Origin: Georgenia muralis
Lineage (GTDB): Bacteria; Actinomycetota; Actinomycetes; Actinomycetales; Actinomycetaceae
Assembly (NCBI RefSeq): GCF_003814705.1
Contig: NZ_RKRA01000001.1
Coordinates: 1,984,001 to 2,048,000 of the forward strand
DNA: 64,000 bases
Direction: 5' to 3'
A program made the position numbers and the translations under genes. Under the pieces are notes generated by a model, which made no database searches, was not told where the DNA came from, and worked only from the letters and a program-made list of their open reading frames with translations. This document shows positions 1-64,000 of the stretch, in pieces. Each line of letters begins with the position of its first letter. Within the stretch, counting starts at the first letter, position 1.

Positions 1-133
1 CGATCTCGCCGCTGGCATCGTCGGCGCGCTCGCCGGGAAAGCGGGCGGCGAGGTGCCAACCCGCAGGCAGGTCGGACTGGGTGAGCATGCCGTCGGCGGC
101 CTGATCCCAGGGGCGGGCTGTCGGAAGTGCCAT
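1..133 (-). CDS. N-terminal fragment of unrecognised protein of an integrative element
   Basis: Only the first 44 codons are in the window; the gene runs off the left edge. The visible protein begins MALPTARPWD and contains TQSDLPAGWHLAARFPGE. I do not recognise a family from this. It is read divergently from the excisionase and integrase genes, so it probably belongs to the same integrated element, where genes beside xis are often replication, transfer or regulatory functions. The divergent spacer (134-268) is less GC-rich than the rest of the region. Confidence is moderate because there is no homology evidence. Confidence 0.45.
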   Translation of the reverse strand, partial: MALPTARPWDQAADGMLTQSDLPAGWHLAARFPGERADDASGEI

Positions 134-268
134 GCGCACCACACTATCCGGAACAGGAACTTATCTCATGTGCTTGCAAGGACGTGAACGGAGGTGCTTC
201 AATGTCAGGTATTGGCACGAACGTTAGTTGCTGGCGAAGTTGACCTGGACTCGATGAGAGGAACCGGC

Positions 269-463
269 ATGACCGAGGCGACGAAGACGGACTACCTCAC
301 GCGCGCCGAGGCGGCTGCCCGATGCCGGGTGCCAGTGCCGACGTTCGACAAGCTGCGCCGCGAGGGTCTGATCCCCGAACCCGATGCGGAGGTCGGCAAG
401 CACAAGCTCTGGCGTGCGGACACGATCGCCGAGTTCCTCGATGTCGGCGGGACGAGACGCTGA
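269..463 (+). CDS. Excisionase-like helix-turn-helix protein
   Basis: This 64-residue protein has the AlpA/excisionase layout: an N-terminal LTRAEAAARCRVPVPTFDKLRREG helix-turn-helix, then a short wing containing GKHKLWRADTIAEFL. Such proteins bind near att sites and bias a tyrosine recombinase towards excision; some act as regulators. The ATG at 269 was chosen because GAGAGG lies about 6 bases upstream and the product then starts directly before the HTH; upstream in-frame codons would add an unconserved leader. Its TGA overlaps the ATG of the integrase by one base, so the two genes are coupled. Confidence 0.75.
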   Translation: MTEATKTDYLTRAEAAARCRVPVPTFDKLRREGLIPEPDAEVGKHKLWRADTIAEFLDVGGTRR

Positions 464-1635
464 TGGCCGGCCGGCCGGCGAAGGACTCCCCGCTCCGGCT
501 CGACCCGCGCACCGGTAGGCCGCTGCCCGAGGGCATCCGCTGGCGCGAAGATCGGCAGCGCTACCAGATTCGCGTGCTGGTGCCTGACCTCTATGGCAAC
601 TGGGCCGAGCGCGCACGCACGTTCCGCACGCTGGGCGAGGCGAAGAAGGAGCTCGCCAACGCCGTCGCCGGGAAGAACCCGAACGGCGCGATGACGCTCA
701 CCCAGTGGCACGAGCGGCACTGGCCGGCGATCGGGGCATCGGTGCGACCGGGCACTGCGCGCGCCTACGCCGTCGCGTGGCGCCGACGGGTGCAGCCGAC
801 GCTCGGGCACCTGAAGCTCGAAGCGATCACCTCACCGCTGATCGAGACGGCGATGGCCGGGTGGGACTGCTCACCCTCGACCAAGGTCGACTCGCTCGCC
901 CTCATCAGCCGCCTGCTCGACGCCGCGCGCCGGGCGCGGATCATCGACTACAACCCGGCGCGCGAGATCAGGCGCCCGACGCAGGACGCCTCGACCTCTC
1001 CCACCTCCCGGGCGCTGACCATGCCGCAGGTGACGACGATGCTCGAGCTGATCCCGGCCGGCGTCTATCGGCGCTACGCAGCCGCCCTCGTGTACACCGG
1101 CATGCGGGCGGGTGAGGCGACCGCCATCCGGGTGCGCGACGTCGACCTCACGCAGGGCGTGTTGCGCGTCAGCCGCAGCTTCTCGCCCGGCCTGAACGGC
1201 GAGCTCATCGAGCAGAGCCCGAAGAGCCACAAGGAACGACAGGTGCCGATCGTCCAGGCGTTCCTCCCGTTCGTGGACAAGGCCATGAAGGGCAAGGGGC
1301 CTGACGACCTGCTGTTCTCCGGGCCGAACGGCGGCCGGCTCGTCGCGGCGAACTTCCGCCGTGCGGTGAACTGGGCGACGATCAGGACGGCGCTCGACCG
1401 CCCCGACCTGCGCGTGCACGATCTGCGCCACACGTTCGCCACCATCCTGTTCGACGCCGGCGCCTCCGCACCCGACGTGCAGGCGGTGCTCGGGCACTCC
1501 AGCCTGCAGGTCACCGAGCGCTACTCCCGTGCACGCGAGGGCGTCGCCCGGCGCGCGGGTGCGGTGTTCGACCGCGTCACCACCGGCGGATATGGCACAG
1601 ATATGGCACAGCGCCGTGCGGGGCCGGGTCTGTGA
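463..1635 (+). CDS. Tyrosine recombinase (phage-type integrase)
   Basis: The 390-residue protein has the order of a tyrosine integrase: an N-terminal arm-type domain (about 1-80), a core-binding SAM-like domain (about 80-175), and a catalytic domain. Catalytic residues visible are R215 (TGMRAGEA), K257, H319 and R322 (HDLRHTF), H345 (GHSS) and nucleophile Y354 (ERYSRAR). It would catalyse site-specific integration and excision of the element that extends left of the window. The ATG at 463 overlaps the excisionase stop. The stop lies about 130 bases from the 3' end of tRNA-Phe, the usual position for an integrase next to its attachment site. All catalytic residues are intact. Confidence 0.93.
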   Translation: MAGRPAKDSPLRLDPRTGRPLPEGIRWREDRQRYQIRVLVPDLYGNWAERARTFRTLGEAKKELANAVAGKNPNGAMTLTQWHERHWPAIGASVRPGTARAYAVAWRRRVQPTLGHLKLEAITSPLIETAMAGWDCSPSTKVDSLALISRLLDAARRARIIDYNPAREIRRPTQDASTSPTSRALTMPQVTTMLELIPAGVYRRYAAALVYTGMRAGEATAIRVRDVDLTQGVLRVSRSFSPGLNGELIEQSPKSHKERQVPIVQAFLPFVDKAMKGKGPDDLLFSGPNGGRLVAANFRRAVNWATIRTALDRPDLRVHDLRHTFATILFDAGASAPDVQAVLGHSSLQVTERYSRAREGVARRAGAVFDRVTTGGYGTDMAQRRAGPGL

Positions 1636-1726
1636 GCGCCGTCAGCGCCTCGGTGCCGAGGCCCCGGGACCCGTAGGGCCACCCTAGAAAGGGTGTCTGA
1701 CCAGGGAGAACGGCTGGCGGAACGAC

Positions 1727-1756
1727 GAAGGCCCCGCACTCACGTGCGGGGCCTTC
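1727..1756. terminator. Bidirectional hairpin terminator
   Basis: A perfect 13-bp inverted repeat (GAAGGCCCCGCAC at 1727-1739 and its complement at 1744-1756) with loop TCAC lies between the integrase stop and tRNA-Phe. It could end transcription of the integrase (+) and of the tRNA cluster (-). Confidence 0.7.
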
Positions 1757-1761
1757 TGCGG

Positions 1762-1834
1762 TGGCTCCGACCGGCGTCGATCCGGTGACCTTTCGATTTT
1801 CAGTCGAACGCTCTACCAACTGAGCTACAGAGCC
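1762..1834 (-). tRNA. tRNA-Phe (GAA)
   Basis: The 73-nt gene folds into a cloverleaf. The acceptor stem is GGCUCUG paired with CGGAGCC, the D-arm contains AGUUGGUAGA, the anticodon loop is CUGAAAA (anticodon GAA), and the T-arm carries GAUCGAC. CCA is not encoded. It is the last gene of a Glu-Asp-Phe cluster and the likely attachment site of the adjoining integrative element. Confidence 0.96.
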
Positions 1835-1878
1835 CTGACACGAACGCCCGGTCCTCTCGGACCGGGCGTCCGTACCGG

Positions 1879-1952
1879 CGACCCCGACGGGACTTGAACC
1901 CGCGACCTCCGCCGTGACAGGGCGGCGCGCTAACCAACTGCGCTACGGGGCC
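1879..1952 (-). tRNA. tRNA-Asp (GTC)
   Basis: This 74-nt cloverleaf has acceptor strands GGCCCCG and CGGGGUC, anticodon loop CUGUCAC (GUC) and T-loop GUUCAAGUC. CCA is not encoded. It is the middle gene of the Glu-Asp-Phe cluster. Confidence 0.96.
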
Positions 1953-2023
1953 TCGTGTGAGGCGTGGAGCCTGGTACTACCTGGTGCTGATCGTACGTGC
2001 CGTGCCGTCCTGCTGGTGGTGCG

Positions 2024-2096
2024 TACCCCCAACGGGATTCGAACCCGTGCTACCGCCGTGAAAGGGCGGGGTCCTAGGCCGCTAGACGATGGGGGC
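2024..2096 (-). tRNA. tRNA-Glu (TTC)
   Basis: This 73-nt cloverleaf has acceptor GCCCCCA paired with UGGGGGU, D-loop AGCGGCCUAGGA, anticodon loop CUUUCAC (UUC) and T-loop GUUCGAAUC. It is the first gene of the minus-strand cluster. Confidence 0.96.
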
Positions 2097-2253
2097 CCGT
2101 TGTGCTGGACGCCCGTGACGCCGCAGCGCCCCAAGACCTCCGACAGCATACGGGGAAGGGACCCCCAGGAGCAAAATTGGCGGCCGTGTGCTCCTGGTCA
2201 CGTGCGGGGCGCGGTGCGCCGGACCGTGTCGCCTGAGCACCGGGCAGGGCAGG

Positions 2254-2634
2254 ATGGTGCCCGTGGTGGACATGACGCAGGAGGCCTTCGATGAGGCCGT
2301 GGCGGAGGCGCTCGACCTCATCCCGGTCGAGCTGACCGAGCAGATGGACAACGTCGTCGTCCTCGTGGAGGACGAGCCCACCGCGGAGCAGCTCGAGGGC
2401 AGCGAGGACGAGGACCTCCTGGGCATCTACGAGGGGACCCCACTGACGGAGCGGGACTCCTGGTGGGCGGCGGGCTCTCTGCCGGACCGCATCACCATCT
2501 TCCGCGGCCCCACCCTGCGGCTGTGCGAGAGCGCCGAGGAGGTCGTCGAGGAGGTCGCGATCACCGTCGTCCACGAGGTCGCCCACCACTTCGGCATCGA
2601 CGACGCCCGGCTGCACGATCTCGGCTGGTCCTGA
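2254..2634 (+). CDS. Zincin-like metallopeptidase family protein (DUF1025/Zincin_1)
   Basis: This 126-residue cytoplasmic protein has a zinc-protease helix HEVAHHFGI (HExxH at about 107-111), followed by a downstream aspartate in GIDDARL. The size and layout match the actinobacterial Zincin_1 family of short HExxH proteins whose physiological substrate is not established. The ATG at 2254 follows a GGGCAGG stretch; ATG 2272 (MTQEAFDE) is an alternative that fits the family start almost as well. It stands alone, convergent with surE. Peptidase activity is inferred from the motif only. Confidence 0.75.
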   Translation: MVPVVDMTQEAFDEAVAEALDLIPVELTEQMDNVVVLVEDEPTAEQLEGSEDEDLLGIYEGTPLTERDSWWAAGSLPDRITIFRGPTLRLCESAEEVVEEVAITVVHEVAHHFGIDDARLHDLGWS

Positions 2635-2646
2635 GGCGCCTCCTCC

Positions 2647-3519
2647 TCAGGCGTCGTCCTCCTCGGCGATCTCCCCGGAGGGGCGGTCCGCGCCCGTGGA
2701 CATCACCGCACCCTTGCCGACGTCGACGAGCGGCCCGGTCGTGCCGGCCGCGGCGGCGTCGGCCGCGGTGAACGAGGGCAGGGTCAGCCCGTCGTCGTCG
2801 TCGACGGGGGCGCGGACCATGGTCGCCGTGGCCCAGCCGCGCGCCAGGAGGTAGTGGTCGGTGCCGGGCTCGTCCTCGGCCTCGACGCCGGAGTAGGTGA
2901 GCTGGACGTAGCCGGTGCCGACCTCCTTGACCCGGGCCTGGACCGCGCCGAAGCTGGCGAGCGAGGCGGCCCGCAGCCCGCGGAGCCGGTCCGGCGCGAC
3001 GTCGGGCACGTTGATGTTGAGGACCCGCTCGTGGAACGGCTCCGCGACGAGCCAGGCGTAGGCGCGGGCTGTGACGAGCCCGGCGGTGTCCCAGTGCTGG
3101 GGCTTGCCCGACGCGATCGAGACCGCCATCGCCCGGATCCCGTGGGAGGTCGCCGACAGGGCGGCGCCCACCGTTCCCGAGTGCAGGGTGGCCCGGCCGG
3201 TGTTGGCGCCGAGGTTGATGCCGCTGAGGACGACGTCCGGCCGGGGGCCGAACGCGCCGAAGGAGGCCACGAACGTGATGAGTGCGGGGGCAGCCTTGAC
3301 CCCGAACGCCTCGACGCCGTCGGGCAGGCCCGGCGGCCGGCCCTCGACGAGCACGAGGTGCCCGTCCTCCTCCTGGGCGGTCAGGGCCGCCGACGCACCG
3401 GAGTACTGACGGTGCGGGGCCGCGACGACTACCTCGTGCCCGGCGTCCAGCGCCACCTGGGCGAGGACGGTGAGGCCGGGCGAGGCGATGCCGTCGTCGT
3501 TGGTGACGAGAACCCGCAC
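2647..3519 (-). CDS. surE: 5'/3'-nucleotidase SurE
   Basis: The 290-residue protein begins VRVLVTNDDGIASPGL, the SurE metal-binding N-terminus (N7, D8, D9). It also has the family signatures QYSGASAALT and VLSGINLGANTG. SurE enzymes are metal-dependent phosphatases of nucleoside 5'- and 3'-monophosphates and can act on short polyphosphates. The start is GTG with GGAG upstream on the minus strand. It follows the PfkB-type kinase by 44 bp and is probably co-transcribed with it. The C-terminal about 40 residues are a divergent acidic extension compared with the usual 250-residue form. Confidence 0.92.
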   Translation of the reverse strand: MRVLVTNDDGIASPGLTVLAQVALDAGHEVVVAAPHRQYSGASAALTAQEEDGHLVLVEGRPPGLPDGVEAFGVKAAPALITFVASFGAFGPRPDVVLSGINLGANTGRATLHSGTVGAALSATSHGIRAMAVSIASGKPQHWDTAGLVTARAYAWLVAEPFHERVLNINVPDVAPDRLRGLRAASLASFGAVQARVKEVGTGYVQLTYSGVEAEDEPGTDHYLLARGWATATMVRAPVDDDDGLTLPSFTAADAAAAGTTGPLVDVGKGAVMSTGADRPSGEIAEEDDA

Positions 3520-3563
3520 CGGGGACCATCTCCTTTCCGTCCGAGCGCCGACGCCGGCGCTGT

Positions 3564-4577
3564 CTAGAGGGACATCTCCTCGATGCTGATCCGCTGGGCG
3601 AACCGCTCGATCTGGTCCTTGCGGCCGGTGCCGAGGCCCCGGCGGGTGACGTTGAGCGCTCCCGCGGCCGCGCCCAGGCGCACCGCGTCGGCGATGTCCA
3701 GGCCCCGGCCCAGGCCGACGGCGATGCCCGCGGTCATCGAGTCACCGGCCCCGCGGTGGTCCAGCGGGGTCATCACCGGCCCCTCGGCGAGGTGCGCGCC
3801 GTCGGCGGTGACGAGGAGGGCGGGCTCCTGGGCTCGCGAGACGACCATGGCCCCGACCCCGTGGTCCACCAGCGCGCGGGCCGCGGCGAGGAGGGAGGCG
3901 GGCTCGGGGTCCGCGGCGAGGCCGGCGGCCAGGATCTCCTCGTGGCTCATCTTCAGCACCGTGGGTCCGGCCTTCGCGGCGGCGACGGCGGCCTCGCCGG
4001 AGAGGTCGGCGACGACGGCACGGCCAGCGGAGCGCAGGTCGCGGACGATCCGGCCGAAGAAACTCGCGGGCAGGACGTCCGCGGGCTCCGCGCCGGTGAC
4101 GACGAGGACGTCGGCCTCGAGGGCGTCGACGAGCAGGGTGCCGTACAGGTCGTCGAGCTCGTGGCGGTTGAGGGCGAAGGGTGGCATGTGCGCGACCGTC
4201 TCGCGGTCCTCGCCCCGCAGGTCGTGGATGTACGCGCCGTTGCCGCCGTTGTAGGTCACGCCATGGATCGTGAGCTTCTCCGTGGTGAGCATCTGGGCGA
4301 CGAGCGGGCCGATCTCGCCACCGAACGGCCCGCACACCGTGACGTCCGCGCCGAGGGAGACGGCCATGCGGGCGACCCACAGGCCCTGCCCGCCAGGGTG
4401 GAGGTGGATGTCGGCCTGGGAGGAGGTCCGCCCCGGGATGGCCTGGGAGTCGGCGATCTCGACGACGAGCAGCGGGGTCGGGGCCAGGACGCAGATGCGC
4501 GGACGGGCCGGTGCGGCGTTGTCGTCGGGCGTGCGCAGGTCACGTCGCTGCGCCGCCTCCGCGGGGGACCCTCCCAT
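3564..4577 (-). CDS. PfkB-family sugar kinase
   Basis: The 337-residue protein has the ribokinase/PfkB fold: an N-terminal Rossmann-like region starting at RICVLAPTPLL, the substrate glycine pair in HPGGQGLWVARMA, and the C-terminal anion-hole signature HRGAGDSMTAG with catalytic Asp. Its overall layout resembles 1-phosphofructokinase and tagatose-6-phosphate kinases, but the sugar cannot be assigned. The first 25 residues form a poorly conserved extension, so the true start may be internal. It is the first gene of a two-gene operon with surE. Confidence 0.85.
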   Translation of the reverse strand: MGGSPAEAAQRRDLRTPDDNAAPARPRICVLAPTPLLVVEIADSQAIPGRTSSQADIHLHPGGQGLWVARMAVSLGADVTVCGPFGGEIGPLVAQMLTTEKLTIHGVTYNGGNGAYIHDLRGEDRETVAHMPPFALNRHELDDLYGTLLVDALEADVLVVTGAEPADVLPASFFGRIVRDLRSAGRAVVADLSGEAAVAAAKAGPTVLKMSHEEILAAGLAADPEPASLLAAARALVDHGVGAMVVSRAQEPALLVTADGAHLAEGPVMTPLDHRGAGDSMTAGIAVGLGRGLDIADAVRLGAAAGALNVTRRGLGTGRKDQIERFAQRISIEEMSL

Positions 4578-4653
4578 GACCTGAGACTAGGGGCGGACCC
4601 CCGGCGCGACCAGAGGGGTGTGCAGGCTCGCCGAACAGGGGCACGATGGGCGG

Positions 4654-5157
4654 ATGACGACTCCCGAGCGCACCGCCGCACCGGCCACGCCCGTGCGCAT
4701 CCTCGAGGGCCAGGCGGCCAGCGACCGGGCGGCGCGGGCGCTGGTCCAGTACTTCGCCGAGCTGGACGAGCGCTTCGCCGGCGGGTTCGACCCGGCGCTG
4801 ACCGAGCAGGTCGACCCCGCGGACGTGACGCCGCCCAGGGGGGACTTCCTGCTCCTCACCGAGCTCGGCTCCGGCCGGGTCCTCGGGTGCGGCGGGGTGC
4901 GGCTGCTGCCCGGCGGCGAGGTCGAGCTGCGCCGGATGTGGCTGGTGCCCGACGCCCGCGGGCAGGGCCTGGGCCGGTTCCTCCTGCGGACCCTGGAGAA
5001 CCGGGCACGGGCCCTGGGCGGGCGCCGCGTGGTGCTCTCGGTCAACGAGGCGCTGACCGAGGCGGTCTCGCTGTACGAGTCGGCCGGCTACCGGCCGGCG
5101 GAGCCCTTCGAGGACAACCCCTACGTCCAGGTCTTCCTCGGCAAGGAGCTCGGCTGA
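4654..5157 (+). CDS. GNAT-family N-acetyltransferase
   Basis: This 167-residue GNAT protein has the acetyl-CoA pyrophosphate-binding motif ARGQGLGRFLLRTLE and a following RRVVLSVNEALTEAVSLYESAGYRP segment, the usual beta5-alpha4 end of the fold. The substrate is unknown. ATG 4654 was chosen over an in-frame ATG at 4618 because homologous sequence begins at about VRILEG and the longer form adds unconserved residues. It is divergent from the kinase-surE pair across 76 bp. The last eight codons, stop and next bases are tandemly repeated once (5140-5187). Confidence 0.82.
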   Translation: MTTPERTAAPATPVRILEGQAASDRAARALVQYFAELDERFAGGFDPALTEQVDPADVTPPRGDFLLLTELGSGRVLGCGGVRLLPGGEVELRRMWLVPDARGQGLGRFLLRTLENRARALGGRRVVLSVNEALTEAVSLYESAGYRPAEPFEDNPYVQVFLGKELG

Positions 5158-5187
5158 CCCCGCGGCAAGGAGCTCGGCTGACCCCGC
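5140..5187 (+). repeat. 24-bp perfect tandem duplication across a stop codon
   Basis: Unit GGCAAGGAGCTCGGCTGACC plus CCGC occurs at 5140-5163 and again at 5164-5187. The first copy holds the final codons GKELG and the stop of the GNAT gene, so the second copy is untranslated. Confidence 0.95.
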
Positions 5188-5282
5188 CGCCCGCGAGCGT
5201 GGGCACGAGAGCGTGGGCGGACGACGGCGCCGTCCAGGCACCGTTCAGCGCACGCCCAGGGCCCGGACCTAACCTGGGCGCC

Positions 5283-7007
5283 ATGAGCATGACCATCGAC
5301 GCAACGATCGACACCACCGTGGACGTCATCGCCCTGGTGATGTGGGTGGCCGGCGGCGTCGTCGCCGGTCTCCTCGTCTCCTACGTCGTCACCGGCATCA
5401 CCCGGGTCCTCGCCCGACGGCACCCGGTCGCGGGGATCATCACCCGGCGCGGCCGGCGGCCGTTCCAGGCGATGCTCGTCGTCGCGGGCGCGTGGGTGGG
5501 GCTGGTGCTCGGCGCCCCGCTCGCGACCGGGATCCGCGAGCCCGGCTGGCGGGCGGTGGCCCAGCACGTCCTGTTGATCCTGCTCATCTCCGCCGGCACG
5601 TGGTTCGTCGCCCAGATGGTCCGGGTGGTCGAGGACGCCGCGCTCGAGCACATCCGCGCCCGTGGCGGTGCCGCCAGCGGGCGGGACCGGCGGGTCCAGA
5701 CCCAGGCGCAGGTGCTGCGACGGGTGGCCTTCGCCGTCGTCGTCATCCTCGGGATCGCGGCCGCCATGCTGACCTTCCCGGGCGCCCGCGCTGCGGGGGC
5801 GAGCCTGCTGGCCTCGGCCGGCATCGTCTCGGTCGTCGCCGGTCTCGCGGCGCAGACCACCCTGGGCAACCTCATCGCGGGCCTCCAGCTGGCCTTCACC
5901 GACGCGATCCGTGTGGACGACATCGTCATCGTCGAGGGCGAGTTCGGCTACATCGAGGAGATCACCCTCACCTACGTCGTCGTCCGGCTGTGGGACGACC
6001 GCCGCATGATCATGCCCTCGACGTACTTCACCACCACCCCGTTCGAGAACTGGACCCGGCAGGCGCCCGCGCTCCTGGGCACGGTGGAGCTGGACGTGGA
6101 CTGGCGGGTGCCCGTCCCGGCGATGCGGGCCGAGCTCGTGCGGCTGCTCGAGGGCTCGGACCTGTGGGACAAGCGCGTGGGGGTCTTCCAGGTTCACGAC
6201 GCCACCGGTGGGCTCATCCGGGTGCGCGCCCTCGTCTCGGGCAAGGACGCCCCGACCCTGACCGACCTGAAGTACTACGTGCGCGAGAACCTCGTCGACT
6301 GGCTCCAGACCCACGCGCCCTACGCGCTGCCGCGCCAGCGCACCATGGAGGAGTGGGTCGAGACCACCGACGACCGGGCGGGCGAGCTCTACGGCGAGCT
6401 CGCCGAGGAGCTCACCGAGCTGGCCGACCTCGACGGCGCCGAGACGCCCGAGCCGGACACCCTGGCGCTCGCGCAGACCCGGCAGGAGAACCCCGAGGAG
6501 CGTCGTCGTCGCGAGACCGAGGCGCGTCGGGCGCGACGGCGCGCGGCCCGGGAGGACCGCCGCCGCGCCCGCGAGCACGGCGGGCTGCCCGGCCGGGCCG
6601 CGGAGGAGCGGGCCCGGCCGTCCTCGGACGCCACGCGGGTGCTCGACCTCAGCGAGGTCGAGGCCGCTGGGGCGGGGGACCACAGCGGCGCCCGCGGAGC
6701 CGGCGGCGCGCCCGCGGTGGACCGGGCCGACCCGTCGGCGCCCCGGCGCACCTCGATCATCGACCGGGTGGATCTACCGGCGGTCGGGCGGGAGGCCCGC
6801 ACCGGCCACGAGGCCAGCGTCTTCACCGGGTCGAAGGAGGCCGAGGAGCGGGCCAGGGCCTTCACGGGGCCGAGCGCGGAGGTGCTCCAGGAGCGCGAGA
6901 TCACCGCTGAGCGCAAGCGGGCCGAGGAGTCCCCCCGCACGCCGACCGAGGGCCGCGCCGGCGAGCTGTACGGCAAGGACGGCGCACCGGACGGCGACGC
7001 GGAGTGA
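5283..7007 (+). CDS. MscS-family mechanosensitive ion channel
   Basis: The 574-residue protein has about five hydrophobic segments (roughly 13-36, 60-85, 95-118, 145-165, 172-200). The last is the glycine/alanine-rich pore helix ending [20 protein letters not shown], followed by the beta-domain [19 protein letters not shown] and [13 protein letters not shown]. It would release solutes on hypo-osmotic shock. The C-terminal ~190 residues are a hydrophilic, Arg/Glu-rich, probably disordered cytoplasmic tail, far longer than in E. coli MscS (286 aa). ATG 5283 was chosen because the membrane region begins there; the reading frame is open far upstream only because of high GC. Confidence 0.9.
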
Positions 7008-7054
7008 GTGCGGCTCGAGGTGACGACCGGCCCGCGGTGACGCACCATGGAGCC

Positions 7055-7468
7055 ATGACGACGGACCGGGTCGAGAAGACCGACGAGCAGTGGCGCGCCG
7101 AGCTCGACTCCTTCGAGTACCAGGTGCTGCGCCTGGCCGGAACCGAGCGGCCCTTCACCGGTGCGCTCCTCGCCGAGGACCGGGTGGGGGTGTACCGCTG
7201 CCGCGGCTGCGGCGCCGAGCTGTTCCGGTCCGAGACGAAGTTCGACGCCCACTGCGGGTGGCCCAGCTTCTACGCCCCGCAGGACAGTGACGCCGTCGAG
7301 CTCGTCGAGGACCGCTCCCACGGCATGGTCCGCACCGAGGTCCGCTGCGCCCGGTGCGGCTCGCACCTCGGGCACGTCTTCGAGGACGCCCCGCAGACCC
7401 CCACCGGTGACCGCTTCTGCATGAACTCCGTCTCCCTGACCTTCGAGGAGCGCGACGGCGAGCGGTGA
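7055..7468 (+). CDS. msrB: Peptide-methionine (R)-S-oxide reductase MsrB
   Basis: This 137-residue cytoplasmic enzyme has both zinc-binding CxxC pairs (CRGCG and CARCG), the signature GWPSFY, HLGHVF and the catalytic cysteine in RFCMNS. It reduces the R-diastereomer of methionine sulfoxide in proteins. ATG 7055 ([13 protein letters not shown]) matches the family start; an in-frame GTG at 7004 would add 17 odd residues. The stop overlaps the GTG start of the next gene by 4 bp. Confidence 0.95.
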
Positions 7469-8271
7469 TCCGCCTCCTCACGCTCAACCTCCAGCACGGC
7501 CGGCCGGTCGCCGGCGCACCGGTGGGTGAGGCCGCCCCGCCGGGCCGGGGCCCCGTCGGGCCGTCCCGCGCCCTGCTCGCGGCCGCCGAGCAGGTCGCGG
7601 CCGCCCGCCCCGACGTCGTCCTCCTCCAGGAGGTCGACCGCGGTCAGCGCCGTTCCGGCCGGATCGACCAGACGGCGCTCCTCGCCGAGGCGTTGGACCT
7701 GCCCCACCACCGGTTCGCCCCGTCGTTGCTCGGCTCGGCCACCGGCCTGCGCCTGACCGCCCCGGGGCTCCTGCCCGCGCGCTGGCGGGCCGGCCGAGCC
7801 GGATACGGCGTGGCGATCCTCAGCCGGCACCCGGTCCGGTCGTGGCACGTCCTGCGCCTGCGGGGCGCGGGCCTGCGACGGCGCGACGGAGGCGCTCCGG
7901 CGTACGACGCGGGACGGGTGGCGCTCGCGGCGGTCGTGGACACCCCTGACGGTCCGGTGACGGTGCTGACCACGCACCTGTCGGTCGAGCCCGCGACCGC
8001 CCGCGCCCAGCTCGCCCTCACCGCCGCCGCGCTGAGCACCCTCCCCGGACCGCGCGTCCTCGGCGGCGACCTCAACCTCGACCCGGCCGACGTCGCCGCC
8101 GTCGCCGGGCTGGTCCCCCTGGCGACGGCGCCGACGTTCACCAACCGCCGGCCCCGGCGCCAGCTCGACCACCTCCTCGGCGACGGCGTCCGAGCGGCCG
8201 GTCCGGGCCGGCCGCACCACCTCCCGGTCTCCGACCACGCCGGCCTCGGCGTGGACGTCCTGCCCGGCTGA
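7465..8271 (+). CDS. Endonuclease/exonuclease/phosphatase-family hydrolase
   Basis: The 268-residue protein shows the EEP fold motifs in order: TLNLQHG (Asn), LQEVDRG (metal Glu), TTHLSVEP (His), GGDLNLDP (Asp/Asn) and the C-terminal SDHAGL His. These form the metal site of DNase I-like phosphodiesterases and phosphatases. Substrate is unknown; there is no clear signal peptide or transmembrane segment. It is coupled to msrB by a GTGA overlap, which suggests one operon. Confidence 0.85.
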
Positions 8272-8317
8272 GGACCACGCGGTGGAACAATGACCGCCGG
8301 TCCAGGTCGGCGGGGGA

Positions 8318-9247
8318 GTGGTGCGCGTGGGTGGGGTGCTCACCGGCTTCTTCTCCCTCGGCGTCGTCGTCGCCCTGGGCTACCTTCTGGCGCGTCACGA
8401 GGTCCTCGGTCCCGGCGCCGACCGGGTCCTGAGCAAGCTCACGTTCTTCGCCGCGACGCCGGCGCTGATGTTCCGCACGCTCGCGGGCGCCGACGTCGGC
8501 GCCGTGTTCTCCACCGGTGCCCTGGTCACCGTCGCCACGGCGGTGACCATGGCGGTGCTCTACGTCCTGCTCGCGGCGGTGCTCCTGCGCCGCCGGGGCG
8601 CCGAGGTGACCATCGGCGCGCTGACGGCGAGCTACGTCAACGCCGGCAACCTCGGCATCCCCATCCTCGTGTTCGCCGTCGGCGACGCGACCGCCATCGC
8701 CCCGGTCCTGCTCCTGCAGCTGCTCGTGATGGTCCCCGTCGCCTTCACCGTCCTGGACCGGCAGACCGGACGGCGCGGCGTCTCCCGCCTCGACGCGGTC
8801 ACCGGTCCCCTGCGCAACCCGCTGGTCATCGGAGTCGGGGCAGGTCTCGTGGTGGCGCTGACCGGGGTGCGGCTGCCCGAGCTCGTCCTCCTGCCGGTGG
8901 ACATCCTCGCCGACATGGCCGTCCCCGTGATGCTCATCGCGTTCGGGCTGTCGCTGCGGGGGGCGCCGCTGCCCGGCCGCGGCGAGGTGCGGGCGCCGAT
9001 GTGGCTCGCGGCGGTCCTGAAGTCGCTCGTCGCCCCGGCACTCGCCTACGCCCTCGGCCGGGCGGCGGGCCTGACCGGCGACGCCCTCCTCGCCCCGGTC
9101 GTGGTCGCCGCCCTGCCGAGCGCGCAGAACGTCTTCGTCTACGCCATGCGCTACGGCCGGGCGGTGGCCCTGGCCCGCGAGGTCATCCTCATCACGACGA
9201 TCGCCTCGGTCGCGGTGGTCGTGGCCCTCACGGCGGTCCTCGGGTGA
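8318..9247 (+). CDS. AEC-family transporter (auxin efflux carrier type)
   Basis: The 309-residue protein has about ten hydrophobic segments. It carries the AEC signatures: YVNAGNLGIPI in the middle, GPLRNPLVIGVGAGL and the C-terminal PSAQNVFVYAMRYG. Members export organic acids or other small anions by secondary transport; the substrate cannot be assigned. The start is GTG-GTG at 8318, with GGGGGAG upstream. The stop overlaps the next transporter gene (GTGA), so the two permeases are translationally coupled. Confidence 0.85.
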   Translation: MVRVGGVLTGFFSLGVVVALGYLLARHEVLGPGADRVLSKLTFFAATPALMFRTLAGADVGAVFSTGALVTVATAVTMAVLYVLLAAVLLRRRGAEVTIGALTASYVNAGNLGIPILVFAVGDATAIAPVLLLQLLVMVPVAFTVLDRQTGRRGVSRLDAVTGPLRNPLVIGVGAGLVVALTGVRLPELVLLPVDILADMAVPVMLIAFGLSLRGAPLPGRGEVRAPMWLAAVLKSLVAPALAYALGRAAGLTGDALLAPVVVAALPSAQNVFVYAMRYGRAVALAREVILITTIASVAVVVALTAVLG

Positions 9248-10197
9248 GCGACGCGGAGGGCCCGGGCGGGCCGGTGGCAGGGGGAGCGGTCGGCGGCGCC
9301 GGGGTCGGCAGCCCCGGACCCGGCGGCTCGGGCGACGGCGGCCGGGGCGACGGCGGCCGGGGCCGACCGGTCGTCCCCGCGCCGGCGCTGTTCATGGCGT
9401 CGGGGGTCAGCCTCTACCTCGGCGCCGCGCTCGCGGTCTCGCTCTTCGCGGTCCTGCCGCCCACCGACGTCGCCTGGTGGCGCATCGCCGTCGCCGCCGT
9501 CTTCCTCCTGCTGTGGCGACGGCCCTGGCGGCGGGTCTGGACCTGGCGCACCGCCGCGGGCTCGGCGCTGTTCGGGGTCGTGCTCGGCGGCATGAACCTC
9601 CTCTTCTACGGCGCCATCGCCCACCTGCCCCTGGGCACGGCCGTGTCCCTGGAGTACCTCGGGCCGGTCGCCGTCGCCGCCCTCACCGGCCGCGGACTGC
9701 GGGCCCGTCTCGCGCTCGTCCTCGCCGCCGGCGGGGTGCTGGCGATCAGCGGCTTCGGGGTGGACTGGTCCGCGCCGGGCACCGCGTCGGGGGTGGCCCT
9801 CGCCCTCGCTGCCGGGGCGTCCTGGGCGGTCTACATCCTCCTGGGCCGGCGCATCGCCGCCGGGCGCAGCGGGCTGGACTCCCTGTCGATGGCGATGCCC
9901 GTCTCGGCGCTCGTCTTCGTCCCGGTGGCGGCCGGGACGGTGGGACGCGTCATCGGTGACCCCGCGCTCCTGCTCGCCGTGGTCGGGGTGGGCGTGCTGT
10001 CCTCCCTGGTCCCGTACGCCATCGAGCAGGTCGCGCTCACCCGGCTGCCCGCGGTGACCTTCGCGCTGCTGACCTCGCTGCTGCCGGCGACGTCGCTGCT
10101 CGTCGGTCTCCTCGTCCTGCGGCAGGTCCCGAGTGTGGGTGAGGTCCTCGGCCTCGTCCTCGTCTCCGCCGCCGTCGCGCTGGCGACGCGGGAGTAG
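9244..10197 (+). CDS. EamA/RhtA-type drug-metabolite transporter
   Basis: The 317-residue protein has a Gly/Pro-rich 40-residue cytoplasmic leader and then ten predicted membrane helices in two EamA repeats. Family features include SLEYLGPVAVAALTGR and ALLTSLLPATSLLVGLLVL. It most resembles RhtA-like exporters of amino acids such as threonine/homoserine, a resemblance by family only. The GTG start overlaps the AEC transporter stop by 4 bp; a later start near the first helix is possible, given the low-complexity leader. Confidence 0.8.
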   Translation: MSDAEGPGGPVAGGAVGGAGVGSPGPGGSGDGGRGDGGRGRPVVPAPALFMASGVSLYLGAALAVSLFAVLPPTDVAWWRIAVAAVFLLLWRRPWRRVWTWRTAAGSALFGVVLGGMNLLFYGAIAHLPLGTAVSLEYLGPVAVAALTGRGLRARLALVLAAGGVLAISGFGVDWSAPGTASGVALALAAGASWAVYILLGRRIAAGRSGLDSLSMAMPVSALVFVPVAAGTVGRVIGDPALLLAVVGVGVLSSLVPYAIEQVALTRLPAVTFALLTSLLPATSLLVGLLVLRQVPSVGEVLGLVLVSAAVALATRE

Positions 10198-10255
10198 CGC
10201 CACCCAGCCGGCGAGGCCGGCCGCCCGGTAGGTCCCGTGGGTGCGCGCCCCAGGC

Positions 10256-10945
10256 TCACTGCGGCGGGCCGGGCAGCGTCGGCGGCCCGATCTCGGCCGC
10301 GACCCGCTCCAGCCAGCCCGGCGGCAGCCAGGCCCCGCCGGCGAGCCGGGGGTGGTCCGGGTAGCGGTCCAGGGCCCACAAGGCGAACACGAGCTCCGCC
10401 CAGTCGGTCTCGAGCAGCCAGCGCACCGGCCCGGTGGTCGAGCGGCCCGTGAGGTCCACGAGACCGCGGCGGCCCACCTCGCACGCGTCCACCGCCGTCC
10501 AGGGCCAGGGCGAGACCCCGTGCGGGCCGGAGAGGTAGAAGCCGTGGGTCGAGACCGTGAGGAGACCGCCGCCCGCCTCGGCCCACCGCGGCCGGGCCGC
10601 GCGCTCCGCCTGCCGCTTCCGGCGGCTGTTGCCCCACGCCTGGCCGACCGCGACCGCGGCGGTGGCGGCCAGCCCCACCGCGCCCGTGGCGAAGAAGAAC
10701 GCCGAGCTCTTCTGGTACGTCGCGTCCCCGGCGGCGAGCACGTACCGGGTGAACGGTCCCGCCGCGAGCATCACCTCGCCCTCGCCCTCGCCCTCGCCGT
10801 CGCCGTCGTCGAGGCCGGGCCGGGCCGGTGAGGGGACGGCCGCGGGCGGGTGCGGCGTCCGTCCCGCCGCGCGGGCGGCGGCCATGGCGCAGGTGTGCCA
10901 CAGCGCCGCGTCCGGGCCGGTCAGGTTCTCCCACCCCACGGGCAC
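10256..10945 (-). CDS. Conserved hypothetical protein with one membrane segment
   Basis: I do not recognise the family. The 229-residue protein has a Pro/Ala-rich N-terminal part, an EGEGEGE acidic run and one or two hydrophobic stretches (SAFFFATGAVGLAATAAVAVG). A C-terminal half rich in Trp follows (WPWTAVDACEV, RWLLETDWAELVFALW, WLPPGWLERV). The start at GTG 10945 was picked because the upstream extension to 11086 is Arg-rich and non-conserved in appearance; GTG 10939 is equally possible. It is convergent with the DMT exporter and divergent from the helicase. Confidence 0.5.
   Translation of the reverse strand: MPVGWENLTGPDAALWHTCAMAAARAAGRTPHPPAAVPSPARPGLDDGDGEGEGEGEVMLAAGPFTRYVLAAGDATYQKSSAFFFATGAVGLAATAAVAVGQAWGNSRRKRQAERAARPRWAEAGGGLLTVSTHGFYLSGPHGVSPWPWTAVDACEVGRRGLVDLTGRSTTGPVRWLLETDWAELVFALWALDRYPDHPRLAGGAWLPPGWLERVAAEIGPPTLPGPPQ
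10776..10800. repeat. Hexanucleotide microsatellite
   Basis: About four copies of CTCGCC in tandem inside the hypothetical gene encode its Gly-Glu run; being in units of six bases, copy-number change would keep the frame. Confidence 0.8.
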
Positions 10946-11166
10946 CAACCTACGTCGGCCGGCCGCGGCTCGGGCGACGTGACGGGCGCCTCGCCGGCCC
11001 ATCGGCCCTGATGAGGCGCGGGCGTGCCATACTGGCGGCAGGGAAGCGCCCGACTGCGGCGCCCCGACATCGCACTGCACGGCCACCGCGCCGGCGGGTC
11101 CACCGCCGATGACGAGTGAGCGGAGATGCCTGCGGTGACCTCTTTGACTGAGAGAAGCACCCCTTC

Positions 11167-12741
11167 GTGCCCCAGAACTCCTCTGCGCCCGCCTCCTTCG
11201 ACGCCCTCGGCGTGCCGAAGAAGCTCACGGCGAGCCTGACCGCCCGCGGCATCGCCGCCCCGTTCCCCATCCAGGCCGCGACGCTGCCCGACACCCTCGC
11301 CGGGCGTGACGTCCTCGGCCGGGGCCGCACCGGCTCCGGCAAGACGCTCGCCTTCGCGCTGCCGCTGGTGGCCCGCCTGGCCGCCCTCGTGCCGTCCGGG
11401 GAGACCATCCCCGGGCGCTCGCAGCCGGGCCGTCCCCGCGGCCTCGTGCTGGCCCCGACGCGTGAGCTCGCCACCCAGATCGCCGAGACCGTCACCCCGC
11501 TGGCCACCGCCGCCGGGCTGAAGGTCATGACGATCTTCGGTGGCGTCAACCAGACCCGCCAGGTCGAGACGCTGCGCCGCGGCGTCGACATCGTCGTCGC
11601 CACCCCCGGCCGGCTCGAGGACCTCATGGGTCAGCGCCACGTCGTCCTCGACGCCGTCGCCGTGACCGTCCTGGACGAGGCCGACCACATGGCCGACCTC
11701 GGCTTCCTCCCCGGGGTCACGCGGATCCTGCGCGCGACCCCGGCGGGCACGCAGCGGCTGCTCTTCTCCGCCACCCTCGACCGGGGCGTGGACAAGCTCG
11801 TCAAGCAGTTCCTCGACCGGCCCCTCGTGCACAGCGTCGACCCGGCTGAGTCCGCGGTGACCTCCATGGAGCACCACGTCTTCCTCGTCGGTGACGCCAC
11901 CGAGAAGACCGAGCTCGTGCACGCCCTCGCCTCCGGCAGCTCGCGGCGGCTGCTGTTCACCCGCACCAAGCACCAGGCCAAGAAGCTCGCCCGCCAGCTC
12001 ACGTCCAACGGCATCCCGGCCGTCGAGCTGCACGGGAACCTCTCGCAGAACGCCCGCGAGCGGGGCCTGGACGCGTTCACCTCCGGCGACGTGCGCGTCA
12101 TGGTGGCCACCGACATCGCCGCTCGCGGCATCCACGTCGACGACATCGACCTCGTCGTGCACGTCGACCCGCCCGCCGAGCACAAGGCCTACTTGCACCG
12201 CTCCGGGCGGACGGCGCGGGCCGGCAACGGCGGCGACGTCGTCACCCTCGTCCTGCCCGAGCAGCGCGGTGACTTCCGCGCCCTCGCCCGCGCGGCGAAG
12301 ATCGACGCCGCCCCGGTGCGCGTCGGTGCCACCGACGACAAGGTCCTCGCGCTCGTGGGCGAGCTCGCCCCGGCCGTGAGCGCCGAGAAGGCGCATGCCG
12401 CGGCGTCGCGCAAGCCCGTGGCCCAGCCGCAGGGGACGGGCGGTGGTCGCCGTCGCGGCGGCGCCGGCCGGTCCGGTGGTCCGGCGGAGGGCGGGGCCCC
12501 TCGCGGCGCCCGCACCGCCGGAGCCGGGCGGTCCGGCGCTGGTAGCTCCCGGGGTGCGGGCCGGGCCGGCGGTGCCGGTCGCGCCGACGGTGCCGGTCGC
12601 GCCGACGGCGGGCGCTCCGGCGCTCGGGCGTCCGGCGGCTCGCGGACCGTGTGGTCCTCCTCGGGCGAGCGCTCCGGCGAGAGCGCCGGCCGGTCCCCTC
12701 GCGGCAGCCGCCGTGCGACGTCGCCGTCCCGCTCGGTCTGA
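11167..12741 (+). CDS. DEAD-box ATP-dependent RNA helicase
   Basis: The 524-residue protein has the helicase motifs in order: Q-motif (PFPIQAATLP), Walker A (GRGRTGSGKT), PTRELA, GG, TPGR, DEAD (LDEADHM), SAT, then LFTRTK, VATDIAARGIHV and HRSGRTARAG. It unwinds short RNA duplexes, in roles such as ribosome assembly, cold adaptation or RNA decay. After about residue 400 there is a ~120-residue Gly/Arg/Ser-rich tail typical of RNA-binding extensions in actinobacterial DEAD-box proteins. The start is GTG 11167, preceded by AGAGAAG. Confidence 0.93.
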   Translation: MPQNSSAPASFDALGVPKKLTASLTARGIAAPFPIQAATLPDTLAGRDVLGRGRTGSGKTLAFALPLVARLAALVPSGETIPGRSQPGRPRGLVLAPTRELATQIAETVTPLATAAGLKVMTIFGGVNQTRQVETLRRGVDIVVATPGRLEDLMGQRHVVLDAVAVTVLDEADHMADLGFLPGVTRILRATPAGTQRLLFSATLDRGVDKLVKQFLDRPLVHSVDPAESAVTSMEHHVFLVGDATEKTELVHALASGSSRRLLFTRTKHQAKKLARQLTSNGIPAVELHGNLSQNARERGLDAFTSGDVRVMVATDIAARGIHVDDIDLVVHVDPPAEHKAYLHRSGRTARAGNGGDVVTLVLPEQRGDFRALARAAKIDAAPVRVGATDDKVLALVGELAPAVSAEKAHAAASRKPVAQPQGTGGGRRRGGAGRSGGPAEGGAPRGARTAGAGRSGAGSSRGAGRAGGAGRADGAGRADGGRSGARASGGSRTVWSSSGERSGESAGRSPRGSRRATSPSRSV

Positions 12742-12877
12742 CCCGCAGGCATCCGTCAGCAGGATGTGATGTTTCCGTAACCGTTTCAACGTGCGGCCCC
12801 CCGGCCGACCTGCCACGCTTCCCCTGTTGGAAGCAAGGCCGCAGACCGTGGCACACGAAGGAAGCGAGGAACACCTC

Positions 12878-13147
12878 ATGGGCGAACTCATCGGGCTCAT
12901 CATCTTCGGCGCCGTGATCGGCGCGCTGGCCCGCCTGTTCATGAAGGGCGACCAGAACATCGGCATCATCTGGACGATCATCCTGGGCGCCCTGGGCGCC
13001 TGGGTCGGCTCGCTCCTCGCCGGCCTGCTGGGCGTGGAGGACACAGCCGGCATCGACTGGATCCGGTGGATCATCTCGATCATCATGGCGATCATCTTCA
13101 TCTCGATCTACATCGGGATCCGTCGCGGCGGCAGCCGTCGCGTCTGA
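12878..13147 (+). CDS. GlsB/YeaQ/YmgE-family stress-response membrane protein
   Basis: This 89-residue protein is almost wholly hydrophobic, with three membrane helices (GLIIFGAVIGALARLF, WTIILGALGAWVGSLLAG, WIISIIMAIIFISIYIG) and a basic C-terminus. This matches transglycosylase-associated/GlsB proteins; their molecular role is unclear, but many are stress-induced. ATG 12878 is preceded by GGAAGCGAGGAA. A strong terminator follows directly. Confidence 0.9.
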   Translation: MGELIGLIIFGAVIGALARLFMKGDQNIGIIWTIILGALGAWVGSLLAGLLGVEDTAGIDWIRWIISIIMAIIFISIYIGIRRGGSRRV

Positions 13148-13163
13148 CGACGCCGACGGGCAC

Positions 13164-13203
13164 GACGAAGGCCGGCAGCACCTCGGTGCTGCCGGCCTTC
13201 GTC
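13164..13203. terminator. Bidirectional terminator hairpin between glsB-like gene and arsA
   Basis: A perfect 19-bp inverted repeat (13164-13182 with 13185-13203; arm begins GACGAAGGCCGGCAGC) serves the two convergent genes that end on either side. Confidence 0.85.
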
Positions 13204-13214
13204 GTCCGTCCTGC

Positions 13215-15011
13215 CTAGACGGTGACGGCGGAGCGCCCCTCGGACAGGACTCGCAGCGCGCCCACCCCCACGGGCTCGGTGGCCAGCAACGGGATGACGG
13301 CGCACCGACCACCTGCTGCGGCGAGGACCCGCTCGAGCTGCGGTCCCTCGGTCGCGGCGCGGCGCCGGAGCAGCGGGTGGGTCGTCCTGGTCGCGGAGAG
13401 GGCGTCGTTGACCACCCAGGCCCAGGGCTCGATGCCCGCCCGCTCGAGGTCGGTCTGGAGCTGTTCCGCCTCGAGGACCGGGGTCGCCTCAGGCAGGGTC
13501 ACGATGATGACCTTGGTGTGCTCGCCGTCCTGCAGGCGCATCATCGGGGTGGTGTACGAGCCGTCCGCCCCCATCTGTCGCACGATGTCGCGGTGGTACG
13601 ACCCGGTCGCGTCGAGCAGCAGGAGCGTGTGCCCGGTCGGCGCGGTGTCCATGACGACCACGCGCCGTCGCGCCTCGTTCACCGCCCGCGAGAACGCCTG
13701 GAACACGGCGATCTCCTCCGTGCACGGGGAGCGGAGGTCCTCCTCGAGCGCGGCTCTGCCGGCCGCGTCCAGCGAGGCTCCCTTGGAGCGCAGGACGGTC
13801 TCGCGATAGGTGCGCGTCGCCTCCTCGGGGTCGATCCGCGAGACCTGCAGGCCCGGGGTCGAGCCGTCGAGCGTCTCGGCGAGGTGCGCAGCGGGATCGG
13901 TGGTCGTGAGGTGGACGTCCAGGCCGCGCTCCGCGAGGGCCACGGCGAGAGCGGCGGCGACGGTTGTCTTCCCCACCCCGCCCTTGCCCATGAGCATGAC
14001 CAGGCCGTGGTCCCTCGTCGCCAGCTCATCGACCAGGTTGCCGAGCTCGCTCACACCCGCCGGGAGATCTGCAGAGCCGCCGGCCGTCGAGGGCCGGTCG
14101 GGCGGTGGCGCGGCGGGCTCGAACAGGGTGGCGAGGGCCTCCAGTCCGACCATGTTCTCGCCCTTGAGGGGCAGTATGTCGGTGGGCAGGCCGGACAGAG
14201 CCGGCGGCATCGTGCGCAGCACCTCCTGCTCCCGCCGGTGGACGGCGGTGGCGAGCTCGTCCTGGTCGGCGGGCTCCGGCAGGACGGCGTTGACGACGAC
14301 GTGCTGCTCCCGCAGCCCGAGTTCGGCGAGCTCGGCCCGGGTGCGGGCGATCTCCTCGACGGCGGCACGCTGCGCGCGGGTGACCAGCACGAGCCGGGTG
14401 CGGTGCGGGTCGCCCAGCGCTGCGACGGCGTCGGCGTAGACGGACCGCTGCCGCTCGAGGCCGGCGAGCGGTCCCAGACAGGAGGCGTCGCCCTTGCCCT
14501 CCTCGAGGAAGTCGGTCCACGAGCCGGGGAGCTGGAGCAGGCGGATCGTGTGCCCGGTGGGTGCGGTGTCGAAGACGATGTGGTCGAAGCCGGCCGCCGA
14601 GCCCTCTCCGGTGAGCAAGCCGGTGAACTCGTTGAAGGAGGCGATCTCCGTCGTGCAGGCGCCGGAGAGCTGCTCCTCGATCACCGCGATCTCGGGCGCC
14701 GGGAGGATCGCTCGCACCGGGCCGACGATCCGCTCGCGGTACGCCTCGGCCGCCTGGTCGGGGTTGATCTCGAGCGCGGAGAGCCCGGGGACCGCCGGGA
14801 CGGACGTGACGGTGTTGCCGATGCGTAGGCCGAACACCTGACCGACGTTGGAGGCGGGGTCGGTGCTCACCAGGAGCACCGAGCGGCCCGTGCGAGCGAG
14901 GTGGATGGCGGTCGCACACGCGACCGAGGTCTTGCCGACACCGCCCTTGCCGGTGAGGAAGAGGAAGCGCGGCAGGTCCGTGAGGAAGGAGGGGAGCGTT
15001 GCGGTTCCCAT
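13215..15011 (-). CDS. arsA: Arsenical pump-driving ATPase ArsA
   Basis: The 598-residue protein is a tandem ArsA with two ATPase halves. Walker A motifs GKGGVGKT lie at about 21-28 and 342-349, and each half has the signal DTAPTGHT. The three metalloid-binding cysteines expected from E. coli ArsA are present: C119 (SGACTTE), C178 (DASCLGP) and C430 (RSPCTEE). ArsA normally energises the ArsB permease to extrude arsenite. The ATG at 15011 shares its A with the stop of arsD. No arsB or ACR3 gene is in the window, so the membrane partner is unknown. Confidence 0.94.
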   Translation of the reverse strand: MGTATLPSFLTDLPRFLFLTGKGGVGKTSVACATAIHLARTGRSVLLVSTDPASNVGQVFGLRIGNTVTSVPAVPGLSALEINPDQAAEAYRERIVGPVRAILPAPEIAVIEEQLSGACTTEIASFNEFTGLLTGEGSAAGFDHIVFDTAPTGHTIRLLQLPGSWTDFLEEGKGDASCLGPLAGLERQRSVYADAVAALGDPHRTRLVLVTRAQRAAVEEIARTRAELAELGLREQHVVVNAVLPEPADQDELATAVHRREQEVLRTMPPALSGLPTDILPLKGENMVGLEALATLFEPAAPPPDRPSTAGGSADLPAGVSELGNLVDELATRDHGLVMLMGKGGVGKTTVAAALAVALAERGLDVHLTTTDPAAHLAETLDGSTPGLQVSRIDPEEATRTYRETVLRSKGASLDAAGRAALEEDLRSPCTEEIAVFQAFSRAVNEARRRVVVMDTAPTGHTLLLLDATGSYHRDIVRQMGADGSYTTPMMRLQDGEHTKVIIVTLPEATPVLEAEQLQTDLERAGIEPWAWVVNDALSATRTTHPLLRRRAATEGPQLERVLAAAGGRCAVIPLLATEPVGVGALRVLSEGRSAVTV

Positions 15012-15391
15012 CAGCAGGAGCCCGAGCCGCCGCAGCAGCCGCCCGTCCCGTTTGCCATGGTCAGCGGGGCCCGACCCGAGGGCTGAGGGGCGAGCCGAGC
15101 CCACCGGGCGAGGTCGTCCCGGCCGGGGTACCGCCCGGCCATGGCGACCGCACCGTCGACGAGGACCAGGGGCAGACCCTGCGAACCGGAGACCTGGAGG
15201 AGGTCCAGGACGGCGGGCCGCCCCGCGAAGGCTGCCGGCTCGGAGGCGAGGTTGTAGCGGGAAACCTGCCCGCCCTGCGACCTGAGCCACTCCAGGTCGG
15301 CCGAGAAGCTCACCAGCTCCTGGGGGACGTCGGGCCCGCACACGCCGGTGCTGCAGCACATAGCCGGCTCGAATACCTCGATGACGCTCAT
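15011..15391 (-). CDS. arsD: Arsenite metallochaperone ArsD
   Basis: The 126-residue protein begins MSVIEVFEPAMCCSTGVCG, with the vicinal cysteine pair C12/C13 and C18 of ArsD. It also has the central GLPLVLVDG thioredoxin-like strand and a C-terminal GCCGG...C cluster. ArsD carries As(III) to ArsA. ATG 15391 was chosen because the family starts MxxIEVFEPAMCCSTG; the 18-residue upstream extension overlaps the promoter region. It overlaps arsA by one base (TGATG) and is divergent from arsR. Confidence 0.93.
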   Translation of the reverse strand: MSVIEVFEPAMCCSTGVCGPDVPQELVSFSADLEWLRSQGGQVSRYNLASEPAAFAGRPAVLDLLQVSGSQGLPLVLVDGAVAMAGRYPGRDDLARWARLAPQPSGRAPLTMANGTGGCCGGSGSC

Positions 15392-15494
15392 GTCGAACTC
15401 CAGGTCAGTTGGATCGAAAGGTGTCGATACGTACTGCCCTACCATAGGACCTCTGGATCGACCGACGTCAATCCGAAGGTCCTATGCTGGCTCC
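15392..15494. promoter_or_regulatory. Divergent arsD/arsR promoter-operator region
   Basis: The 103-bp spacer contains a perfect 10-bp inverted repeat, CATAGGACCT (15443-15452) and AGGTCCTATG (15477-15486), and a second inverted pair ATCGA/TCGAT (15412-15427). On the minus strand, TTGACG (15471-15466) followed by TATGGT (15446-15441) looks like a -35/-10 pair for arsDA. On the plus strand, TATGCT (15483-15488) ends six bases before the arsR ATG, suggesting a leaderless arsR mRNA. ArsR binding here is inferred. Confidence 0.6.
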
Positions 15495-15890
15495 ATGCCC
15501 GTCCTCGAGAGCCTTCCGATCCTCGACATCTCGGCGTGCCGGTCCGCGCTGGTACGGGAACCGCTCGCGGTGGAGCGGGCGGCGGAGCTCGCTCGTGCCT
15601 TCAAGGCGCTCGCCGAGCCCGCGCGCCTGCGGCTGCTGTCGCTCATCGCCGCGCACGAGCGTGGGGAGGCGTGCGTGTGCGATCTCACCGAGCCGCTGGG
15701 CCTGAGCCAGCCGACGGTCTCCCATCACCTCAAGGTGCTCCGTGAGGCTGACCTCATCACGGGGGAGCGCCGGGGGACCTGGGTCCACTACCGGATCGTG
15801 CCCGGCGCGCTCGAGCGGCTCGGCGCGGTCCTGGCGGACGTCGTCGAGGCGGACGACACCCCGTCGGGTGTGCTGCGTCCGGGGTGCTGA
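15495..15890 (+). CDS. arsR: ArsR/SmtB-family metalloregulator
   Basis: The 131-residue repressor has a winged-helix domain with AFKALAEPARLRLLSLI, the metal motif ACVCDLTEPLG on the recognition helix and LSQPTVSHHLKVLREADLI. Additional cysteines are in the N-terminal tail (DISACRS) and at the C-terminus. Cys pairs in this position bind As(III)/Sb(III) and release DNA. ATG 15495 was chosen because it restores the family length and sits right behind a -10-like hexamer. It is divergent from arsDA and very probably represses both directions. Confidence 0.92.
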   Translation: MPVLESLPILDISACRSALVREPLAVERAAELARAFKALAEPARLRLLSLIAAHERGEACVCDLTEPLGLSQPTVSHHLKVLREADLITGERRGTWVHYRIVPGALERLGAVLADVVEADDTPSGVLRPGC

Positions 15891-15899
15891 GCCGGCGCG

Positions 15900-16643
15900 T
15901 CAGAAGATCAGTGTGATCACCTTGACCGCCGTCATGACCACGATGAGCACCCCGAACAGGCGCTTGAGCTGCGGCCCCGTGACGTACCGGCTGGTCAGCC
16001 TCGCGCCGAGGTAGGAGCCCGCGGCGCCGACGACCACGAGCACGGCCGCCAGGCCGAGGTCGACGTCCGCGGTGGACAGGTGGGGCACGAGCGAGGTGAA
16101 CGAGGGCAAGGTGACGGCGACGGCGGTGACGCCGGCCGCCGTCTTCGGCTCGTAGCCCACGAGGACGAGGGCGGGCATGAGCAGGAACCCGGGACCCACC
16201 CCGAGGAGTCCCGCCAGGACGGCGATCGGCACCGCGAGCAGGATGGCGCGCCCGAGAGCCGGCGCCGCCGCGCGCGCGGTCGGCGAGGGGCGGAACATCC
16301 GCCACGCCAGGTAGGCGACGGCGAGGAGGTAGATGCCCCACAGCCACTGCTGCGGGGTGCCCTGGGCGAGCCACGCACCCGCCGGTGCCGCCACGCCGGT
16401 GACGGCGGTGAGGAGGAGGGCGGGCCGCCAGGCGACGAGTCCGCTGCGGGCGAAGCCCCAGGCCGCGAAGATCGCGGTCACGCCGTTGAGGAAGAGACTG
16501 AGGGGCTGGACCTGGTGGACGAGGTCGGGGAGGAAGAAGCCCAGGAAGGGAACGGCGGCGAATGCCACACCGAGGCCGAGCATGCCCGAGGCAATCGAGA
16601 GGGCGAGGAGCCCCGCCGCCATCAGGACCACGACGCCGGTCAC
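15900..16643 (-). CDS. TauE/SafE-family sulfite/anion permease
   Basis: The 247-residue protein has about eight membrane helices in two repeats, including GVGPGFLLMPALVLVGYEPKTAAG, the second TauE/SafE repeat. Family members export or import sulfite, sulfoacetate or other organosulfur compounds. The GTG start at 16643 has no strong SD. It converges on arsR with only 9 bp between stops. Because no arsenite pump is nearby, a link to the ars genes is conceivable, but nothing in the sequence shows it. Confidence 0.85.
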   Translation of the reverse strand: MTGVVVLMAAGLLALSIASGMLGLGVAFAAVPFLGFFLPDLVHQVQPLSLFLNGVTAIFAAWGFARSGLVAWRPALLLTAVTGVAAPAGAWLAQGTPQQWLWGIYLLAVAYLAWRMFRPSPTARAAAPALGRAILLAVPIAVLAGLLGVGPGFLLMPALVLVGYEPKTAAGVTAVAVTLPSFTSLVPHLSTADVDLGLAAVLVVVGAAGSYLGARLTSRYVTGPQLKRLFGVLIVVMTAVKVITLIF

Positions 16644-16835
16644 GGCGTCACCCCGAGGGGTCTTGGTTCAGTCACGGTTGAAACGTAGGCCGACCCGACC
16701 GGGTAGGGGCGGGACGTTCGTCTCGCCGGCTGCGGCTCCGCCGCGCGTCATGGACCGAAGGTCCCGGGGGACGACGGCCGGAGGTGCCCTGCGCAAGGAT
16801 GACGGCAGAGCGACCACGTCGACGAGGGAGAGCCC

Positions 16836-17156
16836 ATGTCCGCACATCTGCCCGAGGTCTACACCGACTTCCGCGAACGTTTCCCGGAGGTGATGCGCCA
16901 CCAGGACGCGCTCGCCGCCTCGATCGACGACGCCGGCCCGCTGGACGAACGGACCACGAGGCTCGTCAAGCTCGGCATCGCGCTCGGCGCGCAGGCCGAC
17001 GGCGCCGTCAGGTCGAACGTGCGCAAGGCACTCGCCGCGGGTGCGAGCCCGGCCGAGGTCGAGCAGGTGGTCCTGCTCGGCCTGACGACACGCGGTTTCC
17101 CCGCGACGATCGCTGCTTGGCAGTGGACGAACGAGGTCCTGCACGGCAACGGCTGA
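16836..17156 (+). CDS. Carboxymuconolactone decarboxylase/AhpD-like protein
   Basis: The 106-residue all-helical protein has the CMD core LVKLGIALGAQADGAVRSNVRKALAAGASPAEVEQVVLLGL. Unlike AhpD it has no CxxC and no cysteines, so a peroxidase-reductase role is unlikely; gamma-carboxymuconolactone decarboxylase-like or unknown chemistry is possible. ATG 16836 is preceded by GAGGGAGAG. A strong terminator follows it, and just beyond that an IS1380 element has inserted. Confidence 0.8.
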   Translation: MSAHLPEVYTDFRERFPEVMRHQDALAASIDDAGPLDERTTRLVKLGIALGAQADGAVRSNVRKALAAGASPAEVEQVVLLGLTTRGFPATIAAWQWTNEVLHGNG

Positions 17157-17166
17157 CCGGGCGCCG

Positions 17167-17202
17167 CGAGGGCCGGCAGCACCTCGGCGCTGCCGGCCCT
17201 CG
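17167..17202 (+). terminator. Hairpin terminator after the CMD gene
   Basis: The 14-bp perfect arms CGAGGGCCGGCAGC (17167-17180) and its complement (17189-17202) are followed by TCTT. The IS1380 target duplication starts two bases after the stem. Confidence 0.8.
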
Positions 17203-17208
17203 TCTTAG

Positions 17209-18871
17209 CCTCGATCCACCGAGGGCTGACTGTTACGGGTAGGCGCGGGAACGCGAGAATGCCCCTCTGAGCTGGGAAGATACGACTTGTCGAAGGTCCG
17301 TATCGCCAGTTCAAGAAGGGCATCTCGTAGATGCAACTTTCTCACACCCGTCCGGTCGTGTCCGCGACGTTCGATGAGCCCAACCTCGTGTCGGCCGCCG
17401 GCCTGGTCCCGGTGATGGCCCTGGCCCGTCGGGCGGGACTGCGGGAGTTGGCCGACGAGCGGCTGAGCGTGCCCACGGACAAGGGCGCCAACGCCGGCCT
17501 GAAGCTGTCCTCGCTGGTCGCGGGCATGGCCGCCGGCGCGGACAGCATCGACGACATGGCCCTGCTGCGCCACGGCGGCATGGGCAAGGTCTTCTCCGGT
17601 GCCTACGCCCCCTCGACGCTGGGCTCGTTCCTGCGCTCGTTCACCTTCGGCCACGTCCGCCAGGTCGACGCGGTCGCCTCACGGTTCTTCCTCGCCCTGG
17701 CCGAGCACACCACCCTGCTCGGCGGCGCGGCGGACGCGGGGATGGTGATGGTCGACATCGACGACACCATCGTTGAGGTCCACGGCTACGCCAAGCAGGG
17801 GGCGGCGTTCGGGTACTCCGGCGTGCGAGGGCTCAACGCCCTGCTTGCCACCGTCTCCACCGATCAGGTCGCACCGGTGATCGCCGCCCAGCGGCTCCGC
17901 AAAGGGTCGGTGGGTTCCCCGCGCGGGGCGGCCCGGCTGGCGACCGACACCTTGGCGCTGATCCGCCGCAGCCGGCTGGCCGGCCGTGGTGTGCTGGTGC
18001 GGGCCGACTCGGCGTTCTACTCCCACACTCTGGTCACCGCGGCGCTCAAGGCCGGCGCGCAGGTCTCGATCACCGCGCGGATGGACCCGGCCGTCAAACG
18101 CGCCATCGCCACGATCGACGCCGATGCGTGGACCGCGATCCGGTACACCGATGCCATCTACGACGAGACCACCGGGGTATGGAACTCACGCGCCGAGGTC
18201 GCTGAGGTCCCGTTCACCGCGTTCTCCTCGAAGAAGAAGGCCGAGCAGGTCCCCGGCCGGCTCGTGGTCCGGCGCATCCCCGACCTGAACCCCAAGCAGG
18301 GTCAGGGCCAGGAGACGCTGTTCGAGACCTGGCGCTTCCACGCCTTCTTCACCACCACGGCACCCGAGGCGCTCGGCGCGGTCGCCGCTGACCAGACCCA
18401 CCGGGCCCACGCGATCATCGAGAACGTCCACGCCGACCTCAAGGCCTCCGCCCTGGCACACCTGCCCTCCGGTGTCTTCGCCGCCAACGCCGCCTGGCTC
18501 GTCTGTGCCGTCATGGCCTTCAACCTCACCCGCGCCGCCGCCACGGTGACCAGGGCACCGTCGCTGGTCCGGGCAACGACCGAGACGATCCGCCGCAAGC
18601 TGATCAACGTCCCCGCCCGGATCGCGACCTCCGCCCGGCGGCTACGGCTGCACCTGCCCACCGCCTGGCCCTGGCAGAGCGCCTGGACAACGCTCTACGA
18701 CGCCGTCCTCCCGCGCAGCGCCCGGGTCACCTGAACCCCGACCCATCGCCCCACGACCGAGGACCATCAGTGGAAAAGCCGGGCAGACCGGCAACCACCC
18801 CACGCCCGAGAACCACCACCGCCGTCCCGACCGCATCAACGAGCGAGCCGCGGACCATCGGTGGATCGAGG
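17209..18871 (+). mobile_element. IS1380-family insertion sequence, copy 1 (complete)
   Basis: This 1663-bp element starts CCTCGATCCACCGA and ends with the inverted form TCGGTGGATCGAGG. It is flanked by the direct repeat CTTAG at 17204-17208 and 18872-18876, a 5-bp target duplication. It carries one transposase gene. A second copy, identical wherever I compared it, lies 4077 bp downstream, so both insertions are recent. Confidence 0.93.
17331..18734 (+). CDS. IS1380-family transposase (copy 1)
   Basis: This 467-residue DDE transposase shows catalytic acidic residues in VDIDDTIVEVHG (D142/D144), VRADSAFYS (D226) and AIIENVHADLK (E364), in the spacing of the IS1380 family. The long insertion between the second D and E is typical of the family. 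The ATG follows AAGAAGGGCATCTCGTAG, with a weak SD. The gene is intact and occupies the middle of a complete element with matched ends, so it should be active. Its protein is identical to that of the second copy at 21408-22811. Confidence 0.95.
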   Translation: MQLSHTRPVVSATFDEPNLVSAAGLVPVMALARRAGLRELADERLSVPTDKGANAGLKLSSLVAGMAAGADSIDDMALLRHGGMGKVFSGAYAPSTLGSFLRSFTFGHVRQVDAVASRFFLALAEHTTLLGGAADAGMVMVDIDDTIVEVHGYAKQGAAFGYSGVRGLNALLATVSTDQVAPVIAAQRLRKGSVGSPRGAARLATDTLALIRRSRLAGRGVLVRADSAFYSHTLVTAALKAGAQVSITARMDPAVKRAIATIDADAWTAIRYTDAIYDETTGVWNSRAEVAEVPFTAFSSKKKAEQVPGRLVVRRIPDLNPKQGQGQETLFETWRFHAFFTTTAPEALGAVAADQTHRAHAIIENVHADLKASALAHLPSGVFAANAAWLVCAVMAFNLTRAAATVTRAPSLVRATTETIRRKLINVPARIATSARRLRLHLPTAWPWQSAWTTLYDAVLPRSARVT

Positions 18872-18885
18872 CTTAGCAGGACCGA

Positions 18886-19404
18886 TCAGGCCGGCAGCGT
18901 CGGCGCCGGCACGAGGTCCCGGCTCACCAGGCCGTCCGCGATCTCGCGGGCGTAGCCGTCCACGGCCGCCCAGTCACGGAAGTCTCCGACCGGGGCGTGC
19001 AGGCCCTCGATGGTGGCGCGGTCGTCGGCGTCGAGGACCGCCGGGTCGACCGCACCGGGGAAGACGCGATGGTCGTAGGCGCCGACGGCGGTCGCGATCG
19101 AGCTGACGTGGACGTCCTCAGCACGCTCGCGCGGGTCGCCGAGCGGACCCGAGGAGAAGAGCCACACCCCGCGGGCTGCCAGGTCCGCCTCGAGCCGGTG
19201 GGCGAGCTCGCGCGCAGCGGGCAGCCAGGTGCCGGCGTACACGGCACTGCCCAGGACGACGGCGTCGACGCCGTCGAGGGTGTCGACCTCGCCCGGTGGT
19301 CGCTGCGTCACCTCGTGGCCGGCCGAGCGGAGGATCTCGGCCAGACGGTCCGCCGTCGCGGCGGTCGAGCCGTACTTGGTCGCGGCTGTCACGAGGATGT
19401 GCAT
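18886..19404 (-). CDS. Flavodoxin-domain protein (HemG-like)
   Basis: The 172-residue protein starts MHILVTAATKYGSTAATADRLAEIL, an FMN phosphate-binding loop of flavodoxins (T-x-Y-G-S-T). It also has VLGSAVYAGTWLPAAREL and LFSSGPLGDP, which line the flavin site. The pattern fits flavodoxin domains annotated as protoporphyrinogen oxidase-like (HemG) or menaquinone-dependent reductases. The redox partner is unknown. GGGAGGC lies upstream of ATG 19404. IS1380 copy 1 ends 14 bp behind its stop, so its native downstream context has been lost. Confidence 0.85.
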   Translation of the reverse strand: MHILVTAATKYGSTAATADRLAEILRSAGHEVTQRPPGEVDTLDGVDAVVLGSAVYAGTWLPAARELAHRLEADLAARGVWLFSSGPLGDPRERAEDVHVSSIATAVGAYDHRVFPGAVDPAVLDADDRATIEGLHAPVGDFRDWAAVDGYAREIADGLVSRDLVPAPTLPA

Positions 19405-19533
19405 GATGCCTCCCAGCGTCGTCGGTGGTCGTGACCAGCCTCCCCCAGGACCGTGGCGCGGGTGGTGGGACCAACGGCCCCCGGGCGCTGCCGCCCGACG
19501 TGGTCGGGCCCTAGGGCGTGTCTCCCAATTGGT

Positions 19534-19698
19534 TCATGCATTTCCGGTGTCGTCGAGCACCTCGCGAAGCGCCTGAACGGCCTCCTCGCGGCTGGGGTAG
19601 CTCTTGCCGGACTGCTCGACGCCGCCGAGCCAGCGAGCCAGCCAGACCCAGGAGCCGTCGGGTTGTTGGCGTACTCCCGTCTCACCATCGATGGCCAT
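19534..19698 (-). CDS. 54-residue hypothetical passenger protein
   Basis: This small protein reads MAIDGETGVRQQPDGSWVWL, then ARWLGGVEQSGKSYPSREEA, then VQALREVLDDTGNA. It has the look of a real, folded small protein (a tryptophan-rich beta part, then an amphipathic helix), but I do not recognise it. It ends 4 bp inside the IS5-type left inverted repeat, as passenger genes of compact elements do. The SD is weak (GGAG directly before the start). Its upstream region is cut by IS1380 copy 2 about 150 bp away. Confidence 0.5.
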   Translation of the reverse strand: MAIDGETGVRQQPDGSWVWLARWLGGVEQSGKSYPSREEAVQALREVLDDTGNA

Positions 19699-19884
19699 GC
19701 TCCATTGTCTGTCGGGCAGGCTCTCTGGCGTCAGGTCTTCGTCGTTTCACCATCCGTCCGTCGCGCGAAAGCCAGAGGAAACCTTCCATAAGACGTGGGT
19801 AATGCGCTGAGACGGTGACGACGCGTCGGGAAGTGCCGTTGTGACTTAGCCTCGATCCGTAAGTTCTTGGGTGGCCCGGGAGGG

Positions 19885-20015
19885 CTGGGTGTGGCTGAGC
19901 CTTGATCGCCCGTTGATGGCTCCGATGGATTGGCCGCCCGGTTCCTCCTGGGGCGCCTTGACTGCTGATTGAGATGCGCGTCCTGGTCGCTGTTTACGGA
20001 TCTGTCGGCGGGGTG
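19885..20015 (+). ncRNA. Putative bridge RNA of the IS110 element (ends approximate)
   Basis: The leader contains four guide-like segments in the order known for IS110 bridge RNAs. (1) AGCCTTGATC at 19898-19907 equals target AGCCTCGATC at 19848-19857 except one base that still allows a U-G pair. (2) CGATGGAT at 19923-19930 is complementary to the right target ATCCACCG at 21291-21298 in 7 of 8 positions. (3) ATTGAGA at 19968-19974 equals the element's right end at 21284-21290. (4) TTACGGAT at 19994-20001 is the exact complement of ATCCGTAA at 19855-19862, the element's left end. Segments 1-2 would form the target loop, 3-4 the donor loop. Confidence 0.8.
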
Positions 20016-20061
20016 TTCCTTCGGGCCATGGCAATCGCTCGTGTGCTCGAAGGAGGAGTTG

Positions 20062-21276
20062 ATGAAGCAACGGATCGCGCCCGGGTGGGCTGGTGTCGAC
20101 GTCGGTAAGGGTCATCACTGGATCTGCCTGATCGACGAGGCCGGCACCACAGTCTGGTCGACGAAGGTGGTCAACGACGAGGCCGCCATCCTCGACGCGA
20201 TCGCCGGCGTCCTTGGCCACGCCGACGAGGTCGTCTGGGGAGTAGACGTCACCGGGACCATGTCGGGACTGCTGCTGGCACTGCTGGCAGCCCACGGTCA
20301 GCGGGTGAGATACGTCCCCGGCCGCACGGTGAACCAGATGGCCAGCGCCTACCGCGGTGAGGCCAAGACCGACGCCCGCGATGCCTACGTCATCGCCGAG
20401 ACCCTGCGACACCGCGGCGATCTACAGGACGTCGAGGTCGCCACCGCGCTGGTGACCGAGCTGCGGCTACTGGTGACCCACCGCACCGACCTGGTCGGTG
20501 ACCGGGTCCGCGTGGTCAACCGGCTCCGCGACGTGCTCAGCGGCTACTTCCCTGCGCTGGAGCGGTCCTTCGACTACGCCCATAGCCGGGGTGCGTTGGT
20601 CCTGCTGACGGGCTACCAGACGCCGCAGGCGATCCGCCGGACGGGTGAGTCGCGGTTGCGGGCATGGCTGGTCAAGCGGAAGGTGCGCAGCGCCGACCAG
20701 ATCGCTGCAGCTGCGCTCGGTGCGGCCAAGGCCCAGCAGACCGTCGTGCCCGGGCAGGATGTGGCGGCCAGCATCGTGGCCGACCTCGCCGCTCAGCTCC
20801 TGGCGCTCGGCGCGCGGATCTCCGACCTCGACGCCCGGATCACCACCACCTTCCGCGCGCACCCCCAGGCCGAGATCATCGAGTCCCTGCCCGGCATGGG
20901 ACCGATCCTCGGTGCCGAGCTGGTAGCCGCCGCAGGGGACCTTGCCGCCTATGCGAACGCCGGACGGCTCGCCTCGGCCGCCGGGCTTGTCCCGGTCCCG
21001 CGGGACTCTGGCCGGCGCACCGGGAACCTGCACCGGCCGATGCGCTACTCGCGCAAGCTGCGCAGAGTGTTCTACCTCTCCGCCTCAGCCGCCATGATGC
21101 GCGAGGGCCCCAACCGCGACTACTACCTCAAGAAGCGCGGACAAGGCCACGGGCACGTCCAAGCGCTCATCGCCTTGGCGCGCCGACGCGTCGACGTCCT
21201 ATGGGCCCTGCTCCGCGACAACCGACCCTTCGAACTCGCCCCACCCTCGCGAGAACCGATGGCCCAAACGGCTTGA
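20062..21276 (+). CDS. IS110-family serine-DEDD recombinase (transposase)
   Basis: This 404-residue protein has an N-terminal RuvC-like DEDD domain: D13 (GVDVGKGHH), D62 (WGVDVTG), D104 and D107 (KTDARDAYVIAE). A C-terminal Tnp domain follows, with the HhH segment ESLPGMGPILGAELVAA and the likely catalytic Ser305 in RLASAAGLVPVPRDSG. Such recombinases use an RNA bridge to pair donor and target DNA. ATG 20062 follows a strong AAGGAGGAG; an in-frame upstream ATG at 19969 lies within the putative bridge RNA and was rejected. The gene is intact. Confidence 0.93.
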   Translation: MKQRIAPGWAGVDVGKGHHWICLIDEAGTTVWSTKVVNDEAAILDAIAGVLGHADEVVWGVDVTGTMSGLLLALLAAHGQRVRYVPGRTVNQMASAYRGEAKTDARDAYVIAETLRHRGDLQDVEVATALVTELRLLVTHRTDLVGDRVRVVNRLRDVLSGYFPALERSFDYAHSRGALVLLTGYQTPQAIRRTGESRLRAWLVKRKVRSADQIAAAALGAAKAQQTVVPGQDVAASIVADLAAQLLALGARISDLDARITTTFRAHPQAEIIESLPGMGPILGAELVAAAGDLAAYANAGRLASAAGLVPVPRDSGRRTGNLHRPMRYSRKLRRVFYLSASAAMMREGPNRDYYLKKRGQGHGHVQALIALARRRVDVLWALLRDNRPFELAPPSREPMAQTA

Positions 21277-21407
21277 CAAAGTCATTGAGAATCCACCGAG
21301 GGCTGACTGTTACGGGTAGGCGCGGGAACGCGAGAATGCCCCTCTGAGCTGGGAAGATACGACTTGTCGAAGGTCCGTATCGCCAGTTCAAGAAGGGCAT
21401 CTCGTAG

Positions 21408-22811
21408 ATGCAACTTTCTCACACCCGTCCGGTCGTGTCCGCGACGTTCGATGAGCCCAACCTCGTGTCGGCCGCCGGCCTGGTCCCGGTGATGGCCCTG
21501 GCCCGTCGGGCGGGACTGCGGGAGTTGGCCGACGAGCGGCTGAGCGTGCCCACGGACAAGGGCGCCAACGCCGGCCTGAAGCTGTCCTCGCTGGTCGCGG
21601 GCATGGCCGCCGGCGCGGACAGCATCGACGACATGGCCCTGCTGCGCCACGGCGGCATGGGCAAGGTCTTCTCCGGTGCCTACGCCCCCTCGACGCTGGG
21701 CTCGTTCCTGCGCTCGTTCACCTTCGGCCACGTCCGCCAGGTCGACGCGGTCGCCTCACGGTTCTTCCTCGCCCTGGCCGAGCACACCACCCTGCTCGGC
21801 GGCGCGGCGGACGCGGGGATGGTGATGGTCGACATCGACGACACCATCGTTGAGGTCCACGGCTACGCCAAGCAGGGGGCGGCGTTCGGGTACTCCGGCG
21901 TGCGAGGGCTCAACGCCCTGCTTGCCACCGTCTCCACCGATCAGGTCGCACCGGTGATCGCCGCCCAGCGGCTCCGCAAAGGGTCGGTGGGTTCCCCGCG
22001 CGGGGCGGCCCGGCTGGCGACCGACACCTTGGCGCTGATCCGCCGCAGCCGGCTGGCCGGCCGTGGTGTGCTGGTGCGGGCCGACTCGGCGTTCTACTCC
22101 CACACTCTGGTCACCGCGGCGCTCAAGGCCGGCGCGCAGGTCTCGATCACCGCGCGGATGGACCCGGCCGTCAAACGCGCCATCGCCACGATCGACGCCG
22201 ATGCGTGGACCGCGATCCGGTACACCGATGCCATCTACGACGAGACCACCGGGGTATGGAACTCACGCGCCGAGGTCGCTGAGGTCCCGTTCACCGCGTT
22301 CTCCTCGAAGAAGAAGGCCGAGCAGGTCCCCGGCCGGCTCGTGGTCCGGCGCATCCCCGACCTGAACCCCAAGCAGGGTCAGGGCCAGGAGACGCTGTTC
22401 GAGACCTGGCGCTTCCACGCCTTCTTCACCACCACGGCACCCGAGGCGCTCGGCGCGGTCGCCGCTGACCAGACCCACCGGGCCCACGCGATCATCGAGA
22501 ACGTCCACGCCGACCTCAAGGCCTCCGCCCTGGCACACCTGCCCTCCGGTGTCTTCGCCGCCAACGCCGCCTGGCTCGTCTGTGCCGTCATGGCCTTCAA
22601 CCTCACCCGCGCCGCCGCCACGGTGACCAGGGCACCGTCGCTGGTCCGGGCAACGACCGAGACGATCCGCCGCAAGCTGATCAACGTCCCCGCCCGGATC
22701 GCGACCTCCGCCCGGCGGCTACGGCTGCACCTGCCCACCGCCTGGCCCTGGCAGAGCGCCTGGACAACGCTCTACGACGCCGTCCTCCCGCGCAGCGCCC
22801 GGGTCACCTGA
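21408..22811 (+). CDS. IS1380-family transposase (copy 2)
   Basis: The protein is identical to that at 17331-18734: 467 residues with the same D142/D144, D226 and E364 acidic residues. The reading frame is intact, but the element's left inverted repeat is broken by IS110 about 120 bp upstream. The protein could still act in trans on copy 1. Confidence 0.95.
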   Translation: MQLSHTRPVVSATFDEPNLVSAAGLVPVMALARRAGLRELADERLSVPTDKGANAGLKLSSLVAGMAAGADSIDDMALLRHGGMGKVFSGAYAPSTLGSFLRSFTFGHVRQVDAVASRFFLALAEHTTLLGGAADAGMVMVDIDDTIVEVHGYAKQGAAFGYSGVRGLNALLATVSTDQVAPVIAAQRLRKGSVGSPRGAARLATDTLALIRRSRLAGRGVLVRADSAFYSHTLVTAALKAGAQVSITARMDPAVKRAIATIDADAWTAIRYTDAIYDETTGVWNSRAEVAEVPFTAFSSKKKAEQVPGRLVVRRIPDLNPKQGQGQETLFETWRFHAFFTTTAPEALGAVAADQTHRAHAIIENVHADLKASALAHLPSGVFAANAAWLVCAVMAFNLTRAAATVTRAPSLVRATTETIRRKLINVPARIATSARRLRLHLPTAWPWQSAWTTLYDAVLPRSARVT

Positions 22812-23061
22812 ACCCCGACCCATCGCCCCACGACCGAGGACCATCAGTGGAAAAGCCGGGCAGACCGGCAACCACCCCACGCCCGAGAACCACCACCGCC
22901 GTCCCGACCGCATCAACGAGCGAGCCGCGGACCATCGGTGGATCGAGGCTTAGTGCCCGGTGATGATTGATTGCCGTTGATGCCTTGCTCGGCTGGCAGC
23001 TCGGGCCGTCCGTTCTGGCACGGCACTGCGGTGCAGGGCATCATGTACGGCACCCGGATCA

Positions 23062-23493
23062 ATGACGAGTGAGGTGACTGGCTTGCGGACAGTCAGCGGT
23101 GCTTGCGCTCTCACATCGATCATGTTGCTTCTCGCTGGATGCACCGGTGTGCCAGCCGCGGACGAACCCACACCCAGCAGCCCCTCCGTGTTGGAGCCGA
23201 CCTCTGTCAGAGAGGCCCTCGCCAGCGTCGAACCGGGTAAGCAGGTGCGTGTACAGGCCGCCTTGGTCACCGAGGACGACGTCCCGTTCCTGTGTGACTC
23301 GGTCGAGGACTCCGACCCCGAGCAGTGCTCCGACCCCAAGGTGGAGATCGTTGGCGCCCCGATCGAGGAGCTTGGACTGACTGAGCGAAGCGGCGAGCTC
23401 ACCGGCGAGGTGGACATCGTCACCACCATCGACGACCAGACCGCCACCTTCGTCGGCCTCGGCAGTGAGACCACAACCCGGGAGCCGCCGTGA
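23062..23493 (+). CDS. Small secreted lipoprotein (passenger of the IS5-type unit)
   Basis: The 143-residue protein has a lipoprotein signal peptide with lipobox LLAGC around residue 27, followed by a Pro/Ser-rich linker and a small acidic domain containing VRVQAALVTEDDVPFLCDSVEDSD. The mature part resembles single-domain periplasmic lipoproteins, but I recognise no family. The two later cysteines could form a disulfide. The start is either ATG 23062 or a TTG near 23083. It ends 11 bp from the convergent IS5-type transposase. Whether it is true cargo or a chromosomal gene trapped by the unit is open. Confidence 0.65.
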   Translation: MTSEVTGLRTVSGACALTSIMLLLAGCTGVPAADEPTPSSPSVLEPTSVREALASVEPGKQVRVQAALVTEDDVPFLCDSVEDSDPEQCSDPKVEIVGAPIEELGLTERSGELTGEVDIVTTIDDQTATFVGLGSETTTREPP

Positions 23494-23504
23494 CACCGAC
23501 ACGA

Positions 23505-24032
23505 TTAGCGCGGACCGGCTATTGCCTTTAGCCAAATGGTGATGGCACGCAGGACCACGCCGCCGCGATAGGTGAGGGCAAGCTTGTCGTACCTTGTGGC
23601 CAGGGCGCGCCACTGCTTGAAGACGTTGAAGGAGCGCTCGACGACGTTGCGCCGCCTGTACGCCTCGGTGTCGTAGGTGACCGGTCGCCCGCCCCTCGAC
23701 CCCCGGCGCTTGCGGTTCGCGACCTGGTCGGAGCGTTCGGGGATCACGGTCTTGATGTCGCGCCGGCGAAGTAGCGCCCGGTTCGCCTTCGAGGAGTAGG
23801 CCTTGTCGGCCAGCGCCCGCACCGGCGTCGTCCGGGCACGTCCCGGGCCGAGGCGGGGAACGCGCACGGAGTTCATGACGTGCTCGAACATCGGGGAGTC
23901 CCCGCCCTGCCCGGGCCCGAGCAGCACCACCAGGGGGCGCATGTTCCCGTCACACAGGTGATGGATCTTCGTGCTCAGGCCGCCGCGGGAGCGGCCGATG
24001 GCGTGGTCAGGCGGCTCCTCGCCCGGTTTCAT
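23505..24032 (-). CDS. IS5-family transposase, C-terminal part (orfB)
   Basis: This 175-codon frame encodes the rest of an IS5-type DDE transposase: GRSRGGLSTKIHHLCD, second catalytic Asp in ALADKAYSSKANR and Glu in NVVERSFNVFKQWRALATRYDK. It lies in the +1 frame relative to orfA and overlaps it by 26 bp; the family sequence passes from ELHETG in orfA to EEPPDHAIG here. An in-frame ATG at 24032 exists, but a ribosomal shift from orfA, or an inactivating mutation, would each explain the arrangement. Confidence 0.8.
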   Translation of the reverse strand: MKPGEEPPDHAIGRSRGGLSTKIHHLCDGNMRPLVVLLGPGQGGDSPMFEHVMNSVRVPRLGPGRARTTPVRALADKAYSSKANRALLRRRDIKTVIPERSDQVANRKRRGSRGGRPVTYDTEAYRRRNVVERSFNVFKQWRALATRYDKLALTYRGGVVLRAITIWLKAIAGPR

Positions 24033-24402
24033 GTAATTCGACAGGTCCCCCTGTGTCCCGCGGCAGGTTCGTGGCGTGCTGGTGGGCACGGATGACCGTG
24101 GAGTCGATCGAGACCTCCCAGCCGACCAGCCCGGCTGCGTCGCCGTGGGTGAGCAGCGTGGTGAGGACCTTGTCCCAGGTCCCATCACCGCTGAAACGGC
24201 GGTGCCGCTTCCACACCGTCTGCCACGGCCCGAACCGCTCGGGTAGGTCACGCCACGGGATACCGGCCCGGTAGCGGTAGATGATGCCTTCAACCACCGT
24301 GCGGTGCTCCCGGAACGGCCGACCGCGCCGGCGCCCCGGGGCCGGCATCAACGGGGCGATCAGCTCCCACCGGGCGTCGGTCAACACAGCAGTCCGCGAC
24401 AC
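24007..24402 (-). CDS. IS5-family transposase, N-terminal part (orfA)
   Basis: The 131-residue product starts VSRTAVLTDARWELIAPLMP and contains YRYRAGIPWRDLPERFGPWQTVWKR, the N-terminal DUF4096 region of IS5/IS427-type transposases. The first catalytic Asp is D100 in VSIDSTVIRAHQHA. It ends within the overlap with orfB, so the full enzyme needs a frame change. The start is GTG 24402, 32 bp from the right inverted repeat. Confidence 0.82.
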   Translation of the reverse strand: MSRTAVLTDARWELIAPLMPAPGRRRGRPFREHRTVVEGIIYRYRAGIPWRDLPERFGPWQTVWKRHRRFSGDGTWDKVLTTLLTHGDAAGLVGWEVSIDSTVIRAHQHATNLPRDTGGPVELHETGRGAA

Positions 24403-24557
24403 CGCCGAAGCGTTTCAGCACAGCGGCTCAGCTATTGGGAGACACGCCCTAGGGCCCGTGCGTCCGACGGTCGGTCGGCGTATCGATGGGCGTGGGCGCT
24501 CACGCGCCCGGCTCGGCGACGGCGCCGCGCCGGGGGGACGAGAATGAGGAGAGTGCC

Positions 24558-26129
24558 ATGGCCGGGATCAGCAGACGCAGCATGCTCAGGGCGGCGGCCG
24601 CGGTGGCCGCGGGGGCGACCGTCGGTGCGCCGGTCGCCGCGCACGCCGCCCGTGGCGGGCCCGGCGGCGGTGGTGGCGGCGGCACGGGCGGTGGCGGGAC
24701 GGTGCTCGACCCGCCGGTCGGCGGCCGGTTCGCCGACCCCGTGCTGCTGGCCGACGTCTCGGCCGACCCCGCCGTCGTCGACGTCGCGCTCACCGCGAGG
24801 ATGGCCACCGTGACGGTCGGCGGGGCGACGGCGAGCCTCATGACGTACGACGGGCTCCGGCCGGGTGGGACCATCCGGGCCCGCCGGGACCAGCTGCTGC
24901 GGGTCCGGATGCGCAACGACCTGCCGGCGAGCGGCGCCCGGAACATCCTCGGCCACCCGCTCTACGACACCAACCTCCACACGCACGGCCTGCACGTCAC
25001 CCCGGGGGACAACCCCAACGGCACCCACGGGGACAACATGATGGTGATGCTGAGGCCGGGGGAGAGCACGGTCTACGAGTACGACCTCAGCCTGCAGCGC
25101 CCCGGGACGCTGAACTTCTACCACCCCCACCTGCACGGGTCCGTGGCGGACCAGATGTGGGCGGGCATGGCCGGGGCGCTCGTCGTCGAGGACGAGACCG
25201 AGACGCTGTCCGCGTACACGGAACGGGTCATGGTGCTCCAGGACGTCACCGTCGTCGGCAGCGTCGCCGAGCCCCACGACGCGATGATGGACTACATGCA
25301 CGGCCTCGAGGGCCGGGCCGTGACCGTCAACGGGGTCGTGAACCCGCGGATCGACATCGCCCCCGGTCAGGTGCAGCGGTGGCGCCTGGTCAACGCCTGC
25401 GTCGCGAGGTTCTTCCGGCTCAGCCTCGCCGGTCACACGCTCCACGTCGTCGGTACCGACGGCGGGCTGCTCGAGAAGCCCTACGCCGTCGGCGAGCTGC
25501 TGCTCTCGCCCGGTGAGCGGGTCGACCTGCTCGTCAAGGCGTCGGGCTCGCCGTCGACGTCGTACAAGCTGCTCTCCCTGCCCTACAGCCGCCAGGGCGC
25601 CATGGGCGGGGACCAGGTCACCCTGGCCACGCTGACGTACGGCGGGAAGCGGACCCGCGTCGACCAGACGCTGCCCACCGTGGTCGACCCGGCGGCCACG
25701 CGAGCACGGATCGACACCGCCGGCCTCAAGCGGGTGCGCATGGACCTGTCGATGGGGCAGGGCCACGGCTACATCAACGGCATCAGCTTCACCGGCCACG
25801 ACTCGTCGTACATGACGATGTCCGAGCTGGGGACGTGGGAGGTCTGGGAGGTCACCAACTCCAGCGGGATGGACCACCCCTTCCACCACCACACGAACCA
25901 CGCGCAGGTGCTCTCCGTCACCGGTGGCGACCCCGGCTACGCGCAGCTGTGGACGAGCGCGGCGGCGTGGAAGGACGTCACTGTCGTGCCGAGGTGGGGC
26001 CGGGTCGAGCTGCTCGTGCCCGTGCGGGACCACGCCGGCATGTCGATGCTGCACTGCCACATCATCGAGCACGAGGACATCGGGATGATGGGCGTCTGGC
26101 ACATCGAGGAGGCGATGGGACCGATGTAG
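24558..26129 (+). CDS. Multicopper oxidase, Tat-exported
   Basis: The 523-residue protein has a Tat signal (SRRSMLRAAAAVAAGATVG) and a Gly-rich linker, then three cupredoxin domains. All copper motifs are present: HTHGLH (about 141-146), HPHLHG (189-194), HPFHHHTNH and HCHIIEHEDIGMM, supplying the type 1 and the T2/T3 trinuclear sites. It oxidises a substrate such as Cu(I), bilirubin or phenols with reduction of O2 to water; the Met-poor domain 3 gives no special hint of CueO. ATG 24558 follows GAATGAGGAGAG. The IS5-type unit ends about 110 bp upstream and may have altered its promoter. Confidence 0.93.
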   Translation: MAGISRRSMLRAAAAVAAGATVGAPVAAHAARGGPGGGGGGGTGGGGTVLDPPVGGRFADPVLLADVSADPAVVDVALTARMATVTVGGATASLMTYDGLRPGGTIRARRDQLLRVRMRNDLPASGARNILGHPLYDTNLHTHGLHVTPGDNPNGTHGDNMMVMLRPGESTVYEYDLSLQRPGTLNFYHPHLHGSVADQMWAGMAGALVVEDETETLSAYTERVMVLQDVTVVGSVAEPHDAMMDYMHGLEGRAVTVNGVVNPRIDIAPGQVQRWRLVNACVARFFRLSLAGHTLHVVGTDGGLLEKPYAVGELLLSPGERVDLLVKASGSPSTSYKLLSLPYSRQGAMGGDQVTLATLTYGGKRTRVDQTLPTVVDPAATRARIDTAGLKRVRMDLSMGQGHGYINGISFTGHDSSYMTMSELGTWEVWEVTNSSGMDHPFHHHTNHAQVLSVTGGDPGYAQLWTSAAAWKDVTVVPRWGRVELLVPVRDHAGMSMLHCHIIEHEDIGMMGVWHIEEAMGPM

Positions 26130-26192
26130 CCGCCGGGCGCCGGCGCGAGATCCCGACGCGCGAGGACGCGGCCACGTGCCTCGAGCGCCTGC

Positions 26193-27212
26193 TCAGCGCC
26201 AGCCGAGGGCCGGCGCGACGTCCTCGACGATCGAACGGAGGAGGTGAGCGTTGTAGTCGACGCCCAGCTGGTTCGGCACGGTGATCAGGAGCGTGTCGGC
26301 CTCCGCGATCGCCTCGTCCTGGGCGAGCCGGCGGACCAGCTCGTCGGGCTCGGCGGCGTACGTCTTCCCGAACGTCGCTCGCCCGCCCTCCAGCATGCCG
26401 ACCTGGTCGGTGCTGCGCCGCTCCAGGCCGAAGTAGGCGTGGTCCTCGGCGGTGACGAGGGGGAAGATGCTGCGGCTCACCGACACCCGTGGCTCGTGGG
26501 CGTGCCCGGCGGCGCGCCACGCATCACGGAACCGGCGGATCTGCTCCGCCTGGAGCTCGTGGAACGGTACGCCGGTGTCCTCCGTGAGCAGCGTCGAGCT
26601 CATGAGGTTCATCCCCTGGGTCCCGGCCCACTCGGCCGTGGCCCGGCTCCCGGCGCCCCACCAGATCCGCTCACGCAGACCTTCCGAGTACGGCTCCACC
26701 CGGAGCAGACCCGGCGGGTTGGGGAACATCGGTCGCGGGCTGGGCTCGGCGAAGCCCTCGCCGGTGATCACCTCGAGGAACCGGGCGGTGTGGCGTCGTG
26801 CCATGTCGGCGTCGCTCTCACCCTCGGCGGGGTGGTGGGCGAAGTGCCGGTAGCCCTCGATCACCTGCTCGGGCGAGCCACGGCTGATGCCGAGCTGGAG
26901 GCGTCCGCCGGAGATGAGGTCGGCCGCCCCGGCGTCCTCCGCCATGTAGAGCGGGTTCTCGTAGCGCATGTCGATCACGCCCGTGCCGATCTCGATGCGG
27001 CTGGTCCGTGCCCCGACGGCCGCCAGCAGCGGGAACGGGGACGCGAGCTGCCTGGCGAAGTGGTGGACCCGGAAGTAGGCGCCGTCGGCCCCCGCCTCCT
27101 CGGCCGCGACCGCGAGGTCGATCGACTGCAGCAGCACGTCGGAGGCGGACCGGGTCGCGGACTGGGGGTGCGGGGTCCAGTGACCGAAGGAGAGGAAGCC
27201 GATGCGTTTCAC
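26193..27212 (-). CDS. LLM-class flavin-dependent oxidoreductase
   Basis: The 339-residue protein has the luciferase-like TIM barrel start RIGFLSFGHW, AAEEAGADGAYFRVHHFARQ, the flavin-associated RIEIGTGVIDMRYENPLYMAEDAGAADLISGGRLQLGISRGSP and a C-terminal loop ending NAHLLRSIVEDVAPALGWR. Such enzymes are FMNH2-dependent monooxygenases or F420 enzymes; the substrate is unknown. The start is taken as GTG 27212 (VKRIGFLSF), with GGGAGG upstream. The gene is divergent from a TetR regulator, and a palindrome lies between them. Confidence 0.87.
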   Translation of the reverse strand: MKRIGFLSFGHWTPHPQSATRSASDVLLQSIDLAVAAEEAGADGAYFRVHHFARQLASPFPLLAAVGARTSRIEIGTGVIDMRYENPLYMAEDAGAADLISGGRLQLGISRGSPEQVIEGYRHFAHHPAEGESDADMARRHTARFLEVITGEGFAEPSPRPMFPNPPGLLRVEPYSEGLRERIWWGAGSRATAEWAGTQGMNLMSSTLLTEDTGVPFHELQAEQIRRFRDAWRAAGHAHEPRVSVSRSIFPLVTAEDHAYFGLERRSTDQVGMLEGGRATFGKTYAAEPDELVRRLAQDEAIAEADTLLITVPNQLGVDYNAHLLRSIVEDVAPALGWR

Positions 27213-27356
27213 AGGTACGACAACGTCCTCCCTCGCCCGGCATTCCATCGCGACGACCGCACGACGGGAACAGAGGGCTGACACCGAGGGGGGAGCAGTC
27301 CCTTGGCCCGTTCCGCCACTTCCCTCAGTCGACGCACGTGTGGCACGATGGTTGTG

Positions 27357-27368
27357 TACCAAGCGGTA
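27357..27368. promoter_or_regulatory. Putative TetR operator
   Basis: The perfect palindrome TACC-AAGC-GGTA lies in the divergent spacer 29 bp before the tetR start and about 145 bp from the monooxygenase start. It has the size and form of a TetR-family operator. Confidence 0.55.
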
Positions 27369-27396
27369 AGAAACTAGATCCCTTGAGGAGCCAGTC

Positions 27397-28032
27397 GTGG
27401 GGGCAGTCGGCAGACCGCGAGCGTTCGACACCGAACGTGCGCTCGATGCTGCCGTCGAGGTGTTCTGGCGCCATGGCTTCGAAGGTGCCAGCCTCGCTGC
27501 GCTGGCCACCGCGATGGGGGTCAACAAGCCCAGCATCTACGCCGCCTTCGGTGACAAGGCCCAGCTCTTCCATGCCGCACTGCGCAGGTACGTCGAGCGC
27601 AACATGGGGTACGTCGACGCCGCTCTCGCACGGCCCACCGCACGGGAGTGTGCGGAGGCGTTCCTCGTCGGTAACGCCCGAGCCGTGACCAGGCCTGACT
27701 ACCCTCCTGGCTGTCTGTCCGTCCAGGCCGCCGTCGTCCCGGGGGGCTCCAACGAGTTCTCCATGCTCGCCGAGAACCGCGCAGACATCCACGAACGGTT
27801 CGCCCAGCGGTTCCGACGTGCGGTCACCGAGGGAGACCTCCCCCCAGAAGCCGACCCCGACGAGCTCGCCGGACTCCTCATCACCCTCTCCAGCGGCTTC
27901 GCGATCCGCGCGGCCGACGGAACCCCGCGTGGCTCACTGGAGGCCATTGCCCGCCGAGCCGTCGCCGTGTTCCCCACTGGCCGCGCCACCGGAACCGAAC
28001 CCGTCACCCCGAAGGAGAACACCCATGACTGA
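27397..28032 (+). CDS. TetR/AcrR-family transcriptional regulator
   Basis: The 211-residue protein begins VGAVGRPRAFDTERALDAAVEVFWRHGFEGASLAALATAMGVNKPSIYAAFGDKAQLF, a complete TetR HTH, followed by the C-terminal ligand domain with VTRPDYPPGCLSVQAAVV, a pattern seen in regulators like those of Rv1353c type. The start is GTG 27397, preceded by TTGAGGAG. The stop overlaps the next gene by 8 bp. It probably autoregulates and controls the divergent monooxygenase. Confidence 0.9.
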   Translation: MGAVGRPRAFDTERALDAAVEVFWRHGFEGASLAALATAMGVNKPSIYAAFGDKAQLFHAALRRYVERNMGYVDAALARPTARECAEAFLVGNARAVTRPDYPPGCLSVQAAVVPGGSNEFSMLAENRADIHERFAQRFRRAVTEGDLPPEADPDELAGLLITLSSGFAIRAADGTPRGSLEAIARRAVAVFPTGRATGTEPVTPKENTHD

Positions 28033-28396
28033 CTCGCCGCCTTCCCTCGCCGCAGCCCGCGAGCAGGCCCTTGCCGTCCGAGCCCTCTACGAGAACCTGG
28101 AGGAGAGACTCAACGGGAAGACCTGGTCCCTGCACGAGCTGCAGATCGGCTTCGCGAACGACGTCGGCTACATCGGCCGCCTGCTGCTCGCTCACGACGG
28201 CACCTGGGGCATCGACCGCGACCCGCGTGCGGAGCTGGAGCACAAGCTCGCCGAGTCGATGTGGTGGACCTTCGTCCTGGCCGACAAGCTGGGCATCGAC
28301 ATCGACGAGGCCTTCACTCGGACGATGGGCCGAATCCGCACCGGCCTGGAGTCGACCATCGCCCGAACCGACCCGGCCGCAGCCGCACACGGCTGA
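28025..28396 (+). CDS. MazG-like protein (degenerate pyrophosphohydrolase fold)
   Basis: The 123-residue helical protein has the MazG-like pattern RLNGKTWSLHELQIGFANDVGYIGRLLLAHDG then ELEHKLAESMWWTFVLADKLGIDIDEAF. Active MazG proteins need an Asp/Glu set for Mg2+; here the helix usually reading LADCLW is LAESMW, so the site is partly changed and activity is uncertain. ATG 28025 lies inside the tetR 3' end with GAAGGAG upstream, giving tight coupling. Its partner gene follows 32 bp later. Confidence 0.7.
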   Translation: MTDSPPSLAAAREQALAVRALYENLEERLNGKTWSLHELQIGFANDVGYIGRLLLAHDGTWGIDRDPRAELEHKLAESMWWTFVLADKLGIDIDEAFTRTMGRIRTGLESTIARTDPAAAAHG

Positions 28397-28428
28397 CCAC
28401 CCCGAATCCACAAGGAGAAGCCGCCACC

Positions 28429-29007
28429 ATGAAGCCCACCGAGCACCTCTGCGCCGCGGATGACCCCGAGCACGTGCGGACGCCCCCGGTGACCTATGTT
28501 TCCGTCCTGGGCGGCGGGGCGCCGGGGACCGACGAGTTCTACCGGAAGAAGTCGCTGGTCACCGACATCGCGCGCGAGCTGAACGACGCCGAGGCGTCGC
28601 CGGTGGTGGAGATCCAGTACTGGTACCCCGAGGGATCGACCCCGGTGGAGATCGCTGACTTCTACAGCGTCAACCCCATCCCGTCTTTGCGCTACAGGGT
28701 CCTCTCCAAGGTCCCGGCAGCGACGACCCAGACGGACGTCGATACCGCCAGGACCCGGGCGGTGAGCGCCGCGGACAGGACCTCCGACGAGATAGCCGTG
28801 TTCTCCCTGCCCGAGCAGGACGTCGTCCAGGTCATGCACCACGGGCCGTTCGCCGAGGAGTACGCCACGCTCGAGCGGCTCGGCAACCACGCCCGAGGGC
28901 GCCGTGTCCGTCGCAGCGGGCCTCACCACGAGATCCATCTCGACGCCTTCACGCGCACCACGCCACAGGACACGCTGCGCACGATCCTGCGCGACCCCGT
29001 GGCTTGA
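28429..29007 (+). CDS. GyrI-like small-molecule-binding domain protein
   Basis: The 192-residue protein resembles the GyrI/SOUL-type effector domain: VTYVSVLGGGAPGTDEFYRKKSLV near the start, and FSLPEQDVVQVMHHGPFAEEYATLERLGNHARGR near the end. These stand-alone domains bind hydrophobic ligands and in some cases hydrolyse them. ATG 28429 has AAGGAGAAG upstream. It is the last gene of the tetR-mazG-like operon, so it may sense or remove the compound that the TetR protein answers to. Confidence 0.7.
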   Translation: MKPTEHLCAADDPEHVRTPPVTYVSVLGGGAPGTDEFYRKKSLVTDIARELNDAEASPVVEIQYWYPEGSTPVEIADFYSVNPIPSLRYRVLSKVPAATTQTDVDTARTRAVSAADRTSDEIAVFSLPEQDVVQVMHHGPFAEEYATLERLGNHARGRRVRRSGPHHEIHLDAFTRTTPQDTLRTILRDPVA

Positions 29008-29127
29008 CCGGAGCCGCTGGGAGGGCGCACGACCTCCGTTGTCCGGGACGCACAGTCAGCATGGGACCGGGACGCCGTCGCCCGGGCCCAGGCTGGACCT
29101 CTTCCCCGCGAGGGGGCCCCGTGGGGG

Positions 29128-29200
29128 TGGGCCCCGTGGGGATCGAACCCACAACCCGCGGATTAAAAGTCCGCTGCTCTGCCGATTGAGCTAGAGGCCC
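29128..29200 (-). tRNA. tRNA-Lys (TTT)
   Basis: The 73-nt cloverleaf has acceptor GGGCCUC with GGGGCCC, anticodon loop ACUUUUAAU (UUU), and T-loop GUUCGAUCC. CCA is not encoded. The flanking 29112-29127 sequence repeats GGGGGCCCCGTGGGGG, which partly mimics the 3' acceptor sequence. Confidence 0.95.
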
Positions 29201-29251
29201 AGGGGCCTGTCCGGTGTCCGGTCCAGCCCGCTACGGAAGTATGCCAGGCAG

Positions 29252-30364
29252 TCACCGGCTCGGGACCGTGCCCTGGAGCTCGGCGATCTCCGCCACGAAC
29301 CGTCGCCGGAGATCGGCCTTCTGCGCGTCGGGCAGCCATGAGGCGTCCACCCCGGCCAGGGCCATCGCGGTGAGCCGCTCCACGGGCACGTGGAGCTCAT
29401 CGGCGAGGATCCGGTACTCGGCGGCAAGGGTGGTGGGGAACATGCCGGGGTCGTCCGAGGCCGGGATGACGTTGAGGCCGGCCTCGATCATCGCGGCGAT
29501 GGACGCCCGTCGCCACGGCCTCCACGACCGGCGAGAGGTGGTGGAGATGACGGTGAACGGGACCTGCTCGTCGCGCAGGCGCGCCACGACGTCGTCGTCC
29601 TCGAGCACGAAGTAGCCGTGGTCGATCCGGTCGCACCCGAGGACGTCGAGACAGGTGAGCGTGTTCACCGCAAGCGGTGCGTGCTCGGACGAGTGCGCCG
29701 TCCGGCGCAGGCCCGCCTCCCCCGCCAGGGCGTACGCGGCCGCGAAGCGCTCGGGCGGACCCGCGGTCTCGAGGTTGTCCAGGCCGATCCCGACGACGTA
29801 CTCGTGCGGGTTGTCCACGACGGTTCGCACCCGGTCGAGAGCCGCCTCGCCGGTGCCGCTGCGGTCGATCGCGGCGATGAGCCGGCCGGTCATGCCGAAG
29901 TCTCGCTCGGCAGCGCGAACCCCGTCGGCGAGCGCGTCGACCATGCCCGCGTAGCCGAGGGAGCTCAGGTGCTCGGGCACCGCATCGAAGGACACCTCGA
30001 GGTGGCGGGTGCTGCTCGTGCGGTGCGCGTCCTCGAACGCCTCGTAGGCGATGCGGGTGAGGTCGTCGGCGTGCCGGAGGACCTGCGTCACCCAGCCCGA
30101 CACCTGGAACAGGGAGTAGGAGACGGCCGGCTCGTCGGCGCTGCGCCCCTGCGGTACCGGGATGCGGGTGTCCAGGTAGAGCGCCGGGTCGGGCGGCAGG
30201 GAGTTCACCCCGGCATAGATCTCCTCGGGCGTCGCGGGGAGCGGGAGTCGCTCCCGGCGGGCCAGCTCGGCGAAGGTACTGCCCCGGACCGTGCCGATGA
30301 GGTGGCAGTGCAGGTCGACCTTGGGCATCCGGTCGAGGAGGTCGTGCAGTACGGGGCTGGTCAT
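29252..30364 (-). CDS. Adenosine deaminase-family protein
   Basis: The 370-residue protein has the amidohydrolase metal site VDLHCHLIG (H19, H21), AHSSEHA (His and catalytic Glu), RIDHGYF and SDDPGMF. It would deaminate adenosine, deoxyadenosine or a related purine such as aminodeoxyfutalosine. The sequence SDDPGMF, with Met, and the length suit the Add-like group in actinobacteria. ATG 30364 is the first start near the conserved MPKVDLHCH region. It follows the ABC transporter genes on the same strand, suggesting the imported compound is linked to purine salvage. Confidence 0.88.
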   Translation of the reverse strand: MTSPVLHDLLDRMPKVDLHCHLIGTVRGSTFAELARRERLPLPATPEEIYAGVNSLPPDPALYLDTRIPVPQGRSADEPAVSYSLFQVSGWVTQVLRHADDLTRIAYEAFEDAHRTSSTRHLEVSFDAVPEHLSSLGYAGMVDALADGVRAAERDFGMTGRLIAAIDRSGTGEAALDRVRTVVDNPHEYVVGIGLDNLETAGPPERFAAAYALAGEAGLRRTAHSSEHAPLAVNTLTCLDVLGCDRIDHGYFVLEDDDVVARLRDEQVPFTVISTTSRRSWRPWRRASIAAMIEAGLNVIPASDDPGMFPTTLAAEYRILADELHVPVERLTAMALAGVDASWLPDAQKADLRRRFVAEIAELQGTVPSR

Positions 30365-30495
30365 CGTGGTTCGAGACGTCCTGTTCTTCGGGCGGCGGGG
30401 CGAGGCGACGAGCGGGCGGCGAGGCGACGGGCGGCGTGGACGGCGGGACCGGCCCGGACCGCGCGGTCGCGCGGGCCGGGCCGGGCCGGGCGTGC

Positions 30496-31602
30496 TCAGC
30501 TCGAGCTGACCTCGCGGGCGAACCGGTCGACCCACTCGGCCCGGGTCGGGACGAGCTCGGTCGGGTCGAGGGTGGCGTAGCCGGCGGCGATCGGGTCGGC
30601 GGCGATGTCGCCCACCACGTCCTCGATCGTCGTGGGCACGGTGGCCTCGGGGTTGACCGGGAGGTCGCCGACCAGCTCGGCAGAGGCGGTCTGGGCCTCG
30701 GCGGAGAGCAGGTAGTCGATGAACGCGTGCGCGCCCTCGACGTTCGGCGCACCCTCGGGGACCATGGCCCGGTTCGTGGCCATGTACCGGCCCTCGGCCG
30801 GCGGCGTCCACGCGATGGGCTCACCGGCTGCCACGAGGTTGGTCGCGAAGCCGCTGAGCGCGTCGGCGGCCACGATCTCGCCCTGGGTGAGCAGGTTCGT
30901 CACCTCGGTGGAGGACGTGTAGAACTGCAGCACGTTGGGCGCCCAGCCCGCGAGGGTCTCGAACGCGGTCTCCACGTCGTAGGGACCGTCCCCGTAGGCG
31001 TCGGCCACACCGGAGACCATGAGCTGGCCAGCTGTGACGGAGATGTCAGGCAGGGCCACCCGGCCGGCGTACTCGTCGTCGCCGTAGATCTCCCAGTCGG
31101 CAGCGGTCTCGGCGTCGAGCTCGTCGGTGCGGTACAGGGTCCCGTTGAGCTGGTAGCTGTACGCCGGGCCCATGTAGGCGTCCTCGGTCGCGAACTCGGC
31201 GATGTCGTCGATGGCGGGGACGTCCTCCGCCGTGACCTCCTGGAAGATGCCCTCCTCCTGGCCCAGCGCGGCGTAGTAGTCGGAGATCAGCACGACGTCG
31301 ACGCCCGGGTCCCCGCCGGCGAGCGTGAGCTGGGAGAGCCGGTCCGCGTTCGACCCGGTCTCGACCTCGACCTCGATCCCGGTCTCCTCCGTGAACGGGT
31401 CGAACACGGCCTCCTGGAACTCCTCGACGCCGAACGGGAACGTGCTGACGACGATCGTGCCGCCGGCCTCCGTGGCGGCCTCGCCGGTCTCGCCGGTCCC
31501 GTCGGCCGGCTCGGTCTCACCGCCGGAGCAGGCGGCGAGGAGGAGGGTGGCGGCCGTCAGGCCGGCACCCGCTCGGACGGTGTGACGTGCGGATCGCACC
31601 AT
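30496..31602 (-). CDS. ABC transporter substrate-binding lipoprotein (polyamine/Fe type)
   Basis: The 368-residue protein has a signal peptide with lipobox LLLAAC around residue 25, then an acidic linker and a PotD-like bilobed binding protein (TIVVSTFPFGVEEFQEAVFDPFTEETGIEVEVETG, VDVVLISDYYAALGQ). The family includes putrescine/spermidine, thiamine and iron-binding proteins; the ligand cannot be assigned. It follows the ATPase by 44 bp. Confidence 0.85.
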   Translation of the reverse strand: MVRSARHTVRAGAGLTAATLLLAACSGGETEPADGTGETGEAATEAGGTIVVSTFPFGVEEFQEAVFDPFTEETGIEVEVETGSNADRLSQLTLAGGDPGVDVVLISDYYAALGQEEGIFQEVTAEDVPAIDDIAEFATEDAYMGPAYSYQLNGTLYRTDELDAETAADWEIYGDDEYAGRVALPDISVTAGQLMVSGVADAYGDGPYDVETAFETLAGWAPNVLQFYTSSTEVTNLLTQGEIVAADALSGFATNLVAAGEPIAWTPPAEGRYMATNRAMVPEGAPNVEGAHAFIDYLLSAEAQTASAELVGDLPVNPEATVPTTIEDVVGDIAADPIAAGYATLDPTELVPTRAEWVDRFAREVSSS

Positions 31603-31646
31603 GGGCGGTTCCTTTCGTGGTGGCCGTGGCGGCCTGCTGGTGAGGT

Positions 31647-32654
31647 TCAGTCGGCGAGTGCGACGAGGCGGGACTCCGGCGCGGTGACCGACACGGGCTG
31701 ACCCGCCTCGACGCGCCCGGCCTCGGCGGCGCGCACGTCGCTGAGCAGGGTCACGGTCGCGCCGGAGGGGTCGACGGCCGCGACGGTGACGAGCATGTCG
31801 ACGCCGCGGTACGCGACGTCGGTCACGGTGCCCGGCAGGGCGAGGATGCCCGCGGGCGCGGCGCCGTCGGCGCCGGCGACGACGCCGAGGTGCTCGGGAC
31901 GCACCGTCAGGGTGGTGCCGTCGCGCGCGGTGAGGAAGTTCTCGTAGCCGAGGAAGTCGGCGACGAAGCGGTTGGCCGGCGCAGGGAAGACGTCCTGGGG
32001 GGCGCCGTGCTGCATGATCCTGCCACCTTGCATGAGGACCATCTCGTCGGACATCTCCAGCGCCTCGTCCTGGTCGTGGGTCACGAGGATCACGGTCAGC
32101 CCCGTCTCGGACTGGATCCGCCGGATCTCGGCACGCATCTGGAGCCGCAGGCGGGCGTCGAGGTTGGACAGCGGCTCGTCGAGGAGCATGAGCCGCGGCC
32201 GGATGGCCATGGCGCGGGCGAGCGCGACCCGTTGCTGCTGCCCCCCGGAGAGCTTCTTGGGCCGCGTGTCGGCCAGGTGGGCGAGGCCGACCAGCTCGAG
32301 CGTCTCCATCACCCTGGTCCGGCGCTCGCCCGACGGCACGCGCCGCAGCTTCAGCCCGTAGCCCACGTTGTCCGCCACCGTCATGTGGGGGAAGAGGGCG
32401 TAGGACTGGAAGACCATGCCGAGGTCACGCTTCTCCGGCGGCGTCCGGGTGGCGTCGGCGCCGCCGATGCGGATCGTGCCCGAGGTCGGGGTGAGGTAGC
32501 CGGCGATCATCCGCAGGGTCGTCGTCTTCCCGCAGCCGCTCGGCCCGAGAAGCGTGGTGAACCTGCCCTCGGGGATGTCGAGGTCGATGGCGTCGACGGC
32601 GGTGAAGTCCCCGAACTGCTGGCTCACGCCGATCAGCTCTGCAGCGACGGTCAT
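31647..32654 (-). CDS. ABC transporter ATP-binding protein (PotA-like)
   Basis: The 335-residue ATPase has Walker A ([10 protein letters not shown]), Q-loop ([14 protein letters not shown]), signature LSGGQQQR, Walker B ([13 protein letters not shown]), H-loop (VTHDQDEA) and a C-terminal TOBE domain (about 255-335). It energises the importer formed with the two permeases upstream. Its ATG overlaps the permease stop (ATGA). Confidence 0.93.
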
Positions 32655-33448
32655 CGGTTGATACCTCCGAAGATCTTGGCGAAGCCCACCGTGCGCTCGG
32701 CCACGAGGGCGACGACGACCGTCCCGGCGAGCAGGAGTGTCGAGGTCGCCGCCACCATCGGGTCGTAGCTCTGCTGGACGTAGTCGAGCATCGTCACCGG
32801 CAGCGTCCGGAAGTGGCGGGTCTGCAGCAGCAGGGAGAGCGGGACGTTGTTGAACGAGGTGATGAAGCTGAGGAGCCCTGCCGAGAAGATCCCGGGCCGC
32901 AGCAGCGGGAGGGTGATCGTGAGGAACGTGCGCAGGGGGGATGCGCCCAGCCCCCGGGCGGCCTCCTCCAGGGCGGGGTCGGCCAGGGCCAGGGAGGCGC
33001 CGGTCACCCGGACGGCGTACGGGAACATCAGGACCGTGTGACCGATGAGCAGGGTCTGGAAGTTCGCCAGGCCCAGACCGATCATCAGCTGCTGGTACAG
33101 GGCCAGCCCGACCACCAGCTCGGGCACGATGAGCGGGGAGAGGAAGAGTCCCTCGACGAGGTTCCTGCCGGGGATGCGCCCCCGGTGGATCGCGAGTGCG
33201 ACCGGCACGCCCAGGAGCAGGGCGAGGACGGTGGCGAGCGCCGCGAGCTGCAGGCTCGAGACCAGTGCCCCCATGAAGGGCTCGTACTCGAGCGCGGCAC
33301 CGAACCAGCGCAGGGAGAACCCGTCGGGTGGGAAGCGCAGGGTGCCGCCGGCCGTGAACGAGGTGGCGACCACGAACAGGATCGGCACGATCATGATGAC
33401 GTAGGCCAGGACCGCGAGGGCCGCCATGACCGGGTGCCGGGTGCTCAC
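32651..33448 (-). CDS. ABC transporter permease (PotC-like)
   Basis: The 265-residue protein has six membrane helices and the EAA loop in ALEEAARGLGASPLRTFLTITLPLLRPGI, the contact for the ATPase. It is the second permease of a polyamine-type importer. The GTG start overlaps the stop of the first permease (GTGA), and its own stop overlaps the ATPase ATG. Confidence 0.9.
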   Translation of the reverse strand: MSTRHPVMAALAVLAYVIMIVPILFVVATSFTAGGTLRFPPDGFSLRWFGAALEYEPFMGALVSSLQLAALATVLALLLGVPVALAIHRGRIPGRNLVEGLFLSPLIVPELVVGLALYQQLMIGLGLANFQTLLIGHTVLMFPYAVRVTGASLALADPALEEAARGLGASPLRTFLTITLPLLRPGIFSAGLLSFITSFNNVPLSLLLQTRHFRTLPVTMLDYVQQSYDPMVAATSTLLLAGTVVVALVAERTVGFAKIFGGINR

Positions 33449-34290
33449 GACGTCGCCCCCTTCCGTCCGGCCAGCGTGGCGAGCCCCGAGACGGCGAAGA
33501 CGAGCACCGTCATGATGAGCGCCGTCGCCGAGGCGGCGGCCCAGTCCAGGGTCACGCTGGAGTAGGAGAAGAGCTGGGTCGAGAGCATGCGCTGCCGTGA
33601 CCCGCCGAGGAGGTACGGCGTGGTGTACGCGGTGACGGAGCCGGCGAACACGAGCGTCGCCGCGACGATCAGCCCCGGCCCCGACAGGGGGATGACGACG
33701 TCCCAGAGCGTGCGCGTCCGGCCGGCGCCCAGGCCGCGGGCGGCGTCGTCGAGACCGGCGGGAACCTGAGCCACCGCGGAGTAGGAGGAGATGACCGCGA
33801 GGGGCAGGAAGAGCTGGGTCAGGCCAAGGACGATCGCGAGCTCGGTGTAGAGAAGCTGCGGGGCGGTCTCGACCAGCCCGAGGCCGGTGAGGAGCTGACC
33901 GATGACGCCGTTGGAACCGAGGATCACCAGCCAGCCGAAGGTCCGCACGACGTTGCTCAGCAGCAGGGGGAAGATCGCCAGGGCGAGCAGGAGTCCCGCC
34001 CAGCGTGAGGTCGAGCGCGCGAGGAGGTACGCGAGCGGGAACCCGAGGACGATGCACAGCACCGTGACGATCAGCCCGAGGCCGATCGTGCGCCCGATGA
34101 TCCGCAGGTCGTACGGGTCGGTGAGCATGCGCCCGAGGCGGGCGAAGACCTCGGCCGTGGTCACGTCGGGTGGTGCGAGCAGCATGAGGACCGAGGGGAC
34201 GAGGAAGCCGGCCAGCAGCACGACGAGGCCCGGTACCAGCAGGAGGCCCTGTCTACCTGTCCGCATCCGCATCTCCGATGTGTCCGGCAT
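33445..34290 (-). CDS. ABC transporter permease (PotB-like)
   Basis: The 281-residue protein has six membrane helices and the EAA-type loop GLDDAARGLGAGRTRTLWDVVIPLSGPG. It is the first gene of the transport operon. The start may be ATG 34290 or one of two ATGs 7-9 codons on. A pair of LacI-type palindromes lies just upstream of it, so the whole operon is probably LacI-controlled. Confidence 0.9.
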   Translation of the reverse strand: MPDTSEMRMRTGRQGLLLVPGLVVLLAGFLVPSVLMLLAPPDVTTAEVFARLGRMLTDPYDLRIIGRTIGLGLIVTVLCIVLGFPLAYLLARSTSRWAGLLLALAIFPLLLSNVVRTFGWLVILGSNGVIGQLLTGLGLVETAPQLLYTELAIVLGLTQLFLPLAVISSYSAVAQVPAGLDDAARGLGAGRTRTLWDVVIPLSGPGLIVAATLVFAGSVTAYTTPYLLGGSRQRMLSTQLFSYSSVTLDWAAASATALIMTVLVFAVSGLATLAGRKGATS

Positions 34291-34297
34291 GTCTGAT

Positions 34298-34321
34298 GTA
34301 ACCGGTTGTGGAACCGGTTAC
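34298..34321. promoter_or_regulatory. LacI-type operator pair between the transport operon and lacI
   Basis: GTAACCGGTT (34298-34307) and AACCGGTTAC (34312-34321) form a perfect 10-bp inverted repeat separated by GTGG. Each arm holds AACCGGTT, itself a palindrome with the central CG of LacI/GalR operators. The site lies 8 bp before the permease start and 91 bp before the regulator. Confidence 0.75.
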
Positions 34322-34412
34322 GGTGGACCATAGCGGTCGCTCCGGGCGCGCGTCACCCCCCTCTCACCGAGCGGGACGCGTTCCGGGCCGGAACAGGAAG
34401 TCGAGGTAGGCC

Positions 34413-35369
34413 ATGGCCACGCTCTCGGACGTCGCGGACCTGGCGAAGGTCTCCAAGGCGACGGCGTCGCGGGCGCTGAGCCGGCCCGAGCTGGTCGCAC
34501 CGGGCACCGTGCTGCGTGTGACCGAGGCCGCGCGATCGCTCGGCTTCGTCCCCAACCGTGCGGCGCGCTCCCTCGCGCGGGGACGCACCTCCATCGTCGC
34601 GATCGTCGTCCCCACCCTGGAGAACCTCTTCTTCGCGCCCATCGTCGCGGGCGCCCAGGAGCGCGCGGCGGCGTCGGACATGCAGATCACCATCGCCGTC
34701 TACGCCCTCGAGGGCGTCGGTGAGGTCACGGCCGTCGAACGGCTCGCCCGGCAGGTCGACGGGATGCTCGTGCTGGCCCCCCGTGCCGAGGACGACACCG
34801 TCCGAGCCGTGGCGTCGTTCAAGCCCACGGTCCTCGTCGACCGGGAGATCCCCGGCCTGTCCTCCGTCGTCGCCGACACGGCGACGGCGTTCGGTTCGGT
34901 GGTCGCCCACCTCGTCGCCGCCGGGCACCGCCGGATCGCCTACGTCGGAGGTCCCGAGGGGTCGTGGCAGGACGCCCAGCGCACCGCAGCCGTGCGCGGG
35001 GCGGCCCGCGGGGCCGAGCTCGTCGTGCTCGGTCCGCACCCGGCCACGTTCGCCGCAGGGATCGCTGCGGTGACGGACGTCCTCGAGGTGGGCGCCACCG
35101 CCGTGGTGCCGTACGCGACACCGATCGGGCTGGGCGTGATGTTCGGTCTGCACTCCGCGCGACGGGCGGTCCCGGGCGACGTCGTCGTCACCCTCCAGGC
35201 CGACGTGGTGGACGCCCTCGGGATGACGGACGTGCCGGCGATCGACGTCGACGGCGCCGAGCTGGGCAGGACCGCGATGGCCGAGCTGCTCGAGCTGATC
35301 GACCGTCCGGGCGCCACCTCCGACCAGCGCGTTCGTCTGCCGGTCCGGGTGAGCCGACCCGGGCTCTGA
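34413..35369 (+). CDS. LacI-family transcriptional regulator
   Basis: The 318-residue repressor has an N-terminal HTH with hinge (ATLSDVADLAKVSKATASRALSRPELVAPGTVLRVTEAARSLGFVPN RAARSLARGRT, shown with a break after N) and a periplasmic-binding-like effector domain. ATG 34413 follows GGAAGTCGAGGTAGGCC. It is divergent from the ABC operon and presumably binds the paired palindromes at 34298-34321. The effector is unknown. Confidence 0.93.
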   Translation: MATLSDVADLAKVSKATASRALSRPELVAPGTVLRVTEAARSLGFVPNRAARSLARGRTSIVAIVVPTLENLFFAPIVAGAQERAAASDMQITIAVYALEGVGEVTAVERLARQVDGMLVLAPRAEDDTVRAVASFKPTVLVDREIPGLSSVVADTATAFGSVVAHLVAAGHRRIAYVGGPEGSWQDAQRTAAVRGAARGAELVVLGPHPATFAAGIAAVTDVLEVGATAVVPYATPIGLGVMFGLHSARRAVPGDVVVTLQADVVDALGMTDVPAIDVDGAELGRTAMAELLELIDRPGATSDQRVRLPVRVSRPGL

Positions 35370-35426
35370 CCGGTACGCCCGGCCCCGCGGTGCCCCGAGA
35401 CGCGCTGACGGTCCCCCAGTGTGGGT

Positions 35427-35441
35427 GCCCCCGACGGGGGC
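35427..35441 (+). terminator. Short GC hairpin after lacI
   Basis: GCCCCC (35427-35432), loop GAC, GGGGGC (35436-35441) lies 58 bp behind the lacI stop and before the lipase promoter region. Confidence 0.45.
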
Positions 35442-35551
35442 GGGACCGCGGCGTCTCCGGTTGCCGGTACCGGAAGTCTCACCTAACGTCCCTGCATCCG
35501 CCGGGCGCCTCTCGCCCGGTTCTGACAACGACGACAGACGAAGGAGCACCC

Positions 35552-36418
35552 ATGCGTTCGACCAGGAGGACCAAGAGTCTCGGGGCGGCGCTCGCCGTCG
35601 CCGCCACCGCCCTCGCCGGGGCCGTCGCCGCGGCCGCGCCCGCCGGCGGCGCCGTCACCGACGTCCCGCCCCCCGGCGCCAACGACTGGAGCTGCGCGCC
35701 GAGCCCGGAGCACCCCGAGCCGGTCGTGCTCGTCCACGGCACCTTCGAGAACATGCTCAAGAACTGGTCGACCCTCGCGCCCTACCTCCAGCAGGAGGGG
35801 TACTGCGTCTACGCCCTCAACTACGGCAACGACGCCACCGGCCCGGTGGCGGACTCCGCCCGCGAGCTCGCCCCCTTCGTCGACGCCGTCCTCGGTGCCA
35901 CGGGCGCGAGGAAGGTCGACATCGTCGGGCACAGCCAGGGCGGGATGATGCCGCGCTACTACATGCACCTGCTCGGCGGGGCGAAGAAGGTCGACGACCT
36001 CGTCGGCATCGCGCCCTCCAGCCACGGCACCCAGGGACTCATCGTCGCCCTCGACGGCGAGATCGTGACCACGGCGAGCACCGTCGACAACCCGGCCTGC
36101 CCGGCGTGCCAGGACCAGCTCGCCGGCTCGGAGTTCATGCAGACCCTCAACGCCGACGGCGACACCGTCCGCGGCCCGGACTACACCGTGATCTCCACCC
36201 GGTACGACGAGGTGGTCACCCCGTACGAGAGCCAGTTCCTCGACGGCCCGGCCGACCAGGTGACCAACATCCTCATCCAGGACAAGTGCCCGCTCGACCC
36301 CATCGAGCACGACCAGACCCCGAACGACCCGGTCGTGCACCAGCTGGTCCTCAACGCCCTGGAGACCGACGGCCCGGCGGACCCGGCCTACCAGCCGAGC
36401 TGCGTGCCGGTGGGCTGA
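35552..36418 (+). CDS. Secreted triacylglycerol lipase (alpha/beta hydrolase)
   Basis: The 288-residue protein has a signal peptide (about 1-33, ending APAGGA), oxyanion HG at 62-63 (VLVHGTF), the nucleophile elbow GHSQGG with Ser128 and a C-terminal His in DPVVHQLV. This resembles Streptomyces-type class 2 lipases (LipA family). Six cysteines suggest disulfides in the exported protein. ATG 35552 has AAGGAG upstream. Its convergent neighbour is phoX. Confidence 0.9.
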   Translation: MRSTRRTKSLGAALAVAATALAGAVAAAAPAGGAVTDVPPPGANDWSCAPSPEHPEPVVLVHGTFENMLKNWSTLAPYLQQEGYCVYALNYGNDATGPVADSARELAPFVDAVLGATGARKVDIVGHSQGGMMPRYYMHLLGGAKKVDDLVGIAPSSHGTQGLIVALDGEIVTTASTVDNPACPACQDQLAGSEFMQTLNADGDTVRGPDYTVISTRYDEVVTPYESQFLDGPADQVTNILIQDKCPLDPIEHDQTPNDPVVHQLVLNALETDGPADPAYQPSCVPVG

Positions 36419-36450
36419 CGCCGGACCGCGGCCGCCCCAGAGGAGGGGCC

Positions 36451-36478
36451 GGGGCGCCTCGCGACGGCGAGGCGCCCC
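36451..36478. terminator. Terminator between lipase and phoX
   Basis: Arms GGGGCGCCTCGC (36451-36462) and complement (36467-36478) with loop GACG form a perfect 12-bp stem between convergent genes. Confidence 0.75.
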
Positions 36479-36517
36479 TGCACGCTCGGCCGTCCCGTCA
36501 GGGACGGCCGGTAACGG

Positions 36518-38578
36518 TCAGGCGTGCCCGATCTTCTTCCCGTCGGCCCGCCACGCGACCGCGACCGACGGCCGCGGGATGGAGCCGCCGCCGTCGGGCC
36601 AGTGGGAGCTCGGGGACTCGAACGTCGAGCCGTCGGTCTCGCCGGGGTGCTGGACGCACACGAGGACCCGGTCGTCGTCGATCCACGGGCCGCAGGTCTC
36701 CGCGCCGAACGGCACGGTGAGGAACTGCTTGACCTGGCCACGGTGCTCGCCGTCGACCGCCACCCCGAACAGGCCGTCGTTGCTGCCGAGCGCGTTGCCG
36801 TCGGTGCTGATCCAGAGGTTCCCGTACTTGTCGAAGGCGACGTTGTCGGGGCAGGAGATCGGCGAGACCTGGGACTTGTCGAACCCGGCAAAGTACGTCG
36901 CGGGGTCCGCCGGGTCCCCGGCGAGGAGGAAGATCCGCCACGTGAACGCCCCGGCCGCGTGGTCGCCGCCCGCCTCGGCGATCTCGACGACGTGGCCGTG
37001 CTTGTTCCCGATCCGCGGGTTGACCTCGTCCACCTGGGCGGCGGTGCGGCGGGAGTTGTTCGTCAGGGCCAGGTAGACCAGGCCGGTCACCGGGTTCGGC
37101 TCGACGTCCTCGGGGCGGTCCATCTTCGTCGCCCCGACCGCGTCGCCGGCCTGTCGGGTGAACAGCAGGACCTCGACGCCGGTCATGCCCGGGACGTGTG
37201 AGACGGCGGCGTCACCCGAGGACGTGACGAGGGGGATCCACTCGCCCGTCCCGTCGAACTCCCCGTCGGCGGGCAGCGTCCCGGTGCCGTCGATCTCGGA
37301 CGACGGGGAGTCGCCGGTGAACCGGGCGACGAACAGGGTGCCGTGGTCGAGGAGCGCGGCGTTGTGCGCGGCGTCGCCCTCGACCACGCGGTCGGTGGAG
37401 ACGAACTTGTAGAAGTAGTCGAACCGCTCGTCGTCGCCCATGTAGACGGCGAGGCGCCCGTCCGCCGTGATCGTCGTGGTGGCGGCCTCGTGCTTGAACC
37501 GGCCGAGCGCGGTGCGCTTCCTGGGCGTGGAGGCGGGGTCGTACGGGTCGACCTCGACGATCCAACCGAAGCGGTTCGCCTCGTTCGGCTCCTGGGCGAG
37601 GTCGAACCGGGGGTCGAACCGCTCCCACTTCCGCCCGCTCGCGCCGACCGGCAGGCCGTACCGGCGCAGCCGCTCCCGCGTCTCGGGGTCGGTGACGGCG
37701 TCGGCGTTGGCGAAGTACTGGTTGAAGTTCTCCTCGGCGGTGAGCCAGGTGCCGTACGGGGTGAGCCCGCCGGCGCAGTTGTTCAGCGTGCCGAGGACGG
37801 TGCGGCCGGCGGGGTCGGCGGCGGTGTGCACGAGGGCGTCACCGGCGACCGGGCCGGTCAGCTCGAACGGGCTGCCGGTGTGGAAACGGCGGTTGAGCGG
37901 GTGGTCGACGACCGGGTCGAGCGCGCCCGAGCGCCGGCCGCGCCGCCCGGCCGTCACCGCCACGAGCGAGAGGCCGTGTGCGGCCCACGCCACCTCGACC
38001 TGCTCGCGGGTCGGGTTCTCCCCGTCGTACCCGGGGAACATGAGGACCTCGTCGGTGTACTCGTGGTTGGCCACCATGAGGAGCTCGTCCTGGCCACGCA
38101 GCGGCAGCAGGCCGAGGTAGTCGCAGTTGTAGCCGAACTGGCGCTGCTGGCCCGCGGCCGTGTACTCGCCCGGCACGAAGTCGGGGGCGTCGGAGAAGAG
38201 CTTGTCGCCCCAGCGGATGACGACGTCGGAGAGGTAGCCGCCGGGGACGGTCACCGCGTCGGCGGTGTTCGGTGCGACCGGGGCGAAGCGCAGGCCCGGG
38301 GCGCCGTCGGGCCCGCCGGTGACGGCCGGGGCGGCGATCGCCTGCTCCTGGCCGGAGGTGGCCACCGCACCGGCGGCGGCGATGACGGCGCCGGCCTTGA
38401 GAACGGTGCGGCGGGAGAAGGCGCGGGCGGCGACGTCGCCGAAGTAGTCGTTGCCCGACGTGTTGGGCACGTCGTGGAAGCAGGCGTCGCCGCACCGGAA
38501 GCGGCAGGTGAGCGACGAGCGGTTCCCGCCGTGGTTGGACAGCAGCGGAAGGAAGCGGCGCGTGGGCGTGACGGTCAT
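36518..38578 (-). CDS. phoX: PhoX-family alkaline phosphatase, Tat-exported
   Basis: The 686-residue protein is a PhoX (DUF839) phosphatase. It has an unusually placed twin-arginine signal (FSRRTVLKAGAVIAAAG) at about 54-70 after a Cys-containing leader (RFRCGDACFHDVPNTSG), as in other PhoX proteins. The mature domain contains ANHEYTDEVLMFPG, GTLNNCAGGLTPYGTWLTAEENFNQYF and CPDNVAFDKYGNLWIS. PhoX is a Ca/Fe-dependent phosphomonoesterase that frees phosphate outside the membrane. GAGGAG precedes ATG 38578. Two 11-bp PHO repeats lie 59 bp upstream, placing it in the Pho regulon. Confidence 0.93.
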   Translation of the reverse strand: MTVTPTRRFLPLLSNHGGNRSSLTCRFRCGDACFHDVPNTSGNDYFGDVAARAFSRRTVLKAGAVIAAAGAVATSGQEQAIAAPAVTGGPDGAPGLRFAPVAPNTADAVTVPGGYLSDVVIRWGDKLFSDAPDFVPGEYTAAGQQRQFGYNCDYLGLLPLRGQDELLMVANHEYTDEVLMFPGYDGENPTREQVEVAWAAHGLSLVAVTAGRRGRRSGALDPVVDHPLNRRFHTGSPFELTGPVAGDALVHTAADPAGRTVLGTLNNCAGGLTPYGTWLTAEENFNQYFANADAVTDPETRERLRRYGLPVGASGRKWERFDPRFDLAQEPNEANRFGWIVEVDPYDPASTPRKRTALGRFKHEAATTTITADGRLAVYMGDDERFDYFYKFVSTDRVVEGDAAHNAALLDHGTLFVARFTGDSPSSEIDGTGTLPADGEFDGTGEWIPLVTSSGDAAVSHVPGMTGVEVLLFTRQAGDAVGATKMDRPEDVEPNPVTGLVYLALTNNSRRTAAQVDEVNPRIGNKHGHVVEIAEAGGDHAAGAFTWRIFLLAGDPADPATYFAGFDKSQVSPISCPDNVAFDKYGNLWISTDGNALGSNDGLFGVAVDGEHRGQVKQFLTVPFGAETCGPWIDDDRVLVCVQHPGETDGSTFESPSSHWPDGGGSIPRPSVAVAWRADGKKIGHA

Positions 38579-38636
38579 GGCACTCCTCGGGAGGTGGTCC
38601 TCGTGAACACCCCCACGCTAGGAAGCCCCGGGTTCC

Positions 38637-38658
38637 GGGGGATGAACGTGCCGTGAAC
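38637..38658 (-). promoter_or_regulatory. PHO box before phoX
   Basis: Read on the minus strand, GTTCACGGCAC is followed at once by GTTCATCCCCC, two 11-bp direct repeats of the PhoP half-site GTTCAYC. A further GTTCAC lies at 38603-38608. Confidence 0.8.
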
Positions 38659-38717
38659 ATCAGTGGTCCGTCGCGGCACGGTGCCGGCGGGCCCGTCGGG
38701 GGCGAGGCGCGCCGCTA

Positions 38718-39850
38718 GTGTCGTACACCATAAATTCACGGGATAAGTCGTAGAATGGGGTATGTCGCGATCTGGGCGCCCGAAGGCCGAGTTGGTCCTC
38801 ACTGCTGAGGAGCGTGAGCAGCTGATGCGCTGGTCGCGCAGGGCGAAGTCCGCCCAGGCGTTGGCGCTGCGCTCGCGGATCGTCCTGGCCTGCGCGGAGG
38901 GGCTGGACAACAAGTCGGTGGCCGCCCGTCTGGGGTGCGCGGCGGCGACGGTGGGCAAGTGGCGCGCCCGGTTCGTCGAGCTGCGGCTGGACGGGCTGGC
39001 GGACGAGCCGCGCCCGGGGCGGCCGGCCTCGATCAGCGCCGAGCAGGTCGAGGACGTCGTGGTCGCCACGCTGGAGTCGACACCGAAGAACGCCACGCAC
39101 TGGTCGCGGGCGAAGATGGCCGAGCGCACCGGGTTGAGCAGGTCCACCATCGGGCGGATCTGGAAGGCGTTCGAGCTCAAGCCGCACCGCGAGGAGGGGT
39201 TCAAGCTCTCCAACGACCCGCTGTTCGTGGAGAAGGTCTACGACGTCGTCGGGCTCTACCTCGACCCGCCGGAGTCCGCGGTGGTGCTGTGCGTGGACGA
39301 GAAGAGCCAGGTCCAGGCACTGGCCAGGTCCCAGCCGGCGTTGCCGATGATGCCCGGGATGCCCGAGCGGCGCACCCACGACTACGTCCGGCACGGCACC
39401 ACCAGCCTGTTCGCCGCGTTCAACACCGCCGACGGCACCGTGATCTCCTCCCTGCACCGTAAGCACCGGGCGGTGGAGTTCAAGAAGTTCCTGACCAAGA
39501 TCGATACCGAGGTTCCCGACCACCTCGACGTCCACCTGATCTGCGACAACTACTCCACCCACAAGCACCCCACGGTCAACCGCTGGCTTCAGGCGCACCC
39601 GCGCTTCCACATGCACTTCACCCCGACGTACTCGTCCTGGATCAACCAGGTCGAGCGGTTCTTCGCCTACGTCACCGCCGACCTGCTCCAGCGCTCGGAC
39701 CACCGCAGCGTCCAGGCCCTCGAGGCCGACATCCGCAACTGGGTCAAAGCCTGGAACGATGACCCCAAGCCGTTCATCTGGACCAAGACCGCCGAACAGA
39801 TCCTCGAATCACTGAAACGACTTCTTCAACGGACTACCGGCGCAGGACAC
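38718..39850 (+). mobile_element. IS630-family insertion sequence
   Basis: The 1133-bp element begins GTGTCGTAC and ends with GTGTCCTGC in inverse. It is flanked by TA at 38716-38717 and 39851-39852, the TA duplication typical of IS630/Tc1-mariner elements. The inverted repeats are short and imperfect. It separates phoX from a PemK-like gene. Confidence 0.82.
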
Positions 39851-39853
39851 TAG
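38762..39853 (+). CDS. IS630-family transposase
   Basis: The 363-residue protein has a paired HTH N-terminus (KSVAARLGCAAATVGKWRARF, MAERTGLSRSTIGRIWKAF) and a DDE domain with VLCVDEKSQ, HLICDNYSTHK and SWINQVERFF. It is an IS630/Tc1-like transposase acting at TA sites. The frame is intact. Its stop codon TAG is made from the target TA and the next flanking base, so the terminator of translation is not inside the element. Confidence 0.94.
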   Translation: MSRSGRPKAELVLTAEEREQLMRWSRRAKSAQALALRSRIVLACAEGLDNKSVAARLGCAAATVGKWRARFVELRLDGLADEPRPGRPASISAEQVEDVVVATLESTPKNATHWSRAKMAERTGLSRSTIGRIWKAFELKPHREEGFKLSNDPLFVEKVYDVVGLYLDPPESAVVLCVDEKSQVQALARSQPALPMMPGMPERRTHDYVRHGTTSLFAAFNTADGTVISSLHRKHRAVEFKKFLTKIDTEVPDHLDVHLICDNYSTHKHPTVNRWLQAHPRFHMHFTPTYSSWINQVERFFAYVTADLLQRSDHRSVQALEADIRNWVKAWNDDPKPFIWTKTAEQILESLKRLLQRTTGAGH

Positions 39854-39906
39854 CCTGGCCGGCACGTACGACCGTCCGGAGAGTGCTGGGAGCCAGGAAG
39901 GAAGCG

Positions 39907-40350
39907 ATGGCCGAGCTCGAGATGCTGACGGGTGCGGTAGCCGAGGAGCCCCTCCTGATCATCGCCGTCGGTGCCCTGCTGGCCGCCCTGCTCCTCGCCC
40001 GGTGGGTGCGTCACGCCCGGCCGCGGCCGGGCGAGATCTGGTTCGCCGAGGTCCCCTTCGGCGATGGCGGGGGCAGCAAGGACCGGCCCGTCCTCGTGCT
40101 CGCGGTCGACGGTCGCCGGTGCACGGTCGCACGGTTCACGTCACAGGACCGGAGCGCGCGGCGGGACCACCTCCGCGTGCCGGCCGGCGTCGTCGGCCTA
40201 CGCCGCGCCAGCTGGGTGGACCTTCGATCCCGCGATCTGCCGCGATCGGCGTTCCGCCGTCGGGCGGGGGTTCCGGGTGAGGGACTGGTGCGGTGGTACG
40301 CGCAGGTCAGCGCGCAGCTGCCGCCGGACGTGCGGCGAGCCTCGAACTGA
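39907..40350 (+). CDS. PemK/MazF-like protein with N-terminal membrane anchor
   Basis: The 147-residue protein has one N-terminal hydrophobic helix (about 14-34) and then a CcdB/PemK barrel: RPGEIWFAEVPF, GSKDRPVLVLAVDGRRCTVARFTSQ and WVDLRSRDLPRSAF. PemK/MazF toxins are mRNA interferases. Here there is no antitoxin gene next to it, and the helix anchors the domain in the membrane, so a toxin role is uncertain. ATG 39907 follows AGGAAGGAAG. IS630 sits 56 bp upstream. Confidence 0.75.
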   Translation: MAELEMLTGAVAEEPLLIIAVGALLAALLLARWVRHARPRPGEIWFAEVPFGDGGGSKDRPVLVLAVDGRRCTVARFTSQDRSARRDHLRVPAGVVGLRRASWVDLRSRDLPRSAFRRRAGVPGEGLVRWYAQVSAQLPPDVRRASN

Positions 40351-40362
40351 CCGCTGCACGCC

Positions 40363-41379
40363 TCAGAGCCAGCCCTTGCGCTTGAACACCGCCCACATCG
40401 TCACCGACGTCGCGACCATGAGGGCGAGGGCGAGCGGGTACCCCAGGGACCAGTGCAGCTCGGGCATGTGGTCGAAGTTCATGCCGTAGATCCCGCCGAC
40501 CAGGGTCGGGGCGAAGAGGATGGCGGCCCACGCGGAGATGCGCTTGACGACGTCGTTCTGCTCCAGGGAGGTCTCCGTCAGGCGCTGGGTCTCCTCGTTC
40601 TGGCGCTGGCCGACCAGGGTGGCGTTGACCGTGAGGATGTTCTGCAGGAGCACCCGGAAGGCGTCGGCGCGCTCGGTGACGCGCACCGCGTGGTCGGTGA
40701 CGTCGCGCAGGCGCCGCTGGAGCTCGTCGTGCACGCCATACTTGTCGAAGCCGCCCTGGAGCGCCTCGACCATGCCGACGAGGGGCTGGGTGGCGCGCTG
40801 GAACTCGATGACCTCACGGAAGAGGGAGTAGATACGCCGCGAGACGTCGGGGTCGCCGCCGAAGACCTCGTCCTCGATCTCGTCGATGTCGTTCTGCAGC
40901 CCGGCGACGACCGGGGCGTACTCGTCCACGACCTGGTCGAGGATCGCGTAGAGCACCGCCTCCGGGCCCAACCTCAGCAGCTCGGGGCTCTGCTCCATGC
41001 GCCGGCGCACCCGCGCGAGGTCGGGGGACTCCGCGTGCCGGACCGTGACGACGAAGTCCGGCCCCGTGAAGACGTGGACCTCCCCGAACTCCACCCGCTC
41101 GTCGTCCTCGAGGTAGCGCGCCGGCCGCAGCACGGTGAACAGCACGTCGCCGTAGCGCTCGATCTTGGGCCGCTGGTGCGCCGAGACCGTGTCCTCCAGG
41201 GCGAGCTCGTGGAGGCCGAACTCCGCGGCGATCGAGCTGATCTCGGCCGCGTCGGGACGGTACAGCCCGATCCAGCCCATCCCGCCGCGCAGGCGCATGA
41301 GGTCGTACGTGACGTCGAGCGACTCCGGCTCGGCGTGACGCTCGCCGTCGACGTAGACGGCGTTGTCCACGATGCCCAT
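40363..41379 (-). CDS. corA: CorA-family magnesium/cobalt transporter
   Basis: The 338-residue protein has a large cytoplasmic N-terminal domain and two C-terminal helices. The selectivity motif YGMNF is at the end of the first helix (APTLVGGIYGMNFDHMPEL), and the basic C-terminus is FKRKGWL. It forms pentameric channels for Mg2+ or Co2+ uptake. It is convergent with the PemK-like gene (12 bp between stops). Confidence 0.93.
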   Translation of the reverse strand: MGIVDNAVYVDGERHAEPESLDVTYDLMRLRGGMGWIGLYRPDAAEISSIAAEFGLHELALEDTVSAHQRPKIERYGDVLFTVLRPARYLEDDERVEFGEVHVFTGPDFVVTVRHAESPDLARVRRRMEQSPELLRLGPEAVLYAILDQVVDEYAPVVAGLQNDIDEIEDEVFGGDPDVSRRIYSLFREVIEFQRATQPLVGMVEALQGGFDKYGVHDELQRRLRDVTDHAVRVTERADAFRVLLQNILTVNATLVGQRQNEETQRLTETSLEQNDVVKRISAWAAILFAPTLVGGIYGMNFDHMPELHWSLGYPLALALMVATSVTMWAVFKRKGWL

Positions 41380-41396
41380 GGCTGCCTCCGTGCCGG

Positions 41397-42227
41397 TCAG
41401 GAGAGCCGGACCATCTCGTCGAGGTCGTCGGCGGGCAGATCGCCCGCCACGGTGGCGTTGACGCTCAGGCGGGTGAGCCGCAATGACGCCCCGTAGCTCG
41501 AGAGGAACGCGGTGTCGGCGGCGTCACGGCCGGTGGCGATGCGCAGCAGGGTCTCGCGCGGGGCGAGGCTCGTGGCGTCCACGACGTGCCAGTCCTCGTC
41601 CACCCAGACCTCGGCGACGGCGTGGAAGTCCATGGGGCTCAGACCCGGGGCGTAGACGGCCGCCACGCGAGCCGGCACATCGAGCGCGCGCAGGAGGGCG
41701 ACGACGAGGTGGGCGTAGTCGCGGCACACGCCGCGGCGGGCGAGGAAGGTCTCGACCGCGCCGTCGGTGACGCGGCTCGAGCCCGGCACGTAGGACAGCT
41801 GGGTGCCCACCCACGACGAGACCGCCGTGACGAGGTCCCACCCTCTCAGCCCGCGGAACTCCGACAGCGCCAGCGGGCGCAGCCGGTCGGACTCGGCGTA
41901 GCGCGAGGGCCGGCGGTACGTGAACAGCTCGGTGCGCTCCTGGGCCAGCGGGGGGTGCGGCACGGCGCCCTCGCCGTCGACCCGGGCGCGGTAGGCGATC
42001 TCGAGGGTCTGCCCCGCCGGGGTCCCGGCGGGCAGGTCGAGGACGTGCACCACGCCCTTGTGCCGGCCCACGTGCTCGATCGGCAACAGGGCCGTCCCGT
42101 CGAGGGTGACCGAGAGCTCCTCGTCGATGTCCAGCCCCGGGATCCGGGCGACGGCGACCATCAGCTCGAGCTCTGCGGCCCCGGCCGAGGTGGTGAGCGT
42201 GATGCGGGAGGAGACGTTGCGGCGCAC
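41397..42227 (-). CDS. Transglutaminase-like domain protein
   Basis: The 276-residue protein has an N-terminal beta domain and then the papain-like core: Cys in RRGVCRDYAHLVVALLRALDVPARV, His in PMDFHAVAEVWVDEDWHVVDAT (catalytic His and Asp). It belongs to the bacterial transglutaminase-like cysteine protease group; the reaction is unknown. GTG 42227 was chosen since the conserved part starts VRRNVSSRITL; the longer open frame runs through the divergent promoter region. It follows corA's start by 17 bp. Confidence 0.83.
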   Translation of the reverse strand: MRRNVSSRITLTTSAGAAELELMVAVARIPGLDIDEELSVTLDGTALLPIEHVGRHKGVVHVLDLPAGTPAGQTLEIAYRARVDGEGAVPHPPLAQERTELFTYRRPSRYAESDRLRPLALSEFRGLRGWDLVTAVSSWVGTQLSYVPGSSRVTDGAVETFLARRGVCRDYAHLVVALLRALDVPARVAAVYAPGLSPMDFHAVAEVWVDEDWHVVDATSLAPRETLLRIATGRDAADTAFLSSYGASLRLTRLSVNATVAGDLPADDLDEMVRLS

Positions 42228-42429
42228 CGGCCAAGCGTAGGGCCGCGGGCGGGCGGTCGCGGACGAGGTCCTCGCGCGACGTCCCGGGCGGAGCCGGCCA
42301 CCGGGGCGGGTCGTGCGCCGCGACATGGGGGCTGCGCGCCCGGGCCCGGTGGTGGAGAATCGCGCCAGGCCGGCCACCGGCTGCGCCACCGCCGGCCGGC
42401 GGTGGCGGCCACGAGGGAGGGGACCCACG

Positions 42430-43068
42430 ATGAGCGACAGGCGCGTACCGCGACGGCCGGCGATGCTGGACCCGATCCAGGCCGAGCTCATCGAGGGCGA
42501 CGAGGACCCGGCGACCCGGTCCGACGTCGCGCACACCACCGCTCAGGCGCTGGTCCACGGCGGCCGCGAGGGCGCCGACGAGGACCCCGAGCTGGTGCGC
42601 CGGCTCGTCACCCTCGTCGACCGCGAGGGCCTCGACGAGATCGCCGTGCTGTGGTCGCGCAGCCCGCACACCACCTTGCCGGGCACGCTGTGGCGCCTGT
42701 ACCTCCTGCGCGAGTGGGTGCGCCGCGACCCCGACACGGTCTCCCAGCGCTACCGGCTCGGCCTCCAGCGGGCCGAGGTCGCGGGCGTCGTCGCCGGCGT
42801 CGCCTCGCCGCCCGGACCCGAGGAGGTCAGCGACGTCGTCGACAAGGTCCTCTCGGGCCTGTTCGAGCGTGACCTCGACGTCGCGCTCGAGCGGGCCTCG
42901 GCCTTCCTGCGCGTGCTGGCCACCGGCTCGGCCATGGACGCCGACTGGATCGAGGAGGACGACGACGAGCTCGCCTTCCAGGTCACGCGCCGCGCGTCGG
43001 CGCTGCTCACCACGGCCGAGGAGCTCGAGGAGGCGGCCGAGCTGCACCGCAACGGCCACCTGGACTGA
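42430..43068 (+). CDS. Conserved hypothetical helical protein
   Basis: I cannot assign a family. The 212-residue, acidic, helix-rich protein shows conserved-looking stretches such as HTTLPGTLWRLYLLREWVRRDPDTVSQRYRLGL and DWIEEDDDELAFQVTRRASALLTTAEELEEAAELH. It has no signal peptide or membrane helix. ATG 42430 follows GAGGGAGGGG. The strong codon periodicity and orientation, divergent from the transglutaminase gene, support a real gene. Confidence 0.7.
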   Translation: MSDRRVPRRPAMLDPIQAELIEGDEDPATRSDVAHTTAQALVHGGREGADEDPELVRRLVTLVDREGLDEIAVLWSRSPHTTLPGTLWRLYLLREWVRRDPDTVSQRYRLGLQRAEVAGVVAGVASPPGPEEVSDVVDKVLSGLFERDLDVALERASAFLRVLATGSAMDADWIEEDDDELAFQVTRRASALLTTAEELEEAAELHRNGHLD

Positions 43069-43157
43069 GGAACGCCCACCTCGACCGAGCCGCCCCCTTC
43101 CGGCCCGCCCCCGTGTCGGTGATACTGCCAGTACCGGCAACGACGACGGGAGGCAGC

Positions 43158-45209
43158 ATGGCTGCGACGGTGCGACCCACCGACACGACAGCCGCGCGGA
43201 CCGGTGTGCGGGCGGACGGCCCGGCACACGTGAGCGAGCGCGAGTCACGCAAGGTGGCCGAACAGGCCCGGCAGAGCGATTGGAGCAGACCGAGCTTCGC
43301 CAAGGAGCTCTACCTGGGCCGGTTCCGGCCCGACCTCATCACCCCCCACCCGCGCCCCGCCCCCGAGGACGCCCGTCGTGGCGAGGCCTTCCTGGCCACC
43401 CTCGAGGAGTTCGTCCGGGAGCACGTGGACGGCCTGGCGATCGACCGGGACGCCCGCATCCCCGACGAGGTGGTCCAGGGCCTGGCGCGCCTGGGTGCCT
43501 TCGGCATCAAGGTCCCGGCCGCCTACGGCGGGCTGGGGCTGGGGCAGGTCCACTACAACCGGGCGCTCATGGTGCTCGGTACGGCCAGCCCGGCCCTGGG
43601 CGCGCTCGTCTCCGCGCACCAGTCCATCGGCGTGCCCGAGCCGGTCAAGCAGTTCGGCACGGAGGAGCAGAGGCAGAGGTTCCTGCCGCGGTGCGCGGCG
43701 GGCGCGATCTCCGCGTTCCTCCTCACCGAGCCCGACGTCGGCTCCGACCCGGCCCGGCTGCACACCACCGCCGCCCCCACCGACGACGGCGACTACGTCA
43801 TCGACGGGGTCAAGCTGTGGTCGACCAACGGCGTGGTGGCCGAGCTGCTCGTGGTCCTCGCGCGCGTCCCCCGCTCCGAGGGGCACCCCGGGGGCATCAC
43901 CGCGTTCGTCGTCGAGGCCGACAGCCCCGGCATCACGGTCGAGCGGCGCAACGCCTTCATGGGCCTGCGGGGCCTGGAGAACGGCGTCACCCGGTTCCAC
44001 CAGGTGCGGGTCCCGGCCGCCAACGTCATCGGGCGTGAGGGCATGGGGCTCAAGATCGCCCTCACGACGCTGAACTCCGGTCGGCTGTCGATCCCGGCGC
44101 TGTGCGTGGGCTCGAGCAAGTGGAGCCTGAAGATCGCCCGCGAGTGGGCCGGGGCGCGCGTGCAGTGGGGCCGGCGGGTCGGCGAGCACGCCGCCGTCGC
44201 CCACAAGATCGCCTTCATCGCGACGACGACGTACGCCCAGGAGGCCGTGGTCGAGCTGGCCGGGCACCTGGCGGACTCGGGCGACACCGACATCCGCATC
44301 GAGGCGGCGCTGGCCAAGCTCTACGCCTCGGAGAAGGCGTGGCAGGTCGCCGACGCCCTCGTCCAGGTCCGCGGCGGCCGGGGCTTCGAGACGGCGGACT
44401 CCCTCGCCGCCCGCGGCGAGCGGGCGGTGCCGGTCGAGCAGGTCCTGAGGGACCTGCGCATCAACCGGATCTTCGAGGGCTCCAGCGAGATCATGCACCT
44501 GCTCATCGCCCGCGAGGCGGTGGACACCCACCTCGCGGTGGCCGGCGATCTCGTCGACCCCGAGGCCTCCCTCGGGGTGAGGGCCGGGGCGGCCGGGCGC
44601 GCGGCGGCGTTCTACGCCGGCTGGCTGCCCGGGCTGCTCACCGGGGAGGGCCAGCGGCCGGGCGCCTACGGGGAGTACGGGCCGCTGGCGACGCACCTGC
44701 GCTTCGTCGAGCGGTCCTCGCGCCGGCTGGCCCGGTCGACGTTCTACGGGATGGCGCGGTGGCAGGGCGGTCTCGAGCACAAGCAGGGCTTCCTCGGCCG
44801 GATCGTCGACATCGGGGCGGAGCTGTTCGCCATGACGGCGGTGTGCACCCGGTCCCAGATGCAGCTCGAGGACGACCCGCCCGCGGTCGGCCGGGCCGCG
44901 CAGCGCCTCGCCGGCGCGTACTGCAGGCGGTCCCGGCTCGAGGTCGAGCGGCTCTTCGACGAGCTGTGGGCCAACACCGACGCCGACGACGAGCGGCTCG
45001 CCAAGGAGGTCCTCGACGGCACGCACACGTGGGCCGAGGCCGGGATCGTCGACCTCTCCGAGGGCACCGGTCCCTGGATCGCCGACGCGTCCCCGGGCCC
45101 GGCCCGGGCGCCCGACGTCTCGCGGCGCATGCTCGAGGTGCCCGGCGGCGTCACGTCGGTGGCCGACGTGCTCGGCGGGGCGGGCGCCGCCGCGGCGGCG
45201 CCCCGGTAG
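43158..45209 (+). CDS. Acyl-CoA dehydrogenase, long form
   Basis: The 683-residue flavoprotein has an acyl-CoA dehydrogenase core: FLLTEPDVGSDPARLHTTA, NGVVAELLVVLARV and RVQWGRRVGEHAAVAHKIAFIATTTYAQEAVVELAG. It also has INRIFEGSSEIMHLLIAREAVDTHL near residue 440, then a ~200-residue helical C-terminal extension like that of very-long-chain enzymes. It would oxidise acyl-CoA with FAD. ATG 43158 follows GGGAGGCAGC. It stands alone with a strong terminator behind it. Confidence 0.9.
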   Translation: MAATVRPTDTTAARTGVRADGPAHVSERESRKVAEQARQSDWSRPSFAKELYLGRFRPDLITPHPRPAPEDARRGEAFLATLEEFVREHVDGLAIDRDARIPDEVVQGLARLGAFGIKVPAAYGGLGLGQVHYNRALMVLGTASPALGALVSAHQSIGVPEPVKQFGTEEQRQRFLPRCAAGAISAFLLTEPDVGSDPARLHTTAAPTDDGDYVIDGVKLWSTNGVVAELLVVLARVPRSEGHPGGITAFVVEADSPGITVERRNAFMGLRGLENGVTRFHQVRVPAANVIGREGMGLKIALTTLNSGRLSIPALCVGSSKWSLKIAREWAGARVQWGRRVGEHAAVAHKIAFIATTTYAQEAVVELAGHLADSGDTDIRIEAALAKLYASEKAWQVADALVQVRGGRGFETADSLAARGERAVPVEQVLRDLRINRIFEGSSEIMHLLIAREAVDTHLAVAGDLVDPEASLGVRAGAAGRAAAFYAGWLPGLLTGEGQRPGAYGEYGPLATHLRFVERSSRRLARSTFYGMARWQGGLEHKQGFLGRIVDIGAELFAMTAVCTRSQMQLEDDPPAVGRAAQRLAGAYCRRSRLEVERLFDELWANTDADDERLAKEVLDGTHTWAEAGIVDLSEGTGPWIADASPGPARAPDVSRRMLEVPGGVTSVADVLGGAGAAAAAPR

Positions 45210-45225
45210 GGCGTCCGGATGAGCC

Positions 45226-45264
45226 CGGACGGGCCGGCCGGCCCCGCGCCGGCCGGCCCGTCCG
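45226..45264 (+). terminator. Terminator after the acyl-CoA dehydrogenase gene
   Basis: Perfect 14-bp arms CGGACGGGCCGGCC (45226-45239) and complement (45251-45264) surround an 11-nt loop. Confidence 0.75.
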
Positions 45265-45331
45265 TGCGCGCCTGCGGGGCCCGGGGGACAATGGCCGGGC
45301 GTACCCGGGGGCGGTGCGGGGAGGCGGGGTC

Positions 45332-46273
45332 ATGGAGCTGAACGAGCCGCGCGAGCTCGGCGCACGGGCGGCGGAGGTCCTGGCCCTGGCGGCCGAGGTG
45401 GCAGCCGCGGACGGCGTCGAGGCCCTGTCCGAGCAGACCCTGCTCGACGTGCGCAGCCCGGTCCGCAGCGTGCGCCACGTCCTGGCCGAGGCCGGCGGGG
45501 AGCTCCTCGGGTACGCCCAGGTCCAGCCGGGCGACCCGGCCTCGGCCGAGCTCGCCGTACGCCCGTCCCGGCGCCGGGCCGGCGTCGGGCGCGCCCTCCT
45601 CGACGCCGTGCGCGTCGAGCCCGTCTCGGTCTGGGCCCACGGGGACCTCCCGGCCGCGCGCACCCTGGCGCGCGCCGCCGGCATGGAGGCGGTCCGGGAG
45701 CTGCGCCGGATGGCCCGGCCGCTGGCCGCCGTGCGTGACGAGGCGGCGTCCGACGCCGCCACCGACGCCGCCGACGCTGACGACCACGACGACGCCGTCC
45801 CCGACGCCCGCTCGCGCCCCGCCGGTCCGGCGCCGGCGGGCGTCGTCGTCGAGACGTTCCGGCCCGGCCGGGACGAGGAGGACTGGGTCCGGCTCAACGC
45901 CCGCGCCTTCGCCGCCCACCCCGAGCAGGGCCGCATGACCGTCGCCGACCTGCGCGCCCGGGAGGCGGAGGACTGGTTCGACCCGACGGTGCTCTGGCTC
46001 GCGCGGCCCGGACCCGGGGCGCCCGCGGTGGCGTCGATGTGGGTCAAGGTCGTGCCGGGCGAGGACGCCGGCGAGATCTACGCGCTCGCCGTCGACCCCG
46101 GCGCGCAGGGCCGCGGCCTCGGCGGGCACCTCACCCGCCTCGCGCTCGCGGAGATGGCCGCGCGGGGTCTGCGCACGGCCACCCTGTACGTCGAGGGGGA
46201 CAACGTCGCCGCGCGGCGCACCTACGAGCGGGAGGGCTTCGTGTGCGTCGCCACCGACGTCCAGTACCGCTGA
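45332..46273 (+). CDS. mshD: Mycothiol synthase MshD
   Basis: The 313-residue protein has two GNAT domains. The C-terminal one is complete: [32 protein letters not shown] (acetyl-CoA loop) and [21 protein letters not shown], the MshD signature. It acetylates Cys-GlcN-Ins in the last step of mycothiol synthesis. An acidic Ala/Asp-rich linker separates the halves. ATG 45332 has GGGGAGGCGGGG upstream. The enzyme marks the organism as an actinomycete. Confidence 0.92.
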
Positions 46274-46401
46274 GGCGGCTGCTCGACGGCGGCCGCCGCC
46301 CGGGGTCCGGTCAGGTCACCCGCGGGACACCCGCAGGTGCCACCATGGGGACAGGAACACGCAGCACCGCCGCCCGCCCGGGCGGTGGGGGAGACGACGA
46401 G

Positions 46402-48963
46402 GTGAGGAACGTGCCCAGCACCGAGCCGGTCGGCGCCGTCGACCAGACCGACGGCGTCGACGAGACCGACGGCGTCGACCAGACCGAGGTCGTCGACGAG
46501 ATCGAGGCCGTCGACCAGTCGGACACCGGCGAGCGGGGCGACGGTGAGCGCACCGCGGCCCCGCCGGTCCGCGAGCCCGCCACCAGGCGCGGCACGCCCG
46601 CCGGGCTGGGCGACGGCGCGCTGCACCTCGACGGGCACGGGCCGTCGACCGGTGCCGACGACGACGAGGAGTCCGACGAGGACCCCGACGAGGACCTCGA
46701 GGAGGACGACGAGGACCTCCTCGCCGCCAAGGCCCGCCGGCGTTCCCGGGTGCTCGCCGGCGTGAGCGCGTCCTCGGCCTCCCTCGCCCAGCAGGCGGCC
46801 GCCGCCGTCGCGGAGGCGCGCGCGGACAACCGGCCCCCCGAGGAGGCCGACCTGCCCGAGGGCCGCTTCGCCGACCGCGAGCTGTCCTGGCTGGCGTTCA
46901 ACGAGCGGGTGCTGGAGCAGGCCGAGGACCAGAGCGTCCCCATCCTCGAACGCGCCTGGTTCCTGGCGATCTTCGCCTCCAACCTCGACGAGTTCTACAT
47001 GGTGCGCGTCGCCGGCCTCAAGCGGCGCATCGCCACCGGGATGGCGGTCACGGCCGCGTCCGGGCTCTCCCCGCGCCAGGTGCTGGAGGCGCTCAGCGCC
47101 CGCGCCAAGGAGCTCACCGAGCGTCACGCCCGGGTCTTCGCCGAGGACGTCCAGCCCAAGCTCGCCGAGGAGGGCATCGGCATCCTGCACTGGGAGGACC
47201 TCGCCGAGTCCGAGCGGGACCGGCTCCACAAGTTCTTCCGCAAGCAGATCTTCCCCGTCCTCACCCCGCTCGCCGTCGACCCGGCGCACCCCTTCCCCTA
47301 CATCTCCGGGCTCTCGCTCAACCTCGCCGTGCTCGTGCGCAACCCCACGACCGGCAAGGAGCACTTCGCCCGGGTGAAGATCCCGCCGCTGCTGCCCCGG
47401 TTCATCGCCGTCGACTCCGAGGGCCGGCCCTACCGCCCTGAGGACGTGCCCACCGACGCGGGCGGCCGCACCTCCTACCTGCCGCTCGAGGAGGTCGTCG
47501 CCCACCACCTCGACGCCCTGTTCCCCGGCATGGAGATCGTCGAGCACCACACCTTCCGCGTCACCCGCAACGAGGACGTCGAGGTCGAGGAGGACGACGC
47601 CGAGAACCTCCTCAAGGCGCTGGAGAAGGAGCTCGTGCGGCGCCGGTTCGGCCCCGCGGTGCGCCTGGAGGTGGCCGCGGGCATCAGCTCCCACGTCCTC
47701 GCGCTGCTCAAGCGCGAGCTCGGCGTCGACGACCAGGACGTCTTCGAGCTGGCCGCGCCGCTGGACCTCACCGGGCTCAACGTCATCCACGACCTCGACC
47801 GGCCGGGCCTGAAGTACCCCAAGTTCGTGCCCGTCACCGCGCAGGGCCTGGCCGAGGTCGAGTCGGCGAACCCCACCGACTTCTTCGAGGCCATCCGCTC
47901 CCGGGACATCCTCCTGCACCACCCGTACGACTCGTTCTCCACCTCGGTCCAGCAGTTCCTCGCCCAGGCCGCCGCAGACCCCAAGGTCCTGGCGATCAAG
48001 CAGACCCTGTACCGCACGTCCGGGGACTCCCCGATCGTGGACTCCCTCATCGACGCCGCCACCGCCGGCAAGCAGGTCCTGGCCATCGTCGAGATCAAGG
48101 CCAGGTTCGACGAGCAGGCCAACATCTCCTGGGCGCGCAAGCTCGAGCAGGCCGGGGTGCACGTCGTCTACGGCATCGTCGGGCTCAAGACCCACGCCAA
48201 GCTCTCGCTCGTCGTGCGCCAGGAGACCGACGGCCTGCGCCGGTACTGCCACGTCGGCACCGGCAACTACCACCCCAAGACGGCGCGCGGCTACGAGGAC
48301 CTCGGGCTGCTCACCTGCGACCGGGACGTCGGCCAGGACCTCACCCGCCTGTTCAACCAGCTCTCCGGCTACGCCCCGCGCACGCGCTTCCACCGCCTGC
48401 TCGTCGCCCCCCGGTCGATCCGGCCCGGGCTGGTCGAGCGGATCGAGCGCGAGATCGAGAACAAGCGGGCCGGCAAGGAGGCCTGGGTCAGGTTCAAGTC
48501 CAACTCCATCGTCGACGAGGCGATCATCGACGCGCTCTACCGCGCCAGCCAGGCGGGGGTGCAGGTCGACATCGTCGTGCGCGGCATCTGCGCCGTCCGC
48601 GCCGGCGTGCAGGGGCTGAGCGAGAACATCCGGGTCCGCTCCATCCTGGGCCGGTTCCTCGAGCACGCCCGGGTGTACGCGTTCGCGAACGGCGGCGAGC
48701 CGGAGGTGTGGATCGGCTCGGCCGACCTCATGCACCGCAACCTCGACCGCCGGGTCGAGGCCCTCATCAAGATCGCCGACCCCGACCAGATCGACTACCT
48801 CGTCACGCTCCTGGACGTGTCCGTCTCGGACACCACCTCCTCGTGGCACCTCGACGCCGACGGGTGGCACCGCCGGCACCTCGGCCCCGAGGGAGAGCGG
48901 CTCGCCGACCTCCAGGAGATGCTCATGGCCCGGGCCCGGCGCCGCGTGGCGGCCTCGCGGTGA
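46402..48963 (+). CDS. ppk: Polyphosphate kinase PPK1
   Basis: The 853-residue protein has the PPK core from about residue 154 ([18 protein letters not shown]). It includes the catalytic His598 in [21 protein letters not shown] (H617-) and [12 protein letters not shown], plus the PLD-like C-terminal domains. It makes polyphosphate from ATP. The first ~150 residues form an acidic extension that includes five hexapeptide repeats of the form xVD(Q/E)x(D/E). GTG 46402 was chosen with GGGGGAG 8 bases upstream; GTG 46411 and ATG 46345 are alternatives. Its stop overlaps the next gene. Confidence 0.93.
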
Positions 48964-49958
48964 GCCAGGCGGCCGAGGCCGCCGCCGCGACCCGGACGTG
49001 CCAGGACGTCCAGGCGGCCGGTGCGCTCGTGTGGCGGCAGAACGGGCGGAAGCTCGAGGTGCTGCTCGTCCACCGGCCCCGCTACGACGACTGGGGCTGG
49101 CCCAAGGGCAAGCTGGACCCGGGCGAGAGCCTCGTCGAGTGCGCCGTCCGCGAGGTGGCCGAGGAGACCGGCGTCCACGTCGCCCTGGGCCAGCCGCTGC
49201 CCACGGTGAAGTACCGGCTCAAGGACGGCCGGGTCAAGCACTCGCACTACTGGGCCGCGGAGGAGATCGACGACGGCGCACAGAGCCCGCAGGGCCGACC
49301 GGCCGTGACGCCCGCCGACGGCAAGGAGATCGACGAGGTCCGCTGGGTCGAGGCCGGTGCGGCGCGGGACCTGCTGACCTACCCGCACGACCGCGAGCCG
49401 CTGGGGGTGCTGGTGGACCAGTGGCGCGACGAACGTCTGCGGACCTGGACGATGATCGTCCTGCGCCACGCCCGCTCCCGGAAGCGCTCGGCGTGGAAGG
49501 GCCCGGAGTCCGCCCGTCCGCTCACCCCGGCGGGAGAGCTGCAGGCGCACAACCTCGTCCCGATGCTCGCCGCGTACGGGGTCGAGGAGGTCATCACCTC
49601 GCCCTGGGAGCGGTGCGCCGCCACCGTGCGGCCCTACCTCGAGGCCACCGGCATCGGAGCCGAGCTGCGCCCCGAGCTCACCGAGGACGCCCACGCCAAG
49701 CGCGCCAGGCCCGTGCGCGAGCTCGTGCGCAAGGAGCTCTCCCGGCGCAACGTCCCCGTGGTCGTGTGCACCCACCGGCCCGTGCTGCCCACGGTGGTGA
49801 CCGAGATCGCCAAGCGCACCCCGCACCGCATCATGCGCCAGGTGCCGGAGTCCGACCCGTGGCTGAAGAAGGGCGAGATGCTCGTCGTGCACGTCGCCAA
49901 GCGCCCGGGCCGCTCCGGCGTCGTCGCCGCCCTGGAGAAGTACCGCGCCCGGGAGTAG
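48960..49958 (+). CDS. Nudix hydrolase fused to histidine phosphatase (MutT1-like)
   Basis: The 332-residue protein joins a Nudix domain ([23 protein letters not shown], box complete) to a histidine-phosphatase domain ([23 protein letters not shown]). This is the architecture of mycobacterial MutT1, which hydrolyses 8-oxo-dGTP and diadenosine polyphosphates. The GTG start overlaps the ppk stop by 4 bp, so both are co-translated; nucleotide polyphosphates link their chemistry. Confidence 0.9.
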
Positions 49959-50075
49959 CCGGCTCGCGAGGCGGACGGTCGAGTCGCCGCCGCCCACCGT
50001 GCGGGGGGCGTAACGCAGGGCAGCCCGAGGTGCCGGGCGGCCGTGTTGCTCAACTGTGACCTGATGCGCGCTCGC

Positions 50076-50097
50076 GTTCATCCCTCGTTCACCCCCT
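50076..50097 (+). promoter_or_regulatory. PHO box before pstS1
   Basis: GTTCATCCCTC (50076-50086) is followed directly by GTTCACCCCCT (50087-50097): two 11-bp PhoP direct repeats 90 bp upstream of the pstS1 start. Confidence 0.85.
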
Positions 50098-50187
50098 GCC
50101 CGCCGACGCGTCACCCCGCTCACCTAGCGTCGATCACGGCCGGCGGCACACAGGCTCCCGGCCCACACCGACTCATCAGGGGATGGA

Positions 50188-51312
50188 ATGACCGTCAAGC
50201 TTGGAAACCGTCGCTTCGCGAGCCTCGCCGCGATCGGCGCCCTCTCCCTCGTGCTCACCGCCTGCGGTTCGGGCGAGGCGACCGAGGGCAGCGACGAGGG
50301 CGGCGCGGCCGCCGCTGGACTGTCGGGGGAGCTCCCCGGCGCCGGCGCCTCCTCCCAGGAGAACGCCATGAACGGGTGGCTCGCCGGGTTCACCGAGGCC
50401 AACCCCGACGTCAACGCCTCGTACGACCCCACGGGCTCGGGCACCGGGCGCGAGCAGTTCATCAACGGCGCGGTCCTCTTCGGTGGCACCGACTCCACCT
50501 TCGACGAGGAGGAGCTCGCGGCCGGGTCGGAGCGCTGCTTCGGCGGCGAGGTCGTCGAGCTGCCCCTGTACATCTCCCCGATCGCCGTCGCCTACAACCT
50601 GCCCGGTGTCGACACGGAGCACATCAAGCTCGAGCCCGAGACCCTCGCGGCGATCTTCAACGGCGACATCACGAGCTGGGACGACCCGGCGATCGCCGCG
50701 ACCAACGAGGGAGTCGAGCTCCCCGACCTGCCGATCGTGCCGGTCAACCGCTCGGACGACTCGGGCACCACCGAGAACTTCACCGAGTACCTCGCCGCCG
50801 CCGGCGGCGACGCCTGGCCGCACGAGGCCAGCGAGACGTGGCCGGTCACCGGCACGCAGTCCGGTGCCCAGACCGCCGGCGTGGTCTCCACCATCGAGGC
50901 CGCCGAGGGCACCATCGGCTACCTCGACGCCTCGCAGGTGACGGACGTCATGGGCACCGTCGCCGTCGGCGTCGGTGACGAGTTCGTGCCCTTCTCGCCC
51001 GAGGCAGCAGCCGCCGTCGTCGACGCCTCCCCGGCCGCCGAGGACGCCAGCGACCTCCGGCTGACCATCGACCTGGCACGGGACACCGAGGAGTCCGGCG
51101 CGTACCCGATCGTGCTCGTCTCCTACTCGATGGCGTGCTCCACCTACGACAGCGAGCAGGACGCCGAGAACGTCAAGGCGCTCCTGACCTACATCGCCAG
51201 CGAGGAGGGCCAGCAGCGCGCGGCCGACCCGAGCGTCGCGGGCTCGGCGCCGATCTCGGAGCAGCTGCGCGAGAGCGTCATGGCTGCGATCGAGCAGATC
51301 ACGGTGGCATGA
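50188..51312 (+). CDS. pstS: Phosphate ABC transporter substrate-binding protein PstS (first copy)
   Basis: The 374-residue lipoprotein has a signal peptide with lipobox LTAC (Cys26), then the PstS domain with ELPGAGASSQENAMNGW, SYDPTGSGTGREQFING, PVNRSDDSGTTENFTEYL and a phosphate loop. It binds Pi outside the membrane for PstCAB. ATG 50188 follows AGGGGATGGA. It lies behind a PHO box. A close paralogue follows. Confidence 0.95.
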   Translation: MTVKLGNRRFASLAAIGALSLVLTACGSGEATEGSDEGGAAAAGLSGELPGAGASSQENAMNGWLAGFTEANPDVNASYDPTGSGTGREQFINGAVLFGGTDSTFDEEELAAGSERCFGGEVVELPLYISPIAVAYNLPGVDTEHIKLEPETLAAIFNGDITSWDDPAIAATNEGVELPDLPIVPVNRSDDSGTTENFTEYLAAAGGDAWPHEASETWPVTGTQSGAQTAGVVSTIEAAEGTIGYLDASQVTDVMGTVAVGVGDEFVPFSPEAAAAVVDASPAAEDASDLRLTIDLARDTEESGAYPIVLVSYSMACSTYDSEQDAENVKALLTYIASEEGQQRAADPSVAGSAPISEQLRESVMAAIEQITVA

Positions 51313-51351
51313 TCCGACCCGATCCAGCCTGACCTGCCCTGACCGACCCGC

Positions 51352-51390
51352 CGGGCGGGGTCGCGCCCCGCAGGGGGACGACCCCGCCCG
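51352..51390 (+). terminator. Hairpin between the two pstS genes
   Basis: A perfect 12-bp stem (CGGGCGGGGTCG at 51352-51363; complement at 51379-51390) with a 15-nt loop follows pstS1 by 39 bp. It could be a terminator or attenuator that raises pstS1 over downstream genes. Confidence 0.65.
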
Positions 51391-51420
51391 CGCCTGCCTG
51401 CAGCGGGCCGTCCCCACCGG

Positions 51421-51475
51421 CGGGTGGCCGGGTCGCGACGGCGGGTGGCCGGGTCGCGACGGCGGGTGGCCGCGT
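51421..51475 (+). repeat. 21-bp tandem repeat, 2.6 copies
   Basis: Unit CGGGTGGCCGGGTCGCGACG plus G occurs at 51421-51441 and 51442-51462, with a partial third copy after it, in the pstS1-pstS2 spacer. No gene is seen here. Confidence 0.9.
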
Positions 51476-51555
51476 CCCCGCCGTGCGATGGATCGCGCGC
51501 GGATGTCCCCCTAGAGTGAGCGCTGCTGTTTCCGGCAGACGTGAGGGGCGAGGAC

Positions 51556-52641
51556 GTGCACGCAGGATCGCGCCGGGCCACCGGGGCTCTGGGAGTCGTG
51601 CTCCTCCTGACCGCCTGCGGCGGGGCGGAGGAGGGCGGGTCCGGTCTGTCCGGCCCGCTGCCGGGCGCAGGGGCGTCCTCGCAGGAGGTCGCCATGATCG
51701 GCTGGCTCGCGTGGATGAGCGAGAACCACCCCGACGTGCTCGTCTCCTACGACCCGGTCGGGTCCGGCAGCGGACGCGAAATGTTCATCAACGATGCGAT
51801 CCAGTTCGCCGGGTCCGACGCCGCGATGGAGGCCGACGAGCTCGACGCAGCGAGCGAGCGGTGCCTCGGCGGTGAGGTCATCGAGCTTCCCCTGTACATC
51901 TCCCCGATCGCCGTCACCTACAACCTCCCGGACCTCGACGTCGAGCACCTCAACCTCTCGCCGGAGACGCTGGGCCGGATCTTCGACGGCGACATCAGCA
52001 CCTGGGACGACCCGGCGATCGCGGAGACCAACCCCGGTGTCGACCTGCCGGACACCGCCGTGGTGCCGGTCAACCGCTCGGACGACTCGGGGACGACGGA
52101 GAACTTCACCGAGTACCTCGCCGAGGCCGCCGGCGACGCCTGGCCGCACGAGGCGAGCGAGACCTGGCCGATCTCGGGCTCCCAGTCCGGCACCGGGACC
52201 TCCGGCGTCATCACGACCGTCCAGGCGGCCGAGGGCACGATCGGGTACGTCGACGCCGCCCAGGTCACCGAGGACCTCGGTACCGTCGCCGTCCAGGTCG
52301 GCGACGAGTTCGTGCCCTTCTCGCCCGAGGCGGCCGCCGCGGTCGTGGACGTCTCGCCCCCGGGGGACGGGGCGAGCGACCTGCGTCTGACCATCGACCT
52401 CGCGCGCGACACGGAGGAGTCGGGGGCCTACCCGATCGTGCTCGTCTCCTACACGATCGTGTGCTCGAGGTACGCGGAGGAGCGGGACGTCGAGAACGTC
52501 AAGGCGCTCCTGACCTACATCGCCAGCGAGGAGGGCCAGGAACGCGCCGGGGACCCGAGCGTCGCCGGCTCCGCGCCGATCTCCGACCAGCTGCGCGAGC
52601 GGGTCATGGCGGCGATCGACCAGATCACGGTCGCACCCTGA
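51556..52641 (+). CDS. pstS: Phosphate ABC transporter substrate-binding protein PstS (second copy)
   Basis: The 361-residue lipoprotein closely resembles the first PstS: the same GPLPGAGASSQEVAMIGWLA, SYDPVGSGSGREMFIND, PVNRSDDSGTTENFTEYL and the final AISSEQ-type ending (SDQLRERVMAAIDQITVAP). Lipobox is LTAC. GTG 51556 was chosen over GTG 51541 because GAGGGG lies 7 bp before it. No PHO repeat is seen directly upstream, so it is probably read from pstS1 or from a different promoter. Confidence 0.92.
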   Translation: MHAGSRRATGALGVVLLLTACGGAEEGGSGLSGPLPGAGASSQEVAMIGWLAWMSENHPDVLVSYDPVGSGSGREMFINDAIQFAGSDAAMEADELDAASERCLGGEVIELPLYISPIAVTYNLPDLDVEHLNLSPETLGRIFDGDISTWDDPAIAETNPGVDLPDTAVVPVNRSDDSGTTENFTEYLAEAAGDAWPHEASETWPISGSQSGTGTSGVITTVQAAEGTIGYVDAAQVTEDLGTVAVQVGDEFVPFSPEAAAAVVDVSPPGDGASDLRLTIDLARDTEESGAYPIVLVSYTIVCSRYAEERDVENVKALLTYIASEEGQERAGDPSVAGSAPISDQLRERVMAAIDQITVAP

Positions 52642-52807
52642 CCGACCTACCGCACCCGACCACGGGCCGGCCGGACGGTCGGACCGTCGTCGGCGTCGAC
52701 CCGGGACCCTGCTGCCGTATTCTCCCAACGGGCCGCGCCGGGGGACACCGGTACGAGGATCCGGCGGCTCGTCGAGGGGAGGGGCTGTGAGGGACGGAAC
52801 AGGCCGC

Positions 52808-52829
52808 GTTCACCGTCCGTTCACCGTGC
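52808..52829 (+). promoter_or_regulatory. PHO box before pstC
   Basis: GTTCACCGTCC (52808-52818) and GTTCACCGTGC (52819-52829) are perfectly phased 11-bp repeats. A -10-like TAGGCT lies at 52857-52862. The rest of the 306-bp spacer (52642-52947) shows no gene. Confidence 0.85.
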
Positions 52830-52947
52830 ACCCGCCGTCCGGACACCCGGGGTACCTAGGCTTGTGTTCGCCGTGTGCTGGCGAGTCCGTGCGCCCGCCG
52901 GTGGTCCTCCGACCGCTGCGTCGGGCCCTACCTACACCGGAGGAACA

Positions 52948-53919
52948 GTGGCCGCTGCCATGACCCCCACACCCGTGCGACCCTCACGGCTGAGCAGCGC
53001 CCCCGGCCGCGTCGGGAACAAGGTCTTCGCCGGCGTCAGCACCGGCTCGGGCCTGGTCATCCTCGTCATCCTCGCGGCAGTCGCCGGGTTCCTCCTCGTG
53101 AGGTCCTGGCCGGCCATCACCGCCGCGCAGGCCGACTACGACGCCATCGGCTTCATGCGGGGGGAGAGCCTCGCGAGCTACATCGCCCCGCTGATCTTCG
53201 GCACGCTGCTCTCGTCCGTCATCGCGCTGCTGTTCGCCGTGCCGCTGAGCATCGCGATCGGTCTGTTCATCTCGCACTACGCGCCGCGACGGATGGCGCA
53301 GGGGCTCGGCTACCTCGTCGACCTCCTCGCCGCGATCCCCTCGGTGGTCTACGGCATGTGGGGCATGACCTGGCTCGTGCCCCAGCTCAACCCGCTCTTC
53401 GCGTGGACCGGCTCGGCGCTCGGCTTCATCCCCCTCTTCCAGGGCTTCCAGGCCCCGGCGAAGAACATCATGTCCGCCGGGATCGTCCTTGCGGTGATGA
53501 TCCTGCCCATCATCACGGCGACGATCCGGGAGGTCTTCCTGCAGACTCCCCGGCTGCACGAGGAGGCCTCCCTCGCCCTCGGGGCGACCCGGTGGGAGAT
53601 GATCCGTCAGGCGGTCTTCCCGTTCGGCCGCTCCGGGATGATCAGCGCGTCCATGCTCGGGCTCGGTCGCGCGCTCGGCGAGACGATGGCCGTGCTGATG
53701 ATTCTCTCGCCCGGCTTCCTCATCAACTTCTACCTCCTCCAGCCCGGCCAGCACCAGACGATCGCGGCCAACATCGCCAACCAGTTCCCGGAGGCCTCCG
53801 GGCTCGGGGCCGACGTCCTCATCGCGACCGGCCTCGCCCTGTTCACGATCACCTTCGCGGTGAACCTCCTCGCCCGATGGGTCATCGCCCGCCGCGCCGA
53901 GTTCTCGGGAGCCAACTGA
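52948..53919 (+). CDS. pstC: Phosphate ABC transporter permease PstC
   Basis: The 323-residue protein has six membrane helices and the PstC loop LHEEASLALGATRWEMIRQAVFPFGRSGM. It forms the channel with PstA. GTG 52948 was chosen because GGAGGAACA ends just before it; ATG 52960 is an alternative. Its stop overlaps the pstA ATG by one base. Confidence 0.94.
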   Translation: MAAAMTPTPVRPSRLSSAPGRVGNKVFAGVSTGSGLVILVILAAVAGFLLVRSWPAITAAQADYDAIGFMRGESLASYIAPLIFGTLLSSVIALLFAVPLSIAIGLFISHYAPRRMAQGLGYLVDLLAAIPSVVYGMWGMTWLVPQLNPLFAWTGSALGFIPLFQGFQAPAKNIMSAGIVLAVMILPIITATIREVFLQTPRLHEEASLALGATRWEMIRQAVFPFGRSGMISASMLGLGRALGETMAVLMILSPGFLINFYLLQPGQHQTIAANIANQFPEASGLGADVLIATGLALFTITFAVNLLARWVIARRAEFSGAN

Positions 53920-54968
53920 TGCCCACCACCACCTCCTCGATCGTGCGCAAGCAGGGCGCCCTCCCGGCGTGGACGCCGTGGGCCGTGCTGGCCGGTTCGC
54001 TCGCGCTGGCTCTCCTCCTCTTCGCCGTCGTGTCCTCACCCACCGTCGCGCCGGTCGTCCTCGTGGGCGGGATCGTCTTCCTCGTGGCGAACTGGGCGGT
54101 CTCCCGCGCCGTCGAGGGTGAGCGGGTGGCGAAGGACCGGCTGGCCACCTCGCTGGTGACAGCGGCCTTCGTCATCGCGATGATCCCGCTGGTCTCGCTC
54201 GTGTGGATCGTGCTCAGCAAGGGCCTGACCCTGTTCAGCTGGGACTTCCTCACGACCGACATGACCGGCATCTTCGGTGACATGACCGAGGGCGGTGCCC
54301 TCCACGCCATCATCGGGACGCTGTGGGTGACCGGCATCGCGTCGCTCATCTCGATCCCGCTGGGGATCTTCACGGCGATCTACCTCGTCGAGTACGGCCG
54401 CGGCCGCCTGGCCCGCGCCATCACCGTCCTCGTCGACGTCATGACGGGCATCCCGTCGATCGTCGCCGGCCTCTTCGCCTTCGCCCTGTTCACGATCGTC
54501 GTCGGCCCGCAGTACCGCTCGGCGTTCATGGGTGCCGTGTCGCTCGCCGTGCTCATGACCCCGGTGGTGGTCCGCTCGGTCGAGGAGATGCTGCGGCTCG
54601 TGCCGAACGAGCTGCGCGAGGCCTCGTACGCGCTCGGCGTGCCCAAGTGGCTGACCATCGTCAAGGTCGTGCTCCGTACCGCCGTCGCCGGCATCACCAC
54701 CGGCGTGATGATCGCCATCGCCCGGGTGATCGGCGAGACGGCCCCCCTGCTCATGACGGTCGGCATCGTGGCGACGATCAACAACGACCCGCTCGAGGGC
54801 CGCATCGCCACCCTGCCGGTCTTCGCCTACCGCCAGTACGCCCAGGGCGGCGTGGGGGCTGACCGCGCCTGGGCGGCGGCCCTGACCCTCGTGGCGATCG
54901 TCATGCTCCTCAACCTCGTGGCCCGCCTGGTGAGCCGGTACTTCTCACCCCGAGGGCTCGCCCGATGA
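53919..54968 (+). CDS. pstA: Phosphate ABC transporter permease PstA
   Basis: The 349-residue protein has two extra N-terminal helices followed by six permease helices, including PNELREASYALGVPKWLTIVKVVLRTAVAGITTG (EAA loop) and ARVIGETAPLLMT. It pairs with PstC. ATG 53919 overlaps the pstC stop (TGATG). Confidence 0.94.
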   Translation: MPTTTSSIVRKQGALPAWTPWAVLAGSLALALLLFAVVSSPTVAPVVLVGGIVFLVANWAVSRAVEGERVAKDRLATSLVTAAFVIAMIPLVSLVWIVLSKGLTLFSWDFLTTDMTGIFGDMTEGGALHAIIGTLWVTGIASLISIPLGIFTAIYLVEYGRGRLARAITVLVDVMTGIPSIVAGLFAFALFTIVVGPQYRSAFMGAVSLAVLMTPVVVRSVEEMLRLVPNELREASYALGVPKWLTIVKVVLRTAVAGITTGVMIAIARVIGETAPLLMTVGIVATINNDPLEGRIATLPVFAYRQYAQGGVGADRAWAAALTLVAIVMLLNLVARLVSRYFSPRGLAR

Positions 54969-55040
54969 CACCCGTCGTGACCACCACGTCTCGAGCCGGA
55001 CAGCCGGCCGCCCGCTCTGCCAGCTCCGGAAGGACCGCCC

Positions 55041-55820
55041 ATGTCTAAGCGAATCGACGTCAAGGACCTCAACGTCTACTACGGGGACTTCCTCGCGGTC
55101 GAAGGCGTGACCATGACCATCGAGCCCCGCTCGATCACCGCCCTCATCGGACCGTCCGGCTGCGGGAAGTCGACGTTCCTGCGCACCCTCAACCGCATGC
55201 ACGAGGTCATCCCGGGCGCGCGCGTGGAGGGCGAGGCGATCATGGACGGGCAGAACCTCTACGCCGACGACGTCGACCCGGTGCAGGTCCGGCGCCAGGT
55301 GGGCATGGTCTTCCAGCGCCCGAACCCGTTCCCCACGATGTCGATCGCGGAGAACGTGCTCGCCGGTGTACGGCTGAACAACCGCCGCATCAAGAAGTCC
55401 GAGGCCGAGGATCTCGTCGAGGACTCGCTGCGCGGCGCGAACCTCTGGAACGAGGTCAAGGACCGGCTCGCCCGGCCGGGCTCGTCGCTCTCCGGCGGCC
55501 AGCAGCAGCGCCTGTGCATCGCCCGGGCGATCGCCGTTCGCCCGGAGGTCCTGCTCATGGACGAGCCCGCGTCGGCGCTCGACCCGATCTCCACCCTCGC
55601 CATCGAGGACCTCATGGCGGAGCTGAAGGACGACTACACGATCGTCATCGTCACCCACAACATGCAGCAGGCGGCGCGGGTGTCGGACAAGACCGGCTTC
55701 TTCAACATCGCCGGCACCGGCAAGCCCGGCCACCTCATCGAGTACGACGCCACGGACAAGATGTTCTCCTCGCCCACTATGAAGGAGACCGAGGACTACA
55801 TCTCGGGCCGCTTCGGGTGA
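55041..55820 (+). CDS. pstB: Phosphate ABC transporter ATPase PstB
   Basis: The 259-residue ATPase has Walker A (GPSGCGKST), Q-loop [15 protein letters not shown], signature LSGGQQQRL, Walker [14 protein letters not shown]-loop [11 protein letters not shown] and the PstB ending EDYISGRFG. It drives PstSCA uptake. GGAAGGA precedes ATG 55041. No phoU follows; the next gene is convergent. Confidence 0.95.
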
Positions 55821-55841
55821 TGCCCGTCCGGGCGGCGGCCC

Positions 55842-56276
55842 TCAGCGCGCGGCACCCTCGAGGGACTCGCTGACGCTCTCCTCGAGCAGGAGCACGCACA
55901 GCGACTCGCGGTCCCCGGCACGCTCCCACCCATCCTCGGTGGGGCTGAGCACCGAGAAGGACAGCTCGGACTCGGCGTACGGGACGCCGACGAAGCCTTC
56001 GAACTCGGCGGTGCACCGCTCCTCGGCCTCAACCCGGAGCTCCTCCGCCCCGGGGAAGTCGCCCTCGTGCGTGATCGCCGCGAACACCTCGGCGTCGTGC
56101 GGCTCCGAGCACTCCAGGGGCGTCACGGTGGTGACCTCGGGGCCGGCGAGCTCGGCCCGGTCCAGGCAGTCACCGACCTCCAGCGCGAGGACGCCGTCGT
56201 CGGTGCAGGCGGCCAGGGAGCCCAGGAGGGCCAGGCCCGCCGCCGTCGCGGCGACGCGATGGGCGGTGGCAGCCAT
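55842..56276 (-). CDS. Septum-formation family lipoprotein
   Basis: The 144-residue lipoprotein has a signal peptide and lipobox SLAAC (about Cys24), then the actinobacterial septum-formation (DUF4190-linked) domain: ALEVGDCLDRAE, PLECSEPHDAEVFA, AEERCTAEFEGFVG and SLCVLLLEE, with four cysteines likely in two disulfides. The function is poorly defined. GAAGGAG precedes ATG 56276. It is convergent with pstB. Confidence 0.8.
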   Translation of the reverse strand: MAATAHRVAATAAGLALLGSLAACTDDGVLALEVGDCLDRAELAGPEVTTVTPLECSEPHDAEVFAAITHEGDFPGAEELRVEAEERCTAEFEGFVGVPYAESELSFSVLSPTEDGWERAGDRESLCVLLLEESVSESLEGAAR

Positions 56277-56371
56277 GGGCACTCCTTCGGGACGTGCGGC
56301 CAGGCTAGCGCCGCCCCGGCGCCGCAGCACGGCGACGGCGCCCGGGCCGTGCCGGCACCGGTCGTGGGCGC

Positions 56372-57367
56372 TCAGGGTGTGAGCGCCGCCCCGAGCAGGT
56401 AGAACACCGCCGCGAAGAGGGCCGCGCCGGGCAGGGTGAGGACCCACGCCAGGAGGATGCGCGCCACGACGCCCCACCGGATCGCGGCGAGCCCGCGGGT
56501 CGCCCCGGCGCCGACGATGGCCGCGGTGATCGCGTGCGTCGTGGAGATCGGCGCCCGGAGGAGGACGGCGGTGGCGTAGGAGATGCCCGCCGCGACCGAC
56601 TCGGCCACGAAGCCGCGGGGCGGGTCGAGGTCGATGACGCGCCGGCCCAGGGTGCGCACGATCCGCCACCCGCCGAAGGAGGTCCCGGCGGCGATCGCGA
56701 CCGCCGAGGCGACCTTGACCCACACCGGGACCGCGGTGCCGTCCGCCAGCCCGCCGGCGACGAGCGCCAGGACGATGACGCCCATCGTCTTCTGCGCGTC
56801 CTGGAGGCCGTGGGCCAGGGCCATCGCCGACGCCGAGACGGTCTGTGCGGCGCGGAAGCCTCGGCTGGTCGAGCGGTACGGCCGGTCCCGGAAGACTGCG
56901 ACCGTGAGCGCCATGAGGAGGTAGGCGAGGACGAAGCCCACGAGCGGGACGAGGAGCATCGGCAGCAGGACGGCGCCGACGACGACGTCACGGTGGACCT
57001 CGGTGGCCGAGGCCAGCCCGGCGCCGAGGAGCCCGCCGATGAGGGCGTGCGAGGAGGAGGACGGCAGGCCGAGCCACCAGGTGCTGAGGTTGAGGGCGAT
57101 CGCCCCGGCGAGGGCGGCGAGCACGACCGTCAGTCCCGCCACGCCGGGCGGCGGGGTGACGATGCCCGAGCCGATCGTCAGGGCGACGCCGGTGCTGAGC
57201 AGCGCCCCGACGAGGTTCATGAACGCCGCCATCGACACCGCGAGGCGAGGGGTGAGCGCCCGTGTCGTCACCGAGGTGGCGATCGCGTTCGCGGCGTCGT
57301 GGAAACCGTTCGTGAACGCGAAGACCAGGGCCACCGCCACCACGACCCCGACGAGCAGCGGCTCCAC
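56372..57367 (-). CDS. pit: Inorganic phosphate transporter (Pit family)
   Basis: The 331-residue protein has about ten membrane helices in two inverted repeats, with PiT signatures TNGFHDAANAIATSV, GLPSSSSHALIGGLLGAGL, ALAHGLQDAQKTMGV and PISTTHAITAAIVGAG. It imports metal-phosphate by proton symport. The GTG start lies 2 bp behind the stop of its DUF47 partner. Confidence 0.93.
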   Translation of the reverse strand: MEPLLVGVVVAVALVFAFTNGFHDAANAIATSVTTRALTPRLAVSMAAFMNLVGALLSTGVALTIGSGIVTPPPGVAGLTVVLAALAGAIALNLSTWWLGLPSSSSHALIGGLLGAGLASATEVHRDVVVGAVLLPMLLVPLVGFVLAYLLMALTVAVFRDRPYRSTSRGFRAAQTVSASAMALAHGLQDAQKTMGVIVLALVAGGLADGTAVPVWVKVASAVAIAAGTSFGGWRIVRTLGRRVIDLDPPRGFVAESVAAGISYATAVLLRAPISTTHAITAAIVGAGATRGLAAIRWGVVARILLAWVLTLPGAALFAAVFYLLGAALTP

Positions 57368-57369
57368 CG

Positions 57370-57993
57370 CTAGGACTCCTTGAGCGTGAGCAGGGCGACC
57401 GCGCGGGCGAGCCGCTCGAAGGCGTCGGCCGCCGCCTCTAGGGCACCCGCGACCGCGGTGACCCGCTGCGCCCGCAGCGCGTCGCCGCCGTCGTCGCCGA
57501 GGACCTCGCGGAGGATGTCGTGGTAGACGTGCTGCGCCTGGTTCTCCAGGCGGTTGACCTCCACGCAGTACTCCTCCAGGCCGTCGCGCGAGCGCAGGTG
57601 CGGCACGGCGGCGGCGGTGAGCTCGGCGCAGCGCTGCAGCACCGCGACCTGCTGGCTCACGCCGTGGGGCAGCTCGCCCACCCGGGTGGCGACGACGACC
57701 CGGGCGGCCTCGTCCATGGCGTCGAGGCAGTCGTCCAGCGCCTCGACCAGACGGTGGACGTCCTCGCGCTCGTAGGGGGTGATGAAGACCCCGCCGAGGT
57801 GCGCCAGGACGGCGTGCGTCGCCTCGTCACCGGCGTGCTCGACGTCGTGGAGTCGCGCCGCGAGCTCGACCCGGCGCACCCGGTCCGATCCGAGGAGACG
57901 TGCGAGCAGCCCCGCCCCGGTGACGAGGTGCGCGGCGGAGGCGGTGAGCAGGGTGAAGAGCTCCGCGTCGCGAGGGAACGGCCTGAAGCGCAA
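57370..57993 (-). CDS. DUF47 (PhoU-like) Pit accessory protein
   Basis: The 207-residue helical protein belongs to the DUF47/PhoU-like group: LRFRPFPRDAELFTLLTASAAHLVTGAGLLA, ELAARLHDVEHAGDEATHAVLAHLGGVFITPYEREDVHRL. Such genes precede pit genes and are thought to regulate them. TTG 57993 was chosen because GGGGAG lies 7 bp before and the family begins LRFR; GTG 58008 is an alternative. Confidence 0.88.
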   Translation of the reverse strand: MRFRPFPRDAELFTLLTASAAHLVTGAGLLARLLGSDRVRRVELAARLHDVEHAGDEATHAVLAHLGGVFITPYEREDVHRLVEALDDCLDAMDEAARVVVATRVGELPHGVSQQVAVLQRCAELTAAAVPHLRSRDGLEEYCVEVNRLENQAQHVYHDILREVLGDDGGDALRAQRVTAVAGALEAAADAFERLARAVALLTLKES

Positions 57994-58008
57994 CTGATGT
58001 CTCCCCAC

Positions 58009-58358
58009 GGGGCGTGTCCGGCAGTGTCTGCAGACAGGCTAGATGAGATCCGCGGGCGCACCGTTCCGCGTGCGACAGGCCACACCGAGGGCGGCGGCCG
58101 GGGGAGTGTGTGTGACGCCGGGCCGGAGAGCGCCAGTCGGCGCGAAGGCCGCTCTTGGCGGCTTTAGTTGGAGCCCGGGGCTTTCGCGACCCGGCGTCGC
58201 GACCACTGTACGACACCTCGTCCGCACGTGCCCAGGGAGCCGGGTCCGCGCTGGTCGGGCGGCGTGGCGGCGCTGCTCGGAGCGTGCCGGGCGGCGTTTC
58301 GGGGTGGCGGGCTACCACGAGGGCGACCGGCGGTCCGGTGCGTGCCGGGCGGCGGCTC
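58009..58358. other. Intergenic region between glnR and DUF47-pit
   Basis: No gene is seen. The 350 bp hold a 12-bp palindrome TGTCTGCAGACA (58024-58035) near the DUF47 start, an 8-bp hairpin (58145-58165), and a 7-bp hairpin TCGCGAC/GTCGCGA (58184-58202). No known riboswitch was recognised. Confidence 0.6.
58145..58165 (-). terminator. Hairpin terminator downstream of glnR
   Basis: AAGGCCGC, loop TCTTG, GCGGCTTT on the plus strand gives an 8-bp stem with one G-U pair, 194 bp downstream of the glnR stop. It could serve either strand. Confidence 0.45.
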
Positions 58359-59075
58359 TCAGGCGGTCGCGGGCGACGTCACCGGTGCGTCGGTGGCGTC
58401 GAGGCCGCGCGGGTCGAACCGGTAGCCGACGTTGCGGACCGTGCCGATCATCTGGTCGTGCTCGGAGCCGAGCTTCGCGCGCAGGCGCCGGATGTGCACG
58501 TCCACCGTGCGGGTGCCGCCGTAGTAGTCGTAGCCCCAGACCTCCTGGAGGAGCTGGGCGCGGGTGAGCACCCGGCCCGGGTGCTGCACGAGATGCTTGA
58601 GGAGCTCGAACTCCTTGTACGTCAGGTCCAGCGTCCGGCCCCGCACCCGGGCGGTGTAGGCGGAGGCGTCGATGACGAGCTCGCCGGCCTCGAGCTGCTC
58701 GGGCGCGACCTCCGCGGCCTCGTCCTTGGTGCGCTCGGCGACCATCCGCAGCCGGGCCTCGACCTCGGCCGGTCCTGCGCTCTCCAGGACGACGTCAGCG
58801 GCCCCCCACGTCGTCGACACCGCGGTGAAGCCGCCCTCGGCGAGGACGAGGATGACCGGCGGGGCCTCCATCGGCCCGGCGAGGAGGCGGCACAGGGTGC
58901 GGGCGGCCACGAGGTCGCGCCGGGCGTCCAGCAGCACCGCCGCGACCTCGAGGTTGTCCACCACGGACGACGGCGACGGTGGTGCGACGAGCACCTGGTG
59001 CCCCAGCAGGGTCAGGGCCGGCAGCGCGCGCGCCGCCCCTCCCGGCTCCGGGGTCAGCAACAGCAGCTGCGCCAC
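58359..59075 (-). CDS. glnR: OmpR-type nitrogen regulator GlnR
   Basis: The 238-residue protein has an atypical receiver domain (QLLLLTPEPG, VVLLDARRDLVAARTLCRLL) and a winged-helix DNA-binding domain: LDLTYKEFELLKHLVQHPGRVLTRAQLLQEVWGYDYYGGTRTVDVHIRRLRAKL. This matches actinobacterial GlnR along its length. GlnR controls ammonium assimilation genes (glnA, amtB) and acts without its own sensor kinase. GTG 59075 has GGGGGAG 5 bases upstream. Confidence 0.9.
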   Translation of the reverse strand: MAQLLLLTPEPGGAARALPALTLLGHQVLVAPPSPSSVVDNLEVAAVLLDARRDLVAARTLCRLLAGPMEAPPVILVLAEGGFTAVSTTWGAADVVLESAGPAEVEARLRMVAERTKDEAAEVAPEQLEAGELVIDASAYTARVRGRTLDLTYKEFELLKHLVQHPGRVLTRAQLLQEVWGYDYYGGTRTVDVHIRRLRAKLGSEHDQMIGTVRNVGYRFDPRGLDATDAPVTSPATA

Positions 59076-59228
59076 AGGACTCCCCCTTCTGTACGAGGGG
59101 TCACTGTAGTGCCCGCCCGGGACGCCCCTCCGCGCGGGTGCAGCAGGCGGACACGGCAGGGTCTGCGACAATCGCCGCGTGCCTGCCTCATCGCCGACCC
59201 GTGCCGCCCAGCCGGGGTGGCGGCTGTG

Positions 59229-59954
59229 ATGGGCGCCTCGACCAGGGCGGCCGTCACCTCGGTGGGGGCCGCCGCGGTCGCGCTCGCCGGCTTCGCCGCG
59301 GACGGGCTGCTCGCCGGGGTCGTGCTGGGACTGTCCCTGGTCTTCGCCGCCGGGTGGTCCCGGCTGGTCGACCTCCCCACGCACCGGGGCGCCGTCGTCG
59401 TCGTCGCGGGGGTGGCCGTGGCGGCCCTCGCCGTGACCCTGACGAGCACCGTGGCGGTGCTCGGGATCGTCATGGGTCTGGCGGTCGTCGCCGCCTTCGT
59501 CCACCAGATGCTGCGCCGCGACGGCCGCCCCCGCCTCACCGAGTCGGTCTCGGGCGTTGTCAGCGGCGCCGTCGTCGTCGTCTCCGCGGCCGGCTGGGTC
59601 GCCGTCGGGACCTCGGGGTCCTCCCCGGCCCTGGTCGTCACCGGCGCGGCCACCATCGCCGCCGCGGCCGCGGTGACGACGGTCCCGGTCACCGCCCGCA
59701 CGGTCGTCCTGCTCGCCCCGGCCGCCGGCGGGCTCGCCGGGCTGCTGGCGGGCGTGCTCCTGCTCGACGACGTCGGACCCGTGCCCGGGCTGCTCGTCGG
59801 CCTGGCGGCGGGGATCCTCACCTCCGCCCTGCACGTCCTCTTCGGCCGGTTCCCCGCCTCGCGGCGGCTGCGCCCCGCCCTGGCGGCAGCCCTCCTCCCG
59901 GTCCTCGTCGTCGGTGTGCCGGTCTACCTCGTCAGCCGGCTCCTCGCCGCCTGA
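59229..59954 (+). CDS. Hypothetical multi-pass membrane protein
   Basis: I recognise no family. The 241-residue protein is Ala/Val/Gly-rich, with about seven hydrophobic segments and few polar residues apart from a central HQMLRRDGRPRLTESVSG loop. It is divergent from glnR across 153 bp. ATG 59229 or GTG 59226 is the start. Its position between glnR and the FABP gene is common in actinobacteria, but its role is unknown. Confidence 0.7.
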   Translation: MGASTRAAVTSVGAAAVALAGFAADGLLAGVVLGLSLVFAAGWSRLVDLPTHRGAVVVVAGVAVAALAVTLTSTVAVLGIVMGLAVVAAFVHQMLRRDGRPRLTESVSGVVSGAVVVVSAAGWVAVGTSGSSPALVVTGAATIAAAAAVTTVPVTARTVVLLAPAAGGLAGLLAGVLLLDDVGPVPGLLVGLAAGILTSALHVLFGRFPASRRLRPALAAALLPVLVVGVPVYLVSRLLAA

Positions 59955-59978
59955 GGTACGCGGGTTAGCCTTGGGAGC

Positions 59979-60572
59979 ATGGCCTTCACCATCCCCGACG
60001 ACCTCGCCCCCGAGTGCCTCCCGCTTGCCTGGCTGCTGGGCAGCTGGCGCGGCTTCGGCATGCTCGGCTACCCCGGCGTGCCCGAGCAGGCCTTCGTGCA
60101 GGAGGTCCGGTTCGACCACGACGGCGGCCCGTACCTGCGCTCGCGCAGCACGATCTGGCTCGCCGACCGGTCCCGCTCGGGGGAGATCGCCCAGGAGATG
60201 ACCGGGTCCGAGGGGGCGAGCGCCCTCGTGCCCGGGCAGCAGTGGTCCACCGAGACGTCCTACTGGCGCCCGGTCCCCACCGCGGCGGGCGACGACGGTC
60301 CCGACGGGCAGGCCCGCAGCGCCACCGAGCTCGAGGTGCTCGTGGCCGACCCGGCGGGGCAGCTCAGCGTCTACCTCGGCGCCGTGCGCGGTGCCCGCGT
60401 GGACCTCGCCACGGACGCGGTGGTGCGCACCGCCACCGCGGCGGAGGTGGCCGGCGCCCGGCGCACCTACGGCCTGGTCCAGCACGACCTCATGTGGGCG
60501 ATGGACCTGGCGGCCTTCGGCAACGAGCTGCAGTCCTACGCCTCCGGGCGCCTCTCCCGGCAGGACGGCTGA
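59979..60572 (+). CDS. FABP/nitrobindin-family heme-binding protein
   Basis: The 197-residue beta-barrel protein has the N-terminal FABP signature LLGSWRGFGMLGYPGV (GxWxGxG) and VQHDLMWAMDLAAFGNELQSYASGRL at the end, with a His near the C-terminus as in nitrobindins that bind heme and isomerise peroxynitrite. A 20-residue loop with PTAAGDDGPDG is inserted in the middle. ATG 59979 lies 24 bp behind the membrane protein gene. The next gene starts 5 bp after its stop. Confidence 0.88.
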   Translation: MAFTIPDDLAPECLPLAWLLGSWRGFGMLGYPGVPEQAFVQEVRFDHDGGPYLRSRSTIWLADRSRSGEIAQEMTGSEGASALVPGQQWSTETSYWRPVPTAAGDDGPDGQARSATELEVLVADPAGQLSVYLGAVRGARVDLATDAVVRTATAAEVAGARRTYGLVQHDLMWAMDLAAFGNELQSYASGRLSRQDG

Positions 60573-60577
60573 GGACC

Positions 60578-61717
60578 GTGGACGCCACCGACGCACCGGC
60601 CCACCGCAGCCCGCTGCTGTCACGGCCGGGCGCCGTGGCGGCGTCGGGGCCGGACGGCGGCGTGGCGCTGCACCACGGCGACCCCGTGCACGAGCAGCGC
60701 GCCCTCGCGCGCGGCCGCGGGGTGGTGGACCTGTCCCACCTCGGCGTCGTCACCGTCTCGGGCCCGGACCGCATCACGTGGCTCAACACCCTCAGCTCCC
60801 AGCTGCTGCTCGGCCTCGAGGCCGGGGCCGCGACGGAGATGCTGCTCCTGGACGTCCACGGGCACGTCGAGCACGCCCCGGCGGTCCAGGACGACGGCGA
60901 GCGGACCTGGCTCGTCACCGAGGCCGCCGACGCGCAGGCCCTCGCCGCGTTCCTGGACAAGATGCGCTTCATGCTGCGGGTCGAGGTGGAGGTACGCACC
61001 GACGTCGCCGTCCTGGGCACCGCCGCCGGCGGCTGGGCGCGACTGACCCCGCAGATCCTCACGTGGCGCGACCCGTGGCCGCGCACCGCACCGGGCTCGA
61101 CGCACTACGGCCCGCCCGACGCCGAGCACCCCGGCACCGAGATCCACCGCGGCCTGACCCTCGTGCCGCGGTCCGACCTCGCCGCCGTCGTCGACGCCTT
61201 CTGCGCGCCGCCGGCGGACGGTGGCACCGCCGGCCGGCTCGCCGGCACCTGGGCGTGGGAGGCGCTGCGCGTCGAGGCGTGGCGACCGCGGCTGGCCACC
61301 GAGGTCGACGAGCGGACCATCCCGCACGAGCTCGACTGGCTGCGCACCGGCGTGCACCTGAGCAAGGGCTGCTACCGCGGCCAGGAGACCGTGGCCCGGG
61401 TGGTGAACCTCGGCCGGCCGCCGCGCCGCCTGGTGATGCTCCACCTCGACGGCTCCGACCACCTCCTGCCCGACCCGGGCGCGGACGTGAGACTGGGGGA
61501 GCGCAGCGTCGGCCGGCTCACCACGGTGGTGCGCCACGAGGAGCTCGGCCCGGTAGCCCTCGCGGTGGTCAAGCGCTCCGTCCCGGCCGACGCCGTGCTC
61601 GACGCCGGCGGGGTGGCCGCCGCGCAGGAGATCGTCGTCGACCCCGCGGGGACGACCGACGTGCGTCCCGCCGAGCGCCCCGGCGCCGGCCTGCTCCGCC
61701 GCGACCTGCGGCCGTGA
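60578..61717 (+). CDS. ygfZ: Folate-binding protein YgfZ (GcvT-like)
   Basis: The 379-residue protein has the GcvT-type tripartite fold and the YgfZ signature LSKGCYRGQETVARVVNLG, with the essential Cys. It takes part in Fe-S cluster maturation or repair using folate. GTG 60578 has GAGGACC upstream. It forms an operon with the FABP/nitrobindin gene. Confidence 0.92.
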   Translation: MDATDAPAHRSPLLSRPGAVAASGPDGGVALHHGDPVHEQRALARGRGVVDLSHLGVVTVSGPDRITWLNTLSSQLLLGLEAGAATEMLLLDVHGHVEHAPAVQDDGERTWLVTEAADAQALAAFLDKMRFMLRVEVEVRTDVAVLGTAAGGWARLTPQILTWRDPWPRTAPGSTHYGPPDAEHPGTEIHRGLTLVPRSDLAAVVDAFCAPPADGGTAGRLAGTWAWEALRVEAWRPRLATEVDERTIPHELDWLRTGVHLSKGCYRGQETVARVVNLGRPPRRLVMLHLDGSDHLLPDPGADVRLGERSVGRLTTVVRHEELGPVALAVVKRSVPADAVLDAGGVAAAQEIVVDPAGTTDVRPAERPGAGLLRRDLRP

Positions 61718-61786
61718 GCCGGGGCCGGCGACCGTGAGCGGCGGCCGGGAGCCACACCGCGCCACCGTGAGCGGCGGCCCGCGGCG

Positions 61787-62959
61787 GTGACCCGGCCCGA
61801 GGGCTCTGACGGCTCGGGCCGGCCCCAGCAGGCGGCCCGGCTGGTCGCCGCGGGCCTCGGGCAGTCGATGGACCTGCGCCGGTGGAAGGTCTTCCTCGGG
61901 GTGCGTTCGCGCCTGGGGACCCGGCGGGTCCGGGAGGGGTTCGTGCCCGTCCTCACCGCGGCCGTCACCGCGGGCGTGGCCTACTTCGTCTCGCACGAGC
62001 TCCTCGGGCACGAGCTGCCGATGTTCGCCCCCATCGCGGCGTGGATCGTGCTGGGCCACAGCCAGGACCGGCAGCTGCGCCGCACCGCCGAGCTGGGGGC
62101 CGGGGTGACGATCGGCGTGTGGCTGGGGGAGGTCTTCGTCCAGGTCTTCGGCACCGGGGCGGTCCAGATCGCCGTCGTCCTGCTGCTCGCCGCGCTCGCG
62201 GCGCGGTTCATCGACCGCGGTCCCCTGCTCACCACGCAGGCGGGCGTCCAGAGCGTCGTCATCGTCGCCATGCCGACGACGATGGTCACCGACGGTGCCC
62301 TGGGCCGCTGGTCCGACGCGCTCGTCGGCGCCGCGCTCGGGCTGCTCGTCACCGCGCTGGTGCCCGCCGACGTCGTCGGCCGATCACGGGCCCTGGCCCG
62401 TACCGCGCTGGACCAGCTCGCCACGATGCTCGCCACCCTCGCCCGGGGCCTGCGCGCCGGCGACCCGCAGGTCGCCGCGGACGCCCTCACCATGGGCCGG
62501 GCGTCGCAGCCGAGCCTGGACGCCTGGTCCTCGGCGATGCGCAGCGCCCGTGAGATGGTCCGGGTCAACCCGGTCGTGCGGGGCGAGCGGACGACCGTCG
62601 CGGAGCTCAGCCGGGCGGCCGTCCTGGCCGACCGCGCCATGCGCAACGCCCGGGTGGTGGCCCGGCGCGCCGTCGTCGCCGTCGAGGAGGAGGGACCCGC
62701 GCCCGACGTCGCCGGGCACGTGGAGACGCTCGCCGTCGCCATGGGCTCCCTCGCGGCCGCCGTGGGGCGCGGTGACCCGCCCGACCACGCCCGGGCGCTG
62801 CTGCAGGAGGTCGCCGCGGCGCTGGCGCCGGAGGCCTACGCCGAGGGCTGGCGCCGCCAGACCCTCGTCTCCCTGCTGAGGTCCCTGGCCGTGGACGCGC
62901 TGGAGATCACCGGCATGTCGCACGGCGAGGCGACCGGCGAGCTCGCCGAGGACTCCTAG
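61787..62959 (+). CDS. FUSC-family (aromatic acid exporter-like) membrane protein
   Basis: The 390-residue protein has about six helices in its first 200 residues (FVPVLTAAVTAGVAYFVSHELLGH, MFAPIAAWIVLGH, RRTAELGAGVTIGVWLGEVF) followed by a helical cytoplasmic domain, the layout of FUSC/ArAE proteins that export aromatic acids or fusaric acid. The GTG start at 61787 follows a repeated GC-rich stretch (61717-61786). The stop overlaps that of the convergent Rieske gene. Confidence 0.8.
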   Translation: MTRPEGSDGSGRPQQAARLVAAGLGQSMDLRRWKVFLGVRSRLGTRRVREGFVPVLTAAVTAGVAYFVSHELLGHELPMFAPIAAWIVLGHSQDRQLRRTAELGAGVTIGVWLGEVFVQVFGTGAVQIAVVLLLAALAARFIDRGPLLTTQAGVQSVVIVAMPTTMVTDGALGRWSDALVGAALGLLVTALVPADVVGRSRALARTALDQLATMLATLARGLRAGDPQVAADALTMGRASQPSLDAWSSAMRSAREMVRVNPVVRGERTTVAELSRAAVLADRAMRNARVVARRAVVAVEEEGPAPDVAGHVETLAVAMGSLAAAVGRGDPPDHARALLQEVAAALAPEAYAEGWRRQTLVSLLRSLAVDALEITGMSHGEATGELAEDS

Positions 62960-63393
62960 CCCAGGAGCACGTCGTCGCCCTCGACGCGCAGCTCCACCGG
63001 CGGCAGCGGCTGGGTGGCCGGTCCGGCGAGCACCGCGCCGTCGGTGGTGGAGAACGTCGATCCGTGGCACGGGCACACCAGCTCGGTGCCCCGGGCGGCG
63101 ACGAGGCACGCCCGGTGGGTGCAGACCGCCGAGAGGCCGTGGACGTCGCCGGCCTCGTCGCGCACGACCGCCACGCCCTCGCCGGGGGCGGGCTCGACGA
63201 CGACGGCGGTGCCCGGAGCGAGGTCGGTCAGGGAGGCCAGCGGGGTCGGCGCGGCGGCGGTGCCCGTGGCGGGGCCGGTGGTGGGTGTCCCGGCGGGCTC
63301 GGCGGCGCCGCACGCGGCGAGCACCGGGACGGCCAGCGCGCCCGCGCCGGCGACGAGGAACGTGCGGCGGGTGGGGGCGTCTGCGGCAGTCAT
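62956..63393 (-). CDS. Rieske [2Fe-2S] protein, Tat/lipoprotein signal
   Basis: The 145-residue protein has a Tat-like signal (RRTFLVAGAGALAVPVLAAC), possibly also a lipoprotein with Cys28, and a Rieske cluster site CTHRACL (C91, H93, C96) with CPCHGSTF (C107, C109, H110). C96 and C109 probably form the stabilising disulfide. It is likely an extracytoplasmic electron carrier; the partner is unknown. Its stop overlaps the convergent FUSC stop by three bases. Confidence 0.9.
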   Translation of the reverse strand: MTAADAPTRRTFLVAGAGALAVPVLAACGAAEPAGTPTTGPATGTAAAPTPLASLTDLAPGTAVVVEPAPGEGVAVVRDEAGDVHGLSAVCTHRACLVAARGTELVCPCHGSTFSTTDGAVLAGPATQPLPPVELRVEGDDVLLG

Positions 63394-63426
63394 GAGGACA
63401 TCGTGCCGCGCCGCTAGGCTCTGTGG

Positions 63427-63753
63427 GTGCTCGGAAACGTCCAGCTCCTCATCTTCCTGCTGCTCGCGGTGATCATGTTCGCCCTCGAGGTGTGGGCGCT
63501 CGTCGACGCCGCGACCCGGCCGGCGCCCGCGTTCCTCGCCGCGGACAAGCGCACCAAGAACTTCTGGCTGGCCCTGACGGGTGTCGCCGCCGCCATCGGC
63601 TTCATCGCCATCCCGCCCCCGCTGGGGCTGGGCCTCATGGGCGGCTTCCTGCAGTTCGTCGCCGTCGTGCCCGCCGCGGTCTACCTCGCCGACGTGCGGC
63701 CCGCCGTGCGCGGCTACCGGCCGCCGCGCCAGGGCCAGGGCCGGGGCTGGTAG
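63427..63753 (+). CDS. DUF2516-family membrane protein
   Basis: The 108-residue protein has three hydrophobic segments ([65 protein letters not shown]), matching actinobacterial DUF2516. The function is unknown. The start is GTG 63427. It lies immediately before dtd, as in many Micrococcales. Confidence 0.85.
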
Positions 63754-63757
63754 CCCG

Positions 63758-64000
63758 GTGCGGGCCGTCCTGCAGCGGGTGACCCGCGCGGCGGTGCGGG
63801 TCGGCGGTCAGGTGGTCGGGGAGGTCACCCGGCCCGGGCTGGTCGCGCTCGTCGGCGTCACGCACGACGACGGCGCCGAGCAGGCGGAGCGGCTGGCCCG
63901 CAAGATCGCCGAGCTGCGGATCCTGCGGGGGGAGGCCTCCGTGGCCGATGCGGCCGCCCCGGTGCTCGTCGTCTCCCAGTTCACCCTGTACGCCGACGTC
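63758..64000 (+). CDS. dtd: D-aminoacyl-tRNA deacylase Dtd (5' part)
   Basis: The first 81 codons are visible; the gene runs off the right edge. The protein begins [23 protein letters not shown] and has the DTD signature SQFTLYADV near the end of the visible part, with the catalytic-site SQF motif. It hydrolyses D-aminoacyl-tRNA. The start is GTG 63758, 4 bp after DUF2516. The loop before VLVVSQF is shorter than in E. coli. Confidence 0.93.

Follow-up and report, generated by a model that had tools for sequence, protein, structure and literature searches.

Genetic organization of the locus

The window, that is, the whole 64,000-nt stretch of Georgenia muralis DNA that was analysed, carries on its forward strand an insertion sequence of the IS110 group which splits the terminal inverted repeat (tip) of an IS1380-family element, and an intact twin of the interrupted element lies close by. 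The features are listed below with the evidence on which each is based (all on the plus strand; LTG and RTG, left and right target guide; LDG and RDG, left and right donor guide).

17209..18871, intact twin IS1380 of 1663 bp with both tips whole, representing the empty site
19845..19856, left target half, comprising CTTAG (IS1380 target duplication, 19845-19849) and CCTCGAT (IS1380 tip, 19850-19856); sequence and empty-site comparison
19857..21292, IS110-group insertion sequence of 1436 bp, without target duplication; six genomic full-length copies, junctions and empty site
19872..20013, predicted bridge RNA core of ~142 nt with two stem/internal-loop modules; 22-leader consensus fold and pair counts, the ends being taken from the stems
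19897..19907, predicted LTG loop, GAGCCTTGATC; fold, flank covariation and shuffles
19921..19931, predicted RTG loop, TCCGATGGATT; fold, flank covariation and shuffles
19966..19976, predicted LDG loop, TGATTGAGATG; fold and shuffles
19993..20003, predicted RDG loop, TTTACGGATCT; fold and shuffles
20062..21276, IS110 recombinase of 404 aa; PF01548, PF02371 and NF033542 ('IS110 family RNA-guided transposase')
21273..21278, −35-like TTGACA in the right end; joining of the right end (RE) to the left end (LE)
21293..22948, remainder of the interrupted IS1380-family element, with its transposase at 21408-22811 and the right duplication CTTAG at 22949-22953

Searching the G. muralis genome, a single contig of 4.14 Mb, revealed six full copies of the IS110-group element, all 100% identical (rounded). 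A further copy is interrupted by another IS (L007/L009), and the eighth (L008) is truncated. The left junction read AGCC(TC or CT)GAT/CCGTAAG in all eight copies and the right junction GAGAAT/CCACCG in all seven that possess a right end. When joined, the flanks of the window copy read as the left tip of the identical IS1380 at 17209-18871, which is bordered by CTTAG on each side. The segment coordinates given in the first-pass annotation of this DNA were right, while the element itself is better set at 19857-21292, so that the leader starts two bases before the position proposed there. Likewise, the 'right target' that had been placed at 21291-21298 does contain the match, but A21291-T21292 are the element's own bases.

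Assignment of the interrupted and intact elements to the IS1380 family was based on PF13701 and NF033539 (IS1380). The copies at 17209-18871 and 19850-22948 are identical over 1663 aligned bases and lie in direct orientation ~1 kb apart. A composite transposon formed by the two was considered and rejected, as each copy has its own CTTAG duplication and the two thus look like independent insertions. Further downstream, a DDE transposase gene on the minus strand (23505-24402) is spread over two frames that overlap (24007-24402 and 23505-24293). The latter matches PF01609 and PF13586, and a programmed frameshift possibly connects the two.

The 404-aa recombinase scored 166.1 bits with PF01548 and 68.2 bits with PF02371, both above the cut-offs, and 248.7 bits with NF033542 (cut-off 140); comparison with the sequences of solved structures gave the ISCro4 and IS621 transposases as relatives. 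It possesses the Asp of GVDVGK, both Asp residues of KTDARDA and the Ser of DSG, the last being unaligned in L044, whose reading frame is broken. At the second DEDD position (residue 62), each of the 21 proteins aligned (that of the window and 20 others) has Asp in place of Glu. Within the element, 205 nt of non-coding sequence precede the start codon and 16 nt follow the stop codon, and this long upstream non-coding region together with a short right end is the arrangement of the IS110 group. In the IS1111 group the longer non-coding region follows the gene, and inverted repeats are found sub-terminally; with just 16 nt downstream of the stop codon, assignment to that group was rejected. No relative was found in the phage collection searched at E ≤ 1e-40. 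Rfam at gathering thresholds returned four tRNAs and nothing further for the whole window, hence no curated bridge-RNA family was matched there.

Guide segments and predicted fold of the leader

Bridge RNAs are known from IS621 (PMC11208160 and PMC11208158), and seekRNAs have likewise been described (PMC11187229). The first-pass annotation had read the leader of the present element as such an RNA, naming four guide segments, and all four were recovered at the positions claimed. The LTG (19898-19907, AGCCTTGATC) matches the left target at 19848-19857 (AGCCTCGATC) with a single difference, a guide U at a target C, which amounts to a U.G pair with the bottom strand. The RTG (19923-19930, CGATGGAT) fits 21291-21298 (ATCCACCG) at seven of eight positions, with one A.C. 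The LDG, ATTGAGA at 19968-19974, equals the right end at 21284-21290, and the RDG (19994-20001, TTACGGAT) is complementary to 19855-19862 at eight of eight positions, a pairing that is lengthened by C20002 with G19854 (19994-20002 versus 19854-19862, the left product junction).

To estimate how often such matches arise by chance, the leader was shuffled 20,000 times with its dinucleotide composition kept. An equal or better match was obtained in 57 shuffles for the LTG, 5157 for the RTG, 204 for the LDG and 3 for the RDG; two or more matches occurred together in 57 of the 20,000, whereas three or more, or all four in order, occurred in none. Pure chance was thus rejected as the source of the four matches together. 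By itself the RTG match is no better than chance, so the case for this guide rests on its loop position and on covariation in relatives (see below).

In order to obtain a consensus fold, 22 related leaders with a mean column identity of 72% were aligned and folded by RNAalifold, the guides not being consulted. In the predicted target-loop module, 19872-19896 pair with 19932-19955 to form a long stem, which a small helix (19908-19910/19918-19920) closes; the donor-loop module has a stem (19956-19965/20004-20013) closed by 19977-19980/19988-19992. All four segments fall in the two internal loops of this covariance fold, the first holding LTG and RTG and the second LDG and RDG, which bears out the order of target loop before donor loop, and the strands, proposed earlier. 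Pairs were counted over 37 of the 40 RNAalifold pairs, the three dropped lying within the donor loop (two) or at its edge (one). Over these 37 pairs 98.5% of the cells were paired, and both sides varied in eight pairs. The covariation score of 0.251 (shuffled mean 0.194) was reached in none of 500 shuffles and by none of six slid versions of the fold; a measure counting further pair types was weaker, with 29 of 500 shuffles. Folded singly, the window leader gave z = −2.62, with 4 of 200 shuffles folding as well.

IS1380-family tips as targets

The tip motif CTNAGCCNNGATCCACCG occurs 18 times in the genome, compared with no occurrence of a reversed-pattern control, and all 18 intact tips adjoin an IS1380 transposase ORF, the distance being no more than 180 bp for 17 of them and 1588 bp for the remaining one. 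Thirteen IS1380 relatives of at least 55% identity and two of 33% were found. One of the 13, at 1086917, lacks an exact tip; the other 12 account for 24 tips, of which 18 are intact and six are filled by the IS110-group element. Each of the six full IS110-group copies splits an IS1380 tip and has IS1380 transposase sequence in its right flank, and all share the same leader and the same target. The filled tips sit in six different IS1380 elements, a number too small to indicate whether filling of both tips of one element is avoided. The RTG carries one mismatch to the tips of this genome.

Hitch-hiking, by which a single landing of the IS110-group element in an IS1380 tip was followed by joint copying of the two, would render the location uninformative, and the nearly identical bases with which the right flanks of L004-L006 begin would fit such a history. 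However, the six full copies are found at both ends of IS1380, two 5' and four 3' of the transposase gene, and their host elements belong to three sequence groups (100%, 58% and 56-58% identical to the window IS1380 protein). Furthermore, L041 and L049 sit in a ~157-bp mini-element with IS1380-type tips, and a split tip should itself hinder IS1380 transposition. We regard hitch-hiking as extremely improbable.

Elements of the same guide class (AGCC) could also be compared. All 21 AGCC-class left flanks read AGCCNNGATC; CTNAG lies across the position of the target duplication in 18 of the 21 (by eye; not L012, L048 and L066), and 17 have a pyrimidine at both position 5 and position 6 (by eye; not L046, L047, L049 and L066). 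IS1380 transposase sequence was present in 15 of the 23 right flanks of tip-class elements (pieces only in L042 and L046), the rows L052 and L053 not being independent since their flanks are near-identical. Two further right flanks (L009 and L011) match IS1380 end sequence, and in two (L041 and L049) the IS110 element splits the ~157-bp mini-element, which has no transposase and is MITE-like. No IS1380 homology was seen in four of the 23 (L023, L043, L048 and L050). The identity of flanks and tips and the IS1380 ORFs beside the tips indicate that the guide reads the AG of the duplication, the tip CC-YY-GATCC and then ACCG.

The first-pass annotation had held that copies with the same leader in unrelated targets would speak against its reading. 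The left flanks agree throughout the class. One copy, L048 of Actinopolymorpha (RTG CCATGG), is inserted at a site other than an IS1380 tip and is flanked by open frames, the right part resembling a serine hydrolase (by eye only). Its left site AGCCTCGAT fits the LTG but its right site misses three RTG bases after CC, and thus left pairing may suffice at times.

In the reverse direction, an IS1380-like element is inserted into an IS110 copy beside CTCAG (L007/L009, 1974858-1976498). The two families invade each other.

Covariation of guides and flanks in related elements

Leader searches of 396 and 394 genomes found related leaders in 5 and 8 of them, respectively, G. muralis included; copy numbers in relatives are at least those observed, as up to two candidates were scored per genome. 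Relatives of ~60-71% protein identity (on Streptomyces and Rhodococcus plasmids and in other genomes) carry the same leader with other guides. The elements annotated as IS116 and IS2112 on such plasmids have recombinases 62.0-63.4% identical to that of the window, an alignable leader and the same loops, but differ in that their guides and left flanks are of CATGG type and not those of an IS1380 tip.

These relatives allowed the fit of each guide to its own flank to be compared with its fit to permuted flanks. LTGs were scored over nine positions, with wobbles counted as 0.75 and three offsets allowed, using 21 of 39 element rows; the 18 dropped all belong to the AGCC guide class, and 17 of them read AGCCNNGATC on the left whereas L041 has no left flank. 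Own flanks totalled 178, whereas permuted flanks averaged 119.1 (sd 7.1) and attained the observed total in 0 of 100,000 permutations, and the 17 elements outside the AGCC class gave 144 against 109.2 (0 of 100,000). For the RTG, T9 plus the next seven bases were scored in 23 of the 31 rows having a right end; the eight rows dropped (L005, L006, L011, L012, L041, L044, L046 and L047) all read CCACCG and carry guides already represented. The totals were 142.5 against 113.6 for the 23 elements, 105.75 against 80.6 for 17 elements (one per guide) and 79.0 against 61.1 for 13 divergent elements, each with 0 of 50,000 permutations, the independence of the elements in both tests being somewhat overstated by shared ancestry. 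Among the 10 tip-targeting rows the RTG result was not significant (63.5 against 60.25; 4104 of 50,000) and in that subset alone proves nothing. L023, L050, L052, L053 and L076 misfit the row pattern and entered no permutation. That guides should covary with the flanks of each copy was the outcome foreseen in the first-pass annotation, and both guides showed it.

Individual rows fit less well. Six of the 21 LTGs fit at least one foreign flank better than their own (L049, L055, L056, L067, L073 and L074). The worst is L067, with 6.75 of 9 and seven foreign rows better; L069, which carries the same LTG, fits its own flank at 8 of 9. Among the 46 non-identical RTG cells, a guide A opposite a target C was the commonest difference (11, four of them from copies of one guide); six of the 46 were G.U-type wobbles. 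The A/C combination occurs in the RTG of the element in the window as well as in those of L055, L060, L061, L070, L071 and L072, and G-to-A drift in the guide is a simpler account of it than a special meaning.

Two sets of elements are of particular use. L042/L043 have the right end GAGATTCC where GAGAATCC is usual, and in their RTG GGATT has become GGAAT. A donor base and an RTG base change together here, and the guide fits the product of strand exchange and not the starting target, resembling in this the handshake guides of IS621 (PMC11208160 and PMC11208158). In Actinopolymorpha, L045/L051 have the right target CCGTGG in place of CCACCG and the RTG CCATGG in place of CGATGG, and L046/L047 of the same genome keep the usual pair, with RTG CGATGG at a CCACCG tip. 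The leaders are closely similar, and this one genome contains two RTG versions at two different tips.

These data bear on the alternative that recognition of the IS1380 tip resides in the recombinase protein, with an ordinary structured 5' control region as leader and matches that are coincidental or inherited. Structured leaders commonly precede transposase genes, and the chance-level RTG match would be as expected under protein-only recognition. However, elements with ~60-71% protein identity carry other guides at other flanks that fit mutually, and the two Actinopolymorpha RTGs differ in step with their tips within one genome. Protein-only targeting was rejected on the LTG and RTG permutations, and we consider it very unlikely.

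Crossover core, putative junction promoter and proposed mechanism

The first-pass annotation had located the crossover within ATCC, which is correct and can be narrowed. In L042/L043, donor T versus target A puts the exchange 3' of the A of GATCC, and L059/L060 (target CTC-G.TTCG, donor CTC-CGTAAG) put it no later than after TC. Since IS621 is cut after an almost invariant T (PMC11208160 and PMC11208158), cleavage 3' of T19856 and T21292 is the natural reading, and by this analogy the present element would be cut there.

Joining RE to LE gives TTGACA, 17 bases and TAAGTT (19860-19865), which is promoter-like as judged from the sequence. Of 42 rows, counting duplicates, 39 have a spacing of 17 between TTGAxx and TAAG, and L056 has 18; the value of 16 obtained for L050 and L114 probably reflects a wrong left end chosen by the script. 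A transcription start about seven bases past TAAGTT would lie close to 19872, where the target-loop stem begins.

Taken together, the sequence comparisons support the interpretation given in the first-pass annotation, and the element is very probably a bridge-RNA-guided member of the IS110 group whose predicted target loop reads the terminal inverted repeats of IS1380. As the sequence shows, LTG and RTG pair with the left and right halves of the IS1380 tip, a match that takes in AG from the CTNAG duplication, and LDG and RDG with the right and left ends of the element, respectively. By analogy with IS621, the excised circle would build a promoter across the RE-LE junction from which the bridge RNA and the recombinase are transcribed. 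The recombinase would cut 3' of the shared T, at 19856 in the target and 21292 in the donor, and the top strands would be exchanged with handshake pairs, presumably RTG T19931 to donor A21290 and RDG C20002 to the target G. The element would thereby be joined without target duplication and the IS1380 tip split.

Comparison with known systems and significance

The present element resembles IS621 (PMC11208160 and PMC11208158) in its RuvC plus Tnp recombinase, in a leader-encoded RNA (predicted here) with the target loop followed by the donor loop, in LTG and LDG corresponding to the bottom strand and RTG and RDG to the top strand, in a core with a kept T and a proposed handshake at position 7, in a sigma70-like promoter sequence at the RE-LE junction and in the tolerance of a non-canonical pair in a natural target. 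It differs in its 404-aa recombinase with Asp as the second DEDD residue, in a leader with no visible 5' stem-loop ahead of the target-loop stem, in an A-T rather than a C-T core, in a longer RTG match, and in its target, which is an IS1380 tip instead of the REP element of IS621.

In titles and abstract openings of the open-licence literature, IS1380 tips were not encountered as the target of any IS110 element. Insertion directed at the ends of a transposon has a precedent in IS4321 and IS5075 of the IS1111 group, which, as Partridge and Hall reportedly described in 2003, target the terminal inverted repeats of Tn21. These elements are likewise of the DEDD type and aimed at the terminal inverted repeats of another transposon family, but their victim is the Tn21 family and not IS1380.

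The bridge-RNA mechanism is already known; what is added here is the victim, namely IS1380 tips together with two bases of the duplication, as well as a guide in which U-U can accommodate several variants of the tip, and the re-aiming seen in a single genome. We tentatively suggest that the element may be a dedicated RNA-programmed parasite of IS1380, its guide selected for the junction of duplication and tip, with the U-U reading by wobble the variable pyrimidines CT, TC and CC of different IS1380 subfamilies and the RTG re-aimed where the tip changed, in Actinopolymorpha. The element would in this way track and immobilise IS1380; we put this forward with some reserve.

These elements offer a natural, replicated test of the bridge-RNA rules (guides, core and handshake base) in long IS110 recombinases distant from IS621, and Actinopolymorpha, with two RTG versions in a single genome, provides a case at hand of re-aiming in nature. 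With a predicted guide RNA aimed at the ends of another transposon, a mobile element could use base pairing to follow a second one and to keep it in check.
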